From assembly GCF_000425405.1 (NCBI RefSeq), contig NZ_AUDJ01000001.1:186001-250000 (forward strand): 64,000 nt of DNA, given 5' to 3'. Below are positions 1-64,000 of the stretch, piece after piece. The notes beneath the pieces were generated by a model. The model searched no databases, was not told the origin of the DNA, and was given only the letters and a program-made list of their open reading frames with translations. The first letter of the stretch is position 1. Every line of letters begins with the position of its first letter. This stretch comes from Ferrimonas kyonanensis DSM 18153. Its GTDB lineage: Bacteria > Pseudomonadota > Gammaproteobacteria > Enterobacterales > Shewanellaceae. Both the position numbers and the translations under genes were made by a program.

Positions 1-59
1 ACACAGCCGTTACACTCGATGCAGCGCTTGGTGTCACACATAAACTTCATAGTTGCCAT
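1..59 (-). CDS. fdhB: Formate dehydrogenase iron-sulfur (beta) subunit, N-terminal fragment
   Basis: Only the first 19 codons lie in the window; the gene continues past position 1. The visible residues include CDTKRCIECNGCV, the start of a ferredoxin-type [4Fe-4S] binding motif (CxxCxxC) typical of formate dehydrogenase beta subunits. The ATG at 57-59 is preceded by AGGAG nine bases upstream. It follows fdhA directly, so it should be its electron-transfer partner, passing electrons from the molybdenum subunit towards a membrane cytochrome. Function is inferred from the motif plus context. Confidence 0.85.
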   Translation of the reverse strand, partial: MATMKFMCDTKRCIECNGC

Positions 60-83
60 AGTGGCTATCTCCTACCCTAAACC

Positions 84-2948
84 TTACGCTTTCTCGATCT
101 GACACAGGGAAGACTTGGTTTCCTGCATCTGAGTGATCGGGTCATAACCATAGGTCAGCGCGGTGTTTGCGGACTCACCTACTACGTATGGCTTGGTGCC
201 ATCTGGGTACACCAGGTCAACGTCGTGCATGACACCGGCAAAGTGATAAGGCATCCAGGTAACGCCCAGCTTCACGCGAGGGGTAACCAGGGCCTTGACC
301 TTGATGCGCGCGCCTTCGGCGCCCTCGACCCAGACATCATCCCAGTTACGGATACCACGATCGGCGGCGTCGGCAGGGTTGATCTCAATGAACATCTCCT
401 GCTGCAGCTCGGCCAGCCATGGGTTGGAACGGGACTCTTCACCACCACCTTCGAACTCCACCAGGCGACCGGAGGTCATGGCCAGTGGGTACTTCTTATC
501 CAGGTTCTCGGTGATCACCTTGTCCTGAATGGTCTTGTACAGGGTCGGCAGACGGTGAACCTGCATGTCGTTGTAAGTCGGGTACTTGGCAATCAGGTCG
601 CGACGCGGAGTGTACAGCGGCTCACGGTGAACCGGCATTGGATCCGGGAAGGTCCACACCTTACAGCGGGCCTTGGCGTTACCAAAGGGCACACAACCGT
701 GCTTCATGGCGACGCGATGGATACCACCAGACAGGTCGGTCTTCCAGTTGCGGCCTTCCGCTTCGGCTTTCTCTTCTGCGGTCAGCTCATCCCACCAGCC
801 CAACTGCTTCAGCATGTCGGCGGTGAATTCCGGATGGCCGTCACCCAGCTCGTTACCCTTAGGCGCGGAGCCTTCGGCCAGCAGGTTTTCGCCGTCGTGT
901 TCGACGCCGAAACGGGCACGGAAGTTACCGCCGCCCTGCAGGACGTGCTTGGAGGTATCGTACAGAATGTGGGTGCCCGGGTGCTTCTGCTCCGGGGTGC
1001 CCCAACATGGCCAAGGCAGACCGTAGGTTTCGCCTTTGGCCGGGCCGCCCACGGCTTGCAGGTTCTCGTGAGAGAAAGTGCCCCAGTTCTCGGTGTGCAT
1101 CTTGATGCGCTCCGGAGACTGGCCGGACATACCGATGGTCAGCATGCCGCGGTTGATCTCGCGGGTCACGTCTTCGATAACCGGCATGTTGTTCTTAACC
1201 TGCATGCGCTTGGTGAACTGCTGAGCAAAGCCCAGTTTGGTCGCCAGGCGGTACATGATTTCCAGGTCAGGCTTGGATTCAAACAGAGGCTCAACCACCT
1301 GCTGACGCCACTGAACGGAACGACCGGAGTTGGACAAAGAACCTTCGGATTCGAATTGGGAACAGGCTGGCAACAGGTAGACGCCATCCTTACGGCGGTG
1401 CATCACACCGGCCATGGTTGGGTAAGGGTCGACCACCACGATGGTGTCCATCTTATCCAGTGCGTTACGCACTTCCATCTGACGGGTTTCGGTGTTGACC
1501 GACTGACCCCAGAAGAACGCCATGCGGACGTTGTCTTTCTGGCCCAGCTTGGTTTTGTCTTCTAGAACACCATCGTGCCAGCGTGAACATGGCATGCCAG
1601 GAGTGGTCATCGGCTTCTTACCCAGGTATTCACCTTGGTCGAAACGGCCTTGAACCCAGTCAAAGTCCAGATCCCATACGTGGCTCCAGTGCTTCCAGGC
1701 ACCGGTAGACAGACCGTAGTAGCCTGGCAGGGTGTCAAACAGCAGACCCAGATCGGTCGCGCCTTGCACGTTATCGTGGCCACGGAAGATGTTGGTACCG
1801 CCACCGGATTGACCCATGTTGCCCAGCGCCAGCTGCAGCAGACAGTAGGCACGAGTGTTGGCGTTACCGACGGTGTGTTGGGTACCACCCATACACCAAA
1901 CGACGGAACCAGGACGGTTTTCTGCCATCAGCTTAGCGGCCTGGTACACCTGGTCTTCTTCGATGCCACAGACTTCTGCAACTTCGCTCAGAGGCCATTT
2001 AGCGGCTTCTTTGCGGATGTCGTCCATACCCCAGACGCGCTGGTCGATGAAAGTCTGGTCCTGCCAGTTGTTTTCAAAGATGACGTTGAGCATGCCGTAG
2101 ATAAACGGAATGTCGGTACCAGGGCGAATGCCAACGTGCAGATCAGAGTGAGCAGCCGTACGGGAGAAACGTGGGTCAATAACGATGATTTTAGCGTTAT
2201 TGCGTTCTTTGGCGGTGAGGATGTGCTGCATGGAAACCGGGTGGGCTTCGGCAGGGTTGGCACCGATAAAGAAGATGGCGTTTGCGTGACGGATGTCGTT
2301 GAACGAGTTGGTCATTGCACCGTAGCCCCAGGTGTTGGCAACACCGGCTACTGTGGTTGAGTGACAGATACGAGCAGAGTGGTCAACGTTGTTGGTGCCC
2401 CACATGGCCGCAAATTTGCGGTACATGTAACAGCCTTCGTTGGAGAATTTGGCGCTGCCCATGAAGTACACGGAATCCGGACCGGACTGCTCGCGAATCT
2501 TCAGCATCTGGTTGCCAACTTCTTCGATGGCCTGATCCCAGCTCAGCTTCTTCCACTTGCCGCCTTCCAGCTTCATTGGGTATTTCACCCGCAGCTTGGA
2601 GTGGCCGTGTTCGCGCAGGGCGGCACCTTTGGCACAGTGGCCACCACGGTTGAATGGGTGATCAAAGGCAGGCTCCTGGCCGACCCAAACGCCGTTCTGT
2701 ACTTCGGCGTAGACACCACAGCCCACCGCACAAGCGGAACAAATGGTGCGCTTTACTTCGATGGGGGCGTTGTGATCAACATGATGGCCGGAGGCTTGCG
2801 CCTTACGGATCATGCCGGTGCCCAACATGGAAGCGGCGGCAATGCCTCCGGTGGTGACACCGGCGTTCTTCAGGAACTGACGACGGTTCAGGCCCAGTCC
2901 TTTTTTGGTTTCTACCTTAACTTCGGTAGAGGTACGTTTGAGTTGCAT
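84..2948 (-). CDS. fdhA: Formate dehydrogenase catalytic (alpha) subunit, molybdopterin, Tat-exported
   Basis: A 954-residue molybdopterin oxidoreductase that oxidises formate to CO2 in the periplasm. A twin-arginine signal (NRRQFLK, residues 21-27) is followed by the [4Fe-4S] ligands Cys70, Cys73, Cys77 and Cys105, then the molybdopterin domains and a C-terminal dinucleotide-binding domain. The residue that is selenocysteine in enzymes such as FdnG is Cys195 here (ARICHSTTVAG), so no Sec insertion is needed. AGGAG lies upstream of the ATG. It is the middle gene of a minus-strand operon: the small Tat protein at 2966-3160, fdhA, then fdhB. Confidence 0.95.
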   Translation of the reverse strand: MQLKRTSTEVKVETKKGLGLNRRQFLKNAGVTTGGIAAASMLGTGMIRKAQASGHHVDHNAPIEVKRTICSACAVGCGVYAEVQNGVWVGQEPAFDHPFNRGGHCAKGAALREHGHSKLRVKYPMKLEGGKWKKLSWDQAIEEVGNQMLKIREQSGPDSVYFMGSAKFSNEGCYMYRKFAAMWGTNNVDHSARICHSTTVAGVANTWGYGAMTNSFNDIRHANAIFFIGANPAEAHPVSMQHILTAKERNNAKIIVIDPRFSRTAAHSDLHVGIRPGTDIPFIYGMLNVIFENNWQDQTFIDQRVWGMDDIRKEAAKWPLSEVAEVCGIEEDQVYQAAKLMAENRPGSVVWCMGGTQHTVGNANTRAYCLLQLALGNMGQSGGGTNIFRGHDNVQGATDLGLLFDTLPGYYGLSTGAWKHWSHVWDLDFDWVQGRFDQGEYLGKKPMTTPGMPCSRWHDGVLEDKTKLGQKDNVRMAFFWGQSVNTETRQMEVRNALDKMDTIVVVDPYPTMAGVMHRRKDGVYLLPACSQFESEGSLSNSGRSVQWRQQVVEPLFESKPDLEIMYRLATKLGFAQQFTKRMQVKNNMPVIEDVTREINRGMLTIGMSGQSPERIKMHTENWGTFSHENLQAVGGPAKGETYGLPWPCWGTPEQKHPGTHILYDTSKHVLQGGGNFRARFGVEHDGENLLAEGSAPKGNELGDGHPEFTADMLKQLGWWDELTAEEKAEAEGRNWKTDLSGGIHRVAMKHGCVPFGNAKARCKVWTFPDPMPVHREPLYTPRRDLIAKYPTYNDMQVHRLPTLYKTIQDKVITENLDKKYPLAMTSGRLVEFEGGGEESRSNPWLAELQQEMFIEINPADAADRGIRNWDDVWVEGAEGARIKVKALVTPRVKLGVTWMPYHFAGVMHDVDLVYPDGTKPYVVGESANTALTYGYDPITQMQETKSSLCQIEKA

Positions 2949-2965
2949 CGCAATTCTCTCCTGGA

Positions 2966-3160
2966 TTACTGGCCGCGCAGGCTGGCGTAGTAGCTGCGTA
3001 CGTGGTCGGTTTCTTTATAGCCAGAGTGCTTGGCTTCGGCTTTGGCCGAGGTGGCTGCAACTGGGGTGGCAATGGCAGCCACACCGGCAGCAGCTGGAGC
3101 CATGGCCAGGGCTTTCAGTAAACCGCGGCGCTCCAGGTTGGTGTTGTTGTGTTTCATCAT
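2966..3160 (-). CDS. Small Tat-targeted formate dehydrogenase accessory protein
   Basis: A 64-residue protein with a twin-arginine-like start (LERRGLLKALAMAPAAAG), an Ala-rich hydrophobic stretch and a short polar tail ending near VRSYYASLRGQ. This matches the family called 'formate dehydrogenase region TAT target', found just upstream of fdhA in Shewanella-type fdh loci. The molecular role is unknown. It is the first gene of the fdh operon, 17 bp before fdhA, with AGGA ahead of the first of two tandem ATGs. Confidence 0.85.
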   Translation of the reverse strand: MMKHNNTNLERRGLLKALAMAPAAAGVAAIATPVAATSAKAEAKHSGYKETDHVRSYYASLRGQ

Positions 3161-3690
3161 CTTTCCTCGGAAGTAGGGGCGACGAGTGTTTTGGCCCCAA
3201 CCGAATGAGCGGCATTGGTCAGGGCAGTAAAACGAGCCAAAAATGGCAGGCAGAATTGTCTATGTACGCAGACGGGAAAAATGTGAAGTTCGACAAGGTT
3301 CGCCGACCCCAAAGTGATAAATCGGAGTGATATTTGACCTAAATCTCCTTGTTAAGTGCTTATTAACCCAGGGTTTACCTAAATGTGACTTGTAGTTGAA
3401 TAAAAAAGGTTTTTTTCACGATATTCGTAGAGGGTTGTCACATATTGATGCCTTTATCGGCGGGGTTGAGACAGTTTGGCCCGCATTTTGGTTCACATAC
3501 ACCTCGGCGGTTCTTTTAGAGTTAGTTTAAGTGACCTTGGGGATTTAACCTTTAGTTAACCTGGGTAAAAATTGCGTTCGGAGAGGGTTGTTGCTGTAAC
3601 TCACAAAAGTGAGGGTTTTTAGTGCTTCAGCAGTGAGCCGGCCGGCAATTACCGGAAAACTGTGACGGATTTCAACTAATGGGTCTTTCA
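3161..3690. other. Intergenic region upstream of the fdh operon
   Basis: About 530 bp without a convincing gene. It must hold the minus-strand promoter of the fdh operon. I see AT-rich stretches (repeated TTAACC near 3548-3560 and a T tract near 3408-3416) but could not assign a clear -10/-35 or consensus regulator box on the minus strand. A weak CRP-like element (TGTGA-N6-TCAAC) lies near 3661-3676. Confidence 0.4.
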
Positions 3691-3731
3691 TTGATCTCGA
3701 TCAAGGGTCGTTTTTGGAAATCCGCTACTCT
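3691..3731 (+). promoter_or_regulatory. FNR/EtrA box with class II spacing
   Basis: TTGATCTCGATCAA at 3691-3704 is an exact match to the FNR consensus TTGAT-N4-ATCAA. A -10-like TACTCT lies at 3726-3731. This puts the box centre about 41 bp upstream of the predicted start (near 3738), the classic class II activator position. It should drive the small membrane protein at 3792 and perhaps the DUF1496 gene anaerobically. Confidence 0.75.
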
Positions 3732-3791
3732 GCTCACACTGAATTTGCGTTTTTGAATCTGATTCTTTTAGAGTCTCAACCGGAGCCTGTT

Positions 3792-3902
3792 ATGCGCCAG
3801 CCCTGCTTACCACATCTGTATATTCTGATCGTCGGTGTGTTCCTGGCCCTGACTCCGTTTGTCATCAATGCGGTTCTGATGCTGTCCGACGGCCTGGTAT
3901 AA
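3792..3902 (+). CDS. Small single-pass membrane protein, 36 aa
   Basis: A 36-residue ORF, nearly all of it one hydrophobic helix (YILIVGVFLALTPFVINAVLM) with short polar ends. The start is chosen because GGAG (3782-3785) lies six bases before this ATG; an in-frame ATG at 3714 overlaps the promoter region. It follows an FNR-type promoter by about 55 nt. Its size and single helix recall small NapE/TorE-type proteins of anaerobic respiration, but I do not see their sequence signature, so the function is unassigned. Confidence 0.55.
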   Translation: MRQPCLPHLYILIVGVFLALTPFVINAVLMLSDGLV

Positions 3903-3974
3903 ACCGCTTCATTTTGCTTCTGATTCCTGGGTCGGATACTCTCTGATTAACGGCCATCCAGGAACCCCCCAGCC

Positions 3975-4256
3975 ATGCCATTCATTGTTTTGTTTCTTTC
4001 GCTATTCTCTGCCGTCGCCATGGCGGTGACCGATCCGGTTTTGATTACCCAGCCAACTCAGGTTCAGCCGGTGTGCTGGTATCAGGGGCAACAATACTCC
4101 CAGGGGGCGTTGCTGGAGATGTCCGGCCGTACTCTGGTGTGTGCCCAGAAAACCGAACATGAAACCAATGGCAGCCTGATCTGGTTGCCGCTGGATGAGC
4201 AGGGACAGCCTATCTGGCCGGAGCCGGTCCGCCACAGTAAGATTCGCATTAACTGA
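3975..4256 (+). CDS. Exported DUF1496 family protein
   Basis: A 93-residue protein with a signal peptide (MPFIVLFLSLFSAVAMA) and then a small domain with the DUF1496 pattern VCWYQGQQYSQGA...GRTLVCAQ, holding two Cys that could form a disulfide. Function is unknown in the family. It lies 72 bp after the small membrane protein, possibly on the same FNR-controlled transcript, and converges on xerC with a gap of four bases. Confidence 0.75.
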   Translation: MPFIVLFLSLFSAVAMAVTDPVLITQPTQVQPVCWYQGQQYSQGALLEMSGRTLVCAQKTEHETNGSLIWLPLDEQGQPIWPEPVRHSKIRIN

Positions 4257-4260
4257 CGAC

Positions 4261-5151
4261 TCAGGTACGCTTCTTGGCCCTGGGATGGGCCTGGTCATAG
4301 ACTTCGGCCAGGTGTTGAAAGTCCAGGTGGGTATAGACTTGGGTGGTGCTGAGATTGGCGTGGCCGAGCAACTCCTGAACGGCGCGCAGATCCTGGGAGG
4401 ATTCCAGCATGTGGGTGGCGAAGGCGTGGCGCAATTTATGCGGATGCACTCGGGCACCGACCGCCTGTTGCTGCCCCCATTTCGCCAAGCGAGCCTGCAC
4501 CGAGCGTGGGCTGATACGGGTGCCGCGGTTGGAGACAAACAGAGCCCCGCCGCTCTCCGTGGTCAATCCAGGGCGCAGCGTCAGCCAACGTTCTATCCAC
4601 TCGATGGCCACTGAGGTCACCGGCAGCAGCCGGGTTTTGCCCCCTTTCCCGGTGACTCTCACCAGCTTTTCCTTCGCATCCAGTTGATCGAGGTCGATGG
4701 CCACCAGTTCAGCCAGTCGCAGACCACTGGAGTAGAACAGCTCCATCATCGCCCGATCGCGAACGGCAAGGGGATCCTCGCTGTCGATGCTGAGCAGTTG
4801 GTCCATCTGGTCCACGTCCAGATTCTTCGGCAGAGGTTTGCCCTGTTTGGGGGCGCTGAGGTGGCGAGCGGGATTGTGATCCACGGTGCCGTCATCGACC
4901 AGGAAGTCGAAGAACTGACGCAGCGCCGACAGGGTCAGGGCCAGCGAGCGCGGGGACAACCCCTGTCGGTGTAACTTGCTGATCAGCTGCTGCAACTGTG
5001 GGTGGCTGACGCTTTGCCAACGCTGCACGCCCTGCTGTTGCAACAGGGGCGCGCATCGGTTCAATTCTCTCAGGTAGTTACGACAGGTGTGGGGCGAATA
5101 CTGACGTTCGCTGCGTAAGTAGCGCTCGAACTGGCGCAGTGGCTCATCCAT
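4261..5151 (-). CDS. xerC: Tyrosine recombinase XerC
   Basis: A 296-residue site-specific recombinase that resolves chromosome dimers at dif together with XerD. The N-terminal SAM-like core-binding domain is followed by the catalytic domain with the Arg of [10 protein letters not shown], a Lys near GKGGKTR, the [12 protein letters not shown] box (His and Arg) and the final [15 protein letters not shown] with Tyr as nucleophile. Length is normal. It overlaps the end of the DUF484 gene by eight bases and is the last gene of the lptM-lysA-dapF-DUF484-xerC operon, the usual order in gammaproteobacteria. Confidence 0.95.
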
Positions 5152-5806
5152 GCAGCAGTTGCGGGATCTTGTAGGCCAACAACTGGCGCACCTGATCCAG
5201 CATCATGGTGTCCATGTCCGGGGAGAAGTGGCTGGGATCGTTGGAGGCGATGGCCAGCAGCGCCACAGGTTGACTGCGATCGCCGATGCACACCAGTGCC
5301 ACCGAGCCGTTGTCCTGAGCCACCAGTGGGTTCTGCTCCTGTGCAGGGAGTCGGCCAAGGTAGTAGCCCTGTTCATTGAGGCGGCGACGCAGAATCAGGT
5401 TGAGCTCAGGTTGATCAAACTGCCCCTGTAGATCGGTAATGGCCAGCCGGACCTTGGCAAACCGAAAGCGGTTCTTGAAGCTGTCCACCAATACCCGGTT
5501 GACCTCGTCAAGGCTGCGGGTGTTGAGCAGGTCAAAGAACAGCTGGTTGTAGAATCGGTAGATGTCTTCGTTGCGGGAGGCCACCGACAACAGCGAGGTG
5601 ATCTCCTCTTCCAGCTGTTGCACCCGGGATCTCAAGTTCAGTTGCTGGTGTTCAATCAGCGAGACGGTGCCGCGTTCGGTATGGGGAATCCGCAGGCTCA
5701 GCAGCAACTCTGGGTGGCGAATGAAAAAATCCGAGTTCTCCAGCAAGTACTCTTTGACCATGCTGGCACTCAGATCGTTAAGGCTGTCGGTGAGATCGTG
5801 TTTCAT
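5144..5806 (-). CDS. DUF484 family protein (YigA-like)
   Basis: A 220-residue cytosolic protein. The N-terminus contains [19 protein letters not shown], the DUF484 signature, then a coiled coil ([12 protein letters not shown]) and a GAF-like C-terminal half. The start is ATG at 5804-5806, overlapping the dapF stop as ATGA; an in-frame upstream ATG inside dapF is rejected. The family is always found between dapF and xerC; its role is not established. Confidence 0.88.
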
Positions 5807-6630
5807 AATCCAATTTGACCATCGTAAACGTGTACGGCTGGCCCGGTCATTTCTACAGCCTTTCCATGGCCTGGCCAATCAATGTGTAAGGTACCACCTG
5901 GCAAATCAACGCGCACCTTTTGCGACAGAATTCCCTGATGCTGGCCGATCACCGCTGCGGCGCACGCTCCGGTGCCGCAGGCCAGGGTTTCCCCGGCGCC
6001 GCGTTCAAAGACTCTCAATTTGATGTGGGAGTCGGACAACACCTGCATAAAGCCGACATTGACCCCCTTGGCAAAGCGCTCATGCTTGCTCAGTTTGCGG
6101 CCGATGCCAACCACATCGGCGTTGTCGATGTCGTCTACCTGCAGCACACAGTGAGGGTTGCCCATGGAGACGGCGCCACACAGATGAATCTGGTCGTCGG
6201 TTTGCAGCAGGTAGGTTTTCTCTACCTTATTGGCCCGAAACGGCAACTGGCCCGGTTCAAATCTCGGTTGCCCCATGTTGACGGTCACCTGATCGTCGTG
6301 CACCAGTCGAAGCTTAAGGGTGCCGGCCTGAGTACTGACCCCGATGTGATTCTTGTTGGTCAGCCCTTTCATCCGCACGAAACGGGCAAAGCAGCGGGCG
6401 CCGTTGCCGCAGTTTTCCACTTCGCTGCCGTCTGCATTGAAGATGCGGTAATGAAAATCCAGCTCGGGATCGTAGGGGGGTTCCACCATCAGTAGCTGAT
6501 CAAAACCCACGCCAAAATGCCGATCGCCGAGACGACGGATCTGTTCCGGAGACAGATACAGGTTCTGAGTGACGGCATCGACGACCATAAAGTCGTTGCC
6601 TAACCCCTGCATTTTGGAGAACTGGATCAA
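5803..6630 (-). CDS. dapF: Diaminopimelate epimerase
   Basis: A 275-residue PLP-independent epimerase converting LL- to meso-diaminopimelate for lysine and peptidoglycan. The two catalytic cysteines are Cys74 (ENCGNGARC) and Cys218 (ETLACGTGA), each in its conserved setting, and length is normal. It lies 38 bp after lysA and overlaps the DUF484 start, in the same operon. Confidence 0.96.
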
Positions 6631-6668
6631 GACGCTGTCCTACTTTGGAATTTAAGTTTTTGATTAGT

Positions 6669-7913
6669 TTACGGCAGTAAGTGCTCACCTTGCCACAACT
6701 GATTGACGGTTTCTCGTTCCCGTATCAGCTGGGCCCGGTTGCCGTCGGCCATTATCTCGGCAATTCTGGGGCGGCTGTTGTAGTTGGAGGCCATGGCAAA
6801 GCCATAGGCACCGGCGCTGCGCACCGCCAGCAGATCGCCGGGCTCCAACACCAAGGGGCGATCTTTGCCAAGAAAATCACCGGTTTCACAAATGGGTCCC
6901 ACGACATCGTAGCGGCGTGGGCTGCCCGAACGGGGAGTGACCGGGATGATCGCCTGCCAGGCGCTGTAGAGACTGGGACGCAGCAGGTCATTCATGGCCG
7001 CATCCACCACCGCAAAGTCTCGATCGTCTCCCTGTTTGAGGTACTCGACCCGAGTCAGCAGTACGCCGGCATTGGCCATGATGGCCCGGCCCGGTTCGAA
7101 GATCAGGGTCAGCGGTCTGCCTTTGAGCAGTTTCAGCAATTCGGCGGCATACTGATCCGGGTGGGGCGGATTTTCATCGCCATAGTTCACCCCTAAGCCG
7201 CCACCGACATCGAGGTGATGAATTCGAATCCCGCGTTGTTCGAGCCGATCGATCAGCGCCAGCAGCCGTTCCAGCGCCGCCAGAAACGGTGGCAGGGTGG
7301 TCAGTTGCGAGCCGATGTGGCAATCCACCCCTTTAATGTCGATGTGAGGCAGTTGCCGGGCCAGCTCAAAGGCGGCCTCGGCCCGGGCCATGGGGATGCC
7401 GAACTTATTCTGCTTCAGGCCGGTGGAGATGTAGGGGTGAGTGCCGGCGTCCACATCCGGGTTGATGCGCAGCGACACCGGTGCCACCAGCCCGAGCTCC
7501 TTGGCAACCTGGTTAAGGCGTTGCAGCTCTGGCTCGGACTCCACATTGAAACAGTGAATGCCCGCCGTCAGCGCCTGACGCATCTCTTCGGTGCGCTTGC
7601 CGACGCCGGAGAACACCACTTTTCCGGGATCCCCTCCCGCTTCCAGCACTCGCGCCAGCTCGCCGCCGGAGACGATGTCAAAGCCGCTGCCCAGGCGCGC
7701 CAGCAGGTTGAGAATCGCCAGGTTGCTGTTGGCTTTGACCGCGTAGCAGATGAGATGAGGGTGGGCGCCGACGGCCGCATCAAAGGCGTGCCAGTGGCGC
7801 TCAATGGTGGCCCGGGAGTAGACGTAGCAGGGCGTGCCATAGCGGTCAGCCAGTTCGGCCACGCTGACCTGTTCAGCCATCAGGCGTCCTTGGTGATAAC
7901 TGAAATGGTCCAT
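6669..7913 (-). CDS. lysA: Diaminopimelate decarboxylase
   Basis: A 414-residue fold-type III PLP enzyme that makes L-lysine from meso-diaminopimelate. The PLP lysine is Lys60 (CYAVKANSN). The glycine-rich phosphate loop (HLDVGGGLGV) and the GPICETGDF motif with the active-site Cys from the partner subunit are present. AGGAC lies before the ATG. It lies between lptM and dapF, coupling lysine production with peptidoglycan precursor synthesis. Confidence 0.96.
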   Translation of the reverse strand: MDHFSYHQGRLMAEQVSVAELADRYGTPCYVYSRATIERHWHAFDAAVGAHPHLICYAVKANSNLAILNLLARLGSGFDIVSGGELARVLEAGGDPGKVVFSGVGKRTEEMRQALTAGIHCFNVESEPELQRLNQVAKELGLVAPVSLRINPDVDAGTHPYISTGLKQNKFGIPMARAEAAFELARQLPHIDIKGVDCHIGSQLTTLPPFLAALERLLALIDRLEQRGIRIHHLDVGGGLGVNYGDENPPHPDQYAAELLKLLKGRPLTLIFEPGRAIMANAGVLLTRVEYLKQGDDRDFAVVDAAMNDLLRPSLYSAWQAIIPVTPRSGSPRRYDVVGPICETGDFLGKDRPLVLEPGDLLAVRSAGAYGFAMASNYNSRPRIAEIMADGNRAQLIRERETVNQLWQGEHLLP

Positions 7914-7922
7914 GGCGGTGTC

Positions 7923-8081
7923 CTATGGCTGAGGGTCGCGTTCCTGTTCAGATTCAGCGGCGACCGGGTGTTCCGAGGCAGGCGGATTGACGGCCTCCGG
8001 TTCGGGGAGCATCAGTGGTCCTTTCTGACCACAACCGGCCAGCAGCCAGCAGCAAAAAAATGCGGTAAACAGTCGTAACAT
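7923..8081 (-). CDS. lptM: LptM (YifL) lipoprotein
   Basis: A 52-residue lipoprotein read directly from the minus strand: a short signal, lipobox LAGC, then GQKGPLMLPEP, the conserved start of LptM/YifL, and a Pro/Glu-rich tail. In E. coli the protein helps oxidative maturation of the LPS translocon LptD; that role is taken from the family. It begins the lysA operon, nine bases before lysA, and is divergent from cyaY, the usual arrangement. Confidence 0.9.
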   Translation of the reverse strand: MLRLFTAFFCCWLLAGCGQKGPLMLPEPEAVNPPASEHPVAAESEQERDPQP

Positions 8082-8159
8082 GGGAAAAGCGATGACCTTG
8101 GGAATTTAGCCCTCTATAATCGCATTCCAACCGCCAATTGCAAACAAAGAGAATAGATC

Positions 8160-8477
8160 ATGTCGATGGATACAAGCCGCTTTCACCAACTGGCCGATGA
8201 CACGCTGGAAGGCATCGTTGATGCCATCGATGACAGTGAGTTGGAGCTGGATTATGAGCAGTCTGGCAACGTGCTGGATCTGGAGTGCATCGATGGCAGC
8301 CACATTGTGCTGAATAAGCAGGAAGCGATGTGTCAGCTGTGGTTGGCAACCAAGTTTGGTGGCTACCGCTTCAGTCAGGTCGAGGGACAATGGATTGAAG
8401 AGCGTGAAGGGGTGGAGTTGTTGAGTTTCTTAGCCGAGTCGGTGGCCAAACAGGGTGGAGAGCAGATTCAATTTTAA
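8160..8477 (+). CDS. cyaY: Frataxin-like iron-binding protein CyaY
   Basis: A 105-residue bacterial frataxin. The acidic first helix (LADDTLEGIVDAIDDSELELDYEQ) is the iron-binding ridge; the following beta sheet contains GNVLDLEC, IVLNKQ, QLWLATKFGGYRF and W near GQWIEE. It regulates iron-sulfur cluster assembly in the cytosol. The start is ATG at 8160, with an alternative two codons later. It is divergent from lptM and convergent with cyaA. Confidence 0.93.
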   Translation: MSMDTSRFHQLADDTLEGIVDAIDDSELELDYEQSGNVLDLECIDGSHIVLNKQEAMCQLWLATKFGGYRFSQVEGQWIEEREGVELLSFLAESVAKQGGEQIQF

Positions 8478-8486
8478 TGCTTGCCG

Positions 8487-8510
8487 AGCGAATCCCTCCG
8501 TGGATTCGCT
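8487..8510. terminator. Hairpin between convergent cyaY and cyaA
   Basis: AGCGAATCC (8487-8495) pairs with GGATTCGCT (8502-8510) around a six-base loop. No T tract follows on either strand, so it is at best a weak or bidirectional terminator. Position between two convergent stops supports that reading. Confidence 0.4.
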
Positions 8511-8517
8511 GGCGGAG

Positions 8518-10887
8518 CTACCCCAGCTGCAGCAGTTCCGATTCCGCCAGGGGCATCACCGTCAATTCGCCGTTGCAGCGCTTCAGTCGATAGAACTGCG
8601 GCAGATTAAAGCTGCCACCGCCAAACTTTCCTTCCTGCTTAAACACATAAAGATCACTGATGTTGTCGATCAGGGCGCTCAACTGGGTGACCGAATGGAA
8701 AAATCGTTGCATGACGTTGTTTTCATCCAGCAGATAGATGTCCAGCCCTTGCTGGCGCTCGCGCACGAAGTACTGTCGCATCCCCTTGCGGGCGTGCAGC
8801 CGCAGTATCGCCGGCGCGCTGGCATAGGGGTCATCGCCCAGGCGCGGCTGCGGCAGCGTCTGCAGGGTGCCTTCCTTGAGAGGCTCCGGCAGTGGCGGCA
8901 GTTCATCGGCGGGCCGCCAATGCATGCCCTGAGTGGAAAACAGCAGCCCATACTGATGCTCACCGATGGTCAAGGGCAGAACCTGCAGTTGCTCGGCCCG
9001 GCTTTGCTGGCGTAAGCGTCCACACTGCTCGATCAGAAATTGCAGCTTATCGGTGATCTGACGGTTGGCTCTGTGGCCGACCGACACCACCCGGACTTGG
9101 GGCAAGTGCTCATTGGTGATGCCGGACATCAGTTGCTCCAGCATTTTCAGTATGCCGTGCTCACCGTCGAAGCTGTGGTAGTGCAGCTCACCCCAACTGT
9201 TGCGACATAACAGCTCCAGCGACCCTATCAGTGGTCGCTTGGGGCGCCCGGTGGACAACACTTTATTGCCCCTCAGGTCCAGCATCGCTTCGGAGCCGTG
9301 CCAGTGACGGGAGGGATCCTGTTCCAGGTTGACCACCACCGTAATCTCGTCCAGATGCCAGGGTTGTTGCAGGGCCTCCAGATCGCTGGTTTCCGGTTGC
9401 GGCAGTTGCTGGCAGAACTGACGGGCCAAGCGGGTCAGTGAGCGACTGCTTCGGCCCTGGCCGGCATTGAAACAGTGTATCTGGGTATGAAAGTCCACCA
9501 AACCGTTGGCGGCGGCCCAGGCGATGCACGCCAGGCGGCTGCGGTGGTGGAACAAGGGGCTTTCACCAAACAGCAGCCGTTTGTCCGGTGGTTGCCGGTA
9601 CAGGTACCAGTTGCCGCCGTGGCCGTCGCTGGCGTCCACCTGCAGCAGGGTCAGGTGTGGTTCCACCAGGCCGTGGCTCCATAACGGATTCAGCCTCACC
9701 AGCTTGTCCGGTTCCGACTCAAACTGGGTGTAGAGTTTGCGGGTCAGGATGCCCATGTCCTGAATCTGCAGTTGCCGGGGCAAGCGTTGGCCGCTGGCGA
9801 AGCTGGTGAGCCTCTGGTAGCTGGCCAGCATCAACTGTTGCAGTTGCTGATTGAACCAGCGCACCTGGCCGGCATGCCAGTGCTGGGCCTGGTCCAGCGA
9901 CTCGATCAGCAGCGGTGTCCACTGCCATTGCTTCGCCAGCTTGGTCAGTTTGCGCCGCCGCCAGTCATCGTCATCCACCGGCGCGCTGTTGCTATGGCAT
10001 TTCAGGTAGAAGCAGCGTTGCACCATCGATAGCCGGCTGGGTTCTTGCTGACGGGTCAGGTAGTGCTCCAGTCGCTGGTACAGCATCAGATAGTGATCGG
10101 TTTCCTGCACCGATTTGCCGGCCTTAAGCCCGTACCACAGCTGATCGCGCAGGATGCGCTGATCCGGGTAGTCGGCGACGTAGGCTTCCAGCAGCAGCAC
10201 CTTGAGGGCGGATTTATGGGGACGGTCGATGCCCTTAAACAGCTGCCACAAGGCGGCACCAAAGAACTCACTGGCGGGCAGATGTTGGATCTGGCCGAGG
10301 GACAGCAGTGCCGGATGGTGAGTCGGTGCGCCGGGCCACCAGGCCAGGGCTTTGCCGGCCAGGCGGATCTGGGTGCGGTAGAACTCCTCCAGCAGCAGCC
10401 AGTGTTGGGCGCTGCCGCTGTGTTCCTTATCCAGACAGCGCTGGCAGGGCAGGCCGAACTGACAGGGATTGATCAGAAACAGGTGGGTTTCCAATCCCTG
10501 TTCGGTGGCCCAGCGGCTGAGCCATTGTGCCTTTTGCTGCAGGGCATCCAGGGTGTCGCTGTCCAGGCCGTCTTCATGAACCAGCCACAGATCCACGTCG
10601 GAGCTGCGGGTCTGGCCGAGGGAGCCGCTGCTGCCCATGGCATAGAGTCCCAGCAGCGGCCCAGTGTGGCTCAGGTCCTCGTCGGAGGGACGGAACAGCG
10701 GTGGCGAGACGAAGCCGCTGACGGCGGTCGGGCAGCCGGGCAATAAGCGTGACTTCGGGCAATGCAAGGCACCGATCACCGTCGACAGTACGGCAATCTG
10801 ATGTGGGCTCAGAAGCTGCTGGAATTGCTTAAGCCGAACCTGATTTAGGGTGTTACTCAGGGCGATATCGGCCGAAACCTGATTCAA
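8518..10887 (-). CDS. cyaA: Class I adenylate cyclase
   Basis: A 789-residue cytosolic enzyme making cAMP from ATP. The N-terminal nucleotidyltransferase core shows the class I signature GSSGSLGQTRSSDVDLWL with the catalytic acidic residues; the long C-terminal half is the regulatory region, slightly shorter than the 848 residues of E. coli CyaA. It is divergent from hemC across about 220 bp, as in enterobacteria. cAMP made here would feed CRP, which is relevant to the CRP/FNR-like sites elsewhere in the window. Confidence 0.95.
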   Translation of the reverse strand: MNQVSADIALSNTLNQVRLKQFQQLLSPHQIAVLSTVIGALHCPKSRLLPGCPTAVSGFVSPPLFRPSDEDLSHTGPLLGLYAMGSSGSLGQTRSSDVDLWLVHEDGLDSDTLDALQQKAQWLSRWATEQGLETHLFLINPCQFGLPCQRCLDKEHSGSAQHWLLLEEFYRTQIRLAGKALAWWPGAPTHHPALLSLGQIQHLPASEFFGAALWQLFKGIDRPHKSALKVLLLEAYVADYPDQRILRDQLWYGLKAGKSVQETDHYLMLYQRLEHYLTRQQEPSRLSMVQRCFYLKCHSNSAPVDDDDWRRRKLTKLAKQWQWTPLLIESLDQAQHWHAGQVRWFNQQLQQLMLASYQRLTSFASGQRLPRQLQIQDMGILTRKLYTQFESEPDKLVRLNPLWSHGLVEPHLTLLQVDASDGHGGNWYLYRQPPDKRLLFGESPLFHHRSRLACIAWAAANGLVDFHTQIHCFNAGQGRSSRSLTRLARQFCQQLPQPETSDLEALQQPWHLDEITVVVNLEQDPSRHWHGSEAMLDLRGNKVLSTGRPKRPLIGSLELLCRNSWGELHYHSFDGEHGILKMLEQLMSGITNEHLPQVRVVSVGHRANRQITDKLQFLIEQCGRLRQQSRAEQLQVLPLTIGEHQYGLLFSTQGMHWRPADELPPLPEPLKEGTLQTLPQPRLGDDPYASAPAILRLHARKGMRQYFVRERQQGLDIYLLDENNVMQRFFHSVTQLSALIDNISDLYVFKQEGKFGGGSFNLPQFYRLKRCNGELTVMPLAESELLQLG

Positions 10888-11109
10888 TGTGGGCTCACAA
10901 AATAGGGGGAAACTGTGATCATGATAACATTATTCCGGGGTTGACGAGAAATCGTGAAAAGGATCAATTTTCCGAGATTTAGGGCGATAAAAGCGTAGCT
11001 AACCGCTGTGCCTGCTTTAATGCAATACGAAATGCTGGCAACATGAGCGCTAATTGTTGTTGGTAACGGCGCAAATCAGTGCCGATATTAGTTAAGGATA
11101 CCGAGACTT

Positions 11110-12042
11110 ATGGCGCGCAAAGAGATTCGAATCGCAACCCGCAAGAGCCCGCTGGCCATGTGGCAGGCGGAGTTTGTTAAGGCCGAGCTGGAAAAAGCGC
11201 ACCCGGGCCTGGAGGTGATTCTGCTGCCGATGTCCACCAAGGGTGACATCATTCTCGATACGCCGCTGGCCAAAGTGGGCGGCAAAGGCTTGTTCGTTAA
11301 AGAGCTGGAAGTGGCCATGCTGGAAGGGCGAGCCGACATTGCGGTGCATTCCATGAAGGACGTGCCGGTCGATTTTCCCGAAGGGTTGGGTCTGACCACC
11401 ATCTGTGAGCGTGAAGATCCTCGCGATGCCTTTGTGTCGAATAACTACCAGACCCTGGATGAGCTGCCGCAGGGGGCCATCGTCGGTACCTCCAGCCTGC
11501 GCCGCCAGTGTCAGCTGCGTGAACTGCGTCCGGATCTGAAGATTCGTGATCTGCGTGGTAACGTCAACACCCGTCTGCGCAAGCTGGACGAGGGTGAGTA
11601 CGACGCCATTATCCTGGCGGCGGCAGGCCTGAAACGACTGGAGTTTGATCACCGCATCACCAGCTTTATCGAAAGCGAGCAGTCCTTGCCAGCCAACGGT
11701 CAGGGTGCGGTTGGCATCGAAGCCCGTCTGGATGACGCCGAACTGCTTGAGCTGTTGAGTGTGTTGGAGCACGAGGAAACCCGTGCTCGAGTGATTGCCG
11801 AGCGTGCCATGAACACCCACCTGGAAGGCGGCTGTCAGGTGCCAATCGGCGCTTACGCCGAACTGGAAGGCGACCAGCTGTGGCTGCGTGGTCTGGTGGG
11901 CAAGCCGGATGGCAGCGTTCTTCTGCGTAACGAAGTGCGCGGCAACAAGGCCGACGCCGAAAAACTGGGCATTGAACTGGCAGAGATGCTGCTCAGCGCC
12001 GGTGCCGGTGAGATTCTCAAAGAGGTGTACGGGGAGGCCTGA
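11110..12042 (+). CDS. hemC: Porphobilinogen deaminase (hydroxymethylbilane synthase)
   Basis: A 310-residue enzyme joining four porphobilinogens into hydroxymethylbilane. The N-terminus [13 protein letters not shown] is typical, and Cys242 ([13 protein letters not shown]) is the attachment point of the dipyrromethane cofactor. Length is normal. It is first in the hemC-hemD-hemX-hemY operon and its stop overlaps the hemD start. The operon serves the high heme demand implied by the cytochromes in this window. Confidence 0.97.
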
Positions 12043-12764
12043 TGCACATCTTGCTGACCCGCCCTGCGGGTCGCAATCGGTCTCTGGCCGCCCGGCTGGA
12101 GGCCATGGGGCAGCAGGTAAGTTGCTGCCCCATGATGGAGATCGTCGCCGAACCGGAGCCGTGTCCGTCCCCTCTGGCTGGGGTGGATGCGGCTTTTTTT
12201 GTGTCTGCCAACGCGGTCGACTACGCCGCCCGCCTGTTGCTGTCTTGGCCGCCGATTCGTTACCTCGCCGTCGGCGGTGCTACCGCTCGGGCGCTGCAGG
12301 CTCACGGGGTCTCCCCCCTGACCGCGCCGCCGGATAACGAAACCACCGAAGGGGTGTGGTCACTGCCGCAGATGGCGGATGTGGCCCAGCAGCGGTTTGT
12401 CATCGTTCGGGGCAATGGTGGTCGTGAGACCATGGCCGAGCGCCTGACGGCGGCGGGAGCATCGGTGCAGTATTGGTCGGTTTATCGTCGCCAGATACCC
12501 AAAATAAATGGGTCAGATCAAGTACAAAGCTGGCAACGGGACGGCGTTAACGCCATACTGGCTACCAGTGTCGAGATCCTGCACAACCTGTTTCAAGTGG
12601 TGCCCGAGCCTCAGCGACCCTGGCTGCAACGTCAATTGTTGTTGGTGCCGGTGGAGCGGGTGGCGGCGGCGGCCCGAAAACTGGGGTGCCAGCACATCTG
12701 TGTAACCCAAGGAGCAGGAGATGACGCTATCATTGAGTCGATAGCAAACTGGAAGAATCGTTAG
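12042..12764 (+). CDS. hemD: Uroporphyrinogen-III synthase
   Basis: A 240-residue enzyme that cyclises hydroxymethylbilane with inversion of ring D. Sequence conservation is low in this family; the first strand ILLTRPAGRNRSLAARLEAMG, the central FVSANAVDYAA, and IVRGNGGRETMAERL are recognisable. Its position directly after hemC (overlapping start) and before hemX makes the call firm. Confidence 0.92.
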   Translation: MHILLTRPAGRNRSLAARLEAMGQQVSCCPMMEIVAEPEPCPSPLAGVDAAFFVSANAVDYAARLLLSWPPIRYLAVGGATARALQAHGVSPLTAPPDNETTEGVWSLPQMADVAQQRFVIVRGNGGRETMAERLTAAGASVQYWSVYRRQIPKINGSDQVQSWQRDGVNAILATSVEILHNLFQVVPEPQRPWLQRQLLLVPVERVAAAARKLGCQHICVTQGAGDDAIIESIANWKNR

Positions 12765-12766
12765 TA

Positions 12767-14029
12767 ATGGATAAGAAGCCGGAACATCCCAACTCTCCCA
12801 GCACCGATGAGTCGAAACTGGACTCGCCAGACACCGTTGATCACAACGCGACCCCTGCCCAGCCGCAGGACGATGCCCCTCAGCAGGCGCCGGAGCGCGA
12901 CGCGGCGCCCGAGGCCGCCGAGCCGGCCTCTGATCCGGCCTCTGAGCCGACCTCTGAGACCGAATCCACCCCGGCCCCGAAGGCCGAACCTCGCCCCTTG
13001 AGCCCCTCACAGCCACAACCGGCCAAGGCAGAAAGTAAAGGCGCCAGCATTGCCATTCTGGTGGCCATCGTCGCCTTGCTGTTGGCGGCGGCTTCCACCG
13101 CCTTCACGGTGTGGCAGTGGCAACAACGTCAGCAACAACAGCTGCAGTCCCAGGCCCTGACCGGTAAATTGGATGAGATGCGCACTCAGATGCTGTCTGA
13201 GCGCACCATGCTGGAACAGCGCATTGGCGAGCAGGCCCGTCAGCAACAGGGGATGATCAAGCAGGTGGCCGAGTTGCAGTCTGCCCTGACCAAGGCCCGC
13301 AACCTGCGGCCCCAAGACTGGCTACTGGCCGAAGCGGACTACCTGGTGCAGATGGCTGGCCGCAAACTGTGGTTGGAACAGGATGTGCAGACCGCCATCG
13401 CCTTGCTGCAGGACGCTGACCGGCGCCTGAACCTGGTGGACGACAATGCCCTGACGTCGATTCGTGGGGCGCTGAAAGACGACATCGCCACCCTTAAAGC
13501 GCTGCCCAGACAGGATCTGGCCGGGCTGGCCCTGTCCATTGAATCCTTGATTGCCAAGGTGGACCAGTGGCCGCTGAATCGGGTTGAGCTGCCTGAACTG
13601 GCGCAGGCCGAAACCAGCAATGCCCCCTCGGAGTCGGTGGATGACTGGCGGGCCAATCTGGCGAAAACCTGGAGCGCCCTGATGGACGACTTTATTACCG
13701 TCCGCCGTCGACAGGGGGAGCTGCAGCCGCTGTTGGCTCCGGAGCAAGAGTGGTACCTGCGAGAGCACCTCAAAGGTAAGATGATGCAGGCTCAGCTGGC
13801 CCTGTACCACGGCCATACACAGGCCTATCGCAAGGCCCTGGGGACCGCGTCGGAGTGGATCGATACCTATTTCAAACGGGATGCGGCCGAGATCGATGCC
13901 GCCCTGGCAACTCTGTCTGAGCTGCGGTCGGTGGAGCTGGCCAGTCGCCTGCCCACGGAGTTAAACAGTCAGCCGCTGTTGGAACGCATTGTGGCGGATC
14001 GCCTGGGTAGTGCCAGGGAGAATCGCTGA
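12767..14029 (+). CDS. hemX: HemX, uroporphyrinogen-III C-methyltransferase-like membrane protein
   Basis: A 420-residue protein with a long Pro/Glu/Ala-rich cytoplasmic N-terminus (about residues 1-88), one membrane helix (IAILVAIVALLLAAASTAFTVW), a Gln-rich coiled coil, then a helical periplasmic domain. Although often annotated as a methyltransferase, no SAM-binding motif is visible; the family role in heme metabolism is unclear. It begins two bases after the hemD stop and overlaps hemY. Confidence 0.9.
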   Translation: MDKKPEHPNSPSTDESKLDSPDTVDHNATPAQPQDDAPQQAPERDAAPEAAEPASDPASEPTSETESTPAPKAEPRPLSPSQPQPAKAESKGASIAILVAIVALLLAAASTAFTVWQWQQRQQQQLQSQALTGKLDEMRTQMLSERTMLEQRIGEQARQQQGMIKQVAELQSALTKARNLRPQDWLLAEADYLVQMAGRKLWLEQDVQTAIALLQDADRRLNLVDDNALTSIRGALKDDIATLKALPRQDLAGLALSIESLIAKVDQWPLNRVELPELAQAETSNAPSESVDDWRANLAKTWSALMDDFITVRRRQGELQPLLAPEQEWYLREHLKGKMMQAQLALYHGHTQAYRKALGTASEWIDTYFKRDAAEIDAALATLSELRSVELASRLPTELNSQPLLERIVADRLGSARENR

Positions 14030-15198
14030 TGATTAGGCTACTGATTTACACCCTGATTGTATTGGCCGGTGCCATTGTCGGCCCCAAGCTGGTGGAGAAC
14101 AAAGGCTACCTGCTGCTGGCCGTCGGCGATTACACCATCGAAACCTCGGTAGTGGCGGCGGTGGTGATGCTGCTGGTGGGCTTTGCCCTGTTGCAGCTGT
14201 TGGAGTGGTTGCTGGTCAAGGGGATTCAGGGCATCGGCCTGACCTGGTCGTTGCCCAAGCGCTGGCGACAGCGCAGTTCACGCAAGTTTACTCTGCAAGG
14301 CGCACTGGCCCTGGCGGAGGAGAACTGGTCTCTGGCCCAGACGGCGATGTCGAAAGGGGCCGGTGCCGGTGAACTGCCATTGGTGAATTACCTGGCGGCC
14401 GCCCGCGCTGCCCATCACCAAGGGGATGCTGAGCAGACGGAGGCGTTCCTGAAACAGGCGGAAGCCCTGCCCGGCAGCGACGCGGCGGTTAACATTGCCC
14501 GCATCCGCTACCTGATTCAGGACGGCGAACTGGCGGCCGGCCGTCAGTGCCTGGAGGCACTGCCGGCGTCACTGAGAGCCCGTCCGACGGTGTTGAAGCT
14601 GGCCCATGAATTGTACCAGCGCCAGCAGGATTGGGACGCCATCTCCCGCATTGCGCCAGCCCTGGCCAAGCACAAGGTGTTGCCTCAGGAGCAGTTGCAG
14701 GCGTTGCCAGTGGAGATTGAACGCGGTGCCTTGCAAGCGTGTCCGTCTCTGGAAGCGGTGCAGGAGCGATGGCAACAACTACCGCGACGCACCCGTAAGC
14801 TCGACTCCATTGCCCAGGCTTATATCGAGGCGTTGATCCGGTTTCAACAGCCGACGGAAGCCCGCAAGGTGCTGATGGCTCAGCTGTCGAAATCGGCGCC
14901 GCAGGCACTGTTGCTGGAGATGCTGCCGCTGTGCAGTGAGGATGCCGGTGAGTCACTGATTCATCAGCTGCAGCGACAGTATGCGGCTCCGGAGTCGCCG
15001 GCGTACTTTGATTGCCTGGCCAACCTCAGCCGGCAGATACGCCAGTACCGGGAGGCGAAGAAGTATCAGCGTCAGGCCATTGAGTTGGCGCCGACTCGCT
15101 ATCGCTATTCCCAGCTGGCCGAGTTGCAGGAGCAACTGGGCGAGCATAACGGTGCCCTGGAAAGCTACCGTAAGTTGCTGGATCGGGAATTGGCGTAG
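14029..15198 (+). CDS. hemY: HemY, TPR-containing heme biosynthesis-associated membrane protein
   Basis: A 389-residue inner-membrane protein: two N-terminal helices (about residues 1-20 and 42-66), then tetratricopeptide-like repeats. It is the proteobacterial HemY of the hemCDXY operon, not protoporphyrinogen oxidase. Exact function is unsettled; a role in organising late heme synthesis has been proposed. A strong hairpin follows 17 bp after the stop. Confidence 0.92.
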   Translation: MIRLLIYTLIVLAGAIVGPKLVENKGYLLLAVGDYTIETSVVAAVVMLLVGFALLQLLEWLLVKGIQGIGLTWSLPKRWRQRSSRKFTLQGALALAEENWSLAQTAMSKGAGAGELPLVNYLAAARAAHHQGDAEQTEAFLKQAEALPGSDAAVNIARIRYLIQDGELAAGRQCLEALPASLRARPTVLKLAHELYQRQQDWDAISRIAPALAKHKVLPQEQLQALPVEIERGALQACPSLEAVQERWQQLPRRTRKLDSIAQAYIEALIRFQQPTEARKVLMAQLSKSAPQALLLEMLPLCSEDAGESLIHQLQRQYAAPESPAYFDCLANLSRQIRQYREAKKYQRQAIELAPTRYRYSQLAELQEQLGEHNGALESYRKLLDRELA

Positions 15199-15214
15199 TT
15201 GTCCGCCTGCTCAG

Positions 15215-15240
15215 ACACGGCCCCGCTTGCGGGGCTGTGT
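15215..15240 (+). terminator. Terminator hairpin of the hem operon
   Basis: ACACGGCCCCGC pairs with GCGGGGCTGTGT (one G-U pair) around a two-base TT spacer, followed by GGGTTT. Very GC-rich stem between convergent hemY and rarD; the short T run makes it a moderate intrinsic terminator. Confidence 0.7.
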
Positions 15241-15245
15241 GGGTT

Positions 15246-16136
15246 TCAGGGGTGGCGTTTTTTTCTCGACTGACGCCACATGTCAAAGGTGAACAGCAGC
15301 AGTGCGGCCCAGATGAAGCAGAAGGTCGTCAATTGGGCCGGGTCCAGCCGTTCATCGTAGAGGGTGATGGCCAGACCAAACATCAGGCTGGGGCCGATGT
15401 ACTGGAACACCCCCAGCATGTAAAACGGAATTCGTACCGCGGCGGCAGCGAAGGACAGCAGCGGCAGGGTGGTGATGATCCCGGCGGCGATGATCAGCAG
15501 GTTAAGCTGCAGTGGATTGTTGCCTAAGTTGGAGGTCGGGGAGTCCAACTGGGCCCAGAACAGCAGCGCCACCGGTAGCATCATCGCAGTTTCCACGAAC
15601 AGGCCGGTAATGGACTGTAACGCGACTTTCTTGCGCAGCAGGCCGTACAAGCCAAAGCTGCTGGCCAGGGCCAGGGAGATCCACGGCAGGGAACCGAAGT
15701 GCACCAGCTCTACCACCACGCCGGTGGTTGCCAGTCCCACCGCCATCAACTGCATTCTCGGCAGTCGCTCTCCCAGGAACAGCATCCCCAACGCCACATT
15801 GAACAGCGGGTTGATGAAGTAGCCGAGGCTGGCATCGAGCATGCGGCCGGAATTGACAGCCCAAATGAAAATCAGCCAGTTACCAGCGACCAGAGTGGCG
15901 GTGACGGTCAGGGTCAGTAACTGCCTGGGTTGGCGAAGCAATCGCCGGACTGCGCTGAACTGGCCGGTCACGGCCACCAGCAACAGCATCATCACGAACG
16001 ACCAGATCACCCGGTGCATCAGAATTTCCGTTGCCGGTACTTCGGCTATGGATTTGAAGTACAGAGGGGCAAAGCCCCACATGCAGTAGGCCATGATGGC
16101 GTAGATCACGCCGTGGCGGAATTCCTGATTTTGCAT
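15246..16136 (-). CDS. rarD: EamA-family transporter RarD
   Basis: A 296-residue protein with ten hydrophobic segments. The N-terminus GVIYAIMAYCMWGFAPLYFKSI and the PATEILMHRVIWS stretch are typical of RarD, in the drug/metabolite transporter superfamily. The substrate is not known with confidence. In E. coli rarD and yigI lie side by side upstream of recQ, and the same trio is found here. Confidence 0.9.
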   Translation of the reverse strand: MQNQEFRHGVIYAIMAYCMWGFAPLYFKSIAEVPATEILMHRVIWSFVMMLLLVAVTGQFSAVRRLLRQPRQLLTLTVTATLVAGNWLIFIWAVNSGRMLDASLGYFINPLFNVALGMLFLGERLPRMQLMAVGLATTGVVVELVHFGSLPWISLALASSFGLYGLLRKKVALQSITGLFVETAMMLPVALLFWAQLDSPTSNLGNNPLQLNLLIIAAGIITTLPLLSFAAAAVRIPFYMLGVFQYIGPSLMFGLAITLYDERLDPAQLTTFCFIWAALLLFTFDMWRQSRKKRHP

Positions 16137-16221
16137 GGGTCACACTGGTCGAAGTCGGGGGCAATTGCCGTAAAAGGAGCGACAGTATGCCCCTGCGGTG
16201 GCCATGGATGCAATGATGGTG

Positions 16222-16686
16222 TTACCCCACCAGGTAAGTCCCGGTACCAAAGGCGATGTGGCTGCCCCGCTCGTTGTGCAGCTCCATGCGGGACACCGCC
16301 ACTTTATTGCCGGCGCGGATCACCGTGCCGGTGGCCACAAACAGCGCTCCGCGGCCGGGGCGCAGGTAATCGACCCGCAAGTCGATGGTGCCCAGGGTCT
16401 TCAGGCGTCGGGCCAGTACCTCTTCGGGCCAGAGCTCCCGACTCTGGATCACGCCGGTAAAGGCGGTGATGCCGCCCACCACGTCCAGCAGGGTGGCGGT
16501 GACACCGCCATGCAGAATCTGCTGGGCGGGGTTGCCTACCAACTGCGGTCGCATCGGCAGCCGCAGTTGCAATTGGGTCAGGCTCAGCTGGGTGAATTCA
16601 ATGCCAACCAGTTGATGAAATGGAATGCGGTCAACAAACAGGCGGCGAACGTACTCCAGCGCCTGCGGCTGGGTCAGGGCGGTCAT
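16222..16686 (-). CDS. YigI-like hotdog-fold thioesterase
   Basis: A 154-residue hotdog protein of the PaaI/YigI type. The motif HGGVTATLLDVVGG is the helix and catalytic loop of acyl-CoA thioesterases with Asp as the catalytic acid. It probably hydrolyses medium-chain or aryl acyl-CoA; the exact substrate is not visible. It lies upstream of rarD on the same strand and is divergent from recQ. Confidence 0.85.
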   Translation of the reverse strand: MTALTQPQALEYVRRLFVDRIPFHQLVGIEFTQLSLTQLQLRLPMRPQLVGNPAQQILHGGVTATLLDVVGGITAFTGVIQSRELWPEEVLARRLKTLGTIDLRVDYLRPGRGALFVATGTVIRAGNKVAVSRMELHNERGSHIAFGTGTYLVG

Positions 16687-16832
16687 TGGCGCTGCTCCTC
16701 GATGCGTATTGGCTGTTTTTCAATCATTTATCAGAACACCTGCGGGATTGGGACACAACCTTTTTGTGATGGCAGACAGGCGCGGCCAGTTGAATTACAA
16801 TAACGGGCCTTTTGTGACCTGTATTGAGATTC

Positions 16833-18662
16833 ATGGACTCCACTGCCGCCGCCACGCCCCTTTCCGATTGCACCGATCCCGCGCTGGCCCTACTTCAGCA
16901 AGTGTTTGGGTACCGTCAGTTCCGTCCCGGGCAGCAACAGGTGGTGGCTTCGGCCTGTCAGGGGCAGGATGGGTTGGTGATCATGCCCACAGGCGGTGGC
17001 AAGAGCCTGTGTTACCAACTACCGGCGTTGCTGCTCGACGGCGTCACCGTGGTGGTGTCACCGTTGTTGTCGCTGATGAAAGATCAGGTCGACGCCGTTC
17101 GTCAGCTGGGGATCGGGGCGGTGGCGCTCAATTCCAGCTTGAGCCGTGAGGAGTGGCTGGCCAGCCTGGCCGCCATTCGGGATGGCCAGATCAAGCTGAT
17201 CTATCTCTCACCCGAGCGGTTGCTGGCACCGGACATGATGGCGCGGCTGGCGGAATGGCCCTTATCGCTGATTGCCGTGGATGAGGCGCATTGCATCAGT
17301 CAGTGGGGCCATGATTTCCGCCCTCAATACGCCCGTCTCGGCGAGGTCAAACAGGCCTTTCCCCATATTCCGATGATGGCCCTGACCGCCACCGCCGATC
17401 AGGCCACCCGGGTCGACATCGTGCAGCGGTTAAGGCTGAACCAGCCCTACGAGCACCTGTCCAGCTTCGACCGGCCCAACATCCGCTACAGCGTGATGGA
17501 CAAGCTCAGCCCCTTCACTCAGCTGAAGACCTTCCTGCAGCAGCAGAAAGGTAACGCCGGCATCATCTACTGTGGCAGCCGGCGGCGGGTCGAAGAGGTG
17601 GCCGAAAAGCTGCGCAAGGAGGGATTCGCTGCCGAAGCCTATCACGCCGGTCTGGAGTCGGATTTGCGTAATCAGGTGCAGGAGGCGTTTCTGCGTGAGC
17701 AGGTGGACATCGTCGTGGCCACGGTGGCCTTTGGCATGGGCATCAACAAGTCCAACGTCCGCTTTGTGGTGCACTGGGATCTGCCGAAATCCATTGAGAG
17801 TTACTATCAGGAGACTGGCCGTGCCGGTCGTGATGGTCTGGATGCCGAAGCCCTGATGCTGTTTGATCCTGGCGATATCGCCCGAGTCAGGCAGTTGCTG
17901 GAGAGCGGTGACCGTGAGCCCAACCCGGTGGACATTCACAAACTCAATGCCATGGCAGCCTTTGCCGAGGCCCAGACCTGTCGGCGACAGGTGCTGCTCA
18001 ACTACTTTGATGAACCGGCCCACGAATCCTGTGGCAACTGCGATATCTGCCTGGATCCGCCGAAACGCTTCGACGCCACCGAGCAGGCCCGCAAGGCCCT
18101 CAGCTGCATCTACCGAGTGAAGCAGCGGTTTGGCATGGGCCACGTCATCGAGGTGCTGCGAGGCAGCAAGAACCACGCCGTGGTAGAGCGGGGCCATGAC
18201 AAGCTGACCACCTGGGGCATTGGCAGCGAGCATTCCAGTGATCACTGGTTGTCGGTGTTGCGTCAGTTGGTTCACCATGGCTTGGTGAATCAGGACATTA
18301 CCCGCTCCATGGCGCTGACGTTGAATCCAGCGGCCCGGGCAGTGTTGCAGGGGAGCCAAAAGCTGGAGCTGGCAGAGCCCCGCATTGTGCTGGCCAAACC
18401 CGGCAAGGGCCGCAGCCGACTGTTGCCGCAAAACTACGATCGACGCCTGTTTGCCCTGCTGAAGCAGTTACGCCGAACCCTGGCCGACGAGGCGGGGATT
18501 CCGCCCTATCAAGTGTTCTCCGATGCCAGCCTGGCGGAGATGGCCAGTGAGTTGCCGACCACAGAGTGGACGCTATTGCGGATCAACGGGGTGGGGGCCA
18601 AGAAACTGGAACGCTACGGTCAGCAGTTCATCGATGCCATTGCGGCTTATTTGGACGAATGA
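16833..18662 (+). CDS. recQ: ATP-dependent DNA helicase RecQ
   Basis: A 609-residue SF2 3'-5' helicase for recombination and fork repair. Walker A is PTGGGKSLCYQ; the DEAH box DEAHCISQWGHDFRP, helicase motif VI in YYQETGRAGRDG, a zinc-binding Cys cluster (TCRRQ...CGNCDIC), the winged-helix domain and a C-terminal HRDC domain are all present. ATG at 16833 is preferred to the in-frame TTG at 16824. The 3' end overlaps the convergent TPR gene by 35 bp. Confidence 0.95.
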   Translation: MDSTAAATPLSDCTDPALALLQQVFGYRQFRPGQQQVVASACQGQDGLVIMPTGGGKSLCYQLPALLLDGVTVVVSPLLSLMKDQVDAVRQLGIGAVALNSSLSREEWLASLAAIRDGQIKLIYLSPERLLAPDMMARLAEWPLSLIAVDEAHCISQWGHDFRPQYARLGEVKQAFPHIPMMALTATADQATRVDIVQRLRLNQPYEHLSSFDRPNIRYSVMDKLSPFTQLKTFLQQQKGNAGIIYCGSRRRVEEVAEKLRKEGFAAEAYHAGLESDLRNQVQEAFLREQVDIVVATVAFGMGINKSNVRFVVHWDLPKSIESYYQETGRAGRDGLDAEALMLFDPGDIARVRQLLESGDREPNPVDIHKLNAMAAFAEAQTCRRQVLLNYFDEPAHESCGNCDICLDPPKRFDATEQARKALSCIYRVKQRFGMGHVIEVLRGSKNHAVVERGHDKLTTWGIGSEHSSDHWLSVLRQLVHHGLVNQDITRSMALTLNPAARAVLQGSQKLELAEPRIVLAKPGKGRSRLLPQNYDRRLFALLKQLRRTLADEAGIPPYQVFSDASLAEMASELPTTEWTLLRINGVGAKKLERYGQQFIDAIAAYLDE

Positions 18663-20400
18663 TGTTTTCCGGCCGCATCAAGCTGTGCTGAATCTGATTG
18701 CACTCCAGCCGTGCCAACAGGGAGTCGCTGCGATCCAGAGGGTGAGAACGGGCCACGCCGGTGGTGATATTCAGGTAGCCGGCTTCCACCAGGCTGCGGC
18801 TGAGGCGATAGCGTAGCCGCTCGGCCTCGGCTTCACTGGCATCCACCAGCAGCATCAGCAACTGATGATCGCTGGGTTCCAGCATGATGTCATTGATGCG
18901 CAGATCCCGACTCAGAATCCGTTTCCGGTCCAATTCACTTAAGGGCGGGCCTTCCCAATTGAACTGCACCACCGGCAGGGTCCTGTCTGTGGTGGCCAGG
19001 GCATGCTCCAGCTGGCTGCGCCAGTCCTGATTCTGCAGCGGCCGGTTGCCGGCGCCGGCACCACTGTTGCTGGTGAGCTTAAACAGCAGCCAGATCAGCC
19101 ATAACAACAGGCTCAGCGAGGCGATGACCTGCCAGATCATCAACTTGTTGTGTAGTTTAAAGTACTCTTCTGATTGGGCAGCCAGTCGCTCGCGACTGCG
19201 GTCGATGCGCTGATCCAGTTGGGCTTGCTGTTGCAGCAGTGCGTCTTTTCGCAGTTGCTCCTGCAGGCCGGCGTAGGCTTTCTGATACGACAACTGCAGC
19301 TGATACGCTTTCTGGTAATGCCCCTGTAGGGCCTCGCCTTCCGATTCGATGCGATCCAGATCGGCCAGGACTCGAGTGTCGTTGTCCTGCCGGTAGCGTT
19401 CCCGGGCCAGGTTGAGGTGATAGCGGGCGTCTTCGAACCGCTTCAGATGAAAGGCCGATTCGGCCAGAAAGCCCCGGGCCCGGGCCTGGCGTTCATCCAT
19501 GCCCAGCTCGCCAAATTGACTGATGGCCAGCTCGGCGTAGTGGTAGCCGTTGGCGTAACGGTCCAGCTTCAGGCTCAGGTGGGCGTACAGCAGATTGAAA
19601 TGGGCCTGATCGGTCAGGTTCATGTTGGGTACCAGGGCGTCCAGGCTCTCCATCTGCTGGCTGGCTTCGATAAAGCGCTGCTGCTGCATCAGGGTGAAGG
19701 TCTGGTTCACGCGAATCACCCAGCTGAGCACCGAGTCCGAAGGTGCTTCCCGAATCGCCTGTTCAAACAGGGTGTCGCTGCGCAGGTAATCCCCCAGGTA
19801 GTAATAGGTTCGTGCCAGCGAGTAGGACAGCATGGCCGGGTGAGGCTGATACAGGGGGGGGTAATCGTGGGTACTTTCCAGCCAGGTCAGGGCCTGATAC
19901 AGGTCATCCAGCGCCGATTCCAGGTTGCCTTGATCCGCGTAGATGTCGGCCCGTCGTAGCAGGCTGACGCCCAGTGCGCCGTAGGCATTGTCGTCATTGA
20001 TGGCGCGATTGATGCTTTGCAGGGCCTGCTCATACTGCCCCTGGGTCATCAGTTTGCCGCTTTCACAGGCGTTCATGTAGGCGGACAGTTGCGGCTGCTG
20101 CAGCTTTTCGGCCAGTGCCAGGCCCTGGCGGACCACCTGTTGAACTTCGGACAGGGAGCGACTGCTGGCGGCAGATTCACAGCGCAACACATGCCAGCGC
20201 ATCTGTTGCAGAGGGGTTGCCGACTGAATCTGCGGGCCCAGCTTATCCAGGTGGGCGTAGCTGTCGGGCGCACTCAACTGCACCTCGAGGGTCAAGGCGT
20301 CCAGGCGTTGGGTCAGGTCGTCTGCCAGAGCGCTCCAGGGGAGAAGCATCAGCAGCAGGATTCCAATCATCCTAATCGGAGACAGCATTATGGCCTGCAT
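18628..20400 (-). CDS. Exported TPR protein with C-terminal membrane helix and degenerate GGDEF-like domain
   Basis: A 590-residue protein. A signal peptide (IRMIGILLLMLLPWSALA) is followed by about 400 residues of tetratricopeptide-like helices facing the periplasm, a coiled coil, a membrane helix near residues 420-440 (QVIASLSLLLWLIWLLF) and a cytoplasmic C-terminal domain. That last domain has the spacing of a GGDEF domain (LRINDIMLEPSDHQLLMLL, a helix, then LNITTGVA) but no GGDEF motif, so it should not make c-di-GMP. It may be a sensor with a dead output domain. Several start codons lie close together at the N-terminus. Not recognised as a named gene. Confidence 0.75.
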   Translation of the reverse strand: MQAIMLSPIRMIGILLLMLLPWSALADDLTQRLDALTLEVQLSAPDSYAHLDKLGPQIQSATPLQQMRWHVLRCESAASSRSLSEVQQVVRQGLALAEKLQQPQLSAYMNACESGKLMTQGQYEQALQSINRAINDDNAYGALGVSLLRRADIYADQGNLESALDDLYQALTWLESTHDYPPLYQPHPAMLSYSLARTYYYLGDYLRSDTLFEQAIREAPSDSVLSWVIRVNQTFTLMQQQRFIEASQQMESLDALVPNMNLTDQAHFNLLYAHLSLKLDRYANGYHYAELAISQFGELGMDERQARARGFLAESAFHLKRFEDARYHLNLARERYRQDNDTRVLADLDRIESEGEALQGHYQKAYQLQLSYQKAYAGLQEQLRKDALLQQQAQLDQRIDRSRERLAAQSEEYFKLHNKLMIWQVIASLSLLLWLIWLLFKLTSNSGAGAGNRPLQNQDWRSQLEHALATTDRTLPVVQFNWEGPPLSELDRKRILSRDLRINDIMLEPSDHQLLMLLVDASEAEAERLRYRLSRSLVEAGYLNITTGVARSHPLDRSDSLLARLECNQIQHSLMRPENIIRPNKPQWHR

Positions 20401-20631
20401 AAATAAAGGGTAGGCCTATAGGATAATGCTTCTGTTACACATTGGTAAAGAAGTGGATACCGACAGGGCGAGGTGGCTCTCAAAAGCGGCACCAGAACTG
20501 AGTCGGAGGCGAATCTGTAAGTGACAGTAATTGTTGCTTAAATGCCACAAGATGGTGTCGAAGTTTCGGCGGCGAAGGGGGAAAGTCGGTCCGAAAAAAG
20601 CGAAAATTTCCCTCGTCCCGAGGATTAGTGG

Positions 20632-20661
20632 TTGACAGGCTTTGCGAAATACCGCCATAGT
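20632..20661 (+). promoter_or_regulatory. Promoter of the leu leader
   Basis: TTGACA at 20632-20637 is a perfect -35; CATAGT at 20656-20661, 18 bp on, is an acceptable -10. The expected start near 20668 gives a leader of about 30 nt before the leuL ATG. Confidence 0.65.
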
Positions 20662-20696
20662 TAGGTCACTTCGTAACCACGATAAACTGAATTTTT

Positions 20697-20777
20697 ATGT
20701 ACAACGTTTTTGGTTCCACCCTACTACTAAGCCTAACCCTAGCAGGACGCTGCGCGGGCCGGCCGGTCGTGGACTAA
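20697..20777 (+). CDS. leuL: leu operon leader peptide
   Basis: A 26-codon ORF (ATG at 20697, TAA at 20775) with five leucines in a seven-codon stretch, all encoded by the rare codon CTA (20721-20741). It precedes a terminator-like attenuator and leuA. Ribosome stalling at CTA codons when leucyl-tRNA is short would let transcription continue. It is too short for standard gene finders, but the codon choice and position are diagnostic. Confidence 0.92.
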   Translation: MYNVFGSTLLLSLTLAGRCAGRPVVD

Positions 20778-20832
20778 AAACAGTACCACTCGAGCATAGC
20801 CAACCCGCGCCTTAGAGCGCGGGTTTTTTTTT
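20752..20832 (+). promoter_or_regulatory. Transcription attenuator of leuABCD
   Basis: CCCGCGC (20804-20810) pairs with GCGCGGG (20817-20823), followed by nine T residues: an intrinsic terminator. The same heptamer GCGCGGG also occurs at 20752-20758, inside leuL just after the CTA codons, and can pair with 20804-20810 instead, forming a mutually exclusive anti-terminator. A ribosome at the leuL stop would cover 20752-20758 and favour termination. Confidence 0.88.
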
Positions 20833-20868
20833 GCTTGCGCATGGGGACGGGTTGTCAGGGAGGCAGTA

Positions 20869-24916
<4,048 letters not shown>

Positions 24917-24925
24917 GAGCTCAAC

Positions 24926-25519
24926 ATGCAGCCATTTATTCACCATCAGGGCACGGCCGCGGTGCTTGACCGGGCCAACATCGATACCGACCAGATCATT
25001 CCCAAGCAGTTTCTGGCCAAGGTCACTCGCGAGGGGTTTGGGGTGCACCTGTTCCATGACTGGCGCTATCTGGATCATGAGGGTCAGCAGCCCAATCCGG
25101 ATTTTGTGTTGAACCAGTCCCCCTGGGATCGGTCCACCATTCTGATTGCCGGGGAAAATTTCGGCTGTGGATCCAGCCGCGAGCATGCGCCCTGGGCGTT
25201 AGCCGACTTCGGCTTGCGGGCCATCATTGCCCCCAGTTTCGCCGACATCTTCTATCAGAATGCCATCAATAACGGTTTACTGCCGGTGACCCTGTCGGAG
25301 CCTCAGGTTCAGGCGTTGATTCAGGCGGCGGCAGTCGCGCCGGTGAGCATCGATCTGCAGCGGTGTCGGGTGCAATGTGGTGAGCAGAGCTGGTCATTTA
25401 CTCTGGATGACGATGCTCGCCATAATCTGCTCAACGGTCTGGATGCCATCGGCTTGACGCTGAGCCATGAGCACGCCATTGATGACTACGAAGGCAGCAT
25501 TCCCGCCTGGCGACAGTAA
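24926..25519 (+). CDS. leuD: 3-isopropylmalate dehydratase small subunit
   Basis: A 197-residue swivel-domain subunit that completes the isopropylmalate isomerase active site. [11 protein letters not shown] and [17 protein letters not shown] are the family hallmarks. GGAG lies seven bases before the ATG. It is the last gene of the operon; a candidate terminator lies about 130 bp downstream. Confidence 0.96.
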
Positions 25520-25927
25520 TCAGATGTACGCTGAAATCGGTATTGGCGATCAGCTCCGACCAGTGTAAATGCTTTATTTTCAATGGTTTGAAATGCCTAT
25601 TTTGGCGTACTCATTATTACTGGTGAAATTCACTGTTTTGATTTTGTGGCTTGGGCGTACACTGTGCGCCCAATTTTGCCATCTAATGATTTGATTTATC
25701 TGGCTTTTTATTTTTTAGCTCAGAATTTAGAGTAAACGTTCGGTACACTCGTTCAGCTTTGCGGCCATCAAAGCTGTGTCAAACGATCTTCTTTGCGGTG
25801 AATTATTCTGAGTATCTGTTTTGAATCAGGGTTTTTATACAATTCGATTCAGGAGTAATTGCACTATTTTTTTCTCTCTCTACTATGGCGACAAATCAAA
25901 ATGACCGGATAAGGTTTTGGGGAGAGT
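25520..25927. other. AT-rich intergenic region between leuD and the fadL-type gene
   Basis: About 400 bp of AT-rich DNA without a gene. TTGGGCG (25651-25657) and CGCCCAA (25667-25673) form an inverted repeat followed by TTTT, possibly the leu operon terminator. The rest should hold the promoter of the outer-membrane channel gene; I could not fix a -10/-35. Confidence 0.5.
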
Positions 25928-27238
25928 ATGAAAATTCGTGTAGTTGCTGCCGTTGTTGCCACCGTACTGGCGGCGCAGGCCCAGGGGGCTGGATTCCAGC
26001 TGGCCGAGTATTCCGCAACAGGTCTGGGGCGGGCATTTGCCGGCGAAGCGGCCATTGCCGATAACGCCAGTGCACAAGGGCGCAACCCGGCGCTGCTGAT
26101 GCAACTGGATGGGCAGCAACTGTCTCTGGGTGCCATCTATGTCGATCCTAACATCGACTCTCAGGGTGACGTCAGCGTCAGCCTCAATGGCACCCCGGTG
26201 TACGCCACTGGCCCTGGTGAAGCGGATGCGGACGACTTCGCGCCGGCGGCCCTGGTCCCCAACTTCTACTACAGCAACCGGTTGTCGGATCAGTGGGCCA
26301 TTGGCGTGGCACTGAACTCCTCTTACGGCCTGGCGACCGAAGTGCCTGCGGGCCATGCTACCGCGATCTTTGGTTCCACCACCGAAGTCACCACCATCGA
26401 ATTTGCCCCCAGCCTGGCCTACAAGGCCAGTGATGCCCTGAGCTTTGGTGTGGCCTTGCGTGCCCTGTACGGCGATGGCAAAGTCGAGGCGACGGTTCCT
26501 GCCTGGGCTGAGGGGCTGGGTGTATTGCCTTCGGGTTCCACCGGTGCCGTTCTCAAGTCGGTTGAAGGTGATGGCGTGGCCTTTGGTTACCGGCTCGGTG
26601 CCACCTGGGAACCCGCTGCTGGCCACCGCATTGGTCTGGCCTACCACAGCGAGATCGAGGTGGAACTGGAAGGCGATGCCACCGGAGCGGGCTTCGGTCT
26701 GGCTCCCGGGGCGAGCAAGCCTGGCAGCCTGAAGCTGCCATTGCCAGCGTACGCTGAGTTTGCCACCTTCCACCAGTTGACTGAGCGATTCGCCATGCAC
26801 GGTTCCATCAACTGGACCGACTGGAGCGCGTTTGAAGCCCTGGTTGTGGAGTTCCCCGGTGAGCCAAACAACTTGCTCAAAGAGGAAAACTTCAAAGACA
26901 ATTGGCGCTTTGCCCTGGGTGGCACCTACGAGGCCAGCGACATCTGGACCCTGCGCGCGGGCATGGCCTACGACAAAACCGCAGTGGGTGATGCCGATCG
27001 TACCCTGACCATTCCTGACTCGGATCGCCTGTGGTTCTCCATTGGCTCGGCCTGGCAGTTGCAGAAGGATCTGACCCTGGATCTGGCCCTGACTTACATC
27101 GAGGCTACTGGAGATGCGCCGGTCAACGAAACCATGGTGATGCCTATCTCCGGTATGGGTAATGCCGAGATCAGCTACAGCGGTGGCATCGAAGGCAATG
27201 TGGTTCTGGTGGGCGCCCAGCTTAGCTACGTGTTCTGA
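25928..27238 (+). CDS. FadL-family outer membrane hydrophobic-compound channel
   Basis: A 436-residue outer-membrane beta barrel. The signal peptide (MKIRVVAAVVATVLAAQAQG) is followed by AGFQLAEYSATGLGRAFAGEAA and the NPALL motif of the N-terminal hatch, both typical of FadL. It ends in Tyr-Val-Phe, suited to barrel assembly. It probably takes up long-chain fatty acids, but FadL homologues also pass other hydrophobic compounds. A single-gene unit with its own terminator. Confidence 0.92.
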   Translation: MKIRVVAAVVATVLAAQAQGAGFQLAEYSATGLGRAFAGEAAIADNASAQGRNPALLMQLDGQQLSLGAIYVDPNIDSQGDVSVSLNGTPVYATGPGEADADDFAPAALVPNFYYSNRLSDQWAIGVALNSSYGLATEVPAGHATAIFGSTTEVTTIEFAPSLAYKASDALSFGVALRALYGDGKVEATVPAWAEGLGVLPSGSTGAVLKSVEGDGVAFGYRLGATWEPAAGHRIGLAYHSEIEVELEGDATGAGFGLAPGASKPGSLKLPLPAYAEFATFHQLTERFAMHGSINWTDWSAFEALVVEFPGEPNNLLKEENFKDNWRFALGGTYEASDIWTLRAGMAYDKTAVGDADRTLTIPDSDRLWFSIGSAWQLQKDLTLDLALTYIEATGDAPVNETMVMPISGMGNAEISYSGGIEGNVVLVGAQLSYVF

Positions 27239-27254
27239 TCGACCCTGAACTGAG

Positions 27255-27287
27255 AAAAACCGGCGACCTGTTCGCCGGTTTTTTTAT
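27255..27287 (+). terminator. Intrinsic terminator after the FadL-type gene
   Basis: AACCGGCGA pairs with TTCGCCGGTT around CCTG, followed by a run of seven or more T; the upstream A run extends the stem. It lies 17 bp after the stop and may also act on the convergent argP. Confidence 0.9.
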
Positions 27288-27306
27288 GCCTCGGGGCCGG
27301 TGCTGT

Positions 27307-28203
27307 TCAAGCCTTGTGCTTGAGTAACGCCGACTTACCGTGCTGAATCAGGGTGTGGCCAACGGTTTCCATCACCGGGCTTTGCAGGCGCCAGCTGTGC
27401 CAATACAACGGCACCTGAATGCGGTGGTCGCTCAGGGATTTAAGCTGGCCCTGAGCCAGGGCGTCCTGAACCTGGGGTTGTGGCAACAGCGCATAGCCCA
27501 TGTGTTGCAACACCGCATCGAGAAACCCTTGTGATGAGGGCAGTTGGTGGTGGGGCGGCCGACCATTGGCGTCGCCGAAATGGCGGCCGAGAAACCGGGT
27601 CAGCAGTTCGTCGTCCCGACCAAATAACAGGGTCGGGGCCTGCATCAGGGTTTGGGCGCAGATGCCGTCGGCAAAGTGGCGGGCGATGAATTTGGGGGTC
27701 GCCACCAGTTGATAGCCCAGGGCCCCCAGCAGGGTGGAACGGCATCCCTGGACCGCCCGAGCGTGGGCAGAGATGCAGCCGGCCACTTCGCCTCGTCGCA
27801 GTCGCTCCAGGGTGACCACTTCATCCTCCACCGTCAGCTCCGATAATACGTCGTGGTGTTCAAATAGATGCGCCAGTGCCGTCGGTAGCCAGGTCGCCAA
27901 GCTGTCGGCGTTGACCGCCAGGCGGATGGTGCTGTAAGCGCTTTCCTGTTCATCGGTCAGGGTCGTCGACAGGGTGGACTCCATCATTGCCACCTGCTGT
28001 TGATGTCGCATCAGTGCCAGCCCTGCCTGAGTCGGGCGGATGGGGTGGGCCCGCACCAGCAGTGGCCGTCCTAGCCGCTGTTCCAGCAGTTTCACCCGCT
28101 GCGAGATCGCCGATTGGGTCAGTCCCAGTTCGCGGGCGGCGTGGTCAAAACTGCCGAGACGGGCGACGGCAGACAGGGCTTCCAGCAGCTTGTAATCGAA
28201 CAT
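27307..28203 (-). CDS. argP: LysR-type regulator ArgP
   Basis: A 298-residue LysR-family protein. The N-terminal winged helix has FDHAARELGLTQSAISQRVKLLEQRLG; the rest is the periplasmic-binding-like effector domain. Similarity along the length and, above all, the divergent argO neighbour point to ArgP, which senses arginine or lysine and activates argO. The 121-bp gap at 28204-28324 should carry its operator. Confidence 0.9.
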   Translation of the reverse strand: MFDYKLLEALSAVARLGSFDHAARELGLTQSAISQRVKLLEQRLGRPLLVRAHPIRPTQAGLALMRHQQQVAMMESTLSTTLTDEQESAYSTIRLAVNADSLATWLPTALAHLFEHHDVLSELTVEDEVVTLERLRRGEVAGCISAHARAVQGCRSTLLGALGYQLVATPKFIARHFADGICAQTLMQAPTLLFGRDDELLTRFLGRHFGDANGRPPHHQLPSSQGFLDAVLQHMGYALLPQPQVQDALAQGQLKSLSDHRIQVPLYWHSWRLQSPVMETVGHTLIQHGKSALLKHKA

Positions 28204-28324
28204 GATGTTAATAAGCTCCGCTAATATTTCATTAGCACTATTAATTTTTGTTAATCATTGCCCCAGCCTACAATGAGCGCCATCAAGTCACAAGCCCACA
28301 GGGTTCAGGTAGAGGTAGTCGGGA

Positions 28325-28924
28325 ATGGTTTCAGCGTACATCAATGGATTAGGGGTCGGTGCCGGGTTGATCATGGCCATCGGTGCCCAGGGGGCCTTTG
28401 TCCTGAGCCAGGCGTTGAAGCGACAGTACCATCTGATGGTGGCGCTGGTATGCACCTTGCTGGACGTGATTCTTATCGGCCTCGGTGTGGCCGGTGTCGG
28501 CGCCTTGATTACCGATACCCCCGAGTTGCTGGCGGTGGCGCAGTACGGTGGTGCGGCCTTTTTGCTGTGGTTCGGCTTGTGCTCACTGCGCCGGGCCATT
28601 GCCGGTCAGGGGGGCATGCAGGCCAGTGAAGCCATCGCCAGTCGCCGCAAGGTGTTGATCACCACCCTGGCGGTGACCCTGCTGAATCCCCATGTGTATC
28701 TGGATGCGTTGGTGTTGCTGGGCTCCATCGGCGCCCAGTTTGGCGATGCCCGTTGGTCATTCTATGCCGGTACCGTCACCGCGTCGTTGCTGTGGTTCCT
28801 GGGCCTCAGCCTTGGCGCCGCCCGGTTGGCGCCGGTGCTGTCCACTCCCAAGGTGTGGCGCGCCATCGATCTGCTGGTGTGGGCACTGATGTGGGGCATC
28901 GCCGTCAAGCTACTGCTCAACTGA
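28325..28924 (+). CDS. argO: Arginine exporter ArgO (LysE family)
   Basis: A 199-residue inner-membrane protein with about six hydrophobic helices. GLIMAIGAQGAFVLSQALKR is the LysE/ArgO signature and LNPHVYLDALVLLGSIG a second conserved block. It exports arginine or toxic analogues. It is divergent from argP, its likely activator, and overlaps the convergent antiporter gene by 15 bp. Confidence 0.92.
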   Translation: MVSAYINGLGVGAGLIMAIGAQGAFVLSQALKRQYHLMVALVCTLLDVILIGLGVAGVGALITDTPELLAVAQYGGAAFLLWFGLCSLRRAIAGQGGMQASEAIASRRKVLITTLAVTLLNPHVYLDALVLLGSIGAQFGDARWSFYAGTVTASLLWFLGLSLGAARLAPVLSTPKVWRAIDLLVWALMWGIAVKLLLN

Positions 28925-30706
28925 GCGGGATTCCGGCGGGCACAAGGCCACCACCTGCCACTGGGGGGCCGGAGTAAACGGGGCGTCGGCGGTAAACACC
29001 CGCAGGCGCCCTTTGTCGTTTAGGGCGAACAGTGGCAGCGCTTCCGGGTTGTCCTGCTGATACTGTGGCCAGTCGTAACTGTCGGTCAGTCCGGTTGCTT
29101 TAATCTGATGGCCCGCGTGCATGCGCTGGTGCAACAGGCCATAGCTGCAGTGTTCGCCAAACAGCCGTTGATGGCGTTCGGTTGCCTGCTGGCGATTGGC
29201 ATTGCCCTGGTTGGCTTCTGGCAGCCGGTAGACGCGTTCCAGACCGAAACGATCCTGAAAATGGTAGGCCACTTCGGTGTTGTGCTGGCGGTAGGGGCTA
29301 AGCACCAGCAACCGGCTGATCAGGGTCAGATCCAGCTGACTGTCGGCGTGCTCAGAGGTCGGATGGCCGTAGTAGACGGAGAGTCCCTGCATACGGGCCT
29401 GGCTGAGATTGTCCCAGTTGGTGTCACTGAGCAGCACCGGAATCCCGTAGTGATGCAGCTGCCTGGCCACGGCGATGGCAAAGGGGTTGGCGCCGAAAAT
29501 CATAAAGCCATTGCGATCCGGTGCCTCCAGGCCCAACCACCGCACCAAGGGCGCGGTCAGGACACTCTGAAGCAGCACGGTGGCAACGATCACCATAAAC
29601 ACCAACGGCACCAATTGCTCCGCTCCCAACAGGCCGGTGCTGGCCAGCTTTAGCGCAAACAGCGACGAGATGGCTGCGGCGACGATGCCTCTGGGGGCGA
29701 TCCACCCCAGCAACCACCGTTCCCGTGGTGACAGGTTACTGCCGATGGTGGCCAGCCATACCGCCAGCGGTCGGGCGATCAGCAGCAGGATCGTTAGCCA
29801 ACCAAGCGCGTCCCAGCCAAGGTAGGTCAGATCTTCCCGTCCCAGCCTGGCCGCCAGCAGGATGAATAATCCGGAGATCAGTAGCACCGTCAGGGTCTCT
29901 TTGAATGCCAGGATCGGTTCCAGATCCAAGTCCTTACTGTTGGCCAGCCAGATCCCCATCAGGGTGACCGTTAATAAGCCGGACTCGTGCATCAATTCGT
30001 TGCTGACCGCAAAGGCCGTCAGCACCAGCGTCAGTACCGCCACGTTTTCCAGGTAGCGTGGGAACATCCGCTTTTTGAGCGCCCGGGCCAGCAGGAAGCC
30101 GGCGCTGGCGCCGGTGGCACTGCCCACCACGACCGTCATGGTAAAGGTGGCCAGCGCCTGCCCCAGCGCCTGACCCTGGCTGGCGGTGATGAATTCGTAC
30201 ACCAGCACCGCCAGCAGGGCGCCGATGGGATCGATGATGATCCCTTCCCAATGCAGCAGGGTCGCCAACTTGCCGGAAACCCGCACACTGCGCAGCAGCG
30301 GCGCGATTACCGTCGGCCCGGTGACCACCACCAGCGCCCCGAGCAGGGCGGCGGCTTCCCAGGACAGCGGCAGCAGGACAAAGGCCGACAGGCCCGCCAG
30401 GGCAAAGGTGATGAGCATGGCGATGGACACCAGTTTCAGCACCAGTCGATTCTCATCTTGCAGCTGGCTGAACTTCAGGGTCAGTGCGCCTTCGAACAAG
30501 ATGATGGCCACCGCCAGCGATACCAGCGGAAACAGCAGTTCTCCCAACAACCGGTCTGGCGACAACAGTTGCAGGCCGGGGCCGAGCGCCAGTCCGGTCA
30601 GCAGCAACGGCAGAATGGCAGGCAGACGCAGCCGGAATGCCAGCCATTGACAGACAATGGACAGCAAGCCGATAAGCGCCAATGAAATCAATGGGGATGA
30701 CACCAT
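28910..30706 (-). CDS. CPA1-type Na+/H+ antiporter with RCK-like C-terminus
   Basis: A 598-residue protein. About 12 membrane helices (residues 1-390) carry the cation/proton antiporter motifs, including FEGALTL and GPTVIAPLLR with an IIIDPIGALLAVL ion-binding helix. The C-terminal part (from about residue 400) begins FMIFGANPFAIAVARQLHHYG, a Rossmann fold like the TrkA-N/RCK domain, which may sense nucleotide. Probable role: sodium and pH homeostasis, suited to a marine organism. No operon partner. Confidence 0.88.
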   Translation of the reverse strand: MVSSPLISLALIGLLSIVCQWLAFRLRLPAILPLLLTGLALGPGLQLLSPDRLLGELLFPLVSLAVAIILFEGALTLKFSQLQDENRLVLKLVSIAMLITFALAGLSAFVLLPLSWEAAALLGALVVVTGPTVIAPLLRSVRVSGKLATLLHWEGIIIDPIGALLAVLVYEFITASQGQALGQALATFTMTVVVGSATGASAGFLLARALKKRMFPRYLENVAVLTLVLTAFAVSNELMHESGLLTVTLMGIWLANSKDLDLEPILAFKETLTVLLISGLFILLAARLGREDLTYLGWDALGWLTILLLIARPLAVWLATIGSNLSPRERWLLGWIAPRGIVAAAISSLFALKLASTGLLGAEQLVPLVFMVIVATVLLQSVLTAPLVRWLGLEAPDRNGFMIFGANPFAIAVARQLHHYGIPVLLSDTNWDNLSQARMQGLSVYYGHPTSEHADSQLDLTLISRLLVLSPYRQHNTEVAYHFQDRFGLERVYRLPEANQGNANRQQATERHQRLFGEHCSYGLLHQRMHAGHQIKATGLTDSYDWPQYQQDNPEALPLFALNDKGRLRVFTADAPFTPAPQWQVVALCPPESRSVEQ

Positions 30707-30758
30707 AGTGCTCCTGATTCTGACGGTGTGTTAAGGCTAGAACAGATTTGCGCTGGCG

Positions 30759-30784
30759 AAAAAAAAGCGCCCCTTTCGAGGCGC
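30759..30784 (-). terminator. Intrinsic terminator downstream of the Pit gene
   Basis: On the minus strand GCGCC (from 30784) pairs with GGCGC (to 30767), followed by eight T (A run at 30759-30766). It ends the phosphate transporter transcript about 125 bp after the stop. Confidence 0.75.
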
Positions 30785-30910
30785 AATGTCAGGAGTGACA
30801 ATGGGGTGATGGTAGCGAGGCCGGCAGTCGCCGCCGACTCTGCCACCAGAAGCGGCGACGGTTGCGGTGGCGGCGTTGACCACCGTTGACTGGCGTGGCG
30901 GTTATCGGCG

Positions 30911-31954
30911 TCATAGCACGGTTACCGAAAACACATTCTGGACCAGATACAGGCACAGCAGGCACCCCAGGGCGGAGATCAGCGGAGTGCTGCACCAGCC
31001 GATGACCACCCGCACCAGCACCCGCCATTGAATCGGTAACTGTTTCAACACCCCGATGCCGATGACGGCACCGATTACCGCCTGGGAGCTGGACACCGGT
31101 ACCAATGGAATGGCCGGCAGCCCGGCATCGGTCAGCAAGTCCGACAGCCCTTGAGAGGAGAACAGAAACAGCACGATGGAGTGAGCCATCACTACCACCC
31201 AGGCCGTAACCGGGGTCATGGGGATCAGGCCATCGCCGACGGTCATCATCACCCGCTTGGAATAGGTAAAGACGCCGACGCTGATGGCCAGGCCGCCGAG
31301 CAGAAACAGCTGCATGGCCGGGGTGAAGGCGATGCCGAGTAATTGAGTCGGCTCAAACGGCGCACTGGAGACAAACACCCCCATGACGTTGGCGATGTTG
31401 TTGGCGCCCAGGCTGTAGGAACCAAAGGCGCCGGCCACGATCAGGCCGATGCGGGTCCAGTTGTCCAGGGAGAATAACCCGGGGCGGCCGCGATTGATGC
31501 CCCAGGCCACCATTTTGTACAGCACAATGGCGGTGACGAACGACAGCAGCGGGCACACCACCCAGGTGGTGACAATCTTACTCAGCACCTTGGTGTCGGT
31601 GTCGGTGCCACTGAACAGGTTCCAGCCGATGATGGCGCCGACAATGGCCTGGCCGGTGGAGACCGGCAGTCCCCACTTGGTCATCATGTACACCGTCAGC
31701 GCGGCGGTCAGGGCCACGGTAAAGGCGCCGCCCATGGCGGAGATGCTGCCCAGTGACCCCAGGGTGTGGGAGGCGCCAGCGCCGCTGATGACCGCCCCAA
31801 GAATGACCATCACCGAGCAGATGGCGGCGGCGGTACCAAAGCGAACCATGCGTGATCCCACCGCGGTGCCGAACACATTGGCGGCGTCGTTGGCGCCCAG
31901 CGACCAGCCGAGAAACAGCCCGCTTGAGAGAAAGATGAGCGTTGCGATTTCCAT
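30911..31954 (-). CDS. Pit-family inorganic phosphate permease
   Basis: A 347-residue inner-membrane transporter. The duplicated PiT signatures are visible: GANDAANVFGTAVGSR near the start and GANNIANVMGVF in the second half, each on a membrane helix. It moves phosphate (often as a metal-phosphate complex) driven by protons or sodium. It lies 12 bp after the DUF47 gene, the classic Pit-accessory pair, and ends the operon that starts with the porin at 34920. Confidence 0.95.
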   Translation of the reverse strand: MEIATLIFLSSGLFLGWSLGANDAANVFGTAVGSRMVRFGTAAAICSVMVILGAVISGAGASHTLGSLGSISAMGGAFTVALTAALTVYMMTKWGLPVSTGQAIVGAIIGWNLFSGTDTDTKVLSKIVTTWVVCPLLSFVTAIVLYKMVAWGINRGRPGLFSLDNWTRIGLIVAGAFGSYSLGANNIANVMGVFVSSAPFEPTQLLGIAFTPAMQLFLLGGLAISVGVFTYSKRVMMTVGDGLIPMTPVTAWVVVMAHSIVLFLFSSQGLSDLLTDAGLPAIPLVPVSSSQAVIGAVIGIGVLKQLPIQWRVLVRVVIGWCSTPLISALGCLLCLYLVQNVFSVTVL

Positions 31955-31966
31955 GCTCCGCTCCCG

Positions 31967-32635
31967 TTATTGCATGCGTTTAAGGGTGAATACCGACACC
32001 CGGTCGCTGATGTCTTCGGCGATGTTGGCGACGTCGTCGATGCGATCGAAGAAATAGCGCAATTGCACCTTGTTGGTCAGGGGCAGGTCGGTGTCAAACA
32101 GGGTCATCTTGGCCCGAATGCACACCTTGTTGGCATCGCTTTCAAACAGGATCACCTTCTGGTGGTATTCCTGCACCCGCTGCAGATCGGTGAGGAAACT
32201 CTTGGCGCAGAGGACGGTGTGATCCAAAGTTTCGCCTACCAGACGCAACAGGTCGTTGAGATCGTCATTGACCTGCGCTGGAATGGTGGGCTGCTCCACT
32301 TTCAGATGCACGCCGATGGTTTCCTGCTGATTCATCAGCTTATCGGTCAGCTCGATCAGTAGCGCCACATCGGAGCGCAGATCCGGGATCAGGGTGCGGG
32401 CATACAATCGAGTGTCGATCTCTCGTCGCAGCTGGTCGGCCGAGCTCTCAATCTGCTGCAGCTCGGCCAGGGTGTCATCGAATTCAGGGCAGTTGGCCCC
32501 GCTCTTGAGGTAGATTTGCCACAGGCGGGCAAATTTGTGGTGGGCCAGGGTAACGTGATCGAGAAACTGGTACACCTGGGTTTCGGTGCTCTGACTTTGA
32601 TTCAGTAAAGACGTGACTTTGGAAAACCAAAGCAT
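31967..32635 (-). CDS. DUF47 (PhoU-like) accessory protein of Pit
   Basis: A 222-residue all-helical cytosolic protein of the DUF47/TIGR00153 family, related to PhoU. Two repeated bundles carry acidic motifs such as QIESSADQLRREID and FFDRIDDVANIAEDISDRV. Such proteins are nearly always encoded beside Pit and are thought to control or assemble the transporter. It lies between the exported CYTH-like gene and pit. Confidence 0.93.
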   Translation of the reverse strand: MLWFSKVTSLLNQSQSTETQVYQFLDHVTLAHHKFARLWQIYLKSGANCPEFDDTLAELQQIESSADQLRREIDTRLYARTLIPDLRSDVALLIELTDKLMNQQETIGVHLKVEQPTIPAQVNDDLNDLLRLVGETLDHTVLCAKSFLTDLQRVQEYHQKVILFESDANKVCIRAKMTLFDTDLPLTNKVQLRYFFDRIDDVANIAEDISDRVSVFTLKRMQ

Positions 32636-32709
32636 GCGGCCTCCTTGTGCTAGAGAGTGAGTCGGGGTGGAGCGGGAATCCGGAGCCCATTGCGGGCTCC
32701 GCGGCAGGG

Positions 32710-33537
32710 TTAGTGGAACCCGGGTGTCATCTTGAATGTGGCCTTGGTCTTGGAGCCGGTGTGGATGCCGTCGGTGAGGCCGGAGGCCTGCACCTGGTCG
32801 TACAGATACTGAAAGGCCTGATCCAGCTCGTCCCGATCCTTGGTCAGCCCCTTGAAGGAGAAGTCTGAAAAGGCGGTTCTTGGCCGGCGGTAGTAAGGGG
32901 TCCAGACCTGAAAGTCCACTTCGATGCCGTCGAAACGGGGATCGGTCATGTAGCCTTCCCAGTCGTAGGTGCGCATCACCACGGTTTGTTTGAGATCGTC
33001 GCCGCGTTGTTCCAGTATGGTTTTGACCAGCGCCCAGGCGTCGTCGTGATTGCGGATGTGGTCAATGACCACGTCAAAGGCCAGTGACTTTACATTGATG
33101 TCGTCGGGCGAATAGGGAATGTCGTAGCTGACACTGTACTTGGTTTTGTCACCGTCGTAATCGATCTCCGCTTTCTTGTAGCCGCTGATGTCGCCAAAGC
33201 CTTGAGGGTCGGTGGCCCGCAATTTGACCGTAATCTTGCTCTTACTGGGCTTGGTAACGTGCTCCCGGACTCGAATCTGCAGCGCCTGCTGCTTCAGGGC
33301 CCGATCCGGCGTGTCAAAATAGGTCACCAGCTTTTCCGAGGGCGAGTCTTCGAACCGAATGAAGCTGAACGCGGCATTGAACTCATCGGTCAGGGTATCG
33401 GTGGCGTAGGGCAGGGTGGTGCCGGTGCCGATATTGACCGCGTATTCGATCTTATCGAAGTGGTCCTTGGTCAGGGCCTGGGCATTGCTGCCCAGGCACA
33501 GGCTGGCCAATCCCCACAAAAACGTATTCATACGCAT
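32710..33537 (-). CDS. Exported protein with CYTH-like core
   Basis: A 275-residue protein with a signal peptide (MNTFLWGLASLCLGSNAQA), so periplasmic. The pattern LVTYFDTPDRALKQQALQIRVREH...ITVKLRATDPQ resembles the central strands of the CYTH/triphosphate tunnel fold (YyDTpd..L...lRiR....ltlK). The usual N-terminal ExExK is not obvious: the nearest match is DKIEYAVNIG. I infer a periplasmic CYTH-superfamily protein, perhaps acting on polyphosphate or organic triphosphates. It lies between the OprO/P-type porin and DUF47-Pit, which supports a phosphate-scavenging role. Not a known named gene. Confidence 0.6.
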   Translation of the reverse strand: MRMNTFLWGLASLCLGSNAQALTKDHFDKIEYAVNIGTGTTLPYATDTLTDEFNAAFSFIRFEDSPSEKLVTYFDTPDRALKQQALQIRVREHVTKPSKSKITVKLRATDPQGFGDISGYKKAEIDYDGDKTKYSVSYDIPYSPDDINVKSLAFDVVIDHIRNHDDAWALVKTILEQRGDDLKQTVVMRTYDWEGYMTDPRFDGIEVDFQVWTPYYRRPRTAFSDFSFKGLTKDRDELDQAFQYLYDQVQASGLTDGIHTGSKTKATFKMTPGFH

Positions 33538-33549
33538 GGGGTAAGCTCC

Positions 33550-34920
33550 TTAGAAAGCAAACTGCAGGCGGGCCTGAATGATGCTGGTGTCCTGATCGTT
33601 CTGTTCGATGCCGTTGATGTCATCGAAGCTCTTGTCGTACTCCCCTTCGGCGTAGACGTAGTTGAGCTGCGCCTTGAGGTTGTCTTCCAGGTACCAGTTG
33701 AGGCCGACCACGTAGTTGGTCATGTCGCCGCCGTACTTGAGGCTGTTGTCGCTGAAGTTGGCCTGGTCATAGCGGACCGCCACTTCCCAGGCGCCCCAAC
33801 CGCCGGCCGACACCGGCTTGTCGGGACGGGGCGACTTCATTACCCCTTTTTTACGGCTGTAGCGCCATTTTTCCCCGGTCAGTATGTAAGAGGCGGTCAG
33901 GTAGTAGGCGTCGACCTCCACATCGGGCTTGTCGATGGCATCGGCCTTGGCGGCAATGTATTCCCCTTGCAGCAGCAGATTGCGGTGTTGATACAGCACT
34001 TCGGCGCCGTAGTGCTGGGCACCTTTGGCGTCGAAGTTACCGGTATCGATCATGCGGCTGGCGGGTTTGGAGGCCGGACGAGCCCGGTAGCGCAGCTCGC
34101 CAATGTCATCGTTGATGTCCATCATCAGGTAGCTGGCACCCAGGTGCAGCAGGTTGTCGTTGCTGCGGATCGGCGTGCCGGTGACGCGAGCGTTGATGAT
34201 GGTGGTTTCCGGGTAGCTGACCTCCTCTTCGAAGTCCTGTTCATCGCTGTCCCACTTTTCCTCCTCCAGTTTGGAGAAGTCGATGCCGTACCCCAGTGCC
34301 ATGGCCCAGTTATTGCCGGCGTAGCGCCATTGTGCGCCCAGGGCCCGGTCTGGTGAGAAGGTATCGGTCGAAGCTCGTTCCATCATAATCTGATGGGCGG
34401 AGCTTTGGGTGCCCTGCATACCAAAGGCGTATTTCTGGAAACCCAGAGTCAGCTTCTGATCGTCCCAACCCTCCCAGGTGACCTTGGCGTCTTTGAGATC
34501 CACTTCGCTGTCGGCGAAGTCCAGCTCAATCTCATACTCCCACAGGCGGGCAAACTGCCCCTCGATGCCCAGGCGCAGGCGACGGATGTTGGTGTCTTTA
34601 TGGGCCGGTTCGTAGTTGAGTTTCTTGCCTTCGTACATCTCATCCACATCGACGTAATCGGCCTGGATGCGGGCTTTGAAATTCAGGGTAGAACGTCCAT
34701 CTTTGGAGACCAGTGTTGGCGCCGGAGAGCTTTTGGAGAACTTGACCCGGTCGGTTTTCTTGGCGGCGTCCCGGGCTTCGATCAGTTCGATCTCAAGGGC
34801 TTCGAGGCGTTGTTCAAGTTCGGAAAGTTTTTGATCGTCGGTAGCCAATGCTTGCGGGGCAAATCCGGTAAGAGCGACGGCAACAGCCAAGGCGACGGAA
34901 GTAACTGGATAGCGAGCCAT
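33550..34920 (-). CDS. OprO/OprP-type outer membrane porin
   Basis: A 456-residue outer-membrane protein. After a signal peptide comes a short coiled coil (KLSELEQRLEALEIELIEAR), then a beta barrel starting with RSTLNFKARIQADY and NIRRLRLGIEGQFARLWEYEIELDFA, typical of the phosphate-selective porin O/P family; it ends in Phe. Phosphate or polyphosphate uptake is inferred from family and from Pit in the same operon. GGAGG precedes the ATG. It is first in the operon, behind a CRP/FNR-like site. Confidence 0.88.
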   Translation of the reverse strand: MARYPVTSVALAVAVALTGFAPQALATDDQKLSELEQRLEALEIELIEARDAAKKTDRVKFSKSSPAPTLVSKDGRSTLNFKARIQADYVDVDEMYEGKKLNYEPAHKDTNIRRLRLGIEGQFARLWEYEIELDFADSEVDLKDAKVTWEGWDDQKLTLGFQKYAFGMQGTQSSAHQIMMERASTDTFSPDRALGAQWRYAGNNWAMALGYGIDFSKLEEEKWDSDEQDFEEEVSYPETTIINARVTGTPIRSNDNLLHLGASYLMMDINDDIGELRYRARPASKPASRMIDTGNFDAKGAQHYGAEVLYQHRNLLLQGEYIAAKADAIDKPDVEVDAYYLTASYILTGEKWRYSRKKGVMKSPRPDKPVSAGGWGAWEVAVRYDQANFSDNSLKYGGDMTNYVVGLNWYLEDNLKAQLNYVYAEGEYDKSFDDINGIEQNDQDTSIIQARLQFAF

Positions 34921-34989
34921 AATGTGTCTCCTCCAAAGGAGTTCATCCTTATTAGATTATTTGAAGTCGTTGCTTCATTGTCCGAACTT

Positions 34990-35031
34990 AGAATAGTTCT
35001 ATGTACATTTTTTTAACGTGATCCAAATCAA
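34990..35031 (-). promoter_or_regulatory. CRP/FNR-like class II promoter of the porin-CYTH-DUF47-pit operon
   Basis: GTGATCCAAATCAA at 35018-35031 matches FNR (TTGAT-N4-ATCAA) at nine of ten positions and also holds a CRP half-site. On the minus strand a -10 TATTCT lies at 34995-34990, placing the site centre about 41.5 bp upstream of the expected start near 34983. CRP and FNR cannot be told apart by eye. Confidence 0.6.
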
Positions 35032-35175
35032 CTAATCTCAACCTTTTCTTACAGTCTTAATCACGCTTTGAGAAAAGAAAAATCGAAGGCTATTGCTGGG
35101 GAATTGGAAGGCGAAACGGCAGCGCCGCCAGCGGAGGCGGTTATTAAGGTGTGGGGGTGAGGTCGGGATTGTTGG

Positions 35176-36501
35176 CTATTTCCTGCTGCCGGATTCGATC
35201 TCCTTAATACGGTGTATGCCTCGTCTGCTGGCGTGCAATCGAAACAGTTTCACCTTGGCCTGAGCCTGCTCCCGGGTCTCAATGATCAGGTAGATTGGCA
35301 CCACTTGATGCACGTCCACCTTGCGCAGTTGCTGACTCTCCTGCTGCCAGATGGTTCGAATCTGGCTGGGCAGGAGTCGCAGTGGGCGGCTCAGGTTTAG
35401 TGTAAGATCATCGTGAAATTTATTCGACTGCTCGATGGCTTTGTGTTGGCGGAAAGAATACTGACGACGGTAGGACCAAGCGGCTTCGATACGAGAGGTC
35501 TCTGCCGAGGTCAGGGATTTTTTTAGGGTGGAAATCAAAACGTCGAGTTTTTTCCCTTTTGGGTGATAAAAACTCTCCTTAATATCCAAGCTCGGCTCTT
35601 TGTCACTGGCTTTATATAATCGATAGTGGTGTTGGTAGAAACGTGAATAAAATTTCTCAACCAGGTAGTTACGACCCAGCTCTTTTATTCGATCCTTGAA
35701 GATATAGGAGAATACCAGTGAGAAAAAAAATGGCGTGGTGAAGTTACCAAAGGCCCGCTGGGTGGCGAATGCGATGCCGGTGGCAAACGCCATGGCCATC
35801 GCCGCCGAGAAGCCAAAAATCAGCTGCTCTGCCATCTGGGTACCTTTGAGTAAGCGTCGCTGCAGCTGATAAGGCCGATCGATGATGCGCTGGCACAGCC
35901 CGAGTTTTTCCAGCATCTTTTCCCGTCCCGCTTCCTGCTCGTGTCCCAGGCGAATCCCTTGCCGCCGGGCGTAATGTTCCAGTAGCAGCAGGTAACGACG
36001 AACTTGACGGGTTTGACTGCAGCGACCGCCATGGCGTTCACGCAGCAGGGCCTGGTTGAACTGAAAAACAATCAGTTGCCGGGCCAGTTTGTACAGCTTG
36101 CGCTGCTTGGGGGCGGTCAGGCTTCGGTCCAGGCGCAGAAATCGGCACAGCGGGCTGCGCAGCGCCAGCAGTTGATCCCCTTGAGCCTGCTCAAACTGAT
36201 GCAGCAGCCCATTGACCAGATCCGCCAACATCCGCTTGAACTGGCGCTCTTTCATGGCGTGACCACCATGCAGCAATTGGCAGTAACGCTTCAGGTCGCC
36301 GGGCTGGGGTTGTCCCGGTGAGCTGAGTCGTTGTTGCTGCAGTAAATTTTGATAAAAACGGGTGGCACTGAGGCTGTCTTCATCGCTGACCATGGCCGAC
36401 GGCAGCAGCAGGTGCAACTTCCACTCGGTGCTGCTCGGTTTCTGAGTCAGTCCGATCTGAAATTGCAGGTGATACTTGTCGGCAATGGACAGCGAAATCA
36501 T
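35176..36501 (-). CDS. Unknown protein with two central membrane helices
   Basis: A 441-residue protein I do not recognise. The N-terminal 230 residues are rich in Arg, Gln and Leu and look helical and cytosolic. Two hydrophobic stretches follow (IFGFSAAMAMAFATGIAFA and TTPFFFSLVFSYIF, about residues 230-270), then a basic cytosolic C-terminus of about 170 residues with strand-like LFRLHASRRGIHRI near the end. There is no signal peptide. It is third in the operon after the two CYTH-type genes, four bases after the TTM gene, so it probably works with them, perhaps as a membrane anchor or channel. Confidence 0.7.
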   Translation of the reverse strand: MISLSIADKYHLQFQIGLTQKPSSTEWKLHLLLPSAMVSDEDSLSATRFYQNLLQQQRLSSPGQPQPGDLKRYCQLLHGGHAMKERQFKRMLADLVNGLLHQFEQAQGDQLLALRSPLCRFLRLDRSLTAPKQRKLYKLARQLIVFQFNQALLRERHGGRCSQTRQVRRYLLLLEHYARRQGIRLGHEQEAGREKMLEKLGLCQRIIDRPYQLQRRLLKGTQMAEQLIFGFSAAMAMAFATGIAFATQRAFGNFTTPFFFSLVFSYIFKDRIKELGRNYLVEKFYSRFYQHHYRLYKASDKEPSLDIKESFYHPKGKKLDVLISTLKKSLTSAETSRIEAAWSYRRQYSFRQHKAIEQSNKFHDDLTLNLSRPLRLLPSQIRTIWQQESQQLRKVDVHQVVPIYLIIETREQAQAKVKLFRLHASRRGIHRIKEIESGSRK

Positions 36502-36505
36502 AGTC

Positions 36506-36976
36506 TTACCAGCTGGTATAGGGGGTTTTCATCAGCATGGAGTTGTAATAACGCACGTCTCCGGTGACCTCCTGCGCCAGCCAAGTCGGCTTGTGTACCT
36601 GTTGCTGCTCCGATTCCAGTTCGACCTCGGCGACGGTCAGTCCCTGGTTTTCGCCATAAAATTCATCCACTTCAAAGGTGTGGCCCTGGTGGCTGACCAG
36701 GTAGCGGGTCTTGTCGATCACCCCGGGCTCACAGATTTTCAGCAGCGCCTGCGCGTCTTCCAGGGCGATCTCTTTTTCCCATTCAAACCGGGAGGCACCA
36801 CTTTCGCTGCCGATCCCTTTGATGGTCAGGATGCCCTTGTCCCCCTTGATGCGGACGCGGACGGTGCGTTCCGGGGCACTGCTCAGGTAGCCCTGGACAA
36901 TGCGGGTCTGTTTGTGTGAGTCCGCCTTGAACGAGTCGTCGTTCACCAGGTACTTGCGTTCAATTTCCAAAGTCAT
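36506..36976 (-). CDS. CYTH-domain triphosphate tunnel metalloenzyme
   Basis: A 156-residue single-domain CYTH protein. ExExK is at residues 4-8 (EIERK), followed by TVRVRIKGDKGILTIKG, the EWEKEI strand, KTRYLV and FEVDEFYGENQGLTVAEVELESE, the complete tunnel pattern. Close relatives (for example NeuTTM) hydrolyse inorganic triphosphate with Mg2+; others make cAMP or thiamine-related products. Tripolyphosphatase is the most likely activity by size and motif, an inference. It lies 14 bp after the gene at 36991-37626. Confidence 0.88.
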   Translation of the reverse strand: MTLEIERKYLVNDDSFKADSHKQTRIVQGYLSSAPERTVRVRIKGDKGILTIKGIGSESGASRFEWEKEIALEDAQALLKICEPGVIDKTRYLVSHQGHTFEVDEFYGENQGLTVAEVELESEQQQVHKPTWLAQEVTGDVRYYNSMLMKTPYTSW

Positions 36977-36990
36977 GTCTGCGGTTCCTC

Positions 36991-37626
36991 TTAGTTTGCC
37001 AGCGGCTTGTTGGTCATGCCGATCACCCGCTTGATGGCTTGCAGGTAGTTGATGTTCTCGACCCCTTCCAGGCCCACATCGCTGATGGTTTTCTGAATGT
37101 CTTCCAGTTCGGTGGACTCGGAGTTGATGCTGACAATTTTTGCCCCGTTGACCAAGACATTGGCGACTTCACAGATGCTGTTGTTGACCATGTAGCCGAA
37201 GCGTTCTTTGTTGATGCGGACCGACTGCAGATCCGGGTGAGCGTCGATCAGGGCAAGGAATGCCTGCAGATCATACTGTTGCGCTTCCAGAGCGGGCATT
37301 TCAACCATAAAGGCCGGGAAGATCTCCTGTTCCAGTTGCTGTTTGGACACCGGGAATTCCGCCTTCAGTTTAGGATCCCACTGCTCCAGACCGTCGACGG
37401 CCTGGACGAAGGTTTTGATGTCCATCTTGCCATCACGAATCTTGGTGTTGTTCAGGTCGTTGGTGCTGGACACGATGTAAATCTCTTCACTGTGGCGACA
37501 CCACACTTTTTCCGGTACCGGAACCGACAGGCGCGCCATCCGCTCATGGGCCGCTTCGAAGCTTTGTCCGAAGGTACGGAATTCAAAACGAGGTTTGGAG
37601 ATCTCACCGATTTTCAGTTCAGCCAT
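36991..37626 (-). CDS. Divergent CYTH-like protein
   Basis: A 211-residue cytosolic protein without a firm family name. FEFRTFGQ near the start, EEIYIVS...NNTKIRDGKMDIKTF in the middle and CEVANVLVNGAKIVSINSE in the second half follow the order of acidic and basic strands in CYTH proteins, and GLEQWDP/FPVS lies between. I read it as a distant CYTH-superfamily member; a profile search is needed to confirm. It is the first gene of the operon with the TTM enzyme and the 441-residue membrane protein. Confidence 0.6.
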   Translation of the reverse strand: MAELKIGEISKPRFEFRTFGQSFEAAHERMARLSVPVPEKVWCRHSEEIYIVSSTNDLNNTKIRDGKMDIKTFVQAVDGLEQWDPKLKAEFPVSKQQLEQEIFPAFMVEMPALEAQQYDLQAFLALIDAHPDLQSVRINKERFGYMVNNSICEVANVLVNGAKIVSINSESTELEDIQKTISDVGLEGVENINYLQAIKRVIGMTNKPLAN

Positions 37627-37672
37627 GGGGCAATCCTTTTTGAGTCATTCTGTGATTATTGTTTCGCCATTT

Positions 37673-37714
37673 ATGCTATGCCGGTCACCACGCCTGTGAT
37701 GTGATCGCGATCAA
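37673..37714 (-). promoter_or_regulatory. CRP/FNR-like class II promoter of the CYTH operon
   Basis: GTGATCGCGATCAA at 37701-37714 (nine of ten to FNR; preceded by T it also gives a full CRP half-site TGTGA). A -10 TAGCAT on the minus strand at 37678-37673 puts the site centre at about -41. The leader to the ATG at 37626 is about 40 nt. Same layout as the site before the porin operon. Confidence 0.6.
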
Positions 37715-37949
37715 TTTTGCTCCAATTAGTTTTTATCTAATCTTACATTCTATATTGGCGCAATGGTCAGTGTTGGTTGTTTTTGTGGTTGTTAATCAAT
37801 GGTTTGTGAGCTTGTTGGTGTTTGTTTTTGTCGGTTTGGCTTCAGATTAAAAAAGCACTAATTGTGTTTATTGATGATCTGGATCTAGGTTTTTTGCAAA
37901 GTGAATGGTTACTTTGTCCCCATCAAATGGATGGATAGGCAAAATAATA

Positions 37950-39551
37950 ATGAACAGTGAAAAAGTGCTTAGGGACGACCCGCTCGACATGAGTCAGTAC
38001 CGGATGGAACATCTGCCGGTGCGGGTTAAGTCCACCTTCGAACAGTGGTTGGAACGGTCGGGGCTGGCGATTGCCGCGGCGGTATTCGGCATTCTGATGC
38101 TGGGCGACGTGCCGGCCTTTCTGCAGAACATCGATGTGCAGATGTTGGGAAAAACCGCGGCCGGTCATTTTGCCAATGTGGGCGCCGACCAGTTCAGTCT
38201 GCACGGTGTGGCGATGCTGGCCATATTTTGCGGTGCAGTGATTCTGTGGATCACCGAAGCATTGCCTAACTATCTGACCTCACTGATTGTCATTATTTTG
38301 ATGGTGCTGACCGGGGTGCTGCCGGAACGCACCGCCTACGCGCAGTTGGGCCACCCGATCATGTGGCTGAATATTCTGTCGTTCATTCTGGCTTCGATGC
38401 TGGTGAGCAGTGGCGCCGCCAAGCGCTTTGCCTTGTGGTTTATCTGCCGCTTCGGCACCAGTGCCACTCCGATTTTCTACAGTTTCATGGTCATTAACCT
38501 GGTGCTGTCGGCGTTCATCTCGGCGACTACCGCCAAGGCGGCGATCCTGATGCCAATCTTTATGGTGATTGCCGCGGTGTACGGCGCCCGCGGTGGTGAC
38601 AACAAAAACAACTTTGGCCGCAACCTGGTGCTGCAGAACCTGTTGCAGATTAACTTGTGTGCCGGTGCCTTTGTGACCGGGTCCGGCGCCAACCTGCTGG
38701 CGGCCAGCCTGATCGCCGGTGCCATCGGCGGCAACTTCTTCTTCGGTGACTGGATGGTGGTGGCCTTTCCCATCGTGGTGTGCATGATCGTCATCGGCTG
38801 GCTGCTGGCGACCCGAGTGTATTTCCCGCTGTCGCCGGAAGAGCGGTTGCCACAGATCGAAGGCGGCATGCAGCGGTTGCAGCAAGAACTCAAGGCCATG
38901 GGGCCAGTCAGTCGGCTGGAGGTTCGCTCGATACTGATTTTTGTCACCATCCTGTTTTTCTGGGCGACGGATCGCTATCACGGTGTCAGCGCCACCGCGG
39001 TAGCCTTCATCGGTGCCATCGTGGCGTTGTCGCCACGCATCGGCGTGGTGAACTGGAATCAGGTGGACATTCCCTGGCACCTGCTGATGTTTTCTGCCGG
39101 CGCTTACACCCTGGGAGCCGGCTTTAAGCAAACCGATCTGCCCAACCTGGTGGTGAACGCCGGGCTGGAGCACTTCGGGTTGGATGCCAGCACGCCGTTC
39201 TGGGTATTTTATGTGGCGTTAACCGGTTGTATGTTGCTGAGCTCGTTGGTGTTTCAATCCAAAACCATGCGTACCATGCTGTTTGTGCCCATCGCCATCG
39301 GGGTGGCACAGCGGTTTGGCTACCCGGTGATGAGCCTGGCGTTGCCGGTGGCGCTGCTGATTGAGCACGTGTACGTATTGCCCTTTAACAGCAAACCGGC
39401 GCTGTTGCTGTACTCCACCGATCACTACAGCCTGTCGGACACCTTTAAATTTGGCTTTACCATGCTGATGATCGGCTGGGCAACCAGCATTCTGTTGGGA
39501 GAAACCTGGTTCAAGTGGTTAGGCTACACCCCCAATGGTGTTTTCTGGTAA
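37950..39551 (+). CDS. DASS/SLC13-family anion transporter
   Basis: A 533-residue inner-membrane protein with about 11-12 helices. It belongs to the divalent anion:Na+ symporter family: SATTAKAAILMPIF and FVTGSGANLLAASLI are the substrate/Na+ hairpin regions. A long cytosolic N-terminus (about 40 residues) precedes the first helix. Substrate could be a dicarboxylate, citrate, sulfate or phosphate; sequence alone does not decide. The start at 37950 is preferred over an in-frame ATG at 37905 that has no ribosome site, though the site for 37950 is also weak. Confidence 0.85.
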   Translation: MNSEKVLRDDPLDMSQYRMEHLPVRVKSTFEQWLERSGLAIAAAVFGILMLGDVPAFLQNIDVQMLGKTAAGHFANVGADQFSLHGVAMLAIFCGAVILWITEALPNYLTSLIVIILMVLTGVLPERTAYAQLGHPIMWLNILSFILASMLVSSGAAKRFALWFICRFGTSATPIFYSFMVINLVLSAFISATTAKAAILMPIFMVIAAVYGARGGDNKNNFGRNLVLQNLLQINLCAGAFVTGSGANLLAASLIAGAIGGNFFFGDWMVVAFPIVVCMIVIGWLLATRVYFPLSPEERLPQIEGGMQRLQQELKAMGPVSRLEVRSILIFVTILFFWATDRYHGVSATAVAFIGAIVALSPRIGVVNWNQVDIPWHLLMFSAGAYTLGAGFKQTDLPNLVVNAGLEHFGLDASTPFWVFYVALTGCMLLSSLVFQSKTMRTMLFVPIAIGVAQRFGYPVMSLALPVALLIEHVYVLPFNSKPALLLYSTDHYSLSDTFKFGFTMLMIGWATSILLGETWFKWLGYTPNGVFW

Positions 39552-39587
39552 TCTCGGAGCAACTTACCTCTACATTGTGGCGACAGA

Positions 39588-40610
39588 GTGACCAACAAAA
39601 GCAGTGGCGATATTCGCAGTAAATTGGCCTTGCTTCAGCTTGCCAAGGAGCTGGGAAGCATCAGTCGTGCCTGTGACATCATGGGTTACAGCCGCGACAG
39701 CTATTACCGCTTTAAGCGGCAGTACGAAAGTGCCGGTGAACAAGGGTTGCGTAATCTGTCGCGCAAGAAGCCGGCGATCAAGAACCGAGTGTCGCCGGAG
39801 GTGGAATCCCAGGTGATTGAGATTGCACTGGACTACCCCAACTATGGTCAGGCCCGGGCGGCGGAATTGCTGACGGCCCGTGGCTGCACCATCTCTCCCA
39901 GTGGTGTTCGCGCCATCTGGGTTCGGCACAACCTGGAGACCAAGCAAAACCGGTTGCTGGCGTTGCAAAGCGCCCTCAATCAGCGGCAGGAGTTGGAAGG
40001 CGAGTCCCGTCGTCAGGTGGAGCACCTGTATGAGATTAAGCAGGATCAGATGGGACTGGAGTGCCGATACCCCGGCGATGTTTGCGTTCAGGATACCTTT
40101 AAGCTGGGCAACGTTGGCGGGTTGGGAACCCTGTATCAACACACTTTCCTTGATGCTTACAGCCAGTTTGCCCATGCCTGGGTCAGCGACAGCAACGACG
40201 CCAGCCATGCCCGTGATTTTCTGCTGCGCCAGGTGGCGCCCTGGTACCAGCAGCAGCGGTTGCCGATTACTAACCTGTTGACCGACAAAGGCGCGGAATT
40301 TTTTGGCAGTAAAAGCCAGCCGTTTCAGCAGGCGATCGCCGAACTTGGTTGTCATCATATCCACATGCGAGCCTATAACGGCCCGGTGGTGAACGGCCTG
40401 GGTGCCCGGTTTCACACCCTGGTCTGGAATGAGTTTTATGAGCCGCTGTTTAAAGCCCAGCGGCTCGATCACCTCGATAGCCTGCAACAGCAACTGCAGG
40501 AGTGGCTGGCCAGATACAATCAGCAGTTCGCCATTGCCGGCCGTTACACCCTGGGCAAGACGCCGTCAGAGACCCTGACGGTGGCCCGGCACCTGATCCC
40601 CGAGGTCTGA
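39588..40610 (+). CDS. IS481-type transposase lacking the catalytic Glu
   Basis: A 340-residue protein with an N-terminal HTH (LGSISRACDIMGYSRDSYYRFKRQY) and a retroviral-type integrase core. The first Asp is in VQDTFKLG and the second in LTDKGAEF. IS481 relatives then have a Glu in a motif like NGICERFHKTILNEFY; here it reads NGLGARFHTLVWNEFY, so Glu is replaced by Ala. The protein is full length but probably inactive in DNA cleavage. GTG start. I see no terminal inverted repeats, and it lies 36 bp behind the DASS gene on the same strand. Either a decayed IS or a recruited DNA-binding protein. Confidence 0.8.
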   Translation: MTNKSSGDIRSKLALLQLAKELGSISRACDIMGYSRDSYYRFKRQYESAGEQGLRNLSRKKPAIKNRVSPEVESQVIEIALDYPNYGQARAAELLTARGCTISPSGVRAIWVRHNLETKQNRLLALQSALNQRQELEGESRRQVEHLYEIKQDQMGLECRYPGDVCVQDTFKLGNVGGLGTLYQHTFLDAYSQFAHAWVSDSNDASHARDFLLRQVAPWYQQQRLPITNLLTDKGAEFFGSKSQPFQQAIAELGCHHIHMRAYNGPVVNGLGARFHTLVWNEFYEPLFKAQRLDHLDSLQQQLQEWLARYNQQFAIAGRYTLGKTPSETLTVARHLIPEV

Positions 40611-40620
40611 CGCCGGGGCA

Positions 40621-41760
40621 CTACACCGCGGTGTACCACGGCTCGGTGGGGAACAGTTCGATCTCTTCGATGTCACTGATTCCGGCGAGTCGCTGGGGCA
40701 GATCCAGCCGATTGAGGCCCGGGTTGCTGTAAGTACTGAAATAGAAGTAGCAGTTCTGATGATCCCGTATGGTGCAGAACTGGCTGAAGTCATTCAGGTT
40801 TTTCGGTGGGTCCAGCAACAGCTTGTCCACCGGCGCCGCATCCCGTCCCAGGCTGGTGTTTTCCAGCACCGACCCCATCGGCACCCACATGGTTTGCAAT
40901 ACCTTGAACATCTGCATGATCCGCAGCTGATAACTCAGGTGTGCGGGTTCGTCCGGGTTGATGCTGGCTCCGGCCTGACGCATTTTGAAGGCGCGCACAA
41001 AGCGTGACTCCGGAGTGGCGTCGGCGGGCAACCCCTGCAGGCCGCTGCCGTTGGCCTGGTAAGCCTGACCCTGATCATCGAACTTCACCACATTGGTGCA
41101 CGACAGGTGGGTATAGTGGTTGAGGTTATTCAACTGCCAGGGGTAGGAGGGCTGGTTGGTCATGACGCCGTGGTGATTACGATACAGCTGGGTCTCGCCG
41201 TTGAGACACTCGATGATCAGTGCGTTGCCCGCCTGGTCGGTGAACGCCATGTGCAGCGGCAGAATCTGTTCCAGTACGCCGGGCAGCGGGTTGATCACCG
41301 CCAGCGGGCCGTCAGGACCGAAGTCGCGCTCAATCTCATCCACGCTGGCGTAATGCCGCAATACAAAGCCCACCAGCTGGTTGTAGGGCACGCCGGCCCG
41401 GGTGTCGCTGACCGCTTCATAGTGTGAGCCCACCATATACAGGGCCGAGCCACTGAGGCCGACTTCATTGAGACCGTCGTAAAAGGTGTTCTGGGCCAGC
41501 GCTTTAAACTTGCCTTTGAGGGCCTGCGTCATCCACGGGGTGACCGGGTAGTCCTGCAGATTGTCTGAGGCCCGCACCGAGGCAAAACCGTAGCGCTTGC
41601 CGGTGGACGCCTGAGGCCCGTCGACAAACAGTTCCGCCTGTTTGGGCACCAATTGCAGGGTGGTGGGGATTACAAAGGGAAAGTCGTGGCAGCGGCCAGA
41701 CAGGCGCGGGTTGTCGTTGCTGATGCTGCCCTGGGGGGCCAGAGTCAGATGGGTGCACAT
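40621..41760 (-). CDS. Linear amide C-N hydrolase, choloylglycine hydrolase family
   Basis: A 379-residue Ntn-hydrolase. Starting at ATG 41758-41760 the protein begins MCTHLTL, putting the nucleophile Cys at position 2 so that it becomes N-terminal after Met removal; an upstream in-frame ATG would spoil this. Other family features are GRCHDF and the Asn in SCTNVVKF. No signal peptide. It hydrolyses an amide such as a conjugated bile acid, penicillin V or N-acyl-homoserine lactone; the substrate is unknown. AGGAC precedes the start. Single gene. Confidence 0.85.
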   Translation of the reverse strand: MCTHLTLAPQGSISNDNPRLSGRCHDFPFVIPTTLQLVPKQAELFVDGPQASTGKRYGFASVRASDNLQDYPVTPWMTQALKGKFKALAQNTFYDGLNEVGLSGSALYMVGSHYEAVSDTRAGVPYNQLVGFVLRHYASVDEIERDFGPDGPLAVINPLPGVLEQILPLHMAFTDQAGNALIIECLNGETQLYRNHHGVMTNQPSYPWQLNNLNHYTHLSCTNVVKFDDQGQAYQANGSGLQGLPADATPESRFVRAFKMRQAGASINPDEPAHLSYQLRIMQMFKVLQTMWVPMGSVLENTSLGRDAAPVDKLLLDPPKNLNDFSQFCTIRDHQNCYFYFSTYSNPGLNRLDLPQRLAGISDIEEIELFPTEPWYTAV

Positions 41761-41807
41761 GGGTAAAGGTCCTTTTTGATGTGCCAATGGACCTTTTAAG
41801 CTACAAA

Positions 41808-41833
41808 AAAGGGGTGTTTGACGACACCCCTTT
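41808..41833 (-). terminator. Terminator after the S9 peptidase gene
   Basis: AAAGGGGTGT (41808-41817) and ACACCCCTTT (41824-41833) form a perfect ten-pair stem around TTGACG. On the minus strand it ends in a run of six T. It lies 18 bp after the peptidase stop. Confidence 0.88.
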
Positions 41834-41851
41834 CAACTAGCATAAACTGAG

Positions 41852-43897
41852 TTATTTCAGCTCTTTGCCCAGTACGTAATGCTCAAACCAGGCCAGATCC
41901 CAGCTCATCTTGGTTTTGCGATGAGACATCTTGCTCAGGCCATGGCCTTCGCCAGGGTAGATCACCAGTTCGGTGGGCACGTCCAGATAGTGGCGCAGGG
42001 TGCGGTACAGCCCCTTGGCGTGCGGCGCCGGAACCCGGGGGTCATTTTCGCCCATGTGGATCAGGGTCGGGGTGGTGATGCTGCCGGCGTGGGTCAGGCT
42101 GGAACCGTGAGTGTAGGCCTCCGGCTTTTCCCATGGCAGGCCCTCCATGTAGTTGAGGACGTGGCCCGGGGTGTCTTCCAGCAGCCATTGCAGGCGCTGA
42201 TCAAACACACCGGCACCGGAACTGGCCGCCTTGTAACGGGTGGTGGTGCTGATCAGAGCGTTGGTGAGGTAGCCACCGTTGCTCCACCCCATCACGGCCA
42301 GCTTGTCGGCATCGGCAATGCCCTCTTTGATCAGCGCATCGACGCCCGCTTCGATGTCCTTCACTTCGATGTCGTGTTCGTGGCCAACCAGTTCCACCAG
42401 GAACTTATCACCGTAGCCAGTGGAGCCGCGGTAGTTGGGGGACAGCAAGGCCCAGCCCTTGGCCGCGAAACTGGCACGGCCATAGGAGCGGTGCTGCAGG
42501 GCGTACGGGGTGGCGGCGGTGGGACCACCGTGAATCTGTACTACCAGCGGCAGCGGGCCATCGGATTTCTTATAGCCTGGGGGCAGTTCCAGCATCCCTT
42601 CTACCTGACTGCCATCCGGTGCCGTCCACTGGAAGCGGCTGATCTGAGGCAGTTTCCAGTTATCGGTTTGCGGGTTGATGTTGGTAATGCGGTGCGGCGT
42701 TTTGCCCACTTTGCCTTGATACAGATCGTAGAAGTGATCCAGGCTATTGTGGCTCATGACCATCGTTTTTCCGCGGCCATCGAAGGCGTAGCTGCCGACC
42801 ACATAGTCGCCGTCGGTCAGGGTACGGGTGCGACCCTGTTTGCCGTCATCGATGTCGGTGCAGAAGATCTTGACCGAACCCTGCTCGGCGCCGCGGTAAC
42901 ACAGCTCGTCGCTGTTGGGGCGCCAGAGGCTGTCGGAGCCGTTGAGGGTGGCTTTGCCCGGGCGTTCGAGGTCCAGTTGCCACTGTACCTGATTGTCGTC
43001 GCCAATGGCCGCCACAAACAGTTGACCGGGATGGCCGTCGTAATCGATGCGCCAGGCCAGCTTGTTGCCATCCGGGCTCCACTTAGGGTGCATCAACCAG
43101 CCGTATGGGGAAGGGGCCTGCTCACGCCAGGCGCTGTCTTCCAGCACCGTATTGGTGTCGGACTCGATGTCATACACTTCGACGTGAGACCAGCCTTCCA
43201 GGAAGATCAACTCGTTATCTGTGGTCGTGACCCGTGCCAGACGTTTGCCGTCGAGGCTGACGTCGAAGTCCCAGACCACTTTGTCGTCATCCAGCAGCAG
43301 CTCGGTACGGAAATTCTGCAGATTGAGGCTGTAGATGGGATTGACGTCGACACTGCCATGGCCATAGTTGGGGCCCTTGTTGGCGCTGCGTTGAGCGGTG
43401 AACGCGTCTTGCTCGGTGTGGCTGCGGCTGGTGCTGAACCACAGGCTGTCCTGACCGAGTTCGAAGTGCTTCACTCCTTGCTCTTCCCGGGTCAGGGGAA
43501 CGGCATCGCCGCCGCTCAGCGGCATGCGGAAGATCTGGCTCTTACCATTGTAGGGCGGCTGTTTGCCTTCGCCGCGTTTTTCTGCCCGCAGGAAGTACAG
43601 GTACTTGCCGTCGCTGTCGAGGCGAGGCTGAGACTCCTTGTCGGGGCTGAAGGTCAGGCGCTCCGGTTTTTGCTGGCCCAGCTTGACGCGCCACAGATCG
43701 TTCAGGCTCTTATCGGCGGCCTCATCCCAGTAACTCTGTACCCAGACGGCCTGCTCGCCATCGGCGCTCAACTGGACCTGGCTCATGCCCTGAATGGAGA
43801 AAAAATCATTGGGAGTGATGTCGTGGGTGCGCTCGGCCAGAGCCGGGTGTGCTGCGAGGGCAGCCGCAATTGCTGCGGGGAGCCAAGCTGTCTTCAT
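41852..43897 (-). CDS. Exported S9 (prolyl oligopeptidase-type) peptidase
   Basis: A 681-residue serine peptidase. A signal peptide (AAIAAALAAHPALA) is followed by a beta-propeller (about residues 30-400) and an alpha/beta hydrolase domain. Catalytic residues are Ser in GWSNGG, Asp in GENDPRVP and His in GEGHGLS. VQIHGGPTAATPY provides the oxyanion hole region. It should act in the periplasm as a dipeptidyl or acylaminoacyl peptidase. It is transcribed alone. Confidence 0.9.
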   Translation of the reverse strand: MKTAWLPAAIAAALAAHPALAERTHDITPNDFFSIQGMSQVQLSADGEQAVWVQSYWDEAADKSLNDLWRVKLGQQKPERLTFSPDKESQPRLDSDGKYLYFLRAEKRGEGKQPPYNGKSQIFRMPLSGGDAVPLTREEQGVKHFELGQDSLWFSTSRSHTEQDAFTAQRSANKGPNYGHGSVDVNPIYSLNLQNFRTELLLDDDKVVWDFDVSLDGKRLARVTTTDNELIFLEGWSHVEVYDIESDTNTVLEDSAWREQAPSPYGWLMHPKWSPDGNKLAWRIDYDGHPGQLFVAAIGDDNQVQWQLDLERPGKATLNGSDSLWRPNSDELCYRGAEQGSVKIFCTDIDDGKQGRTRTLTDGDYVVGSYAFDGRGKTMVMSHNSLDHFYDLYQGKVGKTPHRITNINPQTDNWKLPQISRFQWTAPDGSQVEGMLELPPGYKKSDGPLPLVVQIHGGPTAATPYALQHRSYGRASFAAKGWALLSPNYRGSTGYGDKFLVELVGHEHDIEVKDIEAGVDALIKEGIADADKLAVMGWSNGGYLTNALISTTTRYKAASSGAGVFDQRLQWLLEDTPGHVLNYMEGLPWEKPEAYTHGSSLTHAGSITTPTLIHMGENDPRVPAPHAKGLYRTLRHYLDVPTELVIYPGEGHGLSKMSHRKTKMSWDLAWFEHYVLGKELK

Positions 43898-44367
43898 GGG
43901 GTTATGTCCTTGTTGTGATTATTGGCATTGAGCTTACCCAATTCTCACAACTCAGAGTAGAGCTAATAACGGGATTTGTGCTTTTTGGCGGCTGGTATAA
44001 CCACAAAGGGAAAGGTGGCAGGCCGGTCGAGGGAAACCGACCCACCAATAATCGATCACTGCCCGATCATCCGTTCAGGATCACCGAGGTACCCGGCGGT
44101 GACCGGGATGGCATTGGCGCAAAGGTTCAAGATTCGGACCAGGCCACGGAGGCGGTACAGTGAAGGGTCCGAAAGCGACCGCGCGGTCGCAAAAAAAGGC
44201 GCGAATTCATCCGTGTTCATCCTTGATGAGGTCATAAGCCGTGGGGCGGAGCAGTCAGGGATGTTCAGGTCGCAGATATCCTGTCTGTCGACCCGTCTGA
44301 CAGCGCAGCGAATGGTACCAAATAAAATCAAAAAAGCTATAAAAAATAGATAGATGCGAGGATTTCT
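43898..44367. other. Intergenic region with a 16-bp palindrome
   Basis: About 470 bp between the S9 peptidase start and the ygbA stop region, without a convincing gene. It holds the peptidase promoter on the minus strand. GCGACCGCGCGGTCGC at 44175-44190 is a perfect 16-bp palindrome followed by seven A; the A run is on the wrong side for a plus-strand terminator. Base composition becomes AT-rich after 44310. Confidence 0.4.
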
Positions 44368-44456
44368 ATGAATTGTTTCAGTGATTTTTCTTTAGATTTC
44401 ATCCGCTTGAGTGTTGTTCGCGCGCAGTATGTGAAAGTTGCTGAAATATATGAATT

Positions 44457-44864
44457 TTATTCAGCTTTTGACGGTGAGTCTGGGGTCCGCTGACGTCGGC
44501 GTCGATTGGCACGCATGGGCGGCTTGGCGGGTACCGGGCGGCGATTGTCCCGCAGGTGCTGCAGGGCTTCCAATGGGTGGCGCAGCAGCATTCTCGGGCC
44601 AGCGTAGCGCATCATGATGCGGGCCTGTTGTCTGGGCTCCGGCTTATAGCAGTGGATGGGACACTTGCCACAGGTGGGTTTGCTGTCGCCATAGGGGCAG
44701 CGGTCGAGCTTGGTTTCGGCGTAATCCAGCAGAGCCTGGCATTGGTCGCACAGGCCCTGTGGGTTGCGTTGGCCGTGGCAATTGGCCCGGCAATAGATCT
44801 GGGCCATGTGGCCCATGGTGCGGTATTCATTGGCCAGGCGGCCTTGCAAAATGCGGCTTTTCAT
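44457..44864 (-). CDS. YgbA family (nitrous oxide-stimulated promoter) protein
   Basis: A 135-residue cytosolic protein with many Cys: YCRANCHG, GLCDQCQALLDYA and RCPYGDSKPTCGKCPIHCY. This is the YgbA family, linked to nitric oxide stress recovery in enterobacteria. The clustered Cys suggest metal or iron-sulfur binding. The C-terminal 30 residues are Arg/Pro-rich. A possible operator lies immediately upstream. Confidence 0.85.
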   Translation of the reverse strand: MKSRILQGRLANEYRTMGHMAQIYCRANCHGQRNPQGLCDQCQALLDYAETKLDRCPYGDSKPTCGKCPIHCYKPEPRQQARIMMRYAGPRMLLRHPLEALQHLRDNRRPVPAKPPMRANRRRRQRTPDSPSKAE

Positions 44865-44865
44865 A

Positions 44866-44880
44866 AATAACCCAGTTATT
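44866..44880. promoter_or_regulatory. Inverted repeat immediately upstream of ygbA
   Basis: AATAAC-CCA-GTTATT, a perfect 6+3+6 inverted repeat two bases before the ygbA ATG. In E. coli ygbA is controlled by NsrR, but this sequence does not match the NsrR consensus. A repressor site or a hairpin over the ribosome site are both possible. Confidence 0.35.
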
Positions 44881-44953
44881 GGCTCAGGTATGGTGGTATC
44901 TTAACGGGTATTGAGAATCTATCTATGCAGCGCCGCCGCATTTGCGAACCGGA

Positions 44954-45313
44954 TCAAAGGTGCAGCACTTTGTCGCTGTGCAGTGTCCAATGGCTCAGTT
45001 CAACCAGAGTTCCGATCTGGACGCCCTCGATGAGTCTGTCCTCGGTCAGGCCCCGGGCTTCGGCGCAGGTTTTACACAGGCTCACCGGCACGCCCTGAGC
45101 CAGCAACAGTTCGATCATCTGGCCAATGTGGTAGCTGAGATCCGGGGTCTGTTGGCCACTTAGGGCCGCGACCACGGCATCGGACATCAGAAACACCCGT
45201 TGGCTGAGTGGCTGATCGCCGTGCTCCTGCATCGCCAGGGCGATGCGCAGGGCGTTGTAGAGCTTTTCGCTGCCGTAAGGACTGTCGTGGGCCACCATCA
45301 GAATGGATGTCAT
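44954..45313 (-). CDS. DsrE/DsrF-like sulfur-relay family protein
   Basis: A 119-residue small Rossmann-like protein: SILMVAHDSPYGSEKLYNALRIALAMQEH at the start, VFLMSDAV in the third strand and VSLCKTCAEARGL, where Cys may carry sulfur. This is the DsrE/YchN pattern. Role in sulfur transfer is from the family; no Dsr or Tus genes are nearby. The start at 45313 is chosen since the conserved fold begins there. Confidence 0.82.
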   Translation of the reverse strand: MTSILMVAHDSPYGSEKLYNALRIALAMQEHGDQPLSQRVFLMSDAVVAALSGQQTPDLSYHIGQMIELLLAQGVPVSLCKTCAEARGLTEDRLIEGVQIGTLVELSHWTLHSDKVLHL

Positions 45314-45375
45314 AGGGGTCTCCTGGTAAAGGGCCGGCAAAGGCGGAAATGAGCGTTGGATCAAGGAGAAAGATT

Positions 45376-46797
45376 GTGCTGAATTTGTCTGCGGGAATCA
45401 ATCAGGCGGTCGCCGGGCTGGCCCAGCCGGTTGAGCCGTCGCCGCTGCGCGAGCCGGTGTGGCTGGGGTGGAGTGAGGAGATGGCCCATACCCTTGGCTT
45501 GCCGGCCACCGCGACCACCGCCTTGCTGAAGCAGTGTAATGGTGAGGGGCCGTTTCGCTTAGCGCCGATGGCCCAGGTTTACTCCGGCCATCAGTTTGGC
45601 GGCTATACCCCAAGGTTGGGTGACGGTCGTGGCTGTCACCTGGGGGAGTTGCACGGCTACGAATTGTTCCTCAAAGGCAGTGGTCCGACGCCGTACTCCC
45701 GCGGTGGTGACGGTCGGGCGGTGATCCGCAGCGCCGTGCGAGAGTTTCTGGCCAGCGAGGCGTTGCACCACCTGGGGGTGGCCACGACCCGGGCGCTGGC
45801 GGTGCTGGGATCGGACACCCCGGTATGGCGGGAGCAGCAGGAGCGGGGGGCCATTACGGTGCGGGTTAGCCGCAGTCATTTGCGCTTCGGTCATTTTGAA
45901 TACTTTAAGCACAGCGATCAGCCAAAGGTGCTGAGTGCCCTGATCGATTACACCCTGGAGCGGTACTTTCCCGATTGCCTGAGTGACGCCAAGCCGGTAC
46001 AGGCGTGGTTTTTCGAGGTGGTGTCGCGGACCGCCGAGACCATTGCCGACTGGCAGGCGTTGGGCTTCGCCCACGGGGTGCTCAACAGCGACAACATGTC
46101 GATTCTGGGCGAGACCTTTGATTATGGTCCGTTCGCCTTTATGGATCGTTGCGATCCCGGTTTGGTGTGCAATCATTCCGATCACCACGGTCGTTACGCC
46201 TTCGATCAGCAGCCTGCCATCGGCTGGTGGAATCTGCAGCGGCTGGCATTGGCGCTCAGTGATCACCTGGATGCCGAGATGATGGCGGCGGCGCTGAGTC
46301 ACTATCAGCAGCAACTGGTGGCCCGATACCTGTGGCGGATGGAAGCGCGATTGGGGGTGGTGTCCGAAGGGGAGATTCAGCCTCGATTGGATCTGGTGGC
46401 GGACTTGGTGGGGATGATGCGACGTCAGCAGGTGGACTTTCACCTTTGCTTGCGCAGCCTGTGCCGATTGGATCCCACTCAGGACGACAATGCGCTGGGG
46501 CTGTGGCTGGGACGGGACAGCCAGTGGTCAGACTGGCTGTGCCGCTACCGTGACCGGTTGGCGTTGACGGAGTTGCAACCCTGGCAGCGGCAGCGGGCTC
46601 AAGCCAACCCCAATGTGATTCTGCGCACCCACCTGGCCCAACAGGCCATCGAAGCCGCCGAAAACGGCGATGCCGCGCCACTGAATCAGTTGCATCAGGC
46701 CCTGCGACATCCCTATGATGAGCACCCGGATCACCCTCACTACACAGAGGCACCCCCTTCATGGGCGCAATCGATCACCCTCTCCTGCTCCAGCTGA
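45376..46797 (+). CDS. selO: Protein adenylyltransferase SelO
   Basis: A 473-residue pseudokinase-fold enzyme that transfers AMP from ATP to proteins. ELFLKGSGPTPYSRGGDGRAVIRSAVREFL is the ATP-binding region and HGVLNSDNMSILGETFDYGPFAFMD holds the metal-binding Asn and Asp. It ends in Cys-Ser-Ser, where eukaryotic SelO has selenocysteine. The start is GTG at 45376, seven bases after AAGGAG; an in-frame ATG nine codons earlier lacks such a site. It overlaps the DUF3630 gene by 37 bp. Confidence 0.9.
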   Translation: MLNLSAGINQAVAGLAQPVEPSPLREPVWLGWSEEMAHTLGLPATATTALLKQCNGEGPFRLAPMAQVYSGHQFGGYTPRLGDGRGCHLGELHGYELFLKGSGPTPYSRGGDGRAVIRSAVREFLASEALHHLGVATTRALAVLGSDTPVWREQQERGAITVRVSRSHLRFGHFEYFKHSDQPKVLSALIDYTLERYFPDCLSDAKPVQAWFFEVVSRTAETIADWQALGFAHGVLNSDNMSILGETFDYGPFAFMDRCDPGLVCNHSDHHGRYAFDQQPAIGWWNLQRLALALSDHLDAEMMAAALSHYQQQLVARYLWRMEARLGVVSEGEIQPRLDLVADLVGMMRRQQVDFHLCLRSLCRLDPTQDDNALGLWLGRDSQWSDWLCRYRDRLALTELQPWQRQRAQANPNVILRTHLAQQAIEAAENGDAAPLNQLHQALRHPYDEHPDHPHYTEAPPSWAQSITLSCSS

Positions 46798-47078
46798 GTG
46801 CACCTCGGTGGCAGGCCGACACCGGTCAACTGCTGTGGACCCTGGCGGCCGATGACGACACCCTGGCGCAGTTGGTCCCCTTGATGCTGGCCCGGCTCGA
46901 CTGTCGCCTGCTGGAGCACAGCTGGGGGGCGGACCGTCACCTGTGGTTGCTGGAGTTTGAGGGGTGTCGACTGGCGCTGCAGTACGAAGCGCTGTGCGAC
47001 ACCCTGTGGTTGCAGGCCGAACGTGCCGGCGATCAGGAGGTGACCGAATACCTGGCACAACTTTGGACCTCATTATGA
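46761..47078 (+). CDS. Small DUF3630-like protein
   Basis: A 105-residue cytosolic protein resembling the DUF3630 family of Shewanella and Vibrio (WGADRHLWLLEFEGCRLALQYEALCDTLWLQ). No catalytic motif is evident. It overlaps the end of selO by 37 bp and the start of srkA by an ATGA junction, so the three are translationally coupled. The family name is from memory and is moderately sure. Confidence 0.65.
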   Translation: MGAIDHPLLLQLSAPRWQADTGQLLWTLAADDDTLAQLVPLMLARLDCRLLEHSWGADRHLWLLEFEGCRLALQYEALCDTLWLQAERAGDQEVTEYLAQLWTSL

Positions 47079-48070
47079 CCCTCGCTCAATTTGATTTTCA
47101 CTCCCTGAGTCCCGATTGCATCCTAGACGCGGTGGAGTCCGTCGGCTTGTATCCGGAAACCGGTTTGCTGCCACTGAACAGCTACGAGAACCGGGTGTAC
47201 CAGTTTCGTGCCGACGACGGTCGTCGCTATGTGGTCAAGTTTTACCGGCCTCAGCGCTGGACCGAAGCGGCGATTCTGGAGGAGCACGCCTTTGCCCATG
47301 AGCTGGCTGCGGCGGAGGTACCGGTGGCGGCGCCGAAACGGATCGACGGCACCAGTTTGTTTGAGCACCAGGGGTACCGCTTTGCCCTGTGGGACAGCAT
47401 CGGTGGCCGTGAGTTTGAGGTGGACAACCTCGAGCAGCTGGAACAGGTGGGGGTGTTTCTGGGGCGGATGCACAAGGTGGCTCAGGCGGGCCAGTTTGCC
47501 CACCGGGCGCCGCTGACGATCGACACCCATGGCCATCAGCCTCGGCAGGTGCTGCAGCAACAGGCGCAGCTGCCGTCGCACATCGAGACGGCGTTTTTTA
47601 CCGTCCTCGATCAGGTGCTGGAGCGAGTGGCGCAGGCGCCGTGGCAGCGGGTACGCACTCAACGCCTGCATGGCGACATGCACCCCGGCAACATTTTGTG
47701 GACCCCGGACGGACCCGGCTTCGTCGATCTCGATGACGCCCGCACCGGCCCGGCGGTGCAGGATCTGTGGATGATGCTGGCGGGAGAGCGCAGCCATCAG
47801 CAGATGCAGCTGGACATTTTGCTGGAAGGGTATGAAACTTTTTGTGATTTCGACCACTCTGAATTACAGCTGGTTGAGCCGCTGCGGGCATTGAGGATGG
47901 TGCATTACCTCTCCTGGCTGACCTTGCGTTGGCAGGACCCCGCGTTTCCACGTAACTTCCCCTGGTTTGGCAGTGATCGCTTCTGGGAAGATCAGGTGCT
48001 GGCAATGAAAGAGCAACTGTCTGCCCTACAGGAGCCGGCGTTGTCGCTGTCTCCGGGGTTAAGTTTTTGA
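47075..48070 (+). CDS. srkA: Stress response kinase A
   Basis: A 331-residue kinase of the APH/choline-kinase fold (formerly YihE/RdoA). The nucleotide lysine is in RYVVKFYRP, the catalytic loop is LHGDMHPGNILW and the metal Asp is in FVDLDDARTGP. It phosphorylates Ser/Thr proteins and counters stress-induced death in E. coli. The start at 47075 overlaps the preceding stop. srkA-dsbA is the conserved order, as here. Confidence 0.93.
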   Translation: MTLAQFDFHSLSPDCILDAVESVGLYPETGLLPLNSYENRVYQFRADDGRRYVVKFYRPQRWTEAAILEEHAFAHELAAAEVPVAAPKRIDGTSLFEHQGYRFALWDSIGGREFEVDNLEQLEQVGVFLGRMHKVAQAGQFAHRAPLTIDTHGHQPRQVLQQQAQLPSHIETAFFTVLDQVLERVAQAPWQRVRTQRLHGDMHPGNILWTPDGPGFVDLDDARTGPAVQDLWMMLAGERSHQQMQLDILLEGYETFCDFDHSELQLVEPLRALRMVHYLSWLTLRWQDPAFPRNFPWFGSDRFWEDQVLAMKEQLSALQEPALSLSPGLSF

Positions 48071-48124
48071 GTCTGTTGTGGCACAGTGAGCCGCAGTTTT
48101 TGAGAATTGTTTAGAGAAGGCACT

Positions 48125-48736
48125 ATGAAAAAATTACTCGCGATTGCGTTTACCCTGATGTTGGCGCCGCTGGCCCTGGCGGCCCAATTTGAGGAAGGCA
48201 CGCACTACAAAGTCGTCAGTCAGGCGCCGGTTCAGGGGCAGCCTCGGGTGACTGAGTTTTTCTCCTTCTACTGCCCCCACTGCTACACCTTTGAAAAAGT
48301 GCACCTGCCCAACCTGAAAAAGAGCCTGGACAGTGGCATCAAGTTTGAGCAGAAGCACGTCGACTTCATTGGCGGTCCCATGGGGATCGAGATGACCAAG
48401 GCGCTGGCGGTAATGCAGACCATGAAGGTGTCCGAGCAGGTGAAGAAGCCGCTGTTTTCCGCCATTCATGACAACGGCGTTAAGTTCAGCACCGGTAGTG
48501 ACGTCAAGCAGCTGTTTGTGGATCAGGGCGTTGATGGCGAGAAGTACGACAAAGCCATCAACAGCTTTATGGTGAACTCTAAGGTCAAGAGCTGGAAGAA
48601 AGAGCAGATCAGCAGCGGTATCCGCGGTGTGCCGGCGATCATCGTCAACGGCAAGTATCAGGTGGAGATGGGCGGGCTGGAAAGCGCCGAGCAACTGTCT
48701 GAGTTGATCAACTACCTGGCCAAAAAACAGGACTGA
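48125..48736 (+). CDS. dsbA: Thiol:disulfide interchange protein DsbA
   Basis: A 203-residue periplasmic oxidase that introduces disulfides. A signal peptide (MKKLLAIAFTLMLAPLALA) is followed by a thioredoxin fold with CPHC in FFSFYCPHCYTFE and the cis-Pro region IRGVPAIIVNG. AGAAGG precedes the ATG. It supports folding of exported proteins, including those with Cys pairs in this window. Confidence 0.96.
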   Translation: MKKLLAIAFTLMLAPLALAAQFEEGTHYKVVSQAPVQGQPRVTEFFSFYCPHCYTFEKVHLPNLKKSLDSGIKFEQKHVDFIGGPMGIEMTKALAVMQTMKVSEQVKKPLFSAIHDNGVKFSTGSDVKQLFVDQGVDGEKYDKAINSFMVNSKVKSWKKEQISSGIRGVPAIIVNGKYQVEMGGLESAEQLSELINYLAKKQD

Positions 48737-48755
48737 GTGCTGCATCAGGCCACCT

Positions 48756-48781
48756 AGGGGAACCGCTCGGTTCCCCTTTTT
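48756..48781 (+). terminator. Intrinsic terminator after dsbA
   Basis: AGGGGAACCG pairs with CGGTTCCCCT around CT, followed by TTTT. It lies 20 bp after the stop. Confidence 0.9.
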
Positions 48782-48823
48782 GTTACACGATGTTTTTGTA
48801 TATTGAATGCAATTTATGTTAAT

Positions 48824-48938
48824 AAAAAAAGATCGGTGCAACACCGATCAAAAGCGAGCGTGACTCCTGCCGCCTCTCAGCCCCATACCCCTCGAGACGG
48901 CGGAACTAACCGTCATGACTCGCGGTTAGGAACACTGC
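48824..48938 (-). ncRNA. Candidate structured small RNA, about 115 nt
   Basis: A minus-strand unit with a promoter (48945-48973) and a terminator whose stem GATCGGTG/CACCGATC (48831-48849) is followed by seven T. Between them are two further hairpins: CTAACCG/CGGTTAG (about 48928-48904), and a long stem CCGCC-G-TCTC/GAGA-GGCGG whose loop carries GGGGTATGGGG (about 48903-48869). No ORF of note and no repeated GGA motifs, so not CsrB-like. It does not match Spot 42 as I know it. Judged from structure alone. Confidence 0.6.
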
Positions 48939-48944
48939 CAAATC

Positions 48945-48973
48945 ACAGTAACAAGTTTGCAACATGATGCCAA
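48945..48973 (-). promoter_or_regulatory. Sigma-70-type promoter of the candidate sRNA
   Basis: On the minus strand TTGGCA (48973-48968), 17 bp, TACTGT (48950-48945): five of six to the -35 consensus and a fair -10. A second -35-like TTGACA lies at 48988-48983 but lacks a good -10. Expected start near 48938. Confidence 0.5.
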
Positions 48974-49111
48974 ATGACGGGGTGTCAAAAATTCACTACG
49001 GAAAGCTTTGGGATAATCTAATATCAGTAGGTTGTATTGCGAGCAAAACTAAATACAATTGCCGCGGTCTGATAGTGTGCATCAGCCAGAATAAAACAAG
49101 GAATTTTGTCG

Positions 49112-49318
49112 GTGAGAATTTTCCCAATCTACGCGCCAAGGATGATCGCGAAACACGCCAGAGTCTTTAGGGATGGGGTGGTGCTGGTTAAGCACGTAGG
49201 TCGACTGGAGTTTAAAGCCGGGCGATTCATCATGCCCGTTCGTTCGTTGCCCAAGGTCCGTGAGGTGATCAACGAACTCAATGATCTGCTGCAGCCGGAC
49301 GCCGCAGCAGCGACCTGA
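49112..49318 (+). CDS. Small hypothetical protein, 68 aa
   Basis: A 68-residue ORF starting at GTG 49112, eight bases after AAGGAA (49098-49103). It reads as a compact basic protein with strand-like VFRDGVVLVKHVGRLEFKAGRFIMPV and a helix LPKVREVINELNDLLQ. No signal peptide or membrane segment. Composition and a proper ribosome site support it as real; family unknown. It converges on zapB with a shared hairpin. Confidence 0.6.
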   Translation: MRIFPIYAPRMIAKHARVFRDGVVLVKHVGRLEFKAGRFIMPVRSLPKVREVINELNDLLQPDAAAAT

Positions 49319-49322
49319 TACT

Positions 49323-49340
49323 GGCCTGATTCCTCAGGCC
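49323..49340. terminator. Hairpin between the 68-aa ORF and zapB
   Basis: GGCCTGA/TCAGGCC around TTCC, between two convergent stops. No strong T tract on either side, so a weak bidirectional terminator at best. Confidence 0.45.
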
Positions 49341-49348
49341 GGTCAGTC

Positions 49349-49612
49349 TTATGCTAACTCGCTCAGGCCTGGTGTCGGCGGCTCAGCTTCCGCATCGGCC
49401 TGAGACAGTTTGTTCAACAGCCCTTCCGCTTTGCTGTTCCAGGCAGCCAGTTGCTGTTCCAGCTCCTGAGTGCGTTGCTCCAGTTGCTGGTTGCGCAGTT
49501 CCAGTTCCTGGGCGCGTGTCCGCTCCTCTTCCAACTCCATTTGCTGAAGTTCGATGGTCTCCAGCGCATTTTGTACGCGAGACTCCAGTTTATCTAACAG
49601 TTCTAAGCTCAT
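49349..49612 (-). CDS. zapB: Cell division protein ZapB
   Basis: An 87-residue coiled-coil protein: MSLELLDKLESRVQNALETIELQQMELEE continues as an uninterrupted heptad pattern to about residue 70. This matches ZapB, which binds ZapA and stabilises the Z ring at mid-cell. The start is ATG 49610-49612; the longer in-frame extension upstream has no ZapB similarity. Confidence 0.87.
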   Translation of the reverse strand: MSLELLDKLESRVQNALETIELQQMELEEERTRAQELELRNQQLEQRTQELEQQLAAWNSKAEGLLNKLSQADAEAEPPTPGLSELA

Positions 49613-49796
49613 ACGACAGTTACTACTTAATTTTGGACAGAAAGCGATTCTATCAGTGCCTGCGGCTGTGATCACGGTATTTTGCCTGAGGGATTGCCAA
49701 TCTTTCGGCTCCGTGCTGGAGGGGGGGCGCGCAAGGAGGAAAAAGGGCCGGCTTCCTAGCAAAGCCGGGGTCCTTGGGTGAGATAACCAACGCTTA

Positions 49797-49858
49797 CCAG
49801 AGCCAGGCTCTGGCGCAGGGAGGCCCATGGCCACCCGATGATGAGAGGTGGCCATGGG
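49797..49858 (-). terminator. Tandem hairpins downstream of the cytochrome gene
   Basis: Two near-perfect inverted repeats: CCCATGGCCACC/GGTGGCCATGGG (49824-49858, 11-base loop) and CCAGAGCC/GGCTCTGG (49797-49813, one-base spacer). They follow the tetraheme cytochrome stop on the minus strand and probably terminate or protect the flavoprotein-cytochrome mRNA. No T tract follows directly. Confidence 0.5.
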
Positions 49859-49903
49859 ACCGCGTTGAGGTTCCCCGGCGACGATCCGCGGGGAGCCGGG
49901 GGG

Positions 49904-50299
49904 TTACTTGCGTTTCAGGTCCGGGTATTTGAACTCGTGGCAGTTGTTGCAGTAGACCTCGGTCTTCTTGTGCTGAGCGTGGCAGTAGACACAGCTCAGA
50001 TCCTGGCCATAGTGCAGGCTGTCGTGAGGGTTCGGCTCGTAGTCGGCGCCGTGACCCGGACGGGCCGTCTGCTGGGCCAACTCCTCTTTGCTGCCGTGGC
50101 AGGTCAGGCAGTTGTCCTCTGACGGAATGGTGTAGGGCTTGCTGTCACCGTGACAGGTGGAGCACTCGACGTTGCCCTGTTCGTCGGTAAAAATCTCTTT
50201 GTGATACGACTTCAGTGGCATCTTGGCGGCCAGGGCCGGAACGGACAGGCTCACGCCGGCGGCGATGAAGGCGGCAATAAGTGCGTTGCGAGTAGACAT
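49904..50299 (-). CDS. Periplasmic tetraheme cytochrome c (flavocytochrome c heme subunit)
   Basis: A 131-residue protein with a signal peptide (LIAAFIAAGVSLSVPALA) and four CxxCH motifs: CSTCH, CLTCH, CVYCH and CNNCH. The spacing matches the heme domain of Shewanella fumarate reductase FccA, including the end VYCNNCHEFKYPD. In FccA and UrdA this domain is fused to the flavoprotein; here it is a separate subunit encoded 30 bp after it. It should carry electrons from the quinol side (for example CymA-type dehydrogenases) to the flavin. The ATG at 50299 follows AGGAG. Confidence 0.92.
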   Translation of the reverse strand: MSTRNALIAAFIAAGVSLSVPALAAKMPLKSYHKEIFTDEQGNVECSTCHGDSKPYTIPSEDNCLTCHGSKEELAQQTARPGHGADYEPNPHDSLHYGQDLSCVYCHAQHKKTEVYCNNCHEFKYPDLKRK

Positions 50300-50329
50300 G
50301 CTGTCTCCTGAATTCAAAAGGGCGTTGGC

Positions 50330-51892
50330 TTAAGCCTGCTTGAGGGAAATGGCGGACGCCGCTGCGGCGCTGCGAGCCGCATTGCGGCCGGTTACCACCC
50401 CTTCGGCCACCGCACAGGCGCCCAGGCGAGAGGCGCCGTGGATGCCGCCGGTGGCTTCCCCTGCCGCGTACAGGCCGGCAATGGGTTTATCGGACACCAG
50501 GTGCAGCACCTCAGACTGGGTGTTCACTCGAACGCCGCCCATGCAGTAGTGCACTTTTGGCCACATCCGCACCGCGTACCACGGCCCTTCCGTCAGCTCA
50601 AAGGCCTGCATCAGCGGCCGCCCGAACTGTTGGTCTTCTCCGTCGCGCACAAACTGGTTCCACTGTGCCACCTGGGCCTTCAGCTTGTCGGCCGGTATGC
50701 CGTACTCGTTGGCCAGTTGCTCCAGGGTGTCGGCTTTCTTGATGACGTCGTACTTCATGCCCCAGGCCAGGGTTTGCGCCTTGGCGGCCCCCTTGGCGTT
50801 GGTCAGGCCGATGGGGTACACCGGTTTGCCCTGCTCATCGCGGCGGGTCATGATGGCGTCGGCCCGGGCCTTACGGTCCGCCAGTTCATTGAAGAAGCGT
50901 TCACCGGTGCGGGCGTCGACCACGATGCCGTTCTGGTAGGTGGCGGCGGTGTTGAACTGCGAGGCGGTGCCGAAGCCTTTCTCATCGGGAGAAGACCAGG
51001 GACCCAATTGAATCTGGTCCAGGTGGATGGGGTTGGCACCGATCAGCATCATCTGCTTCAGGGCGCCGGCGGTGGCACCCGGATGGTTGGTGGAGTCCAG
51101 TTCCGAGGTCAGCTTAGGTTGCTGCATCTGACGGAAGTCGATATCGCGACCGAAGCCACCGGTGGCCATGATGACCCCTTTGCGGGCGCCCAGGGTGCGC
51201 ATCGAGCCGGTCCGCTCTTTCGGGAAGAAATACTGGCTTTTGACGTTGACGCCGATAACGCGCTGGTCGTCATCCTGAATGAAAGACTCCAGCTTGGTTT
51301 GCTTGTACATGGTGACGCCGATCTTCTCTGCCGCCTTGATCAGCGGACGGATGATGCCGGCACCGGAGCTTTCGCGGGTCTGCAGGACGCGGGGCACGGA
51401 GTGGCCGCCGAAGTGCTGAACGAAAGGCTTCCAGACGGTGCCGTAGCTTTCCAGCCACTTGGCCGACTCTGAAGTACCGTTGCATACCAGTTTCAGCATG
51501 TTGACGTCGTTCATGCCCCGGCCGGATTTCAGCATGTCGCTGACCATCAACTCGATGCTGTCGTTGACGCCCTCTTTGGCCTGCAGTTCTGAGCCTGCCA
51601 CCGCCATGGCACCACCGTTGATGGTGGAGTTGCCGCCAAACACCGGCATCTTATCGATTACCAGCACCTTGGCGCCCTCTTCGGCGGCTTGTACCGCCGC
51701 CGACATGCCGGCAAAGCCGGAGCCGACCACGATGATGTCGAACACTTCGTCGAACTGTTGAGGGGCGGGTGTGCAGCTTGCTTTGGCCTGAGCCTGGCCG
51801 GTCACCATCATGGTGCCCATGCCGGCCGCCAGCGCGGCGCCTTTTTTCAGTAACGCCCGACGGGACGCCACCATGTTGTTGTTGTTGGTCAT
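50330..51892 (-). CDS. Tat-exported FAD fumarate-reductase-like flavoprotein (unsaturated-acid reductase)
   Basis: A 520-residue flavoprotein. A Tat signal (SRRALLK, residues 10-16) precedes the FAD-binding GSGFAG (57-62) and the fumarate reductase fold. Arg in NELADRKA lines up with the proton-donating Arg402 of FccA, and Arg in GASRLGAC with Arg544. The His-Pro-Thr that helps bind the second carboxylate of fumarate (QAHPT) is replaced by QLGPW, so fumarate is an unlikely substrate; a mono-acid such as urocanate, thiourocanate or cinnamate fits better. It shares an operon with the tetraheme cytochrome, behind a sigma-54 promoter. GGAG precedes the ATG. Confidence 0.88.
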   Translation of the reverse strand: MTNNNNMVASRRALLKKGAALAAGMGTMMVTGQAQAKASCTPAPQQFDEVFDIIVVGSGFAGMSAAVQAAEEGAKVLVIDKMPVFGGNSTINGGAMAVAGSELQAKEGVNDSIELMVSDMLKSGRGMNDVNMLKLVCNGTSESAKWLESYGTVWKPFVQHFGGHSVPRVLQTRESSGAGIIRPLIKAAEKIGVTMYKQTKLESFIQDDDQRVIGVNVKSQYFFPKERTGSMRTLGARKGVIMATGGFGRDIDFRQMQQPKLTSELDSTNHPGATAGALKQMMLIGANPIHLDQIQLGPWSSPDEKGFGTASQFNTAATYQNGIVVDARTGERFFNELADRKARADAIMTRRDEQGKPVYPIGLTNAKGAAKAQTLAWGMKYDVIKKADTLEQLANEYGIPADKLKAQVAQWNQFVRDGEDQQFGRPLMQAFELTEGPWYAVRMWPKVHYCMGGVRVNTQSEVLHLVSDKPIAGLYAAGEATGGIHGASRLGACAVAEGVVTGRNAARSAAAASAISLKQA

Positions 51893-51934
51893 CTTAATCT
51901 CCAGTGCACCTTGGCATTGATATGCCAGAGTCAG

Positions 51935-51950
51935 TGCGAAGGTCGTGCCA
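51935..51950 (-). promoter_or_regulatory. Sigma-54 promoter of the flavoprotein-cytochrome operon
   Basis: On the minus strand TGGCACGACCTTCGCA: a perfect -24 element TGGCACG and GC at -12 with the exact spacing of the consensus TGGCACG-N4-TTGCW. Predicted start near 51924, giving a 32-nt leader before the ATG at 51892. Confidence 0.85.
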
Positions 51951-52002
51951 GTTAGGGTTTTTCAGGGAAAAAGGAGGGGATTTATGATCGGCCCCACACG
52001 AG

Positions 52003-52053
52003 CACGACATTTCGGGGAATGGGGTTACGGTATTTAGTAGGGGTTACGAATGC
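52003..52053. promoter_or_regulatory. Activator binding site upstream of the flavoprotein operon
   Basis: CACGACATTTCG at 52003-52014 is the reverse complement of CGAAATGTCGTG, the motif also seen before the lyase and porin genes. TTACGGTATTT (52025-52035) and TTACGAATGC (52044-52053) are partial copies. It lies about 85 bp upstream of the predicted start, suited to a sigma-54 activator. Confidence 0.65.
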
Positions 52054-52163
52054 TGGTGCTCGTCTGGCTGGTTGGGATCGCGACATGAGGGGATAAAAGC
52101 GAAAGTTTGTTTTGTTGGCGTGGTACGGGTGTGGCATTTGGGGTGTTTCTACGAAATAACGTA

Positions 52164-52189
52164 AAAAGCCGGCGCTGAGGCCGGCTTTT
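52164..52189 (-). terminator. Terminator of the lyase gene
   Basis: AAAAGCCGGC (52164-52173) and GCCGGCTTTT (52180-52189) pair around GCTGAG, with T residues following on the minus strand. It lies 18 bp after the lyase stop. Confidence 0.88.
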
Positions 52190-52206
52190 GCGAGAGTCGG
52201 AGTGAC

Positions 52207-53853
52207 TTAGTAGGCTTTTACAAATTCAGTAGAGGCCTTGAAGTCCGGAGTGTAAGGGCGGTCTTTGTCCACGAACTTAACCAGTTTGCGGTATTCCTTG
52301 TACATCTTACCGGTCTCTTTACCCAGCTTCAGCTTAGGGTTGTCCAGCTTGCGCAGGTCGATGGCCTGAGCGGAGTGGAACAGTTCCAGACCGAAGATGG
52401 TGCTGAGGTTGTCGGAGATCTGAATCAGGTTGTCGGAAGCCAGCTTCAGGTTGGTGAAGGTGTCTTCGATGTTACCGGCGATGGCCACACCCTCGAAGCT
52501 GACTGGCTGAGCCAGTTGCTTGTTGCGAACGTGCAGGTCAACGTAAGCTTTCTGAATGGCACCGAAGGCGTGACCCATGTTGCCTGGCGCAGTCAGGAAG
52601 CGCGGCAGGTGAGTGAAGTGGTCATCGGACAAACGGGTAGAGCGCATCACGGAGTTGTGAGACACCTGAGTCATTGCCACGCTCAACTGCTGTACCGCCA
52701 TGGCCACCGGCAGTGGGTTGAAGTTGGTGGTCGGGAATACGCCGCCTTTGCCGTCGATCAGGTACTTGGCAACCTGAGGCTTGTTGACGTATTTCTTACC
52801 TGGGTTGAGTACGACCGCCGGGTTGTCGTCGGAGGCGTTGATCTGAATCTTCAGCATCGCTTCCAGCTCGTCCGCCGCTTTTTCAGCCATGGCGAAGGTG
52901 TAGCCGGAGGTACGGAAAGACAGCGGATCCTGCAGTGGACGGGTGTCGTTCAGATCCCACAGGTAGGAGCCATCCAGCTTGCTGAGGATGGTGTCTGAGG
53001 TCGCCTGAACGTAAGGGAACGGACGCACGCCATTGGTTTGTGGCAGGAATGGCGCCACGTTGCCGTTCAGACCTTCCAGGGACAGGCCAAACAGGGTTGG
53101 GGCCACTTCCAGAACCTGCTCGGCGTCTTTCAGACCCTGCATGGCGTAAGCGGTGGCGAAGGAGTTGTTGGACAGGATGGACAGTGCGTCTTTGCCGATG
53201 GGGTCCAGCGGCTTGATGCCGGCTTTCTTCATCGCCTTGGAAGAGCTCATGCGCTCACCCTTGTAGAACACTTCCCACTCGCCCAGCATTGCCAGACCCA
53301 CGTGGGACGCCAGCAGGATGTCGGCTTCGCCTACGGTACCCTTGGATGGGATAACCGGCACGATGTCGTTGTTCAGGTAAGCTTCGTACAGATCCGCGAC
53401 CTGAGGTTGTACGCCGGTTTGACCGTGCAGCAGGGTGTTCAGGCGCACCGCCATACCCAGACGAACCATTTCGGCAGGCATCGGCTCACCCACGCCGGCG
53501 CTGTGAGCGCGCAGGGCGTTGATCTGGAACTCTTTGGATGCCTTCAGGGCTTCCTTGGTCATTTCACCGCTGGCATCAAACAGCTTGTGGTCCTTGTTCA
53601 GGCCCACACCCACGGTCAGACCGTAGACCGGCTTGCCCAGGCGTGCTGCGGTCATCAGGGTGTCGTACGCCTTGTCCAGACGCTTTTCTGCTTTGTTGGC
53701 AATATCCACATCGGCGTCGCCAGCCGCAATGGCCCAGGCTTGGTCGATGGTCATGTCAAAACCGTTCAGAGTGATGGTGTCTTTGGCCAATGCCGAACCT
53801 GCGGTCAGGCTCAGGGCCAGTGCAACAGCAACTTTACTTGTTACAGCTTTCAC
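52207..53853 (-). CDS. Exported HAL/PAL-superfamily lyase without MIO; ergothionase-like candidate
   Basis: A 548-residue protein with a signal peptide (KVAVALALSLTAGSALA) and the full fold of histidine/aromatic amino acid ammonia-lyases: VYGLTVGVG (residues 76-84) keeps the active-site Tyr, and HSAGVGEPMP, DPLSFRTSGY and NASDDNPAVV follow in order. The segment that should read GSVGASGDLAP, whose Ala-Ser-Gly forms the MIO electrophile, reads GTVGEADILLA (172-182), so MIO cannot form. Ergothionase, which expels trimethylamine from ergothioneine, is a known MIO-free member, and a betaine substrate fits best. The start is GTG 53853, eight bases after GGAG; a longer ATG start would leave almost no leader after the sigma-54 promoter. 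Confidence 0.82.
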   Translation of the reverse strand: MKAVTSKVAVALALSLTAGSALAKDTITLNGFDMTIDQAWAIAAGDADVDIANKAEKRLDKAYDTLMTAARLGKPVYGLTVGVGLNKDHKLFDASGEMTKEALKASKEFQINALRAHSAGVGEPMPAEMVRLGMAVRLNTLLHGQTGVQPQVADLYEAYLNNDIVPVIPSKGTVGEADILLASHVGLAMLGEWEVFYKGERMSSSKAMKKAGIKPLDPIGKDALSILSNNSFATAYAMQGLKDAEQVLEVAPTLFGLSLEGLNGNVAPFLPQTNGVRPFPYVQATSDTILSKLDGSYLWDLNDTRPLQDPLSFRTSGYTFAMAEKAADELEAMLKIQINASDDNPAVVLNPGKKYVNKPQVAKYLIDGKGGVFPTTNFNPLPVAMAVQQLSVAMTQVSHNSVMRSTRLSDDHFTHLPRFLTAPGNMGHAFGAIQKAYVDLHVRNKQLAQPVSFEGVAIAGNIEDTFTNLKLASDNLIQISDNLSTIFGLELFHSAQAIDLRKLDNPKLKLGKETGKMYKEYRKLVKFVDKDRPYTPDFKASTEFVKAY

Positions 53854-53928
53854 TATGCTTTCTCCAGCTTTTGTATTGTTAGTCTGCGTAAGACAAACAG
53901 GGATTCCCATTCATCGATGACAGACAAT

Positions 53929-53944
53929 TGCAGCTTGTGTGCCA
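53929..53944 (-). promoter_or_regulatory. Sigma-54 promoter of the lyase gene
   Basis: On the minus strand TGGCACACAAGCTGCA: TGGCAC at -24 and TGCA at -12, exact spacing. Predicted start near 53918, 65 nt before the GTG start codon at 53853. Confidence 0.85.
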
Positions 53945-53995
53945 GCCGTGCCAAAAGCCGGTTTTGGGGGCGGAACTATGATCGGCCACGGGCAG

Positions 53996-54047
53996 TTACG
54001 AAATGCCGTGAAACGACTTACCGGATTTCGTGGGACGCTACGAAATC
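53996..54047. promoter_or_regulatory. Activator binding sites between the lyase and regulator genes
   Basis: CGAAATGCCGTG at 53999-54010 matches the shared motif CGARATGYCGTG. Next to it GATTTCGT (54024-54031) and ACGAAATC (54040-54047) form a perfect eight-base inverted repeat with an eight-base spacer. Both lie 80-130 bp upstream of the lyase start and could also affect the divergent regulator gene. Confidence 0.7.
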
Positions 54048-54113
54048 TAACTATGGCAGTGGCGGTGGTGGTGAACAGAGTGTGGCAGTAAATGTGGGGT
54101 GAGGTAATGGCTG

Positions 54114-54431
54114 CAACTGAGGAATTATCAGGCTGTGAGCTTGCTCAAATAACCGTGGCTTTCATGAGCCTAAGTGGGCTGCGACAATAACTGTGAGCTG
54201 GATCCTTTATTATCGATATAAATAATTGAAATGAGGTCAGAATTAATAAATTAGTGAAATATGTAGACTGGATCTCATTTGGCATTTTAGTTTTTTTGTC
54301 GTGGATAATCGGTGATTTTCAGGTGTTTTCTTAATATCGCTTTTTTAGCTTCAAATACATGACCCAATCCTCGGTATTGCCTCGCTTCAGCTTTTAAAAT
54401 GACGACAATTCGTAATTGAGGGCCCAGTGTT
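54114..54431. other. AT-rich upstream region of the sigma-54 activator gene
   Basis: About 320 bp, strongly AT-rich between 54190 and 54370, without a gene. It should contain the promoter of the activator; several TTGAAA/TAATAA-like hexamers are possible but none stands out. Confidence 0.4.
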
Positions 54432-55967
54432 ATGTCTACCGAGCTGAAGTTTTTCTATGAGGTGACTCAGCACCTGTCCGGCAGTTTGCAGTTGGATAAG
54501 TCCCTGAAGCACTGCTTTGACTACCTGGTCCAGCACATTCCCATCGATGGCATCTACATCAACCTGTTTATGCAAGAGAGCCAGGAGATTCAGATGGTGG
54601 CGCACGCCGACCGTCAGGGGGGACAACTGCTGGATCGTCGCATCGCGCTGACGCCCGAGATGTGTGACTCCCTCAATGATCGCGAGCGACCGCCCATCCG
54701 CATTCTGAACCACATCTCTATGGATGGGGTCAGCCATCACGTGCTGTCGCAGCTTATTCCCGGTGCCAAATCATTGATGCTGTTAAGAATGCAGTGTGAT
54801 GATTTTCATCTTGGGGTGGTGGGACTGTACGCCAACCAGGAGCAAAGCTTCCGCGCGCGCCATGCGGATCTGCTGCAATCCCTGCATCAGCCCTTCAGCA
54901 TGGTGACGGCGTTCAACCTTCAGGGGCGTAACCTGTTGGCGGAGAAAGCGCAACTGGAGGCGGAGAACCGCAGCTTACGCCGCTCTATCGACAGTCGAGA
55001 AGACGTCATCGGCGCCAACAGTGGTCTGCGTCAGGTGATGGAGCAGGTCGAGGCCATCGCACCGCTGGACAGCACGGTGCTGATTAACGGTGAGACCGGT
55101 TGTGGTAAAGAGGTGATTGCCAACGCCATTCACACCCGTTCTTCCCGATCCAACAAGCCGTTTGTGAAGGTGAACTGCGGGGCGATTCCCGACTCGTTGA
55201 TCGATTCCGAACTGTTTGGTTATGAAAAGGGCGCCTTTACCGGCGCTGAGAAGCGTAAGCAGGGCTATTTCGAGCAGGCCAACGGCGGCACCATCTTCCT
55301 GGACGAGCTGGGGGAGCTGCCGTTGTCGGCCCAGGTGCGCTTGTTGCGGGTACTGCAGAGTCGCACCATTGTTCGGGTCGGGGGCATCGAACCGGTGGAA
55401 TTGGACATTCGCATCGTGGCGGCGACCCACAGGGATCTGCAGCAGATGGTTAAGGCTGGCTCGTTCCGTGAGGATCTGTGGTACCGGCTCAATGTGTTCC
55501 CCATCGCCATTCCGCCGCTGCGCCATCGCCGTGAAGATGTGCCGTTGCTGGTTCATCATCTGCTGGAGCAGTTTTTGACCCGCTTCAAGCTGGATCGCTT
55601 GCCCTCCATTGCCCCGGAACAGTTGGCCAAGCTGCAGAACTACGCCTGGCCGGGCAACGTTCGTGAACTGGTGAATGCGGTCGAGCGAGCGATGATTCAG
55701 TCCCGAGGGGCGCCGTTGGTGTTTGACTTTCTCAGTACTGGCGGCGAGCCGGAAACCGGTCACAGTGGTGGCGGAGAGACGGTGGTGATCGACCCCAGTC
55801 GTGCCAGTGATCACTTGGTGTCACTGGACACCATGACCGCCAAATACATTGAGCATGCCCTGAGGATCACCGGCGGCAAGATTCACGGCAGTGGTGGGGC
55901 AGCGGAGAGGCTGGAGATTCACCCCAATACACTGCGCAGCAGAATGAAAAAGTTGGGGTTGATGTAA
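54432..55967 (+). CDS. Sigma-54-dependent activator (GAF-AAA-Fis)
   Basis: A 511-residue enhancer-binding protein. Residues 1-170 form a GAF-like sensor domain, then a linker helix. The AAA+ domain has Walker A GETGCGKE, the sigma-54 contact loop GAFTGAEK and Walker B GGTIFLDELGE. A Fis-type HTH closes the protein (EIHPNTLRSRMKKLG). The GAF domain may sense the substrate or a product directly, since no sensor kinase is nearby. It is divergent from the lyase gene and is flanked by three units with sigma-54 promoters, its likely targets. Confidence 0.93.
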   Translation: MSTELKFFYEVTQHLSGSLQLDKSLKHCFDYLVQHIPIDGIYINLFMQESQEIQMVAHADRQGGQLLDRRIALTPEMCDSLNDRERPPIRILNHISMDGVSHHVLSQLIPGAKSLMLLRMQCDDFHLGVVGLYANQEQSFRARHADLLQSLHQPFSMVTAFNLQGRNLLAEKAQLEAENRSLRRSIDSREDVIGANSGLRQVMEQVEAIAPLDSTVLINGETGCGKEVIANAIHTRSSRSNKPFVKVNCGAIPDSLIDSELFGYEKGAFTGAEKRKQGYFEQANGGTIFLDELGELPLSAQVRLLRVLQSRTIVRVGGIEPVELDIRIVAATHRDLQQMVKAGSFREDLWYRLNVFPIAIPPLRHRREDVPLLVHHLLEQFLTRFKLDRLPSIAPEQLAKLQNYAWPGNVRELVNAVERAMIQSRGAPLVFDFLSTGGEPETGHSGGGETVVIDPSRASDHLVSLDTMTAKYIEHALRITGGKIHGSGGAAERLEIHPNTLRSRMKKLGLM

Positions 55968-55983
55968 TTCAGCGTCTAGAAAG

Positions 55984-56011
55984 AAAAACGCGGCCACGGC
56001 CGCGTTTTTTT
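55984..56011 (+). terminator. Terminator of the activator gene
   Basis: AACGCGGCC/GGCCGCGTT around AC, followed by seven T; 20 bp after the stop. Confidence 0.9.
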
Positions 56012-56020
56012 ATGCCCCAT

Positions 56021-56046
56021 AAAAAAGCCACCGCTCAGGCGGTGGC
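56021..56046 (-). terminator. Terminator of the porin gene
   Basis: GCCACCGC (56027-56034) and GCGGTGGC (56039-56046) pair around a four-base loop; on the minus strand six T follow (56026-56021). Confidence 0.9.
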
Positions 56047-56084
56047 AAAAGGGTCAGGAAATAAAACAGGGTGTTGAGGTTCGG

Positions 56085-57221
56085 TTAGAAGTAGTAACCG
56101 AAGTTGATGTTGATGCGCTGATCCCAGCCGTCGCCGGCTTCTGGCAGACCAACGTGGTCGTCCATCTTGGTGGAGAAGGTCATGTTTTTACCCATGATGA
56201 AATCCGCCATGATGTAGATCGGGCCGGCCGAGAAGGCGGCACCGGTAACGTTCTGGTAGCTGTTGTCGTAGCTGCTGTCATCCACGTCGGGAGTCATCAG
56301 GCCGAAATCGTTGTAGATCTTGACGCTGCCCCAGGAAGTCGGGATGGTTTTCGCCAGGTTGAAGGAGTAGATCTGACCCTTGGAAGCCACTTCATACTGC
56401 CAGCCAGCGCCGCCCAGACCGATCTTGTTGTTGTCCATGCCGTCTGGATTTTCGGCATCAAATTCGTACTGCATCGCTTGCAGTTGCAGTTTCCAGCCCT
56501 GGTAGCCTGCGTCCATGTGGACGGCAAAGGCGTTGCGGTCACCGTTTTTCTCGGTCTTGCTGTTGTAGATCTGGCCGTACTCCAAAGAGCCACCCATGAC
56601 GATTTTCAGGTCACCGTCGCTGAGGGTGTAGGTCTGACGCAGGTTGATCTGGTTGGTTTCTTCGTTGTTGTACTCGGTGCCGTTAACGGTGCCGGAGAAG
56701 ATGTCAGGGGCGTAGGCTTTGGTGTCTTTGGAGTTGTATTCGCCGTTCTTGTAGAAAGCGATGTCGGTGTGCCATTTGCCGTTGTCGAAGGTGGCTTTGG
56801 CGCCAACATCGAAATCATCCTCGAAGCCCAGGTAGTAAGGCAGACCGAACCACCAGCTGTTGGAGATGAAACCCGGGTTACCGAATGGGACCTTGTTGAT
56901 ACCGAACTGCAGCTGCCATTCCGGATCGATGTTGTAGTAACCGTAGCCCCATTTGATGAAGTTTTTGCCGGAGGCAAAACGGTATTCGCTGGACAGACCC
57001 CAGTCGCCGTGGGTGCCATCAAATTTAAGCGTTAATACGTCAAAATTCAGGTCGCCGCCTTTATCTTTTGACTGGTCGTTATACAGCTTCATGCCGTAAT
57101 TAACACGAACGGAACCACCGATATTCATGCCATCTTCTGCCGCGGCATTTACGGTGTATAAAGAAGACAAGAGTGCCGAAATAACTAAGGCAGATTTTGT
57201 CAGGCGCATGCTGTTCATCAT
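56085..57221 (-). CDS. Outer membrane porin of the sigma-54 module
   Basis: A 378-residue outer-membrane protein: signal peptide (SALVISALLSSLYTVNAAA), then alternating strands such as GGSVRVNYGMKLYN, LTLKFDG, GLSSEYRFASG and a C-terminal INFGYYF with terminal Phe for barrel assembly. It is rich in Tyr, Asn and Gly like specific porins. The ligand is not evident from sequence. The sigma-54 promoter and shared activator motif suggest it admits the substrate of the lyase-reductase pathway. AAGG precedes the first of two ATGs. Single-gene unit. Confidence 0.82.
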   Translation of the reverse strand: MMNSMRLTKSALVISALLSSLYTVNAAAEDGMNIGGSVRVNYGMKLYNDQSKDKGGDLNFDVLTLKFDGTHGDWGLSSEYRFASGKNFIKWGYGYYNIDPEWQLQFGINKVPFGNPGFISNSWWFGLPYYLGFEDDFDVGAKATFDNGKWHTDIAFYKNGEYNSKDTKAYAPDIFSGTVNGTEYNNEETNQINLRQTYTLSDGDLKIVMGGSLEYGQIYNSKTEKNGDRNAFAVHMDAGYQGWKLQLQAMQYEFDAENPDGMDNNKIGLGGAGWQYEVASKGQIYSFNLAKTIPTSWGSVKIYNDFGLMTPDVDDSSYDNSYQNVTGAAFSAGPIYIMADFIMGKNMTFSTKMDDHVGLPEAGDGWDQRININFGYYF

Positions 57222-57258
57222 ATTTACCTTTCAGTGTTTGTTTTTGTGGTAAATACAG

Positions 57259-57274
57259 AGCACGGGCTGTGCCA
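57259..57274 (-). promoter_or_regulatory. Sigma-54 promoter of the porin gene
   Basis: On the minus strand TGGCACAGCCCGTGCT: TGGCAC at -24 and TGC at -12 with exact spacing. Predicted start near 57248, 27 nt before the ATG. Confidence 0.82.
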
Positions 57275-57349
57275 AGCAGGAAAAAACCTGAATCGCGGCT
57301 GAATTTCTTGAATCCGGATTTGCAAAAACGATATCTGGTGATTTTGCGG

Positions 57350-57382
57350 TTACGAGATGTCGTGAGATTAACGATATTTCAC
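57350..57382. promoter_or_regulatory. Activator binding site upstream of the porin gene
   Basis: CGAGATGTCGTG at 57353-57364 inside TTACGAGATGTCGTGAGA matches TTACGAAATGCCGTGAAA before the lyase gene at 15 of 18 positions. AACGATATTTCAC follows at 57370-57382. Centre about 110 bp upstream of the predicted start. Confidence 0.7.
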
Positions 57383-57390
57383 ATGCGCAA

Positions 57391-57416
57391 GGCGCCGATT
57401 CGGGCGAATCGGCGCC
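57391..57416 (-). terminator. Long GC-rich hairpin after the DUF2956 gene
   Basis: GGCGCCGATTCG and CGAATCGGCGCC form perfect 12-bp arms around GG, eight bases after the stop. The T tract is poor but the stem is very strong. It also separates this gene from the porin regulatory region. Confidence 0.65.
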
Positions 57417-57424
57417 TCTGAGGG

Positions 57425-57754
57425 TCAGGCCATCGACAGGTAGGTCAGGAAACCGGCCCAGCTGAGTCCGAGCAGAATCCAGGGAAGCAGGGCGGTCTGC
57501 CGGGAGGTGGTGTCCATCGACACCGGCGCTTGCTCGGGCTGGGATTTGTCCCGTTGTTCACGCTTCTTCTGCTTGTCACGCTCGCGGGCCTTGGCCTTTT
57601 CACGCTTCTTGTATTCGGCGATGCCTTTCTCGATGCCTTTGGCGATCAGCCGGGTTTGCTCTTTGGTCTGGCCGGGTTTTTGGGTGGCCTTGGCAATCTT
57701 ATCGGCCTGGGCCACCACCTGGGGGGAGACGGCCTGCTGGTTCTTTGCTTTCAT
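57425..57754 (-). CDS. DUF2956 family membrane protein
   Basis: A 109-residue protein. The N-terminal QQAVSPQVVAQADKIAKATQKPGQTKEQT is the DUF2956 signature, followed by a highly charged Lys/Arg/Glu helix and a C-terminal membrane helix (LLPWILLGLSWAGFLTYLSM). Function unknown. The start is ATG 57752-57754; longer in-frame versions are not family-like. Confidence 0.82.
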   Translation of the reverse strand: MKAKNQQAVSPQVVAQADKIAKATQKPGQTKEQTRLIAKGIEKGIAEYKKREKAKARERDKQKKREQRDKSQPEQAPVSMDTTSRQTALLPWILLGLSWAGFLTYLSMA

Positions 57755-57803
57755 GGAGTCGTTAAGGTGAGAAATGGTGACCCAGTGTACCTCAGGTGCC
57801 AGC

Positions 57804-57824
57804 AAAAAGGGGGCCGAAGCCCCC
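57804..57824 (-). terminator. Terminator after the decaheme cytochrome gene
   Basis: On the minus strand GGGGGC-TTCG-GCCCCC then five T: a TTCG tetraloop stem 22 bp after the cytochrome stop. Confidence 0.88.
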
Positions 57825-57845
57825 TGAAGGATTTTGGTGCAGGGG

Positions 57846-60062
57846 TCAGTCCGAGCCGTGGACCTTGTCGATGCCAAAGGTTTTGCCTTCGCCATGACAG
57901 GTACTGCAGCTCTCTACCGGCAGGTTGGCGCTGCTGTCCGGGTTGCTGTCGACGGTGGCGCCGTTGCTCTCGAAATGGGCCATGGCCGCGGCATCGGCGT
58001 GGGCGTGACAGGAGCGGCAGCTGGCGGCGACGGGAGACACGTACTGGTCGGTGCCAATGGCGATGGCCCGTTTACCGGACATCAGGCCGCCGTCGGCCGC
58101 AAACAGCGGTTGATCGGCGCTGTGGCAGGCACCGCACTGGACAATGCCATTGGGGTAGCCTTGCAGTTCGGCCTCGGCGTTGAGGTACACCCCCTGGGCC
58201 TGGTCGTTGTCCCAGGCGCCGCTGTGGTAGCGGTGAACCACGGTGACCAGATCCCGGTTACTGAAGCGGATGCCCTCGACCTCAGTGGCGCTGCCATCGT
58301 CATTAATCACATTGACCGTCGGGTGGAATGAGCCGGCCCAGGTGCTGTTGTGGCAATGCATGCACTGAGTAAACTCGGTTACCCCATGGCTGCCTTTCAC
58401 GTGGGTGAGGTTTTCGTGGCAGGCGTTACAGGCGGTTTCGGTTACCGAGACCCGGTCGGGCTGACTGTGGCGAGCCGTTGTCGGGCTGCCGCCGTCGAGG
58501 TTGAAGTAGGCCACCGGCGCGTGATTGGCGTAGCCGGTACCGTCGGCCTCACAGGGCATCGCCGCACCCTGTTCGCCGCAGAACTGCACCTCGGCGGTCA
58601 GATAGATGCTGCCGCTCAAGCTGCTGTCGGCCAGATCTTTCGCTACCGTCAGTACGCCGCCGCTGAGGCTGACCCGATCCGGTGCGTTGATGGTGAGGGT
58701 GGCATTGCGGGTCACCACGCCGTCGGTATCGACGTTGCCCAGCAGGATGCCTCGACCGGTGTTGGTCATGTAGGGGGTAAAGTCGAAATCGTCGGCGGCG
58801 GGGGCGCCATTGAAGGTGACATTGGCAGTGACCGTCAGGGTACTGAGGTCATCGGCGAGGCCGTTGTCACTGACCACTGCGGAGGTAAACTCAAACCCCA
58901 GCCCTTCATTGGCCAGCATCAGTGCCCGGCGCATCGGTTGGTGGCTGTACTCCACGGTACCGGGCAGTCCGGGACCCGCCGGTGGCGCATCGGGGCCATG
59001 ACAGCTGTCACAGCTGCGATCGCTGCCGACGGCGGCGATGTGGTTGGCGGCGTCCTCACTGGTATGACAGGACTGACAGGCCTGGCCGTAGAGGTTGGCC
59101 TGCCAGCTGTCCTGTTCACCGTGACAGTGCTTGCATTGAAACAGTTCGCCGGGAAATCCGACCGCGTCAAATCCGTCCCGAATGCCGGCGTGCAGATCGT
59201 GAATCATGGCGGGGAAATCGGCATCGCCCAGGGCCGGAGTGTGGCAGGCCACGCATTGCTCCACTTTCTGGTAGTTGGAGTGGGTGTCCAGGTAGGCGAT
59301 GCGCGGGTCGTCATCCGGGTAGCCTGGCAGTGCGCCGTGGCACTGGATGCAGGCGCCATTGGTGACACTGTCTTTGACTGAGACCGCCAGGGCATCGCTG
59401 GCGGGAATGAAGTCCAGCGGTGTCGACAGCACTTTGTCCGCCACCCCTTCGCCATTGCTGTCATTGAGATCATAGGCCCGAATGATCACCCGGTGCAGCA
59501 AGTTGGGGTCGCCATCGGCCAGCACCACTGGCGCATTGCCATCATGGCTCCAGCTGCCGTGGTAACGGCCCGGAGTGGCCTCATCCTCGACCAGGGTGCA
59601 GGCATTAATCTCATTGCCGCCCCGGTCGGTGGTTTTTCCGGTCAGGGTACAGGTCATGGACGAGCCGGCGCCGTTGGCCTGAGTGTGGCTCTGCCACTGG
59701 GTCGGTGCGCCGCTGTCGCCGCTGTTGGTCGACTGATTCATCACGTACAGGGCGATGCGTGACAGCCCGACCAGGGGTACTCGGTTGCCACCATTGAGGC
59801 CGCTGGCGCTGAATTCGATGCTGAAGGGATCGCTGCCGGTGACCACCACGTCACCGGGTTGCAGCATCAGCTCAACCTCGGCGGCCGATTCTGCGGTGCG
59901 GGTAAAGGAGCCGGCAGGCAGGCCGGGATCCCCCGGAGGTCCAGGGGGACCTTCCGGCCCCGGGGCGCCGTCGGCGCCATCGTCGCCGTCACAGCCAAAG
60001 ATCAACAGAGAGGCCCCCAGCAGCAGGGCTGAGCGTGTTGCAGCTGACTGAATCATCATCAT
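57846..60062 (-). CDS. OmcA/MtrC-family decaheme c-type cytochrome lipoprotein
   Basis: A 738-residue outer-membrane cytochrome. A lipobox (LIFGC, Cys24) is followed by a short collagen-like run of Gly-X-Y triplets (about residues 26-52), then beta-rich and heme domains. Ten CxxCH motifs fall in two pentaheme groups: CIQCH, CVACH, CKHCH, CQSCH, CDSCH; then CNACH, CMHCH, CGACH, CRSCH, CSTCH. This is the layout of cell-surface metal and flavin reductases such as MtrC/OmcA. No mtrA or mtrB is next to it, so the trans-membrane partner must be elsewhere. Confidence 0.92.
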   Translation of the reverse strand: MMMIQSAATRSALLLGASLLIFGCDGDDGADGAPGPEGPPGPPGDPGLPAGSFTRTAESAAEVELMLQPGDVVVTGSDPFSIEFSASGLNGGNRVPLVGLSRIALYVMNQSTNSGDSGAPTQWQSHTQANGAGSSMTCTLTGKTTDRGGNEINACTLVEDEATPGRYHGSWSHDGNAPVVLADGDPNLLHRVIIRAYDLNDSNGEGVADKVLSTPLDFIPASDALAVSVKDSVTNGACIQCHGALPGYPDDDPRIAYLDTHSNYQKVEQCVACHTPALGDADFPAMIHDLHAGIRDGFDAVGFPGELFQCKHCHGEQDSWQANLYGQACQSCHTSEDAANHIAAVGSDRSCDSCHGPDAPPAGPGLPGTVEYSHQPMRRALMLANEGLGFEFTSAVVSDNGLADDLSTLTVTANVTFNGAPAADDFDFTPYMTNTGRGILLGNVDTDGVVTRNATLTINAPDRVSLSGGVLTVAKDLADSSLSGSIYLTAEVQFCGEQGAAMPCEADGTGYANHAPVAYFNLDGGSPTTARHSQPDRVSVTETACNACHENLTHVKGSHGVTEFTQCMHCHNSTWAGSFHPTVNVINDDGSATEVEGIRFSNRDLVTVVHRYHSGAWDNDQAQGVYLNAEAELQGYPNGIVQCGACHSADQPLFAADGGLMSGKRAIAIGTDQYVSPVAASCRSCHAHADAAAMAHFESNGATVDSNPDSSANLPVESCSTCHGEGKTFGIDKVHGSD

Positions 60063-60165
60063 TGTCCTTTTCGATTGTTGATTGCGGGCCTCTAAAATGT
60101 AGGCGAGCTTTCACGGTTCGGACAGTGTGGAAGTGGATGTTATTTCAGTGATAAAACCTAGTGTT

Positions 60166-60348
60166 TTAGTCGGCTTTTGCCTGTTCGAGCTGCTTTTGCG
60201 GGTGAACGCAGTGGTATCCTTCCTGCAACCAGCGCCGGTAGGCGCAGTTGACGCAGGAGCGCAGGGTGTCGTCCACCTGTTCATCTTCGTCGTCGGCGAT
60301 GAACCAGCGGCACTCGCGGGCAGCCATGCGGCTGTGTTTGCTTTCCAT
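60166..60348 (-). CDS. Small Cys-containing protein, 60 aa
   Basis: A 60-residue cytosolic protein with an acidic middle (DDEDEQVDD) and Cys in ECRWF and SCVNCAYRRWLQEGYHCVHP, a pattern suited to zinc or iron-sulfur binding. AGGA lies five bases before the ATG. It is the last gene of the TonB-ECF operon, seven bases after the TiaS-like gene. No family name recognised. Confidence 0.68.
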   Translation of the reverse strand: MESKHSRMAARECRWFIADDEDEQVDDTLRSCVNCAYRRWLQEGYHCVHPQKQLEQAKAD

Positions 60349-60355
60349 AGTGTCC

Positions 60356-61084
60356 TCAATAATGCTTCAGGTGGCGTTTTTGGGCGTTGAACCAACGGTC
60401 GCCGTCGAAGGCCACCAACAGGGTCATGCGGTGATTGAGCTGTACCGCTTTCAGTTTGCCTTCCAGTTCGATTCGAGTGTGGTTGGGAACCGGTTGATGG
60501 CTCAGGGTCCAGACTTGCTCCAATGGCGTGTGACGCAGCAGCGCGGCGATGCTGACTGGCTGTGCTAACCCTTCGGGCAGCGTCAGTTGGCCCTTATAGC
60601 GGCCGTCATTGCCGCACAGTCTCAGGCCGATGCCGGCCAGGGCGCCGATCACGCCGTCGCCACTGCCGCCGTGCTCTGACAGCCTGGCCTGGCATTGCTG
60701 TGCCAACTCGTAAGCCTGCTCCTTGGTCAGCACCTCTTTCTTGGCCCGCAGTCCGAATTCAATCAGGGCTCGTCGAGCCTCGGTGTCGGCGTCGCTGAAC
60801 AGGCACAGGCCCGGATCCGATCCCGGTGCCGATTCCGACAACAGGTGCTCCACGGCCAATTGGCGAATGCGATCCGGATCGCCGGCTTCGCCAATGCAGA
60901 AGCACATGGCGCTGTTGTGGGAGGTGTAGGGAATGTCGTCATGGACAAAGAGTTGGTGTCGGGTCACCGGCGAGCAGTGGCCCAGCTCCAGCTGGTGAAT
61001 TTTTTCGGCCAGCTCTTCGGCCAGTTCTCCGGTGCCCTTGGTGCCGATCTCGTCGGTGTCGTCGATGCAGAGGTAGAGGGTCAT
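60356..61084 (-). CDS. TiaS-like protein (IDDTD motif)
   Basis: A 242-residue cytosolic protein. YLCIDDTDEIGTKGTGELAEELA near the start resembles the catalytic N-terminal domain of archaeal TiaS, the tRNA(Ile2) agmatinylcytidine synthetase (IGIDDTDS). The RNA-binding zinc ribbon and OB domains of TiaS are absent, so it is unlikely to modify tRNA in the same way. GGSGDGVIGALAGIGLRLCGNDGRYKG is a second conserved-looking block. It overlaps the ECF S component by ATGA, so it probably handles the imported molecule, perhaps phosphorylating or activating it. Confidence 0.68.
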   Translation of the reverse strand: MTLYLCIDDTDEIGTKGTGELAEELAEKIHQLELGHCSPVTRHQLFVHDDIPYTSHNSAMCFCIGEAGDPDRIRQLAVEHLLSESAPGSDPGLCLFSDADTEARRALIEFGLRAKKEVLTKEQAYELAQQCQARLSEHGGSGDGVIGALAGIGLRLCGNDGRYKGQLTLPEGLAQPVSIAALLRHTPLEQVWTLSHQPVPNHTRIELEGKLKAVQLNHRMTLLVAFDGDRWFNAQKRHLKHY

Positions 61085-61620
61085 TGTGGTTGCCTGTGTG
61101 TGGGAATCAATTGGTGATGAGCGAGGCGTTGCAGCAGCATAGGGGTGCAACAGGCCCCGAGAATGGAGAACAGTCCACCGCCGAGGGTCTTCCAGCCGGA
61201 CTGGACCAGGATCAGGGCCGGGTCGGCGCCCGCCAGCCACAGCTCCAATGCCCCTTTGCCAACCCACACCGTCAGCGCTGCCGCTGCCACCAGCAGCGCC
61301 TGAGCGGTAAACCAGGGGGCCATGGGCAACAGCAGCAGGGCCAGCTCCATTGCCATGGCCGGCAGCAGAAACTTCAGCAGCACCAGCGGACCGCCCTTGC
61401 CGACGCCCATGATCAATGCCAGCAAGCCGGTCATCAGGCCGCAGTACAGCACCGAGCCCCGCTGTGGGACCAGGCCGCGGGCCAGCAGGTAGACCAGCAC
61501 CAGCAGGAACATCGAATGGCCAGTCAGGCCCAGCTTCAGCCGCACCACGGCTTTGAAGCTAACCAGTAGCAGGGCCAGGCCGCTGAGCAGTATGGCGTCG
61601 CTGAGTGAAAAACGGTTCAC
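61081..61620 (-). CDS. ECF transporter S component (substrate-binding membrane protein)
   Basis: A 179-residue protein with five to six hydrophobic helices (SDAILLSGLALLLVSFKAVVRL, SMFLLVLVYLLARG, GSVLYCGLMTGLLALIMG and others), the size and style of an ECF S unit. It matches none of the vitamin-specific S families I can recall. GTG start, six bases after GGAGGAG. It lies between ecfT and the TiaS-like gene. Confidence 0.7.
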   Translation of the reverse strand: MNRFSLSDAILLSGLALLLVSFKAVVRLKLGLTGHSMFLLVLVYLLARGLVPQRGSVLYCGLMTGLLALIMGVGKGGPLVLLKFLLPAMAMELALLLLPMAPWFTAQALLVAAAALTVWVGKGALELWLAGADPALILVQSGWKTLGGGLFSILGACCTPMLLQRLAHHQLIPTHRQPQ

Positions 61621-61623
61621 GGA

Positions 61624-62250
61624 TTACTCCTCCGGGTAGTGGGTCATGGGCTTGGGGTTGTCATCGCAATAGCCCCGGGCCTGCAGGGCGGTGGCTTGCA
61701 GTTGGCTCAATCGAATCAAGCGGATCAGTAATGGCAGTAGCACCTGGCTGGCCAGGGCCTTCCAGGCGGCCGGGCGCCACAAATCGCCGCTGCCGATGGG
61801 CGCGCCTCGAAGCCGTTGCAACAGGTACAGCTCTTTGGCCTCATCGGCGATCAGCGGAATCTGGCTGAGGCAGGCGCCGAGAATGAGGGCGTTGCGGTCA
61901 CTCATCCAGCCTCGAATGGCCGCCAGGGTATGGTGACCCGGGGTGGACAGGAAAAACCACAGTCCGGGAACCAGCATCAGGGTCATCCTCAGACACAGCA
62001 ACAGCGCATCCGGCCAACTGTTCAGGCCGAAACGGATCAGGTACAGCGACACAATCAGCACCAGCTGCACCAGCAGCAGCCGGGTCAGTTGAGACAGGGC
62101 CTTGAGCCCCTGAGGCTGAAGCAGTAACAGACTCAGGTTGACCATGGTCAGTGGCGCCAGCGCCCAGGGGGGCAACAGCAGTGCCGCCGTTGCCAGAACT
62201 GGAACCAGTGCCAACTTAATCCGGGTACGGCTGCGGGTGCTAACCTTCAT
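61624..62250 (-). CDS. ECF transporter T component
   Basis: A 208-residue membrane protein with about five helices. The C-terminal cytoplasmic part has LQATALQARGY, the Ala-Arg-Gly coupling motif that grips the ATPases; the first ARG-type motif is LLQRLRGAP. It overlaps the ATPase gene by 11 bp and is three bases from the S gene. Confidence 0.83.
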   Translation of the reverse strand: MKVSTRSRTRIKLALVPVLATAALLLPPWALAPLTMVNLSLLLLQPQGLKALSQLTRLLLVQLVLIVSLYLIRFGLNSWPDALLLCLRMTLMLVPGLWFFLSTPGHHTLAAIRGWMSDRNALILGACLSQIPLIADEAKELYLLQRLRGAPIGSGDLWRPAAWKALASQVLLPLLIRLIRLSQLQATALQARGYCDDNPKPMTHYPEE

Positions 62251-63544
62251 GGATCTCTCCCGCCTCGATGTGCCACTGGCGGTGACTCAAGGGCAGAGGC
62301 CGGTGGCTGGCGATCAGCACTGCGCCCCCCCGTTGCAGCCGCTGCGCCAGCGCACGCCATAAACGTTGGCTGGAGTCGGCGTCCAGTCCGGCAAAGGGGT
62401 CATCCAGCAACAGCAGCCTGGGCTGTCGACACAGCTGACTGGCGATGGCCACCAGGTGCTGTTGCCCGTAAGACAGCGTCAGCGGTGAACGATCGGCCAA
62501 GGTGCTCAGGCCTAATTGAGCCAATTGCTGGTCGGCCTGTTGTCGGCACTGAGACTCTGGCAGCCCCAGTTGCCGCAAGGACAGCCTGAGCTCTTCGGCG
62601 ACGGTGGTGGCACTGAGCTGGCGAGCGGGCTCCTGGCACACCAGCGCCAGTTGCCCGCCATGGCTGTCGAGACGCGGCGGGCGATTCAGTACCATAACCT
62701 GGCCGTCGGGGGCGGCCGTCAGTCCACACAGGGCCCGCAGCAAGGTGGTTTTGCCACTGCCGTTGTTGCCCCACAACTGCACGCACTCACCAGGGTGAAT
62801 GGCCAGTGCGCTGGCCTTAAGTCGGTCTTGGTTCCCCAGTGTCAGGGTCATGGCGGTTAACTGCAGCAGCGCCGAGGCTGGGGCCACGGGCGGGGGCAGA
62901 GCCAGTGACTGGCACTGTGAATCCGGTTGCGGTGGCTGACCCAGACCGGACTGGGTCAGCCAGCGGTGATGGTCGATGAGGTCGCCATAGCCGTCGCTGT
63001 GATGCTCGGTAATGACCAGGGTGAGGCCCTGCCGTTTGAGGCGGTTCAGCAGGGCCTGCAATTGAGCGAAACCCTGATCGTCCAGTTGTGCCCAAGGCTC
63101 GTCCAGTAGCAGCAGTTCTGGCCGGCTGACTAACTGGGCGGCCATCAGCACCCGGTATTTCTGTCCCAGTGACAGGGCTCGGGTGGGGTGGTTCAGGGGC
63201 AGGTCCAGTTCCACCAGATCCAGAGCCTGGCGAACGCGGGCTTTCATCTGCTTGGAGGGGACGCCTTGTGTCTCCAGGCCCAGGGCCACCTCCGGTCCAA
63301 TTTGATCACGAAGCAGCTGCAGGTTGGGGTCTTGCAGCACCAGCCCGCAGCGGTTCGGGCGACGCAGGTCACCACCGCTGATCGGCTGAATGCCAGCCAG
63401 GATCTGCAACAGGGTACTCTTGCCGCAGCCGGTGGGGCCGGACACCAGTAGGGCCTGCCCCTTAGGCAGGCGCAGATCCAACGGCGCCCACAAAGGGGCG
63501 CCGTTACGTTCTGCCGTGACCCCGGTAAGGGTCAGTGCCGTCAT
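62240..63544 (-). CDS. ECF transporter ATPase with two fused ABC domains
   Basis: A 434-residue protein made of two ABC domains. The first has Walker A SGPTGCGKST, a signature ALSLGQKYR and Walker B LLLLDEPW; the second has WGNNGSGKTT, TLSYGQQHL and LLLLDDPF, with Asp-Asp instead of Asp-Glu at the Walker B end. That swap may make the second site poorly hydrolytic. It begins two bases after the TonB receptor stop; the in-frame longer start lies inside that gene and is rejected. Confidence 0.9.
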   Translation of the reverse strand: MTALTLTGVTAERNGAPLWAPLDLRLPKGQALLVSGPTGCGKSTLLQILAGIQPISGGDLRRPNRCGLVLQDPNLQLLRDQIGPEVALGLETQGVPSKQMKARVRQALDLVELDLPLNHPTRALSLGQKYRVLMAAQLVSRPELLLLDEPWAQLDDQGFAQLQALLNRLKRQGLTLVITEHHSDGYGDLIDHHRWLTQSGLGQPPQPDSQCQSLALPPPVAPASALLQLTAMTLTLGNQDRLKASALAIHPGECVQLWGNNGSGKTTLLRALCGLTAAPDGQVMVLNRPPRLDSHGGQLALVCQEPARQLSATTVAEELRLSLRQLGLPESQCRQQADQQLAQLGLSTLADRSPLTLSYGQQHLVAIASQLCRQPRLLLLDDPFAGLDADSSQRLWRALAQRLQRGGAVLIASHRPLPLSHRQWHIEAGEIHEG

Positions 63545-63546
63545 GT

Positions 63547-64000
63547 TCAGAACTCGGCGCGCAGGCTGAGCATCCACTGCCGTCCGGCGGCGGGCAGATC
63601 TTCGCTCTGCTCGTAGTACTCATCCAGCAGGTTGGTGACCGTCAGTTGCCAGGAGGTGCCCTGCCAGGGCAGGGGTTGTCCCAGGCTCAGATCCACCAGG
63701 CTGTAGTCATCGATGTCCACCGGGCCGTTGGCGTCGTAGTACACCTGATCCATGACCCGCTGTGCGTCCAGGCGGGCGGTCACTTCCCATGGCAGTCGGG
63801 TCAGCAGGCTCAGCTTCACCGTATGCGTCGGACGGTTCTGCAATTGATCGCGATTCTGATCGTCCTCACCGCGATTTTCCGCATCCAGATAGCTGTAGGT
63901 CAGATCCAGATCCACCGCGTCCAGCGAACGGTTGCTCCAGCCGAGATCGACCCCTTGGAATCGGTATTCAGCGTAGTTGCGGTAGACATCGTTGCTGTCC
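63547..64000 (-). CDS. TonB-dependent outer membrane receptor, C-terminal part
   Basis: The last 150 residues of a receptor whose start lies beyond the window. Read from 64000, the frame gives NYAEYRFQGVDLGWSNRSLDAVDLDLTY and then LVDLSLGQPLP, LTVTNLLDEYYEQSED and a final RAEF: strands and terminal Phe typical of TonB-dependent barrels, with a BtuB-like C-terminus. It is the first visible gene of an operon with a complete ECF transporter, suggesting uptake of one cofactor or metal chelate across both membranes. Confidence 0.88.
   Translation of the reverse strand, partial: DSNDVYRNYAEYRFQGVDLGWSNRSLDAVDLDLTYSYLDAENRGEDDQNRDQLQNRPTHTVKLSLLTRLPWEVTARLDAQRVMDQVYYDANGPVDIDDYSLVDLSLGQPLPWQGTSWQLTVTNLLDEYYEQSEDLPAAGRQWMLSLRAEF

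Follow-up and report, generated by a model that had tools for sequence, protein, structure and literature searches.

A Ferrimonas gene set for the probable cleavage of ergothioneine or a close relative outside the inner membrane and respiration of the product

The window analysed here, a stretch of 64,000 nucleotides from Ferrimonas kyonanensis DSM 18153 (contig NZ_AUDJ01000001.1, positions 186,001 to 250,000), holds at 49904-57369 five genes, for an exported aromatic lyase that has lost MIO, a Tat flavoprotein, a separate tetraheme cytochrome, a sigma-54 activator and a porin-like protein, as the initial annotation had listed them. This gene set of a marine bacterium probably encodes exported enzymes by which ergothioneine or a close relative of it is split outside the inner membrane, the product being then respired in place of oxygen. 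The gene content, the loss of MIO, the closeness of the lyase to ergothionase, the conserved linkage of the genes, their shared regulatory sites and the altered pocket of the reductase were observed directly, and the export signals were judged by eye. The genes are the following:

49904..50299, minus strand: separate tetraheme cytochrome c with four CXXCH motifs, candidate electron donor (motif count, PF14537)
50330..51892, minus strand: Tat-exported FAD reductase of the flavocytochrome c family, GPWxSPDExGFG subfamily, without haem and without FMN domain; candidate thiourocanate reductase (profiles, alignment, tree)
52207..53853, minus strand: exported MIO-less enzyme of the aromatic-lyase fold, candidate trimethylamine-lyase of the ergothionase type, GTG start, Sec-like signal peptide (sequence, profile and structure matches)
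54432..55967, plus strand: sigma-54-dependent activator with a weakly GAF-like N-terminus, divergent to the lyase (Pfam profiles)
56085..57221, minus strand: porin-like exported protein whose relatives adjoin other flavoprotein genes (identity to relatives)

The lyase and its relatives

The lyase belongs to PF00221 (412 bits in a Pfam profile search), and in the alignment the MIO tripeptide is absent, with TVGE-ADI at the place of the HAL sequence SVGASGD; the exported MIO-less lyase of the initial annotation is thus borne out. Its likely start is the GTG codon at 53853-53851, preceded by GGAG, which gives a protein of 548 aa with a signal peptide that looks Sec-like by eye. The longest ORF opens 19 residues earlier, at 53910, and in two other loci (L026 and L028) the longest lyase ORF starts at the same valine codon as this GTG.

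The ergothionase of Treponema denticola (PDB 6s7j/6s7q) is the best match in sequence and in structure, and shares the fold, the loss of MIO and the Lys/Glu positions: 6s7j is the top sequence match (E 8e-86, the best HAL reaching 2e-55) and the top Foldseek match (5e-32, 36% identity across 523 columns), and the profile comparison gave 435 bits for ergothionase vs 269. The Glu at the MIO site and both Lys (of NKD and IQK) are common to the two enzymes and absent in the four HAL rows compared. The window enzyme differs from that of Treponema in being exported and paired with a reductase, and in carrying Val instead of the Arg beside the active Tyr (chain position 57). Among the intact orthologues GEAD, IQK/VQK and NKD occur in 29/29 and ASGD in 0/29; all 29 have a Ser/Ala-His pair, which we take to be the histidine-type pair, and retain its His as well as the Glu of IED. 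By these comparisons the lyase is ergothionase-like, and since ergothionase is its closest match, ergothioneine is the best guess for its substrate, with trimethylamine as the presumed leaving group; the initial annotation had made the same proposal in the same conditional terms. A HutH identity was rejected, given that the MIO ASG is absent and that TIGR01225 scores 276 bits, about half its cut-off of 539. An ordinary MIO-type hutU-hutH pair is found elsewhere in this genome (contig C1, about 7.0-10.2 kb), and a second MIO-less lyase (C27) has no reductase neighbour within 18 kb.

The neighbourhoods of some related lyases also point to imidazole betaines. Two of the three exported lyases that lie just outside the window clade are found in clusters with a thiourocanate hydratase (NF058530, 997 and 1046 bits, cut-off 930) and a thiohydantoin desulfurase (NF058529, 616 and 551 bits, cut-off 440): L066, with a transporter between, and L126, on a Paracoccus denitrificans plasmid, with about 1.5 kb between. 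In the tree these two lyases belong to the group next outside the window lyase clade plus its sister, and both have the Val described above. Thiourocanate hydratase was found in five genomes of the phylum sample, and none of them has in its vicinity a lyase closely related to that of the window; four have a MIO-less lyase that is only 28-30% identical, carries GCAD and does not look exported by eye, and in the fifth no MIO-less lyase was found, so the hydratase is no general marker of the window lyase clade. Related lyases are also present on plasmids (tblastn; the 30 best and 40 spread among 602 records).

The reductase, its partners and their regulation

The flavoprotein carries the Tat motif SRRALLKK (by eye) and matches TIGR01813 with 485 bits (cut-off 285). 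In its 30 orthologues the catalytic Arg, His and Arg (R411, H520 and R560 of UrdA) are always retained, as are IQLGPW and SQF(N/A)T, and Tyr373 of UrdA is replaced by the Gly of IQLGPW. In the window reductase the His, Glu and Arg that serve fumarate reductase for the second carboxylate and the proton path are replaced, Glu177 of UrdA is Ala, the Phe lid residues of UrdA are lost, and Asp388 becomes Gln in the MAFFT alignment or Ala in that of HMMER. The FMN-binding domain PF04205 is absent from this protein (P0002) and present in P0006. The altered pocket that had been noted at the outset is supported at the fumarate residues and at Tyr373. AlphaFold modelled the reductase poorly (pLDDT 69.8), so that the pocket was read from the alignment alone, according to which the enzyme keeps the catalytic carboxylate site and has lost the fumarate pocket. 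An identity with the fumarate reductase Fcc3 was discarded, the pocket His/Glu/Arg being replaced and the tetraheme cytochrome being a separate gene and not a fused domain.

UrdA of Shewanella (PDB 6t85-6t88) belongs to the same FAD reductase superfamily and has the same catalytic Arg/His/Arg, but its FMN-binding domain and its Tyr373 set it apart, and the window reductase falls in a separate clade. The initial annotation had called UrdA a fused flavocytochrome, which has to be corrected: it has an FMN-binding domain and no CXXCH, and the FMN is described as covalent in PMC7921117. According to the same source, gut UrdA proteins may have at the Asp388 place a Gln, which can hydrogen-bond alike, and Glu177 is not conserved; hence the arguments against urocanate, which on this alignment is disfavoured as the substrate, come down to the change of Tyr373 to Gly, the loss of the Phe lid residues and the lack of an FMN domain. 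In addition, a UrdA-like reductase is also present in 32 of the 52 genomes that carry the lyase (see below), where another enzyme for urocanate reduction would be superfluous, and the genome studied here encodes a separate UrdA-like protein of its own.

The other components were recognized with different degrees of certainty. The cytochrome has four CXXCH motifs and matches PF14537. The activator had been assigned to the GAF type; its sigma-54 domain is clear by Pfam, but the GAF match of the N-terminus is weak (PF13185, E 0.028, below its cut-off). In the case of the putative porin, the protein looks exported and is 46-73% identical to five porin-like proteins encoded beside other flavoprotein genes, but a Pfam search up to E 10 finds no family for it.

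The regulatory elements of the locus, all on the minus strand, are the following:

51935..51950: sigma-54 -24/-12-like site TGGCACGACCTTCGCA, flavoprotein (pattern search)
52150..52163: palindrome TACGTTATTTCGTA upstream of the flavoprotein (pattern search)
52161..52206: terminator-like hairpin stretch 3' of the lyase (AAAAGCCGGC..GCCGGCTTTTT), which parts the lyase from the flavoprotein (fold, -18.0 kcal/mol)
53929..53944: sigma-54 -24/-12-like site TGGCACACAAGCTGCA, lyase (pattern search)
53997..54010: palindrome CACGGCATTTCGTA upstream of the lyase (pattern search)
57259..57274: sigma-54 -24/-12-like site TGGCACAGCCCGTGCT, porin (pattern search)
57351..57364: palindrome CACGACATCTCGTA upstream of the porin (pattern search)

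The palindrome YACGNNATNTCGTA, a pattern derived from the same three sites that it matches, matches the 4.93-Mb assembly exactly at three places, ahead of the lyase, the flavoprotein and the porin, and the reversed-pattern control has one match. Matching promoters had been claimed for these genes. In the window alone, sigma-54 matches with up to one mismatch number 8, where chance predicts 8.9. In 29/30 loci, however, a sigma-54 site with up to two mismatches is found in the 360 bp before and around the flavoprotein start, as compared with 5.1% of random 300-bp stretches; L032 has no site, and in L037 the site is a different one, 211 bp off.

Conservation of the gene set and known systems

Among 146 genomes of the family, which are related to one another, so that a Fisher value for the association gives no true probability, orthologues of the lyase (E <= 1e-200) occur in 52 and those of the reductase (E <= 1e-190) in 53. 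The initial annotation had named co-occurrence beforehand as a point on which its proposal could fall, and the reductase was found in 52/52 lyase genomes. Both genes are always on one contig, not more than 400 bp apart in 49 of the 52 and at 412, 449 and 2406 bp in the remainder. In the contig collection, lyase, reductase and tetraheme cytochrome are together in 30/30 loci, in three gene orders; the activator is present in 28, and in the other two the locus sequence starts about 1 kb ahead of the reductase. Besides opposite-strand ORFs and the porin family, no further ORF cluster was common to more than 14 of these 30 loci. The lyase and the reductase form one conserved exported unit. As a point against the function proposed below, one Ferrimonas genome (G030) has kept reductase, cytochrome and activator and lacks the lyase. 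Outside the family the occurrence of the lyase is patchy: it was found at E 1e-90 in 8 of 394 genomes of the order (this one counted), seven of them within the family, and at E 1e-75 in one of 398 genomes of the phylum, which is this same genome; the lyase-reductase set is also present in a Duodenibacillus MAG.

The general plan of this module is already known from DddY and the algal compound DMSP, and the window module would be a variant of it with an ergothionase-like lyase. In the gene map of Shewanella sp. MR-4 given in PMC3338564, the gene of the periplasmic DMSP lyase, dddY, is placed with fccA/fccB (flavocytochrome c and tetraheme cytochrome c), and PMC4427408 proposes that reductases of this kind are linked to acrylate made by a lyase. 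The genome studied here has a dddY locus as well (L118), with a Tat flavoprotein, a tetraheme cytochrome and a porin 59% identical to that of the window. For these reasons the earlier claim that a periplasmic lyase-reductase pair was undescribed does not hold. In both modules an exported lyase for an onium acid adjoins a Tat flavoprotein and a tetraheme cytochrome; in contrast to the window lyase, of PF00221, DddY is an unrelated lyase that acts on DMSP, the acid is acrylate and the reductase pocket differs. The Mrd/Mcc methacrylate reductase of Geobacter sulfurreducens AM-1, as described in PMC4427408, also combines a Tat flavoprotein with a Sec tetraheme cytochrome (signal types in the window being judged by eye or pattern); it differs in that the described operon consists of mrd and mcc, without a lyase, and in that the described Mrd has Trp at the fumarate-His position, where the window reductase has Gly. 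Among gut bacteria, thiourocanate derived from ergothioneine is reported to sustain an anaerobe in its growth and ATP synthesis (Zhou 2025, as cited in PMC13405746); there the exchange occurs between bacteria, whereas in Ferrimonas lyase and reductase are side by side in one genome. Among the matches listed in our literature search, which covered titles and the starts of abstracts in a library with few subscription journals, there was no description of a module with an ergothionase-type lyase and a reductase.

Proposed function, alternatives and implications

The reading to which we lean is a complete periplasmic respiratory module, in which ergothioneine is converted to trimethylamine and thiourocanate and the reduction of thiourocanate serves as respiration. 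The substrate would enter through the porin, and the lyase would take trimethylamine off a histidine-type betaine, most likely turning ergothioneine into thiourocanate, whose double bond would then be reduced by the flavoprotein to 3-(2-thioimidazolyl)propionate with electrons that come from the quinol pool by way of the tetraheme cytochrome; both this reaction and the electron route are our inferences. The divergent activator would switch on the lyase, the reductase-cytochrome pair and the porin jointly, probably when the substrate or the product, as presumed inducers, are present.

The main rival keeps the same lyase-reductase respiration and changes the substrate to hercynine (histidine betaine) or ergothioneine sulfonate, with urocanate or sulfonated urocanate as the acid. 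We consider it appreciably less probable, even though the lyase of Paracoccus saliphilus has the same GEAD and IQK signature and is located in a cluster with ordinary hutU/I/H/G (and a putative sulfate exporter 7.6 kb off), and even though a Gln at the Asp388 place might still bind imidazole. It is opposed by the Gly at Tyr373, by the missing FMN domain and by the separate UrdA-like protein of this genome. The sister exported MIO-less lyases bear on it in both directions: in 10/10 Shewanella genomes that carry them a UrdA-like gene is located less than 5 kb away, but all ten (three of them in the alignment) have Leu and Asn where the window lyase and the Treponema ergothionase have Glu195 and Lys454.

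A different aromatic or small betaine (e.g. that of tryptophan or tyrosine) as substrate of the lyase, with a cinnamate-like acid as that of the reductase, is improbable. The small residues Ala and Gly at the Glu177 and Tyr373 places speak for it, and the GPWxSPDExGFG subfamily has no proven substrate, one of its members sitting with DddY; however, imidazole betaines are indicated by those relatives whose structure has been solved or whose neighbours are informative, and in 29/29 orthologues the Ser/Ala-His pair keeps its His and IED its Glu. Slightly less probable still is a detoxifying or scavenging role, in which the lyase would free trimethylamine and the reductase only dispose of the reactive acid, as PMC4427408 proposes for the related methacrylate/acrylate reductase; the tetraheme partner, the sigma-54 control shared with the porin and the lack of any other widely shared ORF cluster argue against it. 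As a tentative extension, plausible but short of what we would assert, matched lyase-reductase pairs could allow histidine betaines to be respired in the periplasm, the window pair serving for ergothioneine and the exported MIO-less lyase beside UrdA for hercynine.

Ergothioneine is an antioxidant widespread in fungi and bacteria. If the thiourocanate reading is true, it would be a source of electron acceptor within one cell and not through cross-feeding alone, and trimethylamine would be released at each turnover. An exported GEAD/IQK lyase adjoining an IQLGPW reductase would be a handle for searches in sediments and among Sutterellaceae such as the gut genus Duodenibacillus. The lyase linked to UrdA makes the origin of the urocanate used by UrdA a directly testable question; if the matched pairs are true, UrdA would gain a dedicated periplasmic source of urocanate and, together with DMSP and acrylate, cleavage of an onium acid on the outer side of the inner membrane, followed by respiration of the enoate, would be a general strategy of Ferrimonas, Shewanella and some Sutterellaceae.

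Layout and regulatory sites of the module

The genes of the lyase-reductase module and the adjoining cytochrome gene are distributed in the window as follows.

49904-57369, minus strand: tetraheme cytochrome (four CXXCH motifs), Tat flavoprotein (the reductase), exported protein with an aromatic-lyase fold (the lyase) and porin-like protein
within 49904-57369, plus strand: sigma-54 activator
57846-60062: MtrC/MtrF-like multiheme cytochrome, adjoining the module after a small ORF

The lyase most likely starts at the GTG at 53853, rather than at the ATG located 57 bases upstream, and a terminator-like hairpin lies between the lyase and flavoprotein genes. The lyase, flavoprotein and porin genes are each preceded by their own -24/-12-like site and by a single exact palindrome, YACGNNATNTCGTA; these three copies, all within the module, are the only exact matches in the whole assembly, and given that the pattern was derived from the same three sites, the informative part is the absence of further matches. 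The exact palindrome was not found before the MtrC/MtrF-like cytochrome gene. Across the 30 loci compared, the sigma-54 site before the flavoprotein gene is kept in 29; the palindrome before the flavoprotein gene occurs with at most one mismatch in loci L025-L031, L038 and L054 (the background rate is 2.0% of random 300-bp stretches), and mostly with two to three mismatches in Shewanella. The lyase of F. sediminum (L025) is 99% identical to that of the window, and the Ferrimonas studied here is a very close relative of F. sediminum.

Conservation and spread

The lyase, the flavoprotein and the tetraheme cytochrome form one unit: in the contig collection the three genes lie within a few kb of each other in 30 of 30 loci. 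In Ferrimonas the genes run lyase-flavoprotein-cytochrome. The flavoprotein comes first in the two other groups, followed by the lyase and then the cytochrome in Shewanella, and by the cytochrome and then the lyase in Duodenibacillus. Shewanella sp. ANA-3 (L042) is among the strains that carry the module. An activator gene was seen in 28 loci; the two in which it was not (L043 and L050) have sequence that begins about 1 kb before the flavoprotein gene. The porin type of the window was found in 5 of the 30 loci and a second porin family in 20; the two members of the latter that were scanned both match Porin_1. Among 146 genomes of the Shewanellaceae, the lyase has an orthologue in 52 and the flavoprotein in 53. 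The initial annotation had named missing co-occurrence of the genes in related genomes as a refutation; the two genes do co-occur, all 52 lyase genomes carrying the flavoprotein on the same contig. A single genome of the 146, the Ferrimonas genome G030, has a flavoprotein orthologue without a lyase orthologue; its locus (L132, 6144-10525) includes the reductase, the tetraheme cytochrome, the activator (44%) and a Tsx-like channel sharing 42% identity with its Tsx-type counterpart in the UrdA cluster. In Shewanella marina (L053, 10001-11607) the lyase reading frame is in two pieces.

Outside the family the module is rare. Lyase matches at 1e-90 were obtained in 8 of 394 genomes of the Enterobacterales, seven of these eight belonging to the family and the window's own genome being counted, and the one match at 1e-75 among 398 genomes of the Pseudomonadota is the window's own genome. 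A Duodenibacillus MAG (Sutterellaceae) carries a module with a perfect sigma-54 site, whose products are 54% (lyase), 56% (flavoprotein), 44% (tetraheme cytochrome) and 35% (activator) identical to those of the window; no porin was seen at this locus. A locus labelled Marinobacter nauticus (L029) is arranged much as in Ferrimonas balearica, and the lyases of both are 77% identical to the window lyase; L029 perhaps represents a mislabelled genome, contamination or a recent transfer.

Relatives and probable substrate of the lyase

The closest relative of the window lyase is the ergothionase of Treponema denticola, as determined by phmmer, by profile search and by Foldseek with an AlphaFold model of the lyase (pLDDT 81.9); both proteins have lost the MIO tripeptide, with one residue deleted. 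In a midpoint-rooted tree of 33 chosen lyases, in which several branches are long and the deep order is unsure, MIO and MIO-less enzymes are separated with a support of 100/100, and the window lyase falls in a clade of 12 rows (99/98). The sister of this clade consists of the second lyases of the window's genome and of F. senticii together with lyases linked to urocanate reductase (UrdA). Exported lyases from G185 and from two Paracoccus branch next outside, followed by those of Sinorhizobium and Paraburkholderia; the ergothionase of Treponema lies still further out, as do Polaromonas and a Burkholderia-type group from thiourocanate-hydratase clusters. The second lyase of the window's genome (L005, 5607-7262) is also exported and MIO-less, has GTAD in place of GEAD and stands alone; that of F. 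senticii (L031, from 11981), also with GTAD, is in tandem with the first. Exported-looking MIO-less lyases also occur on plasmids of Paracoccus, Sinorhizobium, Polaromonas and Paraburkholderia (L070-L073), annotated, where they are annotated, as hutH or aromatic amino acid ammonia-lyase despite the absent MIO; a PF03601 exporter-type gene lies immediately before the L072 lyase and 7.6 kb from the L070 lyase.

The lyase clusters of G185 (L066) and of a P. denitrificans plasmid (L126) encode thiourocanate hydratase and thiohydantoin desulfurase, above the NCBIfam cut-offs. In L066 (5089-10911, a 2.3-Mb genome of the same order) the exported lyase and a transporter accompany these two genes, and the cluster probably directs a degradation of ergothioneine that begins in the periplasm. 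A clean assignment to ergothioneine is weakened because the lyase loci of P. saliphilus and Paraburkholderia carry an ordinary urocanate hydratase; in P. saliphilus a putative sulfate exporter is found 7.6 kb from the lyase, and these neighbours would fit ergothioneine sulfonate or hercynine as substrate. The relatives and the mixed cluster neighbours therefore point to a family of imidazole-betaine trimethylamine (TMA)-lyases, with ergothioneine as the likeliest single substrate of the window lyase.

In Shewanella, an exported MIO-less lyase, 44% identical to that of the window, is encoded near the urocanate reductase gene:

L067, 3167-10724: exported MIO-less lyase near UrdA
L115, 9883-13520: exported MIO-less lyase near UrdA
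L114, 9561-17725: exported MIO-less lyase near UrdA

This lyase (E <= 1e-190) is present in 10 of the 146 family genomes; each of these has a UrdA-like gene (E <= 1e-220) no more than 5 kb away, and in five cases the distance is at most 207 bp. UrdA-like genes overall occur in 42 of the 146. In G821 a different flavoprotein gene adjoins the lyase and the UrdA-like gene is 3.4 kb away. All ten lyases show GLSD and YTLQN, with Leu and Asn in the places of the Glu195 and Lys454 shared by the window clade and the Treponema ergothionase; the second lyase of the window's genome has Thr and Lys there. Lyases of the window type are encoded in eight of the ten genomes as well. The simplest interpretation is that each lyase supplies its neighbouring reductase, which suggests that the UrdA-linked enzyme provides periplasmic urocanate, perhaps from hercynine, and that the product of the window lyase is probably something other than urocanate. 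In PMC10882135, urocanate is said to come from histidine ammonia-lyase.

The reductase and its precedents

The window flavoprotein is a member of the flavocytochrome c family (TIGR01813), and the domain search found neither a haem nor an FMN domain in it. All 30 orthologues retain the catalytic Arg, His and Arg and have Gly at the position of UrdA Tyr373. Where the fumarate enzyme has His, Glu and Arg, the residues here are Gly, Ala/Ile and Tyr/Phe. In the window reductase Ala occupies the position of UrdA Glu177, and that of Asp388 is Gln by MAFFT or Ala by HMMER. Such a pocket would exclude fumarate better than urocanate; the case against urocanate is weaker because, according to PMC7921117, conservation does not extend to Glu177 and a Gln can take the place of Asp388. 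Taken together, the exported lyase very probably supplies the reductase, and it is probably a TMA-lyase acting on an imidazole betaine; that the pair carries out ergothioneine/thiourocanate respiration is slightly more likely than not. By analogy with Shewanella, the tetraheme protein would draw its electrons from the quinol pool.

DddY is a periplasmic DMSP lyase. In the flavoprotein tree the window reductase groups with further Tat flavoproteins of its own genome, apart from UrdA and the fumarate reductase Fcc3, and these are encoded in operons built like the module. Besides the module, four operons with a Tat flavoprotein and a tetraheme cytochrome are located on contigs C3, C11 and C1 of this genome (L117, L118, L119 and L120), with porins 46-73% identical to that of the window. 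L118 encodes DddY (NF053571, 708 bits, cut-off 650), a flavoprotein, a tetraheme cytochrome and a porin sharing 59% identity with that of the window, and L117 and L120 encode an exported-looking cupin and porins with 70% and 73% identity; we offer the reading that these operons are a modular set of enoate respirations. The initial annotation considered a periplasmic lyase-reductase pair to be undescribed; this is contradicted by Shewanella sp. MR-4, for which PMC3338564 maps dddY with fccA and fccB. PMC4427408 suggests that such reductases handle lyase-made acrylate. The DddY operons share the overall plan of the window module, but the lyase of the latter is from another family, its leaving group is probably trimethylamine rather than dimethyl sulfide, and the acid to be reduced is probably different. 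The module is therefore a variation on a known plan.
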